Positions 1 through 23,493 of a stretch of DNA of 23,493 nt are shown here, one piece after another (position 1 is the stretch's first letter; every line of letters starts with the position of its first letter). Location of the stretch: positions 1 through 23,493 of IMG/VR virus record IMGVR_UViG_3300027881_000081, one strand, 5' to 3'. Source of the stretch: a virus. The position numbers and the translations under genes were made by a program. Under the pieces are notes generated by a model. The model saw only the letters and a list, made by a program, of their open reading frames with translations. It searched no databases and was not told the DNA's origin.

Positions 1-1564
1 CAAGGTGGATGAGAGGGTCGGGGGCGTCCGATGCCGCGCCCGAGGTGCCTGTTCCGCATGCCAACAAGCAGTAATCGTCTGAGGCGGCGGCAGAAAAGGC
101 CACCGTACATACATCTGTGTTACCGGGGCCACCCGCGAACGCACCACTGGCAGCCGTAAAGTCTGCTTGGTAATCGTTGAACGCACTCACGCGAACCGCG
201 ATGATGGAAGAGTATATCTCGTCAATCGCGAAGCCTTGGGACTTGGCTCGTACAGAAAGCGTCGTAGATGCGATGCCCTGATACAAGTGCATGACCCCCA
301 TGCTCAGTTGGTCGGTAATATCTCCTATATAGTATTCGCTGCCCATCCGCGACGTGGAACCATCGTAGATCTCCATGTAAGCCATATTGCCGGCACCAGC
401 GTACCAGTTGTTTACACTCGTTGAACCAAATACCAACCAGTCACTCTCCCCATCGCCAATCGTAATCTGCGCACCCGTGCCTGCGTAGTTGGTATCTAGT
501 TCCAGAGGAGCGGTGTTAGTGCTGTGAAAAATATCGGTGTCGAGTACAAGCTCACCGATCTTGATCATCATTATCGATACGTTATTGGCGAAGACGGTGT
601 CCACTCCATCGTTGCCAGATTTTATCTGCAACTGTAAGTCACCGCTTCCACCTGAGTCGACAACTCCGGCCCAGTAGTACAGCATGCCGTTATCATCTAC
701 CGCGACACCGTGAGGAGACTCGTAGATCATTTCTGAGCCAGTTACTAAGACCCCACCCTTAGTCAACTGGACGCCATTGCCAGACTCGTTTCCGTCGGTC
801 GCGTTGCCTACGTACGCTCTTACGAACACGACATAGTCTTCGTTCGCTTCCATCTCGGCGTACGTAACTACTGCGCCGGTCACGTCTTGATACGTGGCGC
901 TGGTCGTCGTAACACCGGCATTCAGGTGCTTGACGATATGACCTACCGCTGCGCCGGCTGCGCCGATCGATGTGAAGTTTACGAAGTCCTGCGTGGCATC
1001 AGATGTGTCAAGCCAGTTTACGGAGTGGTCGTTCGCAAGCTGCAGGTAGTCGTCGTTGGGGTTCCACTGCAGCTCTTGTTTGGTGTGCTTCCACTTCGAC
1101 CCATCGAAGTACATCATGTCGTAACGCGTTGCGTTTCCGAGATCGAAGTCTGGTATGTTCGTTGGCACGAAGTCAATGCCGTTAAAGACAATGCCTTGAC
1201 CGCCCTTAATGCCATCTACCTTCGTGTCGTCGAGAGCACGTAGAGTGCGCACGCCGCCGGTGCCGCCGCCGCCAACACTGGGCGACGAGCTAACTGAGGG
1301 TACGGGTGAAACCTGTTCGCCAAGAACTTTATCAATCGACGCGAAGCCCTGCTGAACCTTGGTTGTCACCAAGCCAACATGCTCAAGCTCTTCGATCGTT
1401 ACGAAGCGTTCCTTCGGTGCACCACTATCGCCCTCGTACATGCGAAGGTGCTCTTTGATGCTCTCAGAGAAACGGCGCATCTCGTCATTGGCATCAATGA
1501 CAGGGACGTCAACCTGAGGAAGCTTGCGGTTCTTTTGCCTCGACGTGAGCGTTAAGCTGCTCAT
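1..1564 (-). CDS. Fibre-like virion protein, partial (C-terminus beyond left edge)
   Basis: An open frame without any stop runs from an ATG at 1564 to the window edge (521 codons seen). It begins MSSLTLTSRQKNRKLPQ and follows the stop of the preceding tail gene by 3 bases. The N-terminal 75 or so residues are charged and probably helical, followed by a Pro/Ser stretch and a short GGGGTGG linker near residue 98. The remainder is rich in Gly, Thr, Asn and aromatic residues in short beta-type segments, with FNGIDFVP, MMYFDGSKWKH and DNGMLYYWAG. An N-terminal anchor, flexible linker and beta-rich repetitive body is the usual plan of phage tail fibres or spikes, and the position at the end of the tail module agrees. 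No receptor-binding or depolymerase domain is recognised; that part may lie beyond the edge. Function is inferred from layout and composition, not from a family match. Confidence 0.75.
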   Translation of the reverse strand, partial: MSSLTLTSRQKNRKLPQVDVPVIDANDEMRRFSESIKEHLRMYEGDSGAPKERFVTIEELEHVGLVTTKVQQGFASIDKVLGEQVSPVPSVSSSPSVGGGGTGGVRTLRALDDTKVDGIKGGQGIVFNGIDFVPTNIPDFDLGNATRYDMMYFDGSKWKHTKQELQWNPNDDYLQLANDHSVNWLDTSDATQDFVNFTSIGAAGAAVGHIVKHLNAGVTTTSATYQDVTGAVVTYAEMEANEDYVVFVRAYVGNATDGNESGNGVQLTKGGVLVTGSEMIYESPHGVAVDDNGMLYYWAGVVDSGGSGDLQLQIKSGNDGVDTVFANNVSIMMIKIGELVLDTDIFHSTNTAPLELDTNYAGTGAQITIGDGESDWLVFGSTSVNNWYAGAGNMAYMEIYDGSTSRMGSEYYIGDITDQLSMGVMHLYQGIASTTLSVRAKSQGFAIDEIYSSIIAVRVSAFNDYQADFTAASGAFAGGPGNTDVCTVAFSAAASDDYCLLACGTGTSGAASDAPDPLIHL

Positions 1565-1567
1565 GGG

Positions 1568-1999
1568 TTACCCCGCAGCCAGATCGAATATGGTCTCCGC
1601 GATGGATACACCTGTTACTGTGTCGGTGCCTGAGAGCTGCACCTGATAGATGTTAGACAGGTAGCCACCGGGTAACCGAAACGGCTCTCCACTGGTCACA
1701 GTTTTAGTGAGCTTCAGGACACCATCAGCATACAGCTTGAACGTAAGAGCAGCGTAGCTTTCTGCTTCCACCATTGCGGCGCCGAGGTTCACTTCGCGTG
1801 GGAAGCGATGCTTCGCCGACTTCCATGTGAATGTCTTGAGCGCGCTTGTGAGGCTGCCCTCCCACTTGAATATCTCTGAGCCGTCTGTGTAGTACAACGT
1901 ATCCGTGAGGATATCCAGGAATGAGCCAACCGCAACGTCGTCTCCGGTCGTGAGACCGACTTCTTTGTTGGCTGGATCAAATACTATGTAGCCGGCCAT
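1568..1999 (-). CDS. Small tail-associated protein (unknown)
   Basis: A 143-aa protein beginning MAGYIVFDPANKEVGL. Its ATG overlaps the stop of the large tail gene (TAATG at 1999), so it is probably translationally coupled. It is predicted all-beta: alternating hydrophobic strands (LYYTDGSEIFKWEG, ALTFKLYADGVLKL, YQVQLSGTDTVTGVSI) with no cysteine, membrane segment or enzymatic motif. Between the tail hub and the fibre-like gene, a small beta-rich protein could be a tail accessory or fibre adaptor component. The family is not recognised and the virion role is inference from neighbours. Confidence 0.75.
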   Translation of the reverse strand: MAGYIVFDPANKEVGLTTGDDVAVGSFLDILTDTLYYTDGSEIFKWEGSLTSALKTFTWKSAKHRFPREVNLGAAMVEAESYAALTFKLYADGVLKLTKTVTSGEPFRLPGGYLSNIYQVQLSGTDTVTGVSIAETIFDLAAG

Positions 2000-4900
2000 T
2001 AGCTGGATGCACTCGTTGACGATGATTCAACGTGTATCTTATATGATACGGAGATATCCTCATAGCCTGTCCTGCGGAAAGTGAACGTGATAATTGCAAA
2101 CCCTGCGCTGTTGATGGTAACTGGATCAGCGTACGAAGGCAGAATGTAGTATGCGCTGGTCAGGCCCTTTAGCTGGAACCCATACTCAAACCCGGCCACA
2201 GGCGTGAAGAACACGTCCTCCACGAACTCGCCGGTATCGTAGAGTGGGCCAGTTCCAGAGAGACCGAAGATAGGCTGCACGCCAACCATCTCGTCTCGGG
2301 TCCTGCCGAACTGATCCCCATCTTGGGCACCTTCGGAGTGGTCAAGTTCTGTTATCGTAATGCGCACTGAGTCCGCAGCAGCGTTCAAGTTGAATATTGT
2401 CGCGCCAGCTTCCGCAAAGCTATCGCCAACGTCGGAGCTAACGATGTTCCCAGCGTGCACGCCGTTGATACGAATCAGGGCATCAGCTGCCTCAAACTCA
2501 ACCGTGAGGGTGACGATCGCAGTACAACCTGATGGGGCTCCACCGGTGAACGTGTAGTTAGCATACGTATCGCCCAGCTCCGTTGGAGCCTGCGCACCAT
2601 TATATGATGGCGCGTAATCTGTTAGCGCATCACCTAGGTATGGCTCGGGGTACTTGACTGCCATGGCGTCTATGTCAATCGTGGGCGTCGCAGTGTAGCG
2701 GAGCGTCCACGTGGCGGCGTCCGGGCTGGTGTACACAACACCGAGGCCAGAGGCAATGATCTCGCCGAAGGCGATGTAACCATAGCCCTGCGTCACTTCA
2801 TCACCGTCGTCGTACACGATGCCTTTCATGTTGACGCCAGCCGCTTTAGCGCCGGATATTCCAGACCAGTTACCGATCGTGCCTTGGTCGCCAGTGGCGC
2901 AAGTAACGATCTTGAAATCATTAGAGACAGTAACCCAAAGGTCATTGCCGTACGTGATCCCGCGGCAGTTGTATGAGTTGATCGCACCAACCGATGCACC
3001 GGTCGCGGCGCCGTGAACAGTCTCACAGACCTCCATGTCGGTGTCGTCCGCGCCAATGCTGATAAGAACTGAGGCACCAGAAGCAATGTGCTTGGAGCCT
3101 GTCGCAGAGACATACGTTACTGGCACACTGGTCCACGTGTTGGTGACTGGTGTCAGCTTGAGATCCGGGCTGCGGAGCAGGAAAAGAGCGCTGGAACAAA
3201 TACCATAGATGTGATCTGGCACTCCGGCAGTCGATAGAGCAAACTCTGAAATGGAGACGGCGGTCGGAACAAGAAGATCAACCGGTATCGATGTCCAGGC
3301 CTCGCCATCGGGTGACGCTTGTAATGAGCGGTTCGCACCTCCGACAACAAACGTAGCATGCCTAGGATCCCAGATCGCCGCGAGTGGCCCAACAGCAGTA
3401 TCGGTGAATAAGTTGTACGCGTTAGTGCGCTCAGCCCACGATACGCCACCATCGTCGGAGGTGGAGAACACAGGTGTGTTAGGTGCCGCAGGGGCATCGT
3501 TGGCGCGCTGTCCAACAGCCAACCAGCGATCCAATGATGGAGAGTATGCTGCTGCGTTGATATCTGCTTTAGCTTTGAATGTGGTACCCACACCGGCATA
3601 TGGATCCCAGTCCGTAATGTCGAGGTGAGAGCTGATCGCATACGGTACTTCGAGCGTAGCGTCCATCTCTGAGAAAGCCATTACTCGGGAGCTGTAATCC
3701 TCAAGCGGCGTTATGGCAAGAGTCGTATCGCCGATCAGCGCTATGGTTGAAGTCGTAAGGGCAGAGGCCGGCACAGTCACACCTACCGCTTCGGCAGCTG
3801 TAATGCTGTACTCCGCTCGCGCGGCCAGCGTAATAGTGACAGTGGTGGCATCTGTACGTACAACTGTACCAACAGCTATGTTGGGGCGCACTGCGATGTT
3901 GAATCCAGTAATGAAGTCAGTCGTGGCTAGGAGCCCGTCAATGATGCTCTGCCGCGTCCCATTAAAGGAACCGCCCGCATCGAGCCACGTGTCCGTTGTG
4001 AGTGTGAGTATGATCGTTTGCGCGCCAGCAATCACGCCAGCTTCAGTGCTTAATGTGCCTGTAACCGCCACGGATGCTGGGGCCTGCGGCACATTGTCCT
4101 CGCCATCGAAGAAGCCAAAATACTTGCCGTCGTGGAACTCTCCAACCATGGTGGTCGGCTCATAAGCGGCCCACTCGGCTTTCAGAACGTACGGTTCTGT
4201 AACGAGGCGGGCGCCATTTACGCTAATCTCCACCAATCCATCTGGTGAAGCATAGAAAACTTTGTCCTTGTCGGACGCAATAGACTCTGCAGACACACAT
4301 GCCTGCTTAAGCTCATATGGGCGAGCGCTCGCGTTCCGCGGGTGAGCGCCGGCGAGCACGTACGGCTTACCCTCAGTCAAGACCACGACGCTATTACCAA
4401 GTGGAGCGAGGCCAACGATGTCGTAGTCAACAGCCTTGTCGTATTCGGGTGGCCAGGCGTGCGGGAAGTAGGGCTCACAGAAATGAAGCGTGCGCCCAAC
4501 GAATCCAACCAACATGCCATTAGGCATTTCTGCTATGCCCTGCATGCCAGCTGGCGGGCCGTCCCATGTGGTGGACTCGATAATTGTTCCAAGGTTCGCC
4601 TGCTTGACAGACTCCGTAAGAGGCTCTCCTGCAAGCAAGTCGGCGACAGAGAACTCTGTGACAAACTGGTACTCCGTGCCAGACTCTGTGGAGCTGGTGC
4701 GGTACAGGTTTATCGTCGTGATGTCGTACCCATCAGTCGGGGGTGGCTCGATGCCAGTGATCTCTACCGCATCGCCATCCAAGGCCTGAACGACCAATGA
4801 CGCCCTTGACGGTGGACCCTCCTCACCGAGCGCAGACACGTACGTATATCTGTACGTACGGTCCTCAAGCACAGTTGCCTCCGAGGCCTCACGGACCACT

Positions 4901-5934
4901 TCGTAATAAAAGCTGCCCTTGAGTGTGGGGAAGTTGGCCTCACCGGCAGCGTCGGCGCCGACGACAGCTTTGACCGTCTGTGTGAAAGTGCTACCGTCCA
5001 CGGTAACACTTCCCTCTGTGGCCCAGCTCTGCTCCCAAAAGGACAAGGTGCTAGCTGGAATTGTCAAGAACAGACCAATGTTGTTGTAGTCAAGGCGCGT
5101 CACACGAATGACGTCACCAACTCGCAGTAGGTGATTGGGGATAGTAACTTTGAGCCCGTCCAGAACGCGCCAGCCAACCCAATCAGCAGTCTGCGTGTTG
5201 CCCTCATTCTGCATCAACTCCCAATTGACATTCCCAGTGACCTTATCGTTGTTCGCTGTTTCAGCGACAGCGCCGGTACCAGTCGCAGAACCGAGAAGCA
5301 CAGTGTGCTCGTCCAGAACTTCGAGTATCCGGATCGTGTCACCGACACTCATATCAAAATAGATGTCGCCAGTGAACGCGCCTGCTGGCCGAGTCCACTC
5401 TGCGGTAGCTGTACCAGCACCGGGGTACACAACCCAATTCACAAAAGCAATTTCAAGCTTCTTCGCGAACAATGTGTTCGCGGTCACCCGGCGCTCTGCT
5501 GTGCTGAGACTCTCGGGGAGGGAACTGCCTAACGCAGTCGGCGGCACAGTCGGCGCAGGTATACCGAGCTTACGGAATGCTTGCGGGTATGGACCGGGAC
5601 CGGCGGAAGCGATGTCCCGATACGTCATTTTCGGGACGCCATCGCCAGTGTAATAAATGCGCTCTTGCGTATCGCCCTTGACGGTACCGCGGGCCACGGA
5701 GACAGCATTGCTCCACTCAAACCACACCGGTGCGTCGGCATTGTCGTAGCGGTAGATTGTCTTGTTTCTGAACGTGTCGTCCACAGCCGTACCGGCGTCG
5801 ACGTCAGTCCACGGCACAAGGTCGCCAGACCCAAGTTTCAGGTTGGTCGCCGTAACCGCTTCGCCTTCCGGCAGTTTGAGTGCCGACATGCGGGGGCGGA
5901 GCCCCTTGAAGAATGCTGTCTTGAATCCGGCCAC
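1999..5934 (-). CDS. Large tail hub/nozzle-like protein with Asp-box propeller segment
   Basis: A 1311-aa protein starting at a GTG (5934) preceded by GGGAGGTAACCC, a near-ideal SD; the GTG is the only well-placed start. The first 600 residues resemble short-tailed phage nozzle/hub proteins: a run of beta-strands including RTLHFCEPYFPHAWPPEY near residue 490 and LAPLGNSVVVLTEGKPYVL soon after, the kind of propeller blade found in T7 gp12 and P22 gp10 relatives. Downstream, three Asp-box (BNR) motifs occur near residues 828, 878 and 1073 (STSDDGGVSW, ASPDGEAW, TSPDAATW), indicating a second sialidase-type propeller fold. No catalytic arginine triad was identified, so this looks structural or carbohydrate-binding rather than a proven enzyme. 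The length far exceeds classical gp12 (about 800 aa) because of this C-terminal half. It sits directly after the neck genes. Confidence 0.8.
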   Translation of the reverse strand: MAGFKTAFFKGLRPRMSALKLPEGEAVTATNLKLGSGDLVPWTDVDAGTAVDDTFRNKTIYRYDNADAPVWFEWSNAVSVARGTVKGDTQERIYYTGDGVPKMTYRDIASAGPGPYPQAFRKLGIPAPTVPPTALGSSLPESLSTAERRVTANTLFAKKLEIAFVNWVVYPGAGTATAEWTRPAGAFTGDIYFDMSVGDTIRILEVLDEHTVLLGSATGTGAVAETANNDKVTGNVNWELMQNEGNTQTADWVGWRVLDGLKVTIPNHLLRVGDVIRVTRLDYNNIGLFLTIPASTLSFWEQSWATEGSVTVDGSTFTQTVKAVVGADAAGEANFPTLKGSFYYEVVREASEATVLEDRTYRYTYVSALGEEGPPSRASLVVQALDGDAVEITGIEPPPTDGYDITTINLYRTSSTESGTEYQFVTEFSVADLLAGEPLTESVKQANLGTIIESTTWDGPPAGMQGIAEMPNGMLVGFVGRTLHFCEPYFPHAWPPEYDKAVDYDIVGLAPLGNSVVVLTEGKPYVLAGAHPRNASARPYELKQACVSAESIASDKDKVFYASPDGLVEISVNGARLVTEPYVLKAEWAAYEPTTMVGEFHDGKYFGFFDGEDNVPQAPASVAVTGTLSTEAGVIAGAQTIILTLTTDTWLDAGGSFNGTRQSIIDGLLATTDFITGFNIAVRPNIAVGTVVRTDATTVTITLAARAEYSITAAEAVGVTVPASALTTSTIALIGDTTLAITPLEDYSSRVMAFSEMDATLEVPYAISSHLDITDWDPYAGVGTTFKAKADINAAAYSPSLDRWLAVGQRANDAPAAPNTPVFSTSDDGGVSWAERTNAYNLFTDTAVGPLAAIWDPRHATFVVGGANRSLQASPDGEAWTSIPVDLLVPTAVSISEFALSTAGVPDHIYGICSSALFLLRSPDLKLTPVTNTWTSVPVTYVSATGSKHIASGASVLISIGADDTDMEVCETVHGAATGASVGAINSYNCRGITYGNDLWVTVSNDFKIVTCATGDQGTIGNWSGISGAKAAGVNMKGIVYDDGDEVTQGYGYIAFGEIIASGLGVVYTSPDAATWTLRYTATPTIDIDAMAVKYPEPYLGDALTDYAPSYNGAQAPTELGDTYANYTFTGGAPSGCTAIVTLTVEFEAADALIRINGVHAGNIVSSDVGDSFAEAGATIFNLNAAADSVRITITELDHSEGAQDGDQFGRTRDEMVGVQPIFGLSGTGPLYDTGEFVEDVFFTPVAGFEYGFQLKGLTSAYYILPSYADPVTINSAGFAIITFTFRRTGYEDISVSYKIHVESSSTSASS

Positions 5935-5937
5935 GGG

Positions 5938-6648
5938 TTACCTCCCGTAGTCGTCAACGCGGCGCGCGGATGCTGAGCTGAATGGGATGCCCCCATAAAC
6001 CATTTCGCGGTTGGGTTGTCCATACTCAGCTTGCGCCTTCGACTTCGCCTCCCCTATGCCATTTGTGAATTTCTTCTGGTATAGGGTTGAGAGGTTGACG
6101 TTCGACCAGTCCTTTCCCGGCACCTTCATCAGCTGTGCGAGCACACCAAACTTGATGGTCTCTTCGAACTCATAGAATAGGAAATCGGGCAGGGAAACCA
6201 GATCCGGAGACGGTGCTATGATCGCCCGTATATGTAAACAGGTTGACACAGTGGCGGAGGCGATCGGTACGATCTGCGCTGTGCCAGCTGCGACGTTCGT
6301 CCAGTTCCTGGGAGAGGTGCCCGTCTGAGTTGCCCAACTAGGGGTCTCCCGATCGAGCTGGTCTCGTGGCACGAACAGCAGCGTACGACTGGCATTGGTT
6401 ACCCCATACCGCACGGTGTCAATACGCACGACGTGCGTATCGGTAGGTATGTCTGTGCCCGGCGTTATGGTTGGGAACGTAGCCGATATGGTGTAGTCCA
6501 TTACGTTGTCGAGATCGTACCGCCAAGCCTCAGACTTCCGGAAGAACTGCCGCGCTATCCGCTTTGTGGCCGCAACCAGCAGTGGTTCGGGAATTCCGGG
6601 TAACTCAACACGGAGTTCCGGGTACAGGGTTGAAAGTGCAACGGACAT
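5938..6648 (-). CDS. Neck/tail stopper-like protein
   Basis: A 236-aa protein starting MSVALSTLYPELRVELPG. The ATG overlaps the TAA of the adaptor gene (TAATG) and has GGAGGGTGACTA just upstream, a strong SD. An N-terminal helical part (residues 15 to 45, including RIARQFFRKSEAWRYDL) is followed by beta-rich sequence and a C-terminal helix with LYQKKFTNGIGEAKSKAQ, a pattern seen in short-tailed phage neck or tail-tube-A-type proteins. It lies between the head-tail adaptor and the large hub, exactly where a gatekeeper or stopper protein is encoded. Assignment is by position and general resemblance; no diagnostic residue is known to me. Confidence 0.7.
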   Translation of the reverse strand: MSVALSTLYPELRVELPGIPEPLLVAATKRIARQFFRKSEAWRYDLDNVMDYTISATFPTITPGTDIPTDTHVVRIDTVRYGVTNASRTLLFVPRDQLDRETPSWATQTGTSPRNWTNVAAGTAQIVPIASATVSTCLHIRAIIAPSPDLVSLPDFLFYEFEETIKFGVLAQLMKVPGKDWSNVNLSTLYQKKFTNGIGEAKSKAQAEYGQPNREMVYGGIPFSSASARRVDDYGR

Positions 6649-7331
6649 TAGTCACCCTCCGGAGGCGCAACTTCTGAAGCGCTCACGCTGGCCTCGGTCG
6701 CTCGCTTGATCCCGAGGGTACCAAGAAACTGAGCGTAGAGGTCTTTCTGAAACTGGTCTGGCATTGTCTCGCGTGACTCCTTGGTCAGCGCGCGAAAAGT
6801 CATGTAAGAAACTAAGGACTCAAGATATTCGTCACTAAGTGACACGGTGTTGCCGACGGCAGTAATCTCAGCCGGATTCGCCGAGTAAAGTATTCCTACC
6901 CGTTTGTCGTCGGCAGCTGGAGCGGGATACAGATAGAACACCTTCGGCTCCCGCTTGTCATGGCAGTAGTGCTCGAAGTAATTTGCAGCATCCGCTTTCG
7001 TGGACACGTATTCCCATGAGGGCTCGTACGTGTCCAGCGCATCCTTCTCCGAGTAGCGAATAGTGCCTTGTGCGGTCGTGCCATCGTCGGCGTAATTTTG
7101 CGTCGCCTTGATGAACTTAATGCCCCCCGAGGGTAACGACTGGCGTGCGATACGACTGGTTGTCAAGTCAACAACGGTTTCCACGAGGTTGGCTTCGGGG
7201 ACAAGAACCACGATGGCTCTTTGGCCGGCATTTATGTAGTCAATCAATTCAGCGTCAGACCAGCGAAACGTCGCGCTCTCGTCGTGAATTATCCTACGTA
7301 CTTCCGTTATCAGGTCCTGTCCTGTAGCCAT
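6648..7331 (-). CDS. Head-tail adaptor protein (DUF6682-like)
   Basis: A 227-aa protein whose N-terminus contains a helical bundle typical of phage adaptors: ITEVRRIIHDESATFRWSD then ELIDYINAGQRAIVVLVPEA (residues 8 to 48). The WSDAEL...YINAGQRAIV pattern is characteristic of adaptor proteins grouped as DUF6682 or P22 gp4-like. The middle is a beta domain with YLYPAPAADDKRVGILYSANP, and the end is helical (SLVSYMTFRALTKES). Such proteins form a ring under the portal and connect it to the tail. The ATG is one base downstream of the preceding gene's TGA; the SD is weak, so coupling is likely. The family call is from memory of the motif. Confidence 0.75.
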   Translation of the reverse strand: MATGQDLITEVRRIIHDESATFRWSDAELIDYINAGQRAIVVLVPEANLVETVVDLTTSRIARQSLPSGGIKFIKATQNYADDGTTAQGTIRYSEKDALDTYEPSWEYVSTKADAANYFEHYCHDKREPKVFYLYPAPAADDKRVGILYSANPAEITAVGNTVSLSDEYLESLVSYMTFRALTKESRETMPDQFQKDLYAQFLGTLGIKRATEASVSASEVAPPEGD

Positions 7332-7332
7332 C

Positions 7333-7857
7333 TCAATCCGTTATTGCAAGGTCTGGATCATCCTGCAATTTTTCGTACTCCGCAAGTACTTGCGTAGCAG
7401 TGGGCCGTTTGCACTCCGGAGGCATTTCGCCCACAACTTTCACCACCTTCGGTGTGCCATCATTTTTGAAGTCCATTGGGTCATTTCGAACCAGGATCTT
7501 CCGAATCGCTGAGGACAAAGCCTCAGCATCATCCACGCCAGTATCCTCTATTACAGCGGGGGCTTCCACTGTTTCTGGCGGCGTCGGTACCGGATCATTC
7601 AGCTTCACAGCCGGGAACGGGCCTTTTATGTGCCCCTCTGAGGGTAACTCTGACGGTAGTGGGGTATGACGAGCCACGTCGTCGCCATCGTCAGTCTCAT
7701 GAACCGGTAATGGCTCATCAGAGTCAATCATGCCTGCCATAATCGCGTCCTCGCGGAGCGGGTCAGGGATCATTGTGGGGGTTTGAGCTTTGACCAGCAC
7801 GCAATGGCCGGTCGTGTTGGAAAGGCGCATATCGCGCAGGGATATCATTACTGACAT
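7333..7857 (-). CDS. Hypothetical head-module protein
   Basis: A 174-aa protein beginning MSVMISLRDMRLSNTTGH, with AAGAGGATGCTGAC upstream of the ATG as SD. The N-terminal 35 residues look folded; residues 40 to 100 are rich in Pro, Asp and Glu and probably disordered (PLPVHETDDGDDVARHTPLP). The C-terminal third contains ILVRNDPMDFKNDGTPKVVK and a helix with ATQVLAEYEKLQDDPDLA, which could be a short interaction domain. Position between capsid and adaptor genes suggests a minor head or neck protein. No family is recognised. Confidence 0.7.
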   Translation of the reverse strand: MSVMISLRDMRLSNTTGHCVLVKAQTPTMIPDPLREDAIMAGMIDSDEPLPVHETDDGDDVARHTPLPSELPSEGHIKGPFPAVKLNDPVPTPPETVEAPAVIEDTGVDDAEALSSAIRKILVRNDPMDFKNDGTPKVVKVVGEMPPECKRPTATQVLAEYEKLQDDPDLAITD

Positions 7858-7921
7858 GTCAGCATCCTCTTATTGTGAAAACCAGAGCATAACACGAGGG
7901 CAGCAGCCCTGAAAGGGTGAA

Positions 7922-7941
7922 TCCCCGGCCGAAGCCGGGGA
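7922..7941 (-). terminator. Strong UUCG-type hairpin without U-tract
   Basis: An 8-bp perfect stem (T-CCCCGGC with GCCGGGG-A). On the minus-strand transcript the loop is UUCG closed by C-G, an extra-stable tetraloop. It lies 18 bases after the end of the gene at 7959..8372 and is followed by further small inverted repeats (CCCT with AGGG, GGGC with GCCC at about 7899 to 7918), but not by a U-run. It may be a partial terminator or a 3'-end stabiliser for the capsid transcript. Confidence 0.55.
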
Positions 7942-7958
7942 CTCAGGCAAGCTCGGGA

Positions 7959-8372
7959 TTAACCGAGGTTTTCGTTGTTGCGACCCGAGGTCACGTAATC
8001 GATCAGGATCCGCATGGCACCGACCGAAGGCGTATCTGTAGTTGTGCCGAATGTTGGCGTAGCCAATATATTCGGTTCACTAGCAGTCGTCTTGAAACCA
8101 GACACTGCGGGGGGATTCGCGGGAATTCCCGTAGCATCGATCTCAACGATCGTGCCGCTATACTCGTTCGGGTCAGTAGCATCGCCGAGATCCAGGTCGA
8201 ACGTGCCATTGTCTGCGAAGGCAGTGACAACGTACGCCGAGATACGGGTTACAACCGAGCCCTGCGGAATTGCGCACAGTGCGTACGCGGTGGCATGTAC
8301 TGGTATGTCACCGAACACGAGGTCGATAAAGACTGACAGCGGGTATTGTCGTGCAACGTTTGGAATACTCAT
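7959..8372 (-). CDS. Capsid-neighbour protein, possible decoration or head protein
   Basis: A 137-aa protein starting MSIPNVARQYPLSVFIDLVF, 13 bases after the end of the major capsid gene and with an AAGGGAGAATCAGAA leader. Predicted mainly beta with short repeats of small and hydrophobic residues (GSVVTRISAYVVTAF, GTFDLDLGDATDP, YSGTIVEIDATG). No membrane segment, cysteine pair or enzyme motif is apparent. Genes immediately after the major capsid gene commonly encode decoration or stabilisation proteins, and the compact beta composition fits this, but no family was recognised, so the role is inference from position. Confidence 0.7.
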   Translation of the reverse strand: MSIPNVARQYPLSVFIDLVFGDIPVHATAYALCAIPQGSVVTRISAYVVTAFADNGTFDLDLGDATDPNEYSGTIVEIDATGIPANPPAVSGFKTTASEPNILATPTFGTTTDTPSVGAMRILIDYVTSGRNNENLG

Positions 8373-8385
8373 TTCTGATTCTCCC

Positions 8386-9495
8386 TTAAATCGCTGTGTC
8401 GCAAACGAGTAGACCGAAGTCTTCGTCTGTCGACGTCAGGTTGCTGTTAAATACCGGCTTGAGGAAGCCAAAGAGTTTTCCGACCGAGATACCTTGTTTG
8501 TTATCGTAGTCGAAGCCCTTTTCAACCCACTCAGGCGCACCAATGTCAGCAAGGCCCATCGCTTGCGCGCCGCAGAACAGAACTCGTTGTCCTTCGACGT
8601 CCGAACCAGCGCCCCATTTCTGAGAGCCGGAAGTGCCACCAACTGTGTTAAACACATGGCGGTACTCGTGGATCATCAGCCCATCCACCAAGACGGTGTC
8701 TGTGCCCTTGAACAACTCATTGCTATTACCGCGAACACCCGCGTTACGGACGTTTGCCAAGTAATCAGCGTCCTGACGAAGTTTCGCCATGCCCTGAGGC
8801 GTCATGAAGACATGGTAGAACTCTTGTCCACCCGGTCCCTTGATACCGCGGATATAGCTGACTTTCGCCTGTGCTTTCAGCTCAACCAGCATCGCCCAGC
8901 TTGGAGTATCAGCGGCAACGACAGAGGCCGTTGAGCCTGCTTCCAAACCAGTCGTCGCATCCCAGCGATAATGACGGTTGGTTGACGGTGCAGTCACTGC
9001 ACTGGCGTATTCCAAGCCGGCGAACGTAGTGGAACTACGGGTACCGCCTCGGTTAGTCAGTGAGTAAGCAACACCGGACAGGGTCAGGAAGGCAAGCTGA
9101 TCGATGCGATCGGCAAGCCAGTATGCGAGCACGTCTCGCGACTGCTCTCGGAAGTTCACGACGCTCTTTTGATCAGCGAGGCGACCTTTGTGCTTGTTGG
9201 CGTTTCGGAGTTGATCCAACGTAATGACTTGGTCATACGCTTTGATTTCCTCTTCATTGCCTTCCAGTTGGTCATCGCCACCGATGCCGTCCTCTTCGAG
9301 GTCAGCAACGAGGGTCAGAACCGCACGGGTTCCCTTCTCTGATTTCGTCAGCTCCGTGACACGCTGAATCATAGCGTTCGGACCAGATCCCTGGAACTTA
9401 GTGATGAACGCAAAGTTTCTTGCGGCCTTCCACATCTGTCGGGACCAAACAGTCTTCTGCTCGGATGTCAGTGCGTTAAAGTTTGTGACAGCCAT
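8386..9495 (-). CDS. Major capsid protein (DUF4043/N4-gp56-like)
   Basis: A 369-aa protein beginning MAVTNFNALTSEQKTVWSRQ. The N-terminal part contains the pattern typical of this capsid group: GSGPNAMIQRVTELTKSEKG, LVADLEEDGIGGDDQLEGNE (about residues 84 to 103), ITLDQLRNANKHKGRLADQ, then DVLAYWLADRIDQLAFLTLSG. This matches the DUF4043 (Phage_capsid_3) / N4-gp56 group with an HK97-like fold; length is typical. The SD is AAGGAG, and the start codon lies inside a small palindrome (AGCCAT t ATGGCT, 9490 to 9502). A sigma70-type promoter and structured leader lie directly upstream, so it can be transcribed independently of the scaffold gene, which would help make capsid protein in excess. It forms the phage head shell. 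Confidence 0.9.
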   Translation of the reverse strand: MAVTNFNALTSEQKTVWSRQMWKAARNFAFITKFQGSGPNAMIQRVTELTKSEKGTRAVLTLVADLEEDGIGGDDQLEGNEEEIKAYDQVITLDQLRNANKHKGRLADQKSVVNFREQSRDVLAYWLADRIDQLAFLTLSGVAYSLTNRGGTRSSTTFAGLEYASAVTAPSTNRHYRWDATTGLEAGSTASVVAADTPSWAMLVELKAQAKVSYIRGIKGPGGQEFYHVFMTPQGMAKLRQDADYLANVRNAGVRGNSNELFKGTDTVLVDGLMIHEYRHVFNTVGGTSGSQKWGAGSDVEGQRVLFCGAQAMGLADIGAPEWVEKGFDYDNKQGISVGKLFGFLKPVFNSNLTSTDEDFGLLVCDTAI

Positions 9496-9510
9496 TATGG
9501 CTCTCCTTAT

Positions 9511-9581
9511 TTAAGCGAAACAAAATGTTTGGCGCATCCTGCGCTATCGTCCCTTTTCCGTTGGGATACGTGTTTCGCTAA
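9511..9581 (-). promoter_or_regulatory. Branched structured leader of the capsid mRNA
   Basis: Arms AGCGAAACA (9514 to 9522) and TGTTTCGCT (9571 to 9579) pair over 9 bp and enclose two further hairpins: GCGCA tcc TGCGC (9532 to 9544) and a CCC...GGG stem within 9548 to 9567. On the minus-strand transcript this is a three-way-junction-like fold ending a few bases before the SD AAGGAG of the capsid gene. It could stabilise the abundant capsid mRNA or set its translation rate. Seen by eye only; the folding energy was not computed. Confidence 0.45.
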
Positions 9582-9630
9582 GAGAGCAGCGGGCTCAGCC
9601 GAGTTTCACGCCAGGCTAGGGCGAAAGGAG

Positions 9631-9660
9631 ATTATAACGCGGTTCTTTCCAGATACGCAA
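9631..9660 (-). promoter_or_regulatory. Sigma70-type promoter for the major capsid gene
   Basis: On the minus strand a -35 TTGCGT (9660 to 9655) is followed after 18 bases by a perfect -10 TATAAT (9636 to 9631). Transcription would start near 9624 and give a leader of about 130 nt before the capsid ATG at 9495. It is the best promoter match noticed in the window and implies use of host RNA polymerase for at least this late gene. Confidence 0.65.
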
Positions 9661-9670
9661 GCACTTTTTT

Positions 9671-9837
9671 TATGCCCGAGCGGGCATATTTCGGGGATAT
9701 ACCTAATTAGGTATAAGGATGCTCCCGAGCGGGATGAAGCGCTACGGCATATAATTCCGGAGAATTATACGCTATGGCGTATACCGGAGAATTATACGCT
9801 ATGGCGTATACCGCAGGTCGGGGTGACCTGCGGTATA
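9671..9837. repeat. Cluster of perfect palindromes between scaffold and capsid genes
   Basis: This non-coding stretch holds, in order: TATGCCCG ag CGGGCATA (9671 to 9688); an 18-bp perfect palindrome TATACCTAATTAGGTATA (9698 to 9715); a second CCCGAGCGGG (9724 to 9733); ATAATTC cgga GAATTAT (9751 to 9768); TATACGC tatg GCGTATA twice (9766 to 9783 and 9793 to 9810); and a 13-bp perfect stem TATACCGCAGGTC / GACCTGCGGTATA with loop ggggt (9807 to 9837). None has a T-run placed to make a standard leftward terminator. It begins 8 bases after the scaffold stop on the transcript and may act as an RNA processing site, transcript barrier, recombination site or protein-binding site. Confidence 0.75.
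9757..9810. repeat. 27-bp perfect tandem repeat, two copies
   Basis: Copies at 9757 to 9783 and 9784 to 9810 are identical over 27 bases. Each starts CCGGAGAATTATACGC and contains the palindrome TATACGC tatg GCGTATA. A degraded part-copy (CGCTACGGCATATAATT) precedes them. This is non-coding. Confidence 0.9.
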
Positions 9838-9844
9838 AAAAGTG

Positions 9845-11029
9845 CTATCCAGCGTCGTCGCCACGCATGCGTGAAAGTGTTGCAGCCGGCAGCGCATCCA
9901 TCTCTTCGTCTGTCATGTCCCCTATATCCGGAACTGCGGCGCCGCGGTCGTTACTGCCCTCACCGCCCTTGAGTACAGGCGCGGGTTGCTGCTCAGCGTC
10001 CTTGAGCTTCTTATCGATTTCCGCTTTAGGGGGTAATTTGACCTCTTTTTTACCCTCTTCGTCCGCGTCCTTACCCTCTTCGTCCGCATCAGCACGATAC
10101 TTCTCATCCAAGCCATAAAGCGCGACTGTGTCAGCGATCGCCATGACCATGGCGTCTGCATCTGTCTGTGCGCCCGGTGGCCTTGTGAGCTTGTACCCAT
10201 TGTAGAACGCCATTGTTTTGGCAGTAATCTCCGGGCTGTAGTCCTCGTGCTTACCGTCATACACTGGGTACAGTGCTTGTGCCTGATCTGTGAGGTCATT
10301 GACTTCTGCCGCCGACTGTTGCTCGGCCACTGTCAACGTGGACTCGCCGATAGCTTCGGCCTTCCATTCGGCCTTCTCTGCGGCTCGGATCTCAGCCCGC
10401 TTGGCCCTAGCATCGTCCTTCTTACCATCAAGCAAGAACTCCGTGTATTCGTCCTCAGCCTTATCGAAGTCGTACTTCTCGACTGTCTTAGCAGCCTCGA
10501 CAGCCTGATCGACCTTGTCACGGCGCGCAATCTCTTCCTCCGCTACGCGGCGGCGCTCATTTACTTGGTCAAAGCGGCTCTTCGGGATGCCGCGCGGCTC
10601 TGGCTTATCGTCCTTTTTAGGAGGCGTTGCATCATCGTCTTTGGCTTTATCCCCGGCATCGTCTTCTTTGTCGTCCTTCTCTTTGTCGCCGGTCTTGTCG
10701 TCACCCTTATCGTCTTCGCCAGTGGCGTCGTCCTTGGACCCTTCTTTGTCTTTATTCTTGGCATCCTCTTTCTCCTTCTCAGCGGCAGCGTCGGCGTCTG
10801 CTTGCTCTTTCTCGGCGGCTTCGACAGCCTCCTCTTCTTCTTTTCGCTTGGCTTCCGCCTTCTCTATCTCTGCGGGATCAGCGATATCGCCTCGGTCCTC
10901 AGCGGACAGGTCTTCGCTATCAATCTCGTCTGTGGTGCCACCGAGGTATTCGAGACGTTCCTTCTCTATATCTTCGGTGGATTGGGGCGCGCTCGGCGCC
11001 GGCTGATCAGCCGTGACTTTCTTTCCCAT
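9845..11029 (-). CDS. Capsid scaffold-like protein
   Basis: A 394-aa, extremely charged protein located between portal and major capsid genes, the usual place of the scaffold. Residues 60 to 140 are almost entirely Lys, Asp, Glu and Ala and probably form helix/coiled coil or disorder. A compact C-terminal part follows (YPVYDGKHEDYSPEITAKT, about residues 258 to 276), and a short tandem DADEEGK repeat is encoded by a 21-bp duplication at 10051 to 10090. Scaffold proteins guide procapsid assembly and leave or are degraded on maturation; their low-complexity acidic and helical make-up fits. The SD is AAAAGGAGTAGGAC before the ATG. Assignment rests on position, composition and size, not on a conserved motif. 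Confidence 0.75.
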   Translation of the reverse strand: MGKKVTADQPAPSAPQSTEDIEKERLEYLGGTTDEIDSEDLSAEDRGDIADPAEIEKAEAKRKEEEEAVEAAEKEQADADAAAEKEKEDAKNKDKEGSKDDATGEDDKGDDKTGDKEKDDKEDDAGDKAKDDDATPPKKDDKPEPRGIPKSRFDQVNERRRVAEEEIARRDKVDQAVEAAKTVEKYDFDKAEDEYTEFLLDGKKDDARAKRAEIRAAEKAEWKAEAIGESTLTVAEQQSAAEVNDLTDQAQALYPVYDGKHEDYSPEITAKTMAFYNGYKLTRPPGAQTDADAMVMAIADTVALYGLDEKYRADADEEGKDADEEGKKEVKLPPKAEIDKKLKDAEQQPAPVLKGGEGSNDRGAAVPDIGDMTDEEMDALPAATLSRMRGDDAG

Positions 11030-11066
11030 GTCCTACTCCTTTTAACGCCTCTTGGGCGAGTTATTA

Positions 11067-13295
11067 TCAGCCCTTTTTCTTACTAGCAGGCTGGGCGCTA
11101 GGTTGATGTTTTATCTTCAACAGTTCCTTTTCCAAGCCAACGCGGCGATCTAGGCCCGATTTGACTCTCGTTGTCATTGATCCTACCTGAGAAATGCGCT
11201 CAGCGCTAGCATTCTTCTTCCTCATAAGCTCAAGGCGCGTAAACAGGTCCTCTTGATTAGACTGGTATTGCGCCATGATTTTGGTGTTCTCAGTCTGGGC
11301 TTCCGTTTGAATCCGGAGAACATCGACCTGCGGATCCGCCTGCGCCTTTTGAGCTTGCGCTTGGTAACGTATCGCGTTGGCCTGGCGCTCCGTGGCCTGT
11401 GCCTCTTTTTCCATGACTTCGGCTGTGAGCAAGCGCATCTGCAGCGCATCAATCTGCTGCTGCTGCTTCATTTCCTCCTCAGTCGGAGCCGCGAGCCCAG
11501 CGATCTTTTTGCTGAGTTCCACGAGTTCCTGCTTGTCGGGAAGCTGTGAATTCTGAATAAGCACGAAATCGGGGATCTGCACTCCCAATTCGCGCAACTG
11601 AACAGCCTGTTCGAACACGCCTTCGTCGTATGTGTCTCTCCGCGGAATCTTCGTTATAACGACTGCATACTCACCAAGCGTCAGGTCATTCTTGATTTCT
11701 TCAACGCCGCCGACTTCTACAGGCTCATTTATCGTCAGTTCGGTCTGCTCCAGATCACCGTCCTCGTTCATGCTGAGAACCTGGATAAGGCGCGTTTCTG
11801 TGTAATAGGCCTGTATGATTTCCAGCATCAGCTCGGCACGCAACTGGCGAGTCAGGTCGAGGTTATCGAACAGAATCTCCTGTTGGTTCATCCCGCCTTC
11901 GCGGCGATCGGCAAGTGCCTTAGATGAATCTGAACGCTGTCCGCCGAGTTGTGCTTCGTTGACGCCGCTTATCTGGCGGAAGAACACGCCGGCCTTGTCT
12001 GATATGCGGTCGAGCCCGGTCGGGATTTGGTTCGGTTGGATCTTCTCCGGGGCCTGTTCGCCATCGTACTCAAGAACCAGCCCTGTTTTGGCGCCGCGCT
12101 GCTCAAGGTCGTCGGCATCCATGTTTGTGAGCGAGCCGGTCTTGAACATCCACCCCGAGTTCGCCGTGGTGTTGACAACGTGCAGCTCCTGCGACGTAAC
12201 CTTGTTTAGCATGTCCTGCGGAGAAATTAAGTTTCTTACGATGCCGAACGGGCGTCCGCGTCGGAAATATGGGAAGAACGGAATGATTGAAAGCCTGTTG
12301 AACAGACTCCACTTATCGTGCAGCAGGATCCTGTCAGCAGTGATCGTCTGGCGCACGCGGCGTTCAGGTTTCCACATAATAGAGAGATCGAACTTTTCAG
12401 CAAACAGCTTACTCCGCTCGGGCTCCCAGCCCTCGGGAACGCGTCGCATATCGCCTGTCTTACGATCAACGAAGAACGCTGTGCGCGTAAGCACCTTGTG
12501 TTGGCGCTCGATAACACGGACACGCTTGACGCGTTTTACTTCTTCCTCATCCGAGGCAAAGAAGATTTCTGAGTCGTAGTGGTTGCCAGAAAAGTTTGGC
12601 GCTTCCCATTCCAAGGAATCAAAGCCGTAGGTGCCATTAGCGGCTGCCAGCGACACTTTATCTTTGAACTCCGCTCCATAGAGTGCGCCAATTTCTTCCG
12701 GTGTCATCCAGCGCGATATGAAAACTTCAGACCACGTTTCGGGGTCATAGTCTTTCGCGCCGGCATCAAGAATAACATCTGTCGGATCGAGTGCTTCCTC
12801 GCGGATTTCGCCTTCGACATTGTCGGAGAAGTCGAGGTAGTAATAAAAGTATCCGCGATCCTGGATAAGCCCGTCCATGAAGACTTGCTTTTCCTTTTGT
12901 GCGGTTTTGTTGTTCAGTGCAATTTGCTTAAACAAGAACCGCAGCGAACTCGCTGTGACTCCATTTGCACCTTTGCCCATCGGCTGGAACGAAATGTCCT
13001 GCCGTGACTTTATGTATGTGCCAACAACTGTGTTAACCGTTGATAGAACGAGGTTGATCGTGTTGGATGGTCGCTTCTGCGCCGCTAACGTATTTACGAC
13101 GTCGTCGTCCCACTGCTTGCCAAAGTAGTAGTCGTCGTACTTACGCGCCTCCTCAACCCAATCGAGGTGACCAGCGTCACGGGCGCGCGTATACGCCGCC
13201 CACTGAGTTTTTACTACATCGTCTTCTGTCGTGCCTTGCGGTTCGACGTCGCCTGTATTGAAGGCGTCGCCACCGAATTCGTTAACTTTCGTCAT
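11067..13295 (-). CDS. Portal protein (P22-like)
   Basis: A 742-aa protein starting 1 base after the terminase stop. It has the features of P22-type portals: an N-terminal segment with WVEEARKYDDYYFGKQWDDD (residues 41 to 60), then RPSNTINLVLSTVNTVVGTY and LDPTDVILDAGAKDYDPETW. A central region contains PFFPYFRRGRPFGIVRNLIS, and a long Gln/Ala-rich helical C-terminus (MKQQQQIDALQMRLL...ATERQANAIRYQAQAQ) would form the barrel. Length is close to the 725 aa of P22 gp1. Portal proteins form a dodecameric ring at one capsid vertex, nucleate assembly and bind terminase during packaging. The SD is poor, so translation may be coupled to terminase. Confidence 0.88.
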   Translation of the reverse strand: MTKVNEFGGDAFNTGDVEPQGTTEDDVVKTQWAAYTRARDAGHLDWVEEARKYDDYYFGKQWDDDVVNTLAAQKRPSNTINLVLSTVNTVVGTYIKSRQDISFQPMGKGANGVTASSLRFLFKQIALNNKTAQKEKQVFMDGLIQDRGYFYYYLDFSDNVEGEIREEALDPTDVILDAGAKDYDPETWSEVFISRWMTPEEIGALYGAEFKDKVSLAAANGTYGFDSLEWEAPNFSGNHYDSEIFFASDEEEVKRVKRVRVIERQHKVLTRTAFFVDRKTGDMRRVPEGWEPERSKLFAEKFDLSIMWKPERRVRQTITADRILLHDKWSLFNRLSIIPFFPYFRRGRPFGIVRNLISPQDMLNKVTSQELHVVNTTANSGWMFKTGSLTNMDADDLEQRGAKTGLVLEYDGEQAPEKIQPNQIPTGLDRISDKAGVFFRQISGVNEAQLGGQRSDSSKALADRREGGMNQQEILFDNLDLTRQLRAELMLEIIQAYYTETRLIQVLSMNEDGDLEQTELTINEPVEVGGVEEIKNDLTLGEYAVVITKIPRRDTYDEGVFEQAVQLRELGVQIPDFVLIQNSQLPDKQELVELSKKIAGLAAPTEEEMKQQQQIDALQMRLLTAEVMEKEAQATERQANAIRYQAQAQKAQADPQVDVLRIQTEAQTENTKIMAQYQSNQEDLFTRLELMRKKNASAERISQVGSMTTRVKSGLDRRVGLEKELLKIKHQPSAQPASKKKG

Positions 13296-13296
13296 G

Positions 13297-15132
13297 CTAT
13301 GCCGCCATAGAATTGTTTAGGCCTTTTCGTCCGGCCACGTATCCGGCAAGTTTCGACTTCCAGCTCTTATTCTTTTTGCGGCGCTCACCTTTATTGCGAG
13401 AGTAGCCACTCCAAGTTTGAGTCGCAAGCATCTTACCGAGCCACGCAGCGGCGTCTACGCGATCATCATTTACACCGTTCGGGAACCGTAGCAATTCGTT
13501 GATGTACTCGGTTACCCACAGGGCGCCTTCTGGCCAGAGAACTCTGCCGTACGCCATCAGGCCCTGAATCGATCGCGCACGTAGCTGCTTATCAGCCTTG
13601 CCGGGTTTGAGTTCCTCGTAATGGAAGTCGTAGCGTTTCTCAACCCGGATCCTGCTTTGCAGGAAAGAGTCCATAGTAAGCGATATGTGACCTTTTTCCA
13701 AGCCAAATTTTCGCGGATGGTACTTATCCTGGATTTTGAACATGACATCGATGATCTCATTGGAGTTCCAGCGTCCGCGGAATTCATCGAGCATGTAGAT
13801 ATTTCCGGCCTGATCCAGCCCCGCCACGAGAAAAACGGTCCAGTTCGCCTGATCTGTCTTCGAAATAGCGAAGTCGCCGGCACAATAAATATCTAGGTGC
13901 TCCGGGGGGTTTGACTGATAGTAGCGAATATCTTTCTTCTCGAAGTAGGCCCCCTCCTCGACTTGCGGATTTTGCTGATACAAAGCCGCCCAATCGCGCG
14001 GTGCAAGCGTGCGTTTGATTTTCGCCAACGACCTGAATGGATATCGGTCCTCGTGGAGCGCCTCCCCACGGAGCCGGTAGTCCTCGTCGCCAGTTGCCAT
14101 TGCCGGGAAGTCGACGACTTTCCAGCGGTCAGCATCCTCTGGCCACTCGCCAGTCTCGTTCAATTCCTTCTGCGCCGACGCCATTTCGTTGAGCAGCCAT
14201 CCGGTCAAGTCGTCGTCGTGCCACCGAGTCTGAATGATCAGTATGCCGCCACCGGGCGCCAGCCGGGTGTAAAGTGTGGACGAGTACCAAGCCTTAGCGC
14301 CCTCTCGGACGGTTTGGCTCTCGGCCTCTTCCCGGTTCTTCACCGGATCGTCAATGATCGCAATATGCGCGCCACGGCCGGTTATCGGGCCGCCGACACC
14401 TGCCGCTAGGACCCCACCCCCCGTACGGGCGTTCTTATCCAAATCGAATAAGCTCCATCGCTCGATGGCCTCGTTCTTCTTGGTGATGCCCAAGTTACCG
14501 AAAAGCAGGTGGTAGTCGGCCGATTTGATCAGCTCCTGGATTTTACGGGAGAAGTCCATCTGGAGCGACTGCGCATAGCTCGTGTTTATGAATTCGTGCT
14601 CGGGGTGGTTGCCCAAGTGCCATGCAGGGAAATACTGCGACGCTATGAGTGACTTGCCGTGCCGGGGAGGCACAGTGATCATCAGCCGGGGAGATTCACC
14701 CGCGCAAACCGCGCGCGAGAACTCCATCAGCTCGTCGCAAATGACTTTGTGGACCCACCCGGAGATATAATTCGGCTCGTACCGCTGGATGAACGCCAGC
14801 AAATGCCGCTTGGCGAGTGCGCGTTTGTGGATTTCCTCTGAGGCGGCTTGTTCGCGCGTCAATTCGCGCTTGGCATAGGTCTCGCGTGCCGTTTTGCGCT
14901 TCTTAATGCGGCGCGCTTCCAATATCCGCGCCTGCTTAGCCATCGCAGCTTGTGCTTGCGTGGCCGCGAGCATGTCTTTGCCCTCTTCATCGGCGCAGAT
15001 CGAGCAAATGCCCGTCTTTTCCCAATGCAGCGTGATTTTTCTACACGCGGAGCATTCAGCTCGGTATTTTAGTGCTTCCTGCGGCATCCTTGCCATCCGT
15101 TTCAAGTAGCTCGACCTTTCGATCGGCCACAC
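13297..15132 (-). CDS. terL: Terminase large subunit (TerL)
   Basis: A packaging ATPase-nuclease. With the GTG start at 15132 it is 611 aa. That start has AAGGGG nine bases upstream; ATGs at 15096 and 15087 are alternatives, and an upstream TTG at 15150 has no SD. Near the N-terminus a CxxC...CxxC zinc-ribbon-like element is present (SACRK and CSICADE, residues 27 to 46). The ATPase domain shows the Walker A-like VPPRHGKS around residue 155 and Walker B IAIIDD around residue 257. The C-terminal RNase H-like nuclease has acidic residues in AGDFAIS (about 420), GLEKGH (about 479) and NDDRVDAAAW near the end. It overlaps the 3' end of the small subunit gene and precedes portal, the classic packaging cassette. 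The zinc ribbon is an addition relative to many TerL proteins. Confidence 0.93.
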   Translation of the reverse strand: MWPIERSSYLKRMARMPQEALKYRAECSACRKITLHWEKTGICSICADEEGKDMLAATQAQAAMAKQARILEARRIKKRKTARETYAKRELTREQAASEEIHKRALAKRHLLAFIQRYEPNYISGWVHKVICDELMEFSRAVCAGESPRLMITVPPRHGKSLIASQYFPAWHLGNHPEHEFINTSYAQSLQMDFSRKIQELIKSADYHLLFGNLGITKKNEAIERWSLFDLDKNARTGGGVLAAGVGGPITGRGAHIAIIDDPVKNREEAESQTVREGAKAWYSSTLYTRLAPGGGILIIQTRWHDDDLTGWLLNEMASAQKELNETGEWPEDADRWKVVDFPAMATGDEDYRLRGEALHEDRYPFRSLAKIKRTLAPRDWAALYQQNPQVEEGAYFEKKDIRYYQSNPPEHLDIYCAGDFAISKTDQANWTVFLVAGLDQAGNIYMLDEFRGRWNSNEIIDVMFKIQDKYHPRKFGLEKGHISLTMDSFLQSRIRVEKRYDFHYEELKPGKADKQLRARSIQGLMAYGRVLWPEGALWVTEYINELLRFPNGVNDDRVDAAAWLGKMLATQTWSGYSRNKGERRKKNKSWKSKLAGYVAGRKGLNNSMAA

Positions 15133-15574
15133 GCTCAAATTCCCCTTCAAGCGTTAGGTTATTCTGGTTAGCGAGCTGCATCAGCTCTTTCAGCGGCATG
15201 TTCTCCAGCTTCATTTCGTGTGTGTGCGTGTGTTCGTGCTCGACAACCACCGGCGCCTGCACTCCGTGGAGCTTAATCAGCTCTCTGACCGCGGCAATTT
15301 GCTCCATGGCCGTGTCGGCGGCGCGAAACGCCTGCATGAGCATGTCGTGCGCCTCCCGGCGCGTGAATCCGACTTCATCCGCGAATACCTGCGTCGCAGA
15401 GACGAGCGCCTCCATAACGTGCGGCCGCTTTTCGATCTCGTACGCCATTTTCTTCGCGCCGGCGAATCCAGCCGACGTGGCAGACGCTACCTTAGATAGG
15501 CCTGACAGACGGTTTTCGCAATAAATGCGCTCCTTAGGATTAAGATCCTGGAAGCACGATGCGAGGTTTGTCAT
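15056..15574 (-). CDS. Terminase small subunit-like protein
   Basis: A 172-aa protein from the ATG at 15574, chosen because AAGGGAAGAAG lies directly upstream; a GTG at 15601 is in frame but has no such site. The N-terminal 45 residues (NPKERIYCENRLSGLSKVAS then TSAGFAG) have the typical helix-turn-helix of small terminases, and residues 65 to 105 look helical for oligomerisation. A His/Glu-rich run EHEHTHTHE (about 112 to 120) might bind metal. Small terminases recognise packaging sites and stimulate TerL. The gene overlaps TerL downstream and the 91-aa gene upstream. Confidence 0.82.
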   Translation of the reverse strand: MTNLASCFQDLNPKERIYCENRLSGLSKVASATSAGFAGAKKMAYEIEKRPHVMEALVSATQVFADEVGFTRREAHDMLMQAFRAADTAMEQIAAVRELIKLHGVQAPVVVEHEHTHTHEMKLENMPLKELMQLANQNNLTLEGEFERVADRKVELLETDGKDAAGSTKIPS

Positions 15575-15815
15575 CTTCTTCCCTTTGCTTTTCAGAATCA
15601 CGCAGATCGTTCACGAGCGTCATTACCTGCGCCATTATAACGCTGGCGGTCTCATGCTCGCCCTGAATGAGGAGCATCATGCGTGTGTCCTTTGGATCCT
15701 GCTCCAAAGTAACGGCGTGTACTCTTACGCCCTCAGGCACTTTAATAAAATCGAACACTTCTTTTAAGGTCGAGGACGGACTTAAACCGCTGTCATATTC
15801 TTTTTCTTCGCTCAT
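15540..15815 (-). CDS. Hypothetical 91-aa protein upstream of terminase
   Basis: Begins MSEEKEYDSGLSPSSTLKEV with TGAAGGACAAGCA before the ATG, an adequate SD. The start overlaps the stop of the upstream gene (ATGA) and its end overlaps the small terminase start by 35 bases. Residues 20 to 75 resemble a small alpha/beta domain (FIKVPEGVRVHAVTLEQ, TRMMLLIQGEHETASVIMAQ), with charged ends. No family is recognised. Position within the packaging cluster suggests a small accessory or regulatory protein. Confidence 0.75.
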   Translation of the reverse strand: MSEEKEYDSGLSPSSTLKEVFDFIKVPEGVRVHAVTLEQDPKDTRMMLLIQGEHETASVIMAQVMTLVNDLRDSEKQREEDDKPRIVLPGS

Positions 15816-16060
15816 TGCTTGTCCTTCAGTTTAACTGTATCCGCGGGCGGCACGACGCCGCTCACGCAGAAGTGGAGATTATACACGTTTCCATTGTAAA
15901 CAATAGTTTGATCCCCGTTGGTGACCTGCTTATTGAACAGCGACAGGTACGACACCTGCAGCCATGTAGCCATGGAAATGTCTCGTAAGTCAATTTTTCC
16001 GCTTTCCAGGCCCTCTCGAATTTTTGCGCAGTCTTCCGGACCCATTGTCTCGGGCTGCAT
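15812..16060 (-). CDS. Hypothetical 82-aa protein overlapping the HNH gene
   Basis: The frame is open back to 16375, but most of that lies opposite or out of phase with the well-supported HNH gene, so the real start is probably ATG 16060 (MQPETMGPEDCAKIREGLES) or ATG 16045. The SD is weak at both, so coupling to HNH translation is likely. The C-terminal half (DISMATWLQVSYLSLFNKQ, TNGDQTIVYNGNVYNLHF) looks like a small alpha/beta domain. It overlaps the HNH 3' end by about 70 bases and the next gene by ATGA. Function unknown. Confidence 0.6.
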   Translation of the reverse strand: MQPETMGPEDCAKIREGLESGKIDLRDISMATWLQVSYLSLFNKQVTNGDQTIVYNGNVYNLHFCVSGVVPPADTVKLKDKQ

Positions 16061-16634
16061 CGATTTCTTGCAGGGCGGCAACGACTTCGGGGTCCGCGTA
16101 GTAGCCTTGCTGGATAAGGGTGTGTTTTCGGTGGCAGTTTGCACATAGTATTTGACATTTTCGGATTTCGGCGCGGAGGACTTCTGAGGCCCAGCTATAA
16201 CCGGTGCAGACGAGTCTACTGATGGGCTTATATTTTTTTGAGGGATCGAGATGATCGAACTCAAGAACTCGCGGATCATGCTCATCGCACTCACTGCAGC
16301 CCTTCTCAGCAAGATACTGCAGTATTTTAATTCTTGTCTTGCGTCGTACTGATTGCTTGGCTGCTGTTGGGTCATAACCTACCTTCCGTGGTTTGATGTC
16401 TGAAAAGAAGTTGGGGTCTACTTTACTCGCTGGGAGTGATTTATGACAGTCTTTACACTGCGATGCATACTTATTGGGGTCTGCAGCGCGCAGGGCTCTT
16501 TTCTGCACGTTGAATTGCGTAAGCGACTTTGTCTTGCGGCACGACGTGCACTTCTTCTCGTGGTCCGAGCGTTGCAGGCCCTTACGGCGCGGCGCCGACT
16601 GGCGCGCGCGAGCAGCTTTGTTTTTAGCAGACAT
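15990..16634 (-). CDS. HNH endonuclease-like protein with extra zinc ribbon
   Basis: A 214-aa protein. Cysteine pairs at residues 29/32 (CTSCRK) and 60/63 (CKDCHK) form a likely N-terminal zinc ribbon. The HNH core follows: CSEC at 113 to 116, LEFDHLD around 125 to 130 carrying the catalytic-type Asp-His, and CANCHRKHT at 164 to 172 supplying the Cys-x2-Cys and His residues. HNH proteins next to terminase genes are common in phages and in some cases assist terminase cleavage of genome concatemers; others are free-standing homing endonucleases. Its tight overlap on both sides (TAATG upstream) favours a resident packaging accessory over a recent insertion. The basic C-terminus (RLRKNSRGPGKRKN) may bind DNA. 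Confidence 0.85.
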   Translation of the reverse strand: MSAKNKAARARQSAPRRKGLQRSDHEKKCTSCRKTKSLTQFNVQKRALRAADPNKYASQCKDCHKSLPASKVDPNFFSDIKPRKVGYDPTAAKQSVRRKTRIKILQYLAEKGCSECDEHDPRVLEFDHLDPSKKYKPISRLVCTGYSWASEVLRAEIRKCQILCANCHRKHTLIQQGYYADPEVVAALQEIDAARDNGSGRLRKNSRGPGKRKN

Positions 16635-16957
16635 TACTTACCGAAACGGTCAGCGCCCATCTGCGTAATCAGCTGTCCGCGTTTGATCTTCGCAGAAGGG
16701 CAATACTCGTTCCACATTTCAACCAAGAACCCCGAGGGGTCTTTTTGCGCGTCATACGCGAACCAATACGGTGGCATGCCATGTGAGAATGCCACAGGGA
16801 AGATCCTGTAGTGGTAGTCGCTGTCATCTTCGGCTTTGAGGATCTCACCGACTGATTCCGGAATAGTCCGGCAGTCGCCGGCGAGTGGTCCACCGACGAA
16901 GGAGACCTTGCGGCCAACTGTTCCGTGCTGCGTTACTTTCTTGTCGCCTTTGCTCAT
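16634..16957 (-). CDS. Hypothetical 107-aa protein
   Basis: The start at 16957 (MSKGDKKVTQHGTVGRKVSF) is chosen because GGAGG sits five bases upstream; a GTG at 17050 is in frame but overlaps two micro-genes. The stop overlaps the HNH start (TAATG). The protein contains VSFVGGPLAGDCRTIPES, then YHYRIFPVAFSHGMPPYWFA and a C-terminal KIKRGQLITQMGADRFGK. The pattern of a gly-rich GGPLxG turn followed by beta-strands resembles small phage beta-barrel proteins, but no confident family name can be given. Confidence 0.75.
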   Translation of the reverse strand: MSKGDKKVTQHGTVGRKVSFVGGPLAGDCRTIPESVGEILKAEDDSDYHYRIFPVAFSHGMPPYWFAYDAQKDPSGFLVEMWNEYCPSAKIKRGQLITQMGADRFGK

Positions 16958-17043
16958 GTCAGCCTCCGCGAAGTGTAGCCTGTAGGCAACGCTATCGCGA
17001 CAGTTACCGCGGCGATCGCGCCAAAAAAACCGCGTCGGTTCAT
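16954..17043 (-). CDS. 29-aa micro-protein with twin-arginine-like signal or anchor
   Basis: Begins MNRRGFFGAIAAVTVAIALP and ends with TSRRLT. It starts inside the preceding gene's last codons (ATGA) and its TGA overlaps the next ATG (ATGA), so both junctions are of the translational-coupling type. The RRGFF start followed by a hydrophobic stretch resembles a Tat-type or membrane-anchor peptide, although nothing follows it to be exported. It could be a single-pass micro-protein, for example a lysis or membrane modulator, or simply a coupling ORF. There is no SD of its own. Non-coding status cannot be excluded. Confidence 0.4.
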   Translation of the reverse strand: MNRRGFFGAIAAVTVAIALPTGYTSRRLT

Positions 17044-17177
17044 ACGACACACGCTAGGATCGTCCACACGATCGGGACGCCGACGCTGTTGGCGTCAGTC
17101 AGCTGATTCGTGAACCCGAGGTAGAGGAACCGCGTCCACGAGAGGCCGGCAATAATGGAAACCACGATTGTCAGCAT
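17040..17177 (-). CDS. 45-aa small membrane protein
   Basis: Starts at ATG 17177, with GGAGGACAAGTG as SD, overlapping the preceding stop as TGATG. The sequence runs MLTIVVSIIAGLSWTRFLYL to residue 20 and ends PIVWTILACVV. Two hydrophobic segments (residues 1 to 21 and 33 to 45) separated by a polar loop (TNQLTDANS) suggest a hairpin membrane protein. Size and topology would suit a small holin-like or membrane-stress protein, but no lysis enzyme is adjacent, so this is only a possibility. Confidence 0.6.
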   Translation of the reverse strand: MLTIVVSIIAGLSWTRFLYLGFTNQLTDANSVGVPIVWTILACVV

Positions 17178-17404
17178 CACTTGTCCTCCGGGATGAACAC
17201 AGCTTCGACGTCCCATGTTCGGCGCAAGGACGACTTGATCGACCCGCGGCTAATGTTGCGTGCCCTGAGGTCCATGACAACGATCTTGCCGGAGTACTCC
17301 TTATTAAGGACCTCCTCCATGGCTTTTCCGACGACGTTCAAAAAGTCCGCGTCGCTAAGTGACACAGTGACTGTGTCGACAGGTTTCTCAGTGGGGGTAG
17401 GCAT
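17177..17404 (-). CDS. Hypothetical 75-aa protein
   Basis: Begins MPTPTEKPVDTVTVSLSDAD with AAGGAGAAGGCTG before the ATG. A likely alpha/beta mini-domain: helix DADFLNVVGKAMEEVLNKEY then strand GKIVVMDLRARN and WDVEAVFIPEDK. No family is recognised. It overlaps the 56-aa gene by 17 bases at its start and the 45-aa membrane gene by TGATG at its end, so it belongs to the coupled micro-gene chain. Confidence 0.75.
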   Translation of the reverse strand: MPTPTEKPVDTVTVSLSDADFLNVVGKAMEEVLNKEYSGKIVVMDLRARNISRGSIKSSLRRTWDVEAVFIPEDK

Positions 17405-17558
17405 CAGCCTTCTCCTTGGGGCAGGTTATGGTGACCACGTCGCCCGGCTTCAGATCCAGGTTTACCTCTTCGCCACCTTTCAGAAAGCGGCCGGCCTTGC
17501 GTTTGACGTGGATTCGCCGGCTCGAAAACGCCGGAAAGTCATTTCGTATCTTAATCAA
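17388..17558 (-). CDS. 56-aa small beta protein with TTG start
   Basis: A short frame read from TTG 17558, which overlaps the stop of the sulfotransferase-like gene (TTGA) and has AAGGA eight bases upstream. The product IKIRNDFPAFSSRRIHVKRK then FLKGGEEVNLDLKPGDVVTI reads like a genuine small beta-barrel: a basic N-terminal half and a GxxVxLDLKPGDVVTI strand pair ending near a cysteine. It ends inside the next gene. The non-ATG start and small size make it easy to miss. Support is the SD, the coupling overlap and the coherent protein sequence. Confidence 0.6.
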   Translation of the reverse strand: MIKIRNDFPAFSSRRIHVKRKAGRFLKGGEEVNLDLKPGDVVTITCPKEKADAYPH

Positions 17559-18154
17559 TTTGACAGTCCTTGTATGAATTCGTTCAACTTATCTTCACCG
17601 CGGTTTTTGGGCAGAACCCGGTAGCCGCGCATGACATCCCGCATGGCCATCATCTCCTCCTCGCTATCCCATCCGCGCGTGTCGCCCGGCTCGCCTGTGG
17701 GGAACGTGCCGTAGGCTGGCCACGTCTCCAGAAAGCGCTTTGCGGTGTCCGGGACCTCTGCGCCGCACGCCTTGAACACCAGCTTGGCCACGTCTGTTTG
17801 CAAGGTTACGTCCACGCCGATCGGAAGGACGAAGGCCTCCGAGAACTCCCTGTGCCACTTCTCCTCCACGGCCCAATTGCGCGCAAGCAGGTTCTCAGCG
17901 CTGTTGGGGTGCTCGGGGGCTCTGGAGTACTCCGGCATCCGCTTTTTATAACTGGCCAAAACGTCCTGCCGCGGCCGTGCCGTGTGAAGCCATACGAACT
18001 GTTCACGGTATCCGTGAATTTTGTCCAAAAATTCACTCATTTCCCAGTCCCCAAAATGAATGAAGAAAACCGGGATGCCTCCGAGGTGCTGAAAGAGGTA
18101 GATGGCCGTGTTGGTGCCGGTGTGCGGCGTCGTCTGCAAGAATATTGGTTTCAA
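17555..18154 (-). CDS. Sulfotransferase-like P-loop protein
   Basis: A 199-aa protein from a TTG at 18154 (SD AGGGG eight bases upstream; the TTG overlaps the previous TGA). It starts with KPIFLQTTPHTGTNTAIYLF, a strand, glycine loop and helix with TPHTGTNTA that resembles the phosphate-binding loop of PAPS-dependent sulfotransferases. Around residues 57 to 72 it has WLHTARPRQDVLASYKKR, close to the RxPRDVxxSY 3'-phosphate-binding motif of the same enzymes. The C-terminal half is helical (NSAENLLARNWAVEEKWHRE). It could transfer a sulfate group or be a related P-loop kinase-like enzyme modifying a host or virion molecule. The substrate is unknown and the lack of a canonical GxPRSGTT makes the exact activity uncertain. 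Confidence 0.6.
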   Translation of the reverse strand: MKPIFLQTTPHTGTNTAIYLFQHLGGIPVFFIHFGDWEMSEFLDKIHGYREQFVWLHTARPRQDVLASYKKRMPEYSRAPEHPNSAENLLARNWAVEEKWHREFSEAFVLPIGVDVTLQTDVAKLVFKACGAEVPDTAKRFLETWPAYGTFPTGEPGDTRGWDSEEEMMAMRDVMRGYRVLPKNRGEDKLNEFIQGLSN

Positions 18155-18486
18155 CAGAATATCCCCTGCATGGGTGTTTTGGGCTCCCCGGCCGCTGGGT
18201 CACTTAGCGACTTAGCGCTGGGACTAAGCATCGCAGCAGCAGAGATCTTGCCCTTCTGCACCAGATCAATCCGGTTGTGCAGGAACGTAATAGTGATAGA
18301 TTGTTGCGCATTCTCAGCGCACAACCTCGCAATCTTGGCGTTCAGGTCCTTGATTTCCTCGTGGGCATCCAATAAGGCATCCATTGTCGTCCGCAAAACT
18401 TCGCGGAGGCGATTTATTTCTCGTTGGGCGCGAACTGCGTCACATCGGAGGCAGCGTTGCTCTACTGTGCAGCATGGCGTGTGCAT
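18151..18486 (-). CDS. Hypothetical coiled-coil protein with N-terminal cysteines
   Basis: A 111-aa protein beginning MHTPCCTVEQRCLRCDAVRA. The ATG has AAAGGATACTGAA upstream. Cysteines at residues 5, 6, 12 and 15 could form a zinc site. Residues 22 to 80 have the heptad spacing of a coiled coil (INRLREVLRTTMDALLDAHE then IKDLNAKIARLCAEN). The C-terminal 30 residues are Ser/Pro/Lys rich. This zinc-plus-coiled-coil plan is common among small phage regulators or scaffolding subunits, but no family is recognised. Confidence 0.7.
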   Translation of the reverse strand: MHTPCCTVEQRCLRCDAVRAQREINRLREVLRTTMDALLDAHEEIKDLNAKIARLCAENAQQSITITFLHNRIDLVQKGKISAAAMLSPSAKSLSDPAAGEPKTPMQGIFC

Positions 18487-18568
18487 TTCAGTATCCTTTC
18501 AATCGTCAAGTGAATCGTTTCATTTTTGTCCAAAAACGGTGTACGTAAGCCAAAGAATCGTCAACTTA

Positions 18569-18605
18569 GTGACTCGGTAACTGAGATCTAAGTTACTCAG
18601 TCGTG
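18569..18605. repeat. GTNAC elements in 8-bp phase (copy near 18.6 kb)
   Basis: GTGAC at 18569, GTAAC at 18577 and a degenerate GATCT at 18585 are 8 bp apart, followed by GTTAC at 18592 and GTCGT at 18600. The segment lies in the 110-bp gap between the HExxH gene and the coiled-coil gene. AACTTAG (18563 to 18569) and CTAAGTT (18588 to 18594) also form an inverted repeat here. It is related in wording and spacing to the longer arrays at 19.66 to 19.84 kb. Confidence 0.6.
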
Positions 18606-19109
18606 GTAGGCGCCGAATAGTCCGTGCAGGACCTCGTGGCCAATACTCATGGTTGCGTTGTCGTCGACACTTGTCGGGCGCTCGACGTAGATATCGCAGT
18701 AGCTGATATTGAATTCGGGCTTCTTCTCGCAGTCAGAAGCGGCACTCCAATCACGGGTGCCGAAAATGTCGCCCATTTCGGAGGTCATTTCCTCCACGGA
18801 GTCGTACCAGTGCACGGTGACCACGATGTTGTCGACCTCGAATTCCTTGACCAACTCCGGAGCGTACGGGGCGTAGCACCGCTCATTCTCCAGCTCCTCG
18901 GGCTCCTCGGCACTTGCCGCGGCGGACGCGAAAAACACGGCGAGGGCGCTGGCTATCCAGAAGCCCCACATGAATCCTTTCCAGCGGGCGCGAAACTCTC
19001 GGCGTTCACAGACAGAGTCACGTGCGTACAGCCGAAGCACTTCCTTGTGCTCCAGCCAAACTCCATCCCGCGCGTTCCCCTGCTCGGAGGGGGCGCAGAG
19101 TCCCCTCAT
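18597..19109 (-). CDS. Membrane-anchored or secreted HExxH metallopeptidase-like protein
   Basis: A 170-aa protein. From the ATG at 19109 (ATGA overlap with the Tad2-like gene) it has a basic N-terminal 46 residues, then a hydrophobic segment MWGFWIASALAVFFASAAAS (47 to 66) with an AxA cleavage-like site before EEPEEL. An internal ATG at 18971 with AAAGGA upstream would give a plain signal peptide. The extracytoplasmic part contains Cys78 and two further cysteines and ends in GHEVLHGLFGAYHD, with the zinc-peptidase signature HEVLH at 158 to 162 and another His at 169. This suggests a zinc-dependent hydrolase acting at the envelope, for example on peptides or cell wall. No family is named. A 36-aa out-of-phase ORF within its 5' part was also seen but is weakly supported. 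Confidence 0.65.
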   Translation of the reverse strand: MRGLCAPSEQGNARDGVWLEHKEVLRLYARDSVCERREFRARWKGFMWGFWIASALAVFFASAAASAEEPEELENERCYAPYAPELVKEFEVDNIVVTVHWYDSVEEMTSEMGDIFGTRDWSAASDCEKKPEFNISYCDIYVERPTSVDDNATMSIGHEVLHGLFGAYHD

Positions 19110-19372
19110 GACTGTTGAACTGCCCAGTCGTCAGCGAGCAGATCTGATTGTGAAGCGATCCACGGCACAACTGATCCATTGGCGGTAACCATGTCGATGT
19201 GCGACTGATACGTGATTTCCTTACCGCGCGGGTAGATGCCCAAAAGAGGCTTGCGATTGACTTCGAAGTGGGAGCCATCGACGAGGAAGATGAACATGTT
19301 TTGGCCATTCCAGCCTTTACGGAAGAGTCGTTCGCCGAGTTTGATGCGTTTCAGTGCGTCTGAAAAATTCAT
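19106..19372 (-). CDS. tad2: Tad2-like anti-Thoeris protein (DUF2829)
   Basis: An 88-aa protein matching the DUF2829/Tad2 family throughout: MNFSDALKRIKLGERLFRKG with the RKGWNG motif (18 to 23), MFIFLVDGSHFEVNR then PLLGIYP (26 to 48), HIDM (58 to 61), and the family-typical VPWIASQSDLLADDW (69 to 83). Tad2 proteins form oligomers that bind and sequester the cyclic ADP-ribose-type signal made by the bacterial Thoeris TIR enzyme, preventing the effector from triggering host death. Length is that of the family. It is the first gene of the leftward cluster, next to the divergent promoter region, so probably expressed early. The ATG is preceded by AAAAGGACACCCCT. Family assignment is from motif recall; activity in this phage is inference. 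Confidence 0.88.
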   Translation of the reverse strand: MNFSDALKRIKLGERLFRKGWNGQNMFIFLVDGSHFEVNRKPLLGIYPRGKEITYQSHIDMVTANGSVVPWIASQSDLLADDWAVQQS

Positions 19373-19407
19373 AGGGGTGTCCTTTTATTAGCTTATATGA
19401 CGTGCGA

Positions 19408-19466
19408 ATTCTAGCTTAATCTGCTCTTTAAAGCACCTTAAGCCGGTTAAAGTGCTTTTAAGAGCA
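19408..19466 (-). promoter_or_regulatory. Candidate leftward promoter and operator-like inverted repeat
   Basis: A minus-strand -10-like TAGAAT (19413 to 19408) lies 35 bases before the Tad2-like ATG. Where a -35 would fall there is a long inverted repeat: TGCTCTTTAAAGCAC (19422 to 19436) against GTGCTTTTAAGAGCA (19452 to 19466), 14 of 15 paired, with TTAAgccggTTAA in its centre. No good -35 hexamer exists, so an activator or repressor bound to the repeat may govern the promoter. Confidence 0.4.
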
Positions 19467-19486
19467 CATTGGGGTGTGGGCCATCG

Positions 19487-19524
19487 TTAGGTTATTGTGT
19501 TGCGCGTTCATTAGGTTATTGTGT
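19487..19524. repeat. Direct repeat pair TTAGGTTATTGTGT
   Basis: Identical 14-mers at 19487 to 19500 and 19511 to 19524, 24 bp apart (start to start), in the divergent region. TTGTGT and TATTGT hexamers 16 bp apart (19495 to 19522) make a weak rightward promoter candidate. Could be binding sites of a phage regulator. Confidence 0.6.
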
Positions 19525-19576
19525 CGAATTTGGCCATATGCAGGGAGTATGGCGGTGGGGGCTGCGGAAGTCAAGT

Positions 19577-19625
19577 AATACCTCAGCGTGGGACAAAAAC
19601 CTGGAAATCACTGAGGTATTTTTTT
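19577..19625 (+). terminator. Rho-independent terminator on the plus strand
   Basis: Perfect 10-bp stem AATACCTCAG (19577 to 19586) and CTGAGGTATT (19611 to 19620), followed directly by TTTTT. Loop of 24 nt. No plus-strand gene lies to the left, so the terminator would end only a short transcript from about 19480 to 19530: either a small RNA or a leader/attenuator for the rightward operon. Confidence 0.65.
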
Positions 19626-19659
19626 CTGTGAAAAAAAGACAAAGCCGGTTATATAGGGG

Positions 19660-19727
19660 GGGACTGAGTCACTGCGTGACGAGGTCACCTAGCCACAAAA
19701 CGCCGAGTGACTACGTCACTCAGTCGT
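19660..19727. repeat. GTNAC array, first block
   Basis: GGGAC at 19660, GTCAC 19668, GTGAC 19676, GTCAC 19684 and GCCAC 19692 are spaced exactly 8 bp; after a 15-bp step GTGAC 19707, GTCAC 19715 and GTCGT 19723 continue in 8-bp spacing. Because GTNAC is self-complementary around its middle base, neighbouring units pair as small hairpins, for example GAGTGAC tac GTCACTC (19705 to 19721). Confidence 0.75.
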
Positions 19728-19736
19728 TTGGCTAGG
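19688..19736 (+). other. Long compound hairpin followed by TTTT
   Basis: CCTAGCC (19688 to 19694) pairs with GGCTAGG (19730 to 19736), AAACG (19698 to 19702) with CGTTT (19725 to 19729), and GAGTGAC (19705 to 19711) with GTCACTC (19715 to 19721), giving a 49-nt rod with a tac loop. TTTT follows at 19737. On the plus-strand transcript it could be a terminator/attenuator or a stable leader structure. Confidence 0.6.
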
Positions 19737-19740
19737 TTTT

Positions 19741-19768
19741 CAAGGAACCTTCTTTCGAAGTTTCCTTG
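19741..19768 (+). other. Second tandem hairpin
   Basis: CAAGGAA (19741 to 19747) pairs with TTCCTTG (19762 to 19768) and CTTC (19749 to 19752) with GAAG (19757 to 19760), leaving a single c/t mismatch and a 4-base loop. It begins four bases after the preceding hairpin, so the two could stack. Confidence 0.65.
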
Positions 19769-19789
19769 TACGTGCACTCTTGGTGCTGT

Positions 19790-19842
19790 GTGACTTGGTT
19801 ACTGAGTGACTTTGTCACTCGGTGACTGAGTGGCGCGGTGGA
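19790..19842. repeat. GTNAC array, second block: five units in perfect 8-bp phase
   Basis: GTGAC 19790, GTTAC 19798, GTGAC 19806, GTCAC 19814 and GTGAC 19822 follow each other every 8 bp; GTGGC 19830 and GTGGA 19838 continue the phase in degenerate form. The consensus unit is GTNACTNN. ACTGAGTGAC ttt GTCACTCGGT (19801 to 19823) forms a 10-bp hairpin with one G-T pair. The next palindrome, CAC tac GTG (19867 to 19875) inside TTTGATCAC...GTGATTCAAA (19861 to 19882), keeps the same 8-bp half-site spacing. Non-coding. Confidence 0.85.
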
Positions 19843-19963
19843 GCGCCGAAAAACCCCGAGTTTGATCACTACGTGATTCAAACTAATTGAGTTGGGTGTG
19901 TCTTCACCCTCACTACGTTCGGGTGTTGGTTGTGGTTATGTTCTTAACTAAATGGAGTGTGTT
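19843..19963. other. Remainder of the divergent region, leader of the rightward operon
   Basis: This contains the TTTGATCAC / GTGATTCAAA imperfect palindrome (19861 to 19882), a CACCC...GGGTG hairpin (19905 to 19925) and an A/T-rich stretch with a weak TATGTT -10-like word near 19936, then AATGGAG as SD for the first rightward gene. I see no strong promoter and no credible ORF in it. Confidence 0.5.
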
Positions 19964-20107
19964 ATGTATCGCATCGCCTACATCAATGATGACCTTGACA
20001 TCATCGTAGATACCACCGTCTCTCACCTTGGCCTCGCCAATCGCCTTTGCGAACTACGCCATCGTGCCTTCCCCGATCGTACCTACTTCGTTGTACTACC
20101 TGCCTAA
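19964..20107 (+). CDS. 47-aa early protein
   Basis: First rightward gene, ATG 19964 with GGAG six bases upstream. The product MYRIAYINDDLDIIVDTTVS then HLGLANRLCELRHRAFPDRT and YFVVLPA has a balanced, acidic-to-basic small-domain composition: strand, helix, strand. The frame ends in a TAA that sits in the loop of a 7-bp hairpin (ACTACCT gccta AGGTAGT, 20095 to 20113). Not recognised. It is supported by SD, codon coherence, and position at the head of a series of similar short genes. Confidence 0.7.
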   Translation: MYRIAYINDDLDIIVDTTVSHLGLANRLCELRHRAFPDRTYFVVLPA

Positions 20108-20110
20108 GGT

Positions 20111-20157
20111 AGTTGCTATACGGTTGGCCTGCTTGCAGGCCTCCCGCATATCAACCA
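20111..20157 (+). repeat. 47-nt leader hairpin repeat, copy 1
   Basis: Identical to copy 2 (20449 to 20495) except one base. Core hairpin GGCCTG cttg CAGGCC (20126 to 20141), flanked by TATACGG and CCGCATA, which pair except at one A/C position, and by GGTT...AACC. It ends 18 bases before the presumed start of the next gene and directly precedes its SD. Confidence 0.9.
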
Positions 20158-20174
20158 CCCACTAGGAGATCGCT

Positions 20175-20447
20175 ATCTTACACACTAACCAACAATCTGT
20201 GATTGACACGTTGCCCGTTGCCTCTAGGCACGGTGCTCAATTCTTTATTGACTATGCGCGTAATCGTGACGCCTGCAACCCCCGTGGTTGCATCGGTGAA
20301 CTCACCATGCGTGCCATCTGCCTGACACAGGCAGAGCACTACTTGGCATACGAGCCCGTTGACGACGACAACGACTACGAAGATGATGACTACAATACCC
20401 CGGTAGATGGTTGCCATTGCTCGGAGTGCTTAGACCTACGTAGTTAG
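20175..20447 (+). CDS. 90-aa acidic protein with C-terminal cysteines, possible ATC start
   Basis: The open frame covers the SD TAGGAG (20163 to 20168). Six bases after it, where a start is expected, stands ATC (20175), not ATG. The first conventional start, GTG 20199, is 30 bases from the SD. From ATC the product is about 90 aa: LHTNQQSVIDTLPVASRHGA, AQFFIDYARNRDAC, an acidic run EPVDDDNDYEDDDYN, and GCHCSECLDLRS at the end, a CxCxxC knuckle that may bind zinc. The coding sequence contains several perfect hairpins (20274 to 20292, 20318 to 20334). Function unknown. The start choice is unresolved; the stop (20447) is firm. Confidence 0.65.
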   Translation: MLHTNQQSVIDTLPVASRHGAQFFIDYARNRDACNPRGCIGELTMRAICLTQAEHYLAYEPVDDDNDYEDDDYNTPVDGCHCSECLDLRS

Positions 20448-20448
20448 C

Positions 20449-20495
20449 AGTTGCTATACGGTTGGCCTGCTTGCAGGCCTCCCGTATATCAACCA
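20449..20495 (+). repeat. 47-nt leader hairpin repeat, copy 2
   Basis: Same sequence as copy 1 with T in place of C at 20485, which completes the outer stem: TATACGG (20455 to 20461) with CCGTATA (20482 to 20488) around the inner GGCCTG cttg CAGGCC (20464 to 20479). Ends 15 bases before the ATG at 20510. Confidence 0.9.
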
Positions 20496-20509
20496 GAGAG
20501 GACTTGACA

Positions 20510-20665
20510 ATGCTATACATCTTGATGTTTGGGTTTTACCCCACGGCGTGTGACGTACCTGCGTACGCACACGAACTGTACTTCGACTCACGTGCTGCTG
20601 CCCTTGACTACGTCAAGGCCGAGCACATCCGCTTCTTCGAGCTTCACGAGGAGTGGCTGGGCTGA
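20510..20665 (+). CDS. 51-aa early protein (YFDS module)
   Basis: ATG 20510 is preceded by AGAGAGGACTTGACA, a good SD; the frame is open further upstream only through the leader repeat. The product starts MLYILMFGFYPTACDVPAYA and continues HELYFDSRAAALDYVKAEHI. The segment YFDSRAAALDYVK resembles PYFDSYQLAATYLL of the 114-aa gene at 21676 and EFLEALDYVK of the 60-aa gene at 21035, suggesting a shared small fold. A perfect CCTTGAC tac GTCAAGG hairpin (20602 to 20618) lies in the coding sequence. Function unknown. Confidence 0.78.
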   Translation: MLYILMFGFYPTACDVPAYAHELYFDSRAAALDYVKAEHIRFFELHEEWLG

Positions 20666-20679
20666 GTACCTACCATATC

Positions 20680-20722
20680 GGTAATAGCCGGTTGGGCTGC
20701 TTGCAGTCCTTCCGAGTGTTAA
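20680..20722 (+). repeat. Leader hairpin repeat, copy 3 (diverged)
   Basis: Same plan as copies 1 and 2: CGG tt GGGCTG cttg CAGTCC tt CCG (20689 to 20714). GGGCTG pairs with CAGTCC through a G-U pair, so the RNA hairpin is kept although the sequence has changed. It ends 17 bases before the ATG at 20739, just upstream of AAAGGAG. Confidence 0.8.
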
Positions 20723-20738
20723 CTGAAAGGAGAACGTA

Positions 20739-21038
20739 ATGATTGAAGCTGGACTGATTAGCGCTGTTGCACTGTTCTTGGTGCTTGCCCGCTTTAACCT
20801 TCGCCGCATTTGTGGCTACCGTACGCTTGTCGACATCGGTGCCACAACTGTGTTTGTGCTCATGTTTTTGGGCACGTACGCTGGCATGATGACTGGCCTT
20901 GTTGCCGGTGCATTAGTTTCACTGATGCTCAACATCATCACCAAGCTGTATGGCTACGAACGTGCGCACTTGGTTCGCATGCAGGGCCACCTGCTGCCGA
21001 CATTCGTGTGGACTTCCACGCCTGGGAGACTTTCATGA
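20739..21038 (+). CDS. 99-aa small membrane protein
   Basis: ATG 20739 has the ideal SD AAAGGAGAACGTA. Hydrophobic segments at about residues 3 to 18 (EAGLISAVALFLVLAR), 30 to 48 (TLVDIGATTVFVLMFLGTY) and 50 to 67 (MMTGLVAGALVSLMLNII) indicate three membrane helices with a basic cytoplasmic-type loop (RFNLRRICGYR). The C-terminal 30 residues are polar and basic. Early phage membrane proteins often serve superinfection exclusion or membrane takeover, but nothing specific is seen. The stop overlaps the next start (ATGA). Confidence 0.8.
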   Translation: MIEAGLISAVALFLVLARFNLRRICGYRTLVDIGATTVFVLMFLGTYAGMMTGLVAGALVSLMLNIITKLYGYERAHLVRMQGHLLPTFVWTSTPGRLS

Positions 21039-21217
21039 TGTACGCAGTTGTAACCAGCACGCGTCCACGGCAGTGGACGACACGCCTTCGCTGTTTTGCT
21101 GAGTTTCTAGAAGCTCTTGACTACGTCAAGGAGCTGAAACTTGAGCAAACAGGCGATGACGTCTACATCGAGCCGCTTGAGGACGATGAAGACTTGTTCT
21201 ATTCCATCAACAGCTGA
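21035..21217 (+). CDS. 60-aa early protein (ALDYVK module)
   Basis: Starts at ATG 21035 (or the adjacent ATG 21038), overlapping the membrane gene's TGA, with GGGAG upstream. The product MMYAVVTSTRPRQWTTRLRC, then FAEFLEALDYVKELKLEQTG, ends in an acidic tail (DEDLFYSINS). ALDYVK is shared with the 51-aa protein. The SD is preceded by the palindrome GTGGA ct TCCAC (21008 to 21019), and a 10-bp stem with one bulge spans the ALDYVKEL codons (21112 to 21135). Function unknown. Confidence 0.75.
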   Translation: MMYAVVTSTRPRQWTTRLRCFAEFLEALDYVKELKLEQTGDDVYIEPLEDDEDLFYSINS

Positions 21218-21227
21218 GGAGAGCTGT
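21210..21227 (+). promoter_or_regulatory. SD presented in a hairpin loop
   Basis: ACAGCT (21210 to 21215) and AGCTGT (21222 to 21227) pair perfectly, and the 6-base loop is GAGGAG, the SD for the ATG at 21228. The stem ends directly at the start codon. This could expose the SD constantly or make initiation dependent on opening the stem. Confidence 0.65.
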
Positions 21228-21530
21228 ATGAGCATTGCTGTTGTTAGTAAACGTACTCACCGTGGTAACGGTGAGTACATTGGGCGACCGTCGCCATTGG
21301 GCAATCCCTTTGTGATTGGCCGTGATGGCGACAGGGCGCAAGTCATAGATCTCTACGAGCAGTGGCTCACAGAGATCTGGAACGCGGGCGGCTCAAATGC
21401 TCAGCTTACTGAGCTGTTTCGCCTTGCGGAGATACACCGCGACAAAGAGTCTTTGACTCTTGTCTGCTGGTGTGCTCCGGCGCGTTGCCACGGAGACGTA
21501 CTCGTCTCCTTCATTGAGAGGATTTCATGA
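21228..21530 (+). CDS. DUF4326 family protein
   Basis: A 100-aa protein from ATG 21228 with a GAGGAG SD; upstream in-frame codons overlap another gene. It shows both family hallmarks: YIGRPSPLGNPF (17 to 28) and LVCWCAPARCHGDVL (78 to 92), the latter with three cysteines and a histidine that may bind a metal. DUF4326 proteins are found in phages and bacteria and have no established function known to me. The gene is crowded with perfect hairpins, including an 11-bp stem GTACTCACCGT / ACGGTGAGTAC (21253 to 21278), an 8-bp stem (21347 to 21378), a 10-bp stem with a bulge (21441 to 21464) and a 7-bp stem (21492 to 21509). The stop overlaps a following ATG. Confidence 0.85.
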   Translation: MSIAVVSKRTHRGNGEYIGRPSPLGNPFVIGRDGDRAQVIDLYEQWLTEIWNAGGSNAQLTELFRLAEIHRDKESLTLVCWCAPARCHGDVLVSFIERIS

Positions 21531-21673
21531 TGATGCACCGTCTCGCATACACCCGACCAGGCTACGCCTGTTCGTGTGTGCGGGCCGGGCACGACCCCGC
21601 TTTACGTGATCGAATAGCAACCTCGCTTCACTCGGTTGTTTATTGTCTTTTTGTCTTTAACCAGAGGATATGA
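21527..21673 (+). CDS. Possible 48-aa ORF with gene-end-like sequence, weak
   Basis: ATG 21527 overlaps the preceding TGA (ATGATG) and the frame runs 48 codons to TGA 21673. The product (MMMHRLAYTRPGYACSCVRA...) has no recognisable domain. Its end DRIATSLHSVVY matches ERIATSLRSVVG near the end of the 116-aa gene at 22017, because both share the repeat GCAACCTCGCTTC...GGTTGTT. No separate SD. It may be a real coupled gene, a decayed duplicate, or simply leader DNA with hairpins. Confidence 0.3.
   Translation: MMMHRLAYTRPGYACSCVRAGHDPALRDRIATSLHSVVYCLFVFNQRI
21617..21640 (+). repeat. 24-nt hairpin repeat, copy 1
   Basis: Matches 22305 to 22328 at 23 of 24 positions. It consists of GCAACCTCGCTTC followed by ACTCGGTTGTT; CAACC and GGTTG pair. 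It lies 36 bases before the ATG at 21676. The other copy sits in coding sequence about 36 bases before the ATG at 22364. Confidence 0.8.
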
Positions 21674-21675
21674 TT

Positions 21676-22020
21676 ATGCGTTATGCATTGTATTGTTTTG
21701 ATTTGGGCTTACTTGAAGCTGATGGTTCACCATACTTTGATAGCTATCAATTGGCTGCAACCTACTTGCTCAATCATCCTGCGCTGGAAGGCTGTGTCAT
21801 TCTGTCTCAGGCTACGACTGAAACAGATCGCAAGTATTTGGGCGATGACTGGCAGTGCACGCACTGCCTAGACATCGAAGATTGCACAGTGTGCAACCCC
21901 AAATACAAAGATGCAACCATTGAAACTTGTGCTCGCTGTGTCGAGCAAACCGGCGCCAAGTCTGTACAAACTTGGCACCTTGATGGACAGTGCTTGCACT
22001 GTCAAGGGAGAAAAGCATGA
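21676..22020 (+). CDS. 114-aa protein: YFDS module plus zinc-knuckle cysteines
   Basis: ATG 21676 is preferred to ATG 21670 because AGAGG is only two bases from the latter and eight from the former. The N-terminal part MRYALYCFDLGLLEADGSPY then FDSYQLAATYLLNHPALEG resembles the 51-aa early protein. The C-terminal half carries four CxxC pairs: QCTHC, DCTVC, TCARC and QCLHC, suggesting two zinc sites. The coding DNA from 21737 to 22003 is an almost continuous string of perfect hairpins. The stop overlaps the next ATG (ATGATG). Possibly a small zinc protein binding nucleic acid or a host protein; no family recognised. Confidence 0.8.
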   Translation: MRYALYCFDLGLLEADGSPYFDSYQLAATYLLNHPALEGCVILSQATTETDRKYLGDDWQCTHCLDIEDCTVCNPKYKDATIETCARCVEQTGAKSVQTWHLDGQCLHCQGRKA

Positions 22021-22367
22021 TGCACCTTATCTTTAAGCCGTACGTGTACGTGTACCACGCTACATCGATGCAGTACGTGCTAGCCGCTGTTGTGGCGACA
22101 AGCGACCTGGAGGTCGCTTTCGCTGACACCAACACCGGAAGCACTGCCGACGGTGGTCACTGGCGTAACAACCGCGGCGTGCTGAGCACGCTTGCATCAC
22201 GGCGCTCCACGAGCGTTGGCGATATCCTTGAGCGTGATGGGCGGCTGTACCTCGTTGAGCCCACGGGCTTCACCGTGCTACGCATGACTCGTGCCGAACG
22301 CATTGCAACCTCGCTTCGCTCGGTTGTTGGTCGACTACGCAAATTCATTGAAAGGAGTAAATCATGA
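22017..22367 (+). CDS. Hypothetical 116-aa protein
   Basis: ATG 22017 (MMHLIFKPYVYVYHATSMQY) with AAGGGAGAAAAGC upstream, overlapping the previous stop. Residues 18 to 40 (SMQYVLAAVVATSDLEVAFA) are hydrophobic but probably part of a folded domain. A beta-type segment GDILERDGRLYLVEPTGFTV follows at about 68 to 87, and a basic helical tail (RMTRAERIATSLRSVVGRLR) ends the protein. A perfect 8-bp hairpin (AAGCGACC tgga GGTCGCTT, 22100 to 22119) and another at 22177 to 22191 lie in the coding sequence. Family not recognised. The end overlaps the SLOG gene (ATGA). Confidence 0.75.
   Translation: MMHLIFKPYVYVYHATSMQYVLAAVVATSDLEVAFADTNTGSTADGGHWRNNRGVLSTLASRRSTSVGDILERDGRLYLVEPTGFTVLRMTRAERIATSLRSVVGRLRKFIERSKS
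22305..22328 (+). repeat. 24-nt hairpin repeat, copy 2 (within coding sequence)
   Basis: Differs from copy 1 at one base (G for A in the loop) and encodes ATSLRSVV of the 116-aa protein. CAACC and GGTTG form the stem. Confidence 0.8.
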
Positions 22368-22885
22368 ATAATGCATACGCAGGTATTGGCGCACGCAAGA
22401 CGCCGGATGGGATGTTGTTATTGTTCACCAGCATTGCCAAGCGTCTTGAAGGGCGCGGTTACACACTACGTAGTGGTGGCGCACCCGGCGCTGACTCTGC
22501 TTTTGAACGCGGTGTGCTCTGCGGTGATAACCAGGAGATCTTCCTGCCTTGGAAGGGCTTCAACAACAACCCCAGTAAGCAGTGGTTCATAAGTGAGGAC
22601 GCTTATCAGATGGCTGCTGAGTTCCATCCTCGTTGGGCTGCTTGCTCACCAGCGGCTCGTAAGTTCCACGCACGCAACTGTTACCAAGTGCTTGGATTTA
22701 CCTTGATTGATCCGGTGGACTTCATTGTGTGCTGGACACCTGGAGGTAAGGTTGCGGGCGGAACTGGACAAGCCTTGCGCATCGCACAAGCGCACAACAT
22801 CCCTGTCGTCAACTTTGGGCGGGAAGACCTGTTGTGTTCACCAATGGAAGAGCTGCGCAAGCTCGTCGTAGGAGAAGGCGTATGA
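22364..22885 (+). CDS. SLOG/DprA-like nucleotide-binding protein
   Basis: A 173-aa Rossmann-type protein, ATG 22364 preceded by GAAAGGAGTAAATC. Motifs typical of the SLOG superfamily (DprA/LOG-like) are present: YAGIGARKTP (5 to 14), TLRSGGAPGADSAFERG (34 to 50), FIVCWTPGG (120 to 128) and GGTGQALRIAQAHNIPVVNF (132 to 151). The GGAPGAD and GGTGQAL loops form the phosphate-binding site in this fold. SLOG proteins bind or process nucleotides and nucleotide-derived signals; some serve in DNA uptake, others sense or cleave signals in defence systems. Phage versions are common but mostly uncharacterised. With a Tad2 homologue in the same genome, a role in handling a defence signal is conceivable; this is inference only. 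Confidence 0.85.
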   Translation: MNNAYAGIGARKTPDGMLLLFTSIAKRLEGRGYTLRSGGAPGADSAFERGVLCGDNQEIFLPWKGFNNNPSKQWFISEDAYQMAAEFHPRWAACSPAARKFHARNCYQVLGFTLIDPVDFIVCWTPGGKVAGGTGQALRIAQAHNIPVVNFGREDLLCSPMEELRKLVVGEGV

Positions 22886-23067
22886 AAACGTGCATGAGGT
22901 TGTGGTTTGCCCGTATCCGCTATTGTTTTAGCGACTACGGCCCATTCTGCTGGGTACATGGTACGTACCTGCATCATGGACAATGCGTACATTGCCACCT
23001 AGCAGAAGAGCGCACTCGAATATCTGGGCTTTATGCCCTTCATCCCGAAAAGGAGAAATGGTCATGA
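22882..23067 (+). CDS. 61-aa zinc-knuckle-like protein
   Basis: ATG 22882 overlaps the SLOG stop and has AGGAGAAGGCGT upstream. The product MKTCMRLWFARIRYCFSDYG then PFCWVHGTYLHHGQCVHCHL has a C/H cluster; HHGQCVHC closely matches DGQCLHC at the end of the 114-aa protein. A short polar tail follows (HPEKEKWS). Probably one zinc bound by Cys and His residues. Function unknown. Confidence 0.75.
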   Translation: MKTCMRLWFARIRYCFSDYGPFCWVHGTYLHHGQCVHCHLAEERTRISGLYALHPEKEKWS

Positions 23068-23231
23068 GCTGGGTACTACCGCCCGACAAAACACTGGCTG
23101 TCCTTGTATGGGCATCTATGCCACGCGCTGTATGGGATACACTTTGTATCCCACATCGCATTGCAGTAGTTGAGCTATGGCTTGTGGCAAATGAGTCCGA
23201 CGAAGATGGTTATCTCGGGAGCCGGCTGTGA
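23064..23231 (+). CDS. Hypothetical 55-aa protein
   Basis: Start at ATG 23064, eight bases from AAAAGGAG and overlapping the previous TGA; an in-frame ATG at 23058 is too close to the SD. The product MSWVLPPDKTLAVLVWASMP then RAVWDTLCIPHRIAVVELWL is compact and tryptophan-rich with an acidic end (NESDEDGYLGS). It is not clearly membrane-spanning. Family not recognised. Confidence 0.7.
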   Translation: MSWVLPPDKTLAVLVWASMPRAVWDTLCIPHRIAVVELWLVANESDEDGYLGSRL

Positions 23232-23368
23232 CTGCCCAGAGCCCCCCTTGGGGGCCGGGCAACACGCGCCAGCCTAGCCCTTGTCCTCACCTGAGATCAG
23301 GTAAGGCCAAGAAGATTGACGAAAGCGGCAAATGTGCCGAATGCAAGTCCACCAGGAGCAAGACATGA
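23228..23368 (+). CDS. 46-aa small zinc-ribbon-like protein, GTG start
   Basis: A frame from GTG 23228, overlapping the preceding TGA (GTGA), to TGA 23368, which overlaps the next ATG (ATGA). It encodes TAQSPPWGPGNTRQPSPCPH and ends KKIDESGKCAECKSTRSKT, with CxH and CxxC groups that could bind zinc. There is no clear SD; the first 20 codons contain a GCCCCCC tt GGGGGC hairpin and read like leader sequence, so only the second half may be genuine. Coupled-gene overlaps at both ends are the main support. Confidence 0.45.
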   Translation: MTAQSPPWGPGNTRQPSPCPHLRSGKAKKIDESGKCAECKSTRSKT

Positions 23369-23493
23369 AACTAAAATCCCTACATATCCACCGAGGATAT
23401 TCTGACGATGCACCACTTCGGGGCGAACTCACATTTCGGGCCGAAGAAGGTGAACACGAACTGAAGATGAAACTGGACGAGCAACTGTCCATC
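23365..23493 (+). CDS. Hypothetical protein, partial (runs off right edge)
   Basis: ATG 23365 with AGGAGCAAGAC upstream; 43 codons are open to the window edge. The product begins MKLKSLHIHRGYSDDAPLRG and continues with charged beta-type sequence (ELTFRAEEGEHELKMKLDEQ). It looks like a genuine start of a larger or medium gene; no family can be judged from this fragment. Confidence 0.7.
   Translation, partial: MKLKSLHIHRGYSDDAPLRGELTFRAEEGEHELKMKLDEQLSI

Follow-up and report, generated by a model that had tools for sequence, protein, structure and literature searches.

The rightward small genes of a KPP25-like podovirus are saturated with short, perfect hairpins, accompanied by a distinct set of repeated hairpins that stand upstream of start codons. 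Within the window, the whole 23,493-nt stretch of viral DNA that was analyzed, these presumably early genes carry 18 perfect stems (at least 6 bp, loop of 3 to 8 nt), compared with 5.5 ± 2.2 in 1000 synonymous-codon shuffles, none of which reached 18. For stems of at least 7 bp, 12 were observed against 2.1 ± 1.3 in shuffles, a count again reached by 0 of 1000. Perfect-stem density is 6.2/kb in the rightward genes and 1.3/kb in the leftward genes, where the 23 stems of at least 6 bp equal the shuffled expectation (23.0 ± 4.8). Thus, neither synonymous shuffles nor the structural genes reproduce the density of the rightward block, and its saturation, first proposed in a sequence-only reading, is confirmed as genuine. 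For 5-bp stems with loops of 3 to 4 nt, the leftward genes do show a mild excess (60 versus 36.7 ± 4.9).

All 19 inverted repeats listed in that reading are self-complementary, including the two (21112-21135 and 21441-21464) that indeed require the bulge described. The entry 21931-21946, given as 5 bp, belongs to a longer stem of 6 bp that encloses a loop of 6 nt. The run of five nearly contiguous hairpins is also present, all of them within one CxxC-rich gene, and two of the five coincide with QC-x-HC amino-acid motifs. The list omits the strongest structures of the stretch, three 47-nt hairpins (family A in Table 1), which were overlooked because they are intergenic. Outside the genes, the leader at ~19.66-19.93 kb is likewise rich in hairpins, and a separate non-coding cluster lies at ~9.5-9.84 kb; within the DprA-like gene hairpins become sparse. 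The TAC-loop hairpin at 19705-19721 resembles the coding hairpin at 20602-20618.

Table 1. Positions of genes and hairpin elements in the window.
Feature	Position	Strand	Remarks
Terminase large subunit	13297-15150	-	Used for phage placement and for finding relatives
Divergent leader, non-coding	19373-19963	.	Separates the leftward genes from the rightward ones; holds the inverted repeat and hairpin array listed next
Long inverted repeat with a terminal T run	~19577-19625		Within divergent leader
GTGAC-nnn-GTCAC hairpin array	19671-19724, 19705-19721, 19793-19831; plus hairpin 19741-19768		Divergent leader
Family A, copy 1	20111-20157	+	GTTG.TATACGG.TT.GGCCTG(CUUG)CAGGCC.TC.CCGCATA.T.CAAC
Family A, copy 2	20449-20495	+	Inner stem ends 30 nt before start codon 20510
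Coding hairpin CCTTGAC(TAC)GTCAAGG	20602-20618	+	Core recurs at 21116-21130
Family A, copy 3	20679-20725	+	68% identical; inner stem ends 29 nt before start 20739
DUF4326 gene	21228-21530	+	Carries the longest coding hairpin
Longest coding hairpin, 11 bp, 4-nt loop	21253-21278	+	Near 5' end of DUF4326 gene
Repeated element B, copy 1	21608-21640	+	Contains GCAACCTCGCTTCACTCGGTTGTT; overlaps short upstream ORF
Five near-contiguous hairpins	21851-22003	+	CxxC-rich small gene 21676-22020
7-bp hairpin, CUUG tetraloop	21986-22003	+	Near CDS 3' end, 13 nt before next start
Repeated element B, copy 2	22296-22328	+	Centre ~48 nt before start at 22364
DprA-like gene	22364-22885	+	Hairpin-poor end of saturated block

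The phage was placed by its terminase, which shares 35-43% identity with those of KPP25 and phiA008; the head gene order is the same, the rightward small genes are divergent, and the overall layout is common to the three phages. Searches for close relatives of the hairpin-rich genes returned almost none. In six further uncultured phages, hairpins exceed the shuffled expectation 4.4-7.9-fold in the small-gene block, compared with 1.0-2.2-fold elsewhere in those records. KPP25, phiA008 and the relative L024 display neither hairpin saturation nor such leader hairpins, and the N4 early and middle genes reach 2.9-fold and 2.2-fold, respectively. In another phage, G007, hairpin density is high but mostly compositional (ratio 1.3), a reminder that raw counts alone can mislead. 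This is the exception that lends some credit to base composition or codon usage as the sole source of hairpins. For the window and the six phages, however, most of the signal disappears when codons are exchanged synonymously or reordered, which rules out such an artefact for the window and makes this explanation very improbable overall.

The position of hairpins relative to genes separates two layers. Hairpin centres concentrate 60 to 30 nt upstream of start codons (33 versus 9.7 expected, Poisson p = 4e-9) and are depleted from -30 to +30 (7 versus 19.1, p = 1e-3), while coding hairpins away from starts number 71 versus 12.6 expected. Those of the leader layer are RNA elements that occur in repeated, phage-specific families. 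Family A of the window comprises three CUUG-tetraloop hairpins, with the loop closed by G-C and long stems interrupted by internal loops. Copy 1, located upstream of the Shine-Dalgarno sequence of an ORF listed from GTG 20199 (possible ATC start 20175), has a minimum free energy of -25.6 kcal/mol (20105-20165; z -4.1); copy 2 reaches -26.0 (z -4.2), and copy 3 (z -3.1) has changed both sides of its third inner pair, from C-G to G-U. Covariation alone is not significant with these three copies (55/500), and the antisense strand of copies 1 and 2 folds at least as well as the sense strand. An exact-pattern search found family A in no other viral contig, and some window genes have no such leader hairpin. 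The inverted-repeat centre of element B copy 1 also lies ~48 nt before a start codon (21676); copy 2 of this element has no folding advantage over shuffled sequence (z +0.5).

Relatives provide further evidence that the leader layer acts at the RNA level, a conclusion that is well supported. A UNAC-tetraloop leader hairpin with the loop form C(UNAC)G is carried by G001, G004, L006 and L010. Across its 18 copies in G001 and G004, 90.9% of cells are paired, both sides have changed in 9 of 14 pairs, and the covariation score is 0.534 (shuffles, 0.185 ± 0.026). At two positions a U·G pair is retained, in 11 and 16 of the 18 copies, and the sense strand folds better than the antisense strand (-24.6 versus -18.2 kcal/mol). 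A wide pattern search for the element added three contigs, all at chance level by covariance model, and Rfam gave no match at the gathering threshold in the window, L084, L014, L053 or L077. Selected RNA structure, one of the meanings proposed in the sequence-only reading, is hence upheld for the leader hairpins by placement, covariation, U·G pairs and strand energy. The coding hairpins, which are strand-balanced and mostly not conserved in position, do not demonstrate it.

Strand symmetry is the puzzling property of the coding layer. Over seven phages, coding hairpins stabilize both strands almost equally (sense-minus-antisense z -1.1, against -2.8 for an rRNA control), and only G002 shows a clear sense-strand bias by itself (z -4.6). 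Loops of 3 and 4 nt predominate (41 versus 1.9 and 55 versus 3.0 expected). Two features lean toward RNA: UNCG/YNMG-type tetraloops occur seven times on the sense strand and never on the antisense, and imperfect stems mildly favour G·T over A·C (41:24 overall, 17:5 among the longest). Stem-terminating pairs show no lean (G·T 65, A·C 66), in a test of low power because rRNA itself gives 6:7. The codon pairing register showed no preference for synonymous sites and did not discriminate between readings.

Symmetric, perfect Watson-Crick stems are also what template-switch (quasi-palindrome) mutation would produce, a described route to perfect stems (PMC8794818). Under this rival, such mutation keeps making perfect repeats that are tolerated in fast-evolving, weakly constrained early genes, and the coding hairpins have no function. 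It agrees with the fact that most coding hairpins do not recur at homologous positions in orthologues, and with a cluster of four substitutions, spanning 8 nt, by which the hairpin at G004 50124-50143 was either gained or lost relative to a 93%-identical L024 gene. A slight hairpin imprint on protein sequence also agrees with it, as codon-order shuffling leaves fewer hairpins than synonymous shuffling (11.2 and 18.1, with 113 observed). However, the substitution cluster is the single one of its kind seen, and the change may have run in either direction; the near-identical pairs L075/L078 and L010/L011 hold too few differences to follow hairpin evolution. Residues encoded by hairpin arms, at 49% identity versus 46% for the others, show no loss of conservation, unlike arms overwritten by copying, which indicates that hairpins fit within protein constraint. 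The leader layer, moreover, looks selected, and mutation alone leaves the avoidance of the ribosome-binding site unexplained. Template switching as the whole explanation is therefore rather unlikely, although for the coding layer itself selected mRNA structure and template-switch mutation are both candidates.

The same symmetry, with 3-4-nt loops, could point to a function in single-stranded or extruded DNA, for instance as promoters for an N4-type hairpin-recognizing RNA polymerase. This candidate was prompted by several leader stems of 7 bp with a 3-nt loop (GAGTGAC-TAC-GTCACTC), which resemble the N4 early hairpin AAGAAGC-TCC-GCTTCTT. It was discarded because the terminase is KPP25-like, with no N4-like protein among its best matches, and because the hairpins, which run to tens and share no sequence, are too numerous and varied for promoters. 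No virion RNA polymerase was recognized within this 23-kb fragment, beyond whose ends the gene may sit, and the leader family of the relatives is conserved as RNA, with its U·G pairs. A DNA-level role is thus improbable, and a structured single-stranded intermediate, also suggested earlier, found no specific support.

The nearest known counterparts are T7 RNase III sites, T4 CUUCGG hairpins and the ESAS elements of cluster K mycobacteriophages. In the podovirus T7, RNase III processing hairpins lie between early genes, and the long stems with internal loops of family A may be analogous to them. T4 hairpins with the CUUCGG (UNCG) loop are described as short, very stable, recurrent and mostly intergenic, with proposed roles in mRNA stability (Tuerk et al. 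1988, as summarized in PMC8948821). The likeness concerns the leader layer only. The C(UUCG)G sense loop is absent from the leaders studied here, which use G(CUUG)C in the window and C(UNAC)G in relatives; the families repeat 30-60 nt upstream of early genes and are joined by many intragenic hairpins. A few UUCG/UACG loops occur in the hairpin-rich regions of other phages. The phiEco32-like phage 7-11 also carries a stable GTTCGG-loop stem-loop in a podovirus gene leader, before its sigma-factor gene (PMC8948821), but as a single copy rather than a family across an early operon. ESAS are imperfect 17-bp inverted repeats with variable spacer beside the 13-bp SAS GGGATAGGAGCCC, with a lineage-specific consensus and of unknown function, upstream of the starts of several non-structural genes (PMC3203893). 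That placement is shared by the window, whereas fixed tetraloops and covarying stems distinguish its leaders and those of relatives; inspection of the window leaders did not find SAS with 17-bp imperfect repeats.

Taken together, we consider there to be about an even chance that the rightward operon is a highly structured polycistronic mRNA with insulating leader hairpins and diffusely selected coding hairpins. The leader hairpin, 30-60 nt upstream of many starts and just 5' of the ribosome-binding site, would by analogy with the RNase III sites of T7 and the CUUCGG hairpins of T4 serve as a processing or stall site and as a protective cap for mRNA fragments, leaving the ribosome-binding site open; these hairpins probably insulate, process or protect early mRNAs. 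The approximately five-fold enrichment of coding hairpins most probably arises from diffuse selection, which would favour compact early transcripts able to resist nucleases or Rho; new stems may be supplied by template-switch mutation. More tentatively, this may be an undescribed podovirus strategy in which the whole early transcript is a hairpin chain, with a covarying phage-specific leader family possibly recognized by a protein through its loop and U·G pairs, together with selected coding hairpins, and which evolved repeatedly with different sequences. The hairpins constitute a strong, testable nucleic-acid signal in phage early genes of unknown function, in which a leader layer acting as RNA, as covariation indicates, can be separated from a puzzling strand-neutral coding layer. 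The latter offers a good natural setting in which to ask if perfect hairpins in coding DNA arise from mRNA selection or from template-switch mutation.

The window is a linear virus sequence of 23.5 kb whose leftward genes encode a terminase, portal, major head protein, SU10-type adaptor and internal virion protein. Its terminase is nearest to those of Aeromonas phage phiA008 (43%) and Pseudomonas phage KPP25 (35%), which share its gene layout and begin their rightward small genes at the corresponding point; judged from this layout, the rightward block is presumed to be the early region. The sequence-only reading had described this block as saturated with short-loop hairpins, and all 19 inverted repeats it listed are present as stated. 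With a minimum stem of 6 bp and a loop of 3-8 nt, the rightward genes have 6.2 perfect stems per kb and the leftward genes 1.3. Exchanging synonymous codons within each rightward gene gave 5.5 ± 2.2 stems of at least 6 bp versus 18 observed, a count reached by 0 of 1000 shuffles; stems of at least 7 bp numbered 12 versus 2.1 ± 1.3. Leftward genes carried 23 stems of at least 6 bp versus 23.0 in shuffles, with a mild excess of 5-bp stems with 3-4-nt loops (60 versus 36.7). With the rightward genes in excess and the leftward genes at expectation, neither outcome named in advance as counting against the claim (equally rich shuffles, equally dense structural genes) was found. The saturation is real, and the hairpins are probably functional in part.

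A second hairpin cluster lies outside the early region, in a gap of 349 nt ahead of the gene for the major head protein (9496-9844), where palindromes of up to 13 bp are crowded and two near-identical CCGGAGAATTATACGCTATGGCGTATA units occur. The divergent non-coding region holds a 24-nt repeat twice in tandem (19477-19524, core TTAGGTTATTGTGT), perhaps promoter or end-related, and is adjoined on its leftward side by a gene (19106-19372) for an 88-aa protein with a Tad2-like (Thoeris anti-defence) domain (PF11195, 5e-23).

Hairpin density was scanned in 80 terminase-related and 26 DprA-related loci. A similar concentration on the small-gene side was found in phages G001 (locus L005), G002 (L053), G003 (L077), G004 (L014), G005 (L075) and G006 (L107). 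Using heuristic gene calls, these dense blocks exceed synonymous shuffles 4.4-7.9-fold, ratios somewhat flattered because the blocks were picked after density was seen, versus 1.0-2.2-fold in the remainder of the same records. Across seven dense blocks, stems of at least 7 bp favor loops of 3 nt (41 versus 1.9 expected) and 4 nt (55 versus 3.0), an excess that fades by ~10 nt. N4 gave 13 versus 4.5 hairpins in early genes and 16 versus 7.2 in middle genes. Saturation was absent from KPP25, phiA008, two Kochitakasuvirus relatives and L024; it is common to several phages, yet not universal. In G007 a high count is mostly due to composition (ratio 1.3 versus shuffles). At the early/late gene boundary of L053, short repeats, both direct and inverted, are arrayed over positions 8590-8860, with ATTTTTTTCGCAAAAAAT and CCCGTACATC units.

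Inside coding sequence, 71 stems of at least 7 bp versus 12.6 expected were left after excluding the 85 nt before each start. These hairpins stabilize both strands about equally (sense z -26.6, antisense -19.1, difference z -1.1; E. coli rRNA control -6.0, -2.3 and -2.8), and among stems with a single mismatch G·T is mildly favored over A·C (41:24). Shared hairpin positions were mostly not found among orthologous DUF4326, membrane, CxxC and DprA-like genes; two CxxC-gene hairpins track a QC-x-HC amino-acid motif. Conservation is similar for residues encoded by hairpin arms and for the remaining ones (49% versus 46%). In a 93%-identical gene of G004 and L024, four clustered substitutions fall exactly at one hairpin, present in one and absent in the other. 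Template switching, by which the coding hairpins themselves could have been made, is expected to leave such clusters (PMC8794818) and is a serious rival; judging from these sequences, the cluster would fit either template switching or a run of compensatory changes, in either direction. We lean towards diffuse selection on early mRNA structure as the source of the coding hairpins. In two small proteins of the window, zinc-knuckle-like QC-x-HC motifs overlap palindromic codons (21851-21868, 21986-22003 and 22979-22998).

A distinct layer precedes start codons. Around 78 heuristically called genes, hairpin centers are enriched at -60 to -30 (33 versus 9.7 expected) and depleted from -30 to +30 (7 versus 19.1). 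The window carries two repeated elements of this kind.

Repeated elements ahead of start codons in the window
Element	Positions	Remark
Leader hairpin	20111, 20449, 20679	three 47-nt copies
Second repeated element	21608, 22296	precedes two other start codons by ~48 nt; weak fold

The leader hairpin, GTTG.TATACGG.TT.GGCCTG(CUUG)CAGGCC.TC.CCGTATA.T.CAAC with small internal mismatches, folds at -23 to -26 kcal/mol (z -3.1 to -4.2) in the three 61-nt stretches containing it. One inner pair of the third copy is altered on both sides (C-G to G-U); covariation by itself across the three copies was not significant (55/500 shuffles), and in copies 1 and 2 the antisense folds as well as the sense. Downstream of a leader hairpin, at window 20160-20200 and at L118:8952-8990 (G004), a good SD is followed by ATC at the start-codon place, possibly a non-canonical start or a mis-called gene.

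In G001 and G004, 18 hairpin copies (the fullest of 13-17 bp, GGGYAUC-n-C(UNAC)G-n-GGUGCCC) lie mostly 29-45 nt upstream of SD-preceded starts. Their alignment has 90.9% of cells paired and 9 of 14 pairs changed on both sides, with a covariation score of 0.534 versus 0.185 ± 0.026, although copies within one genome are related and so are not 18 independent tests. The signal is lost on sliding partners, two U·G pairs are retained in 11 and 16 of the 18 copies, and the sense strand folds better (-24.6 versus -18.2 kcal/mol). A covariance model recovered further copies in L006 and L010/L011; an Rfam search gave 0 family matches. G002 (GAA loop) and G003 (ATA/GTA loop) have their own families at a similar place. 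Mean upstream fold energy is below that of random same-block positions in G001-G004 and slightly so in the window, with no lowering in KPP25, phiA008 or L024.

The RNase III sites of T7 are akin in idea. Further described elements include the CUUCGG hairpins of T4 and a stem-loop of phage 7-11 (PMC8948821), as well as the ESAS inverted repeats of cluster K mycobacteriophages (PMC3203893); the T4 hairpins and ESAS are unlike the present elements in sequence. In the relatives, the leader layer is an RNA-level one, and we infer that leader hairpins may insulate, process or protect early cistrons.
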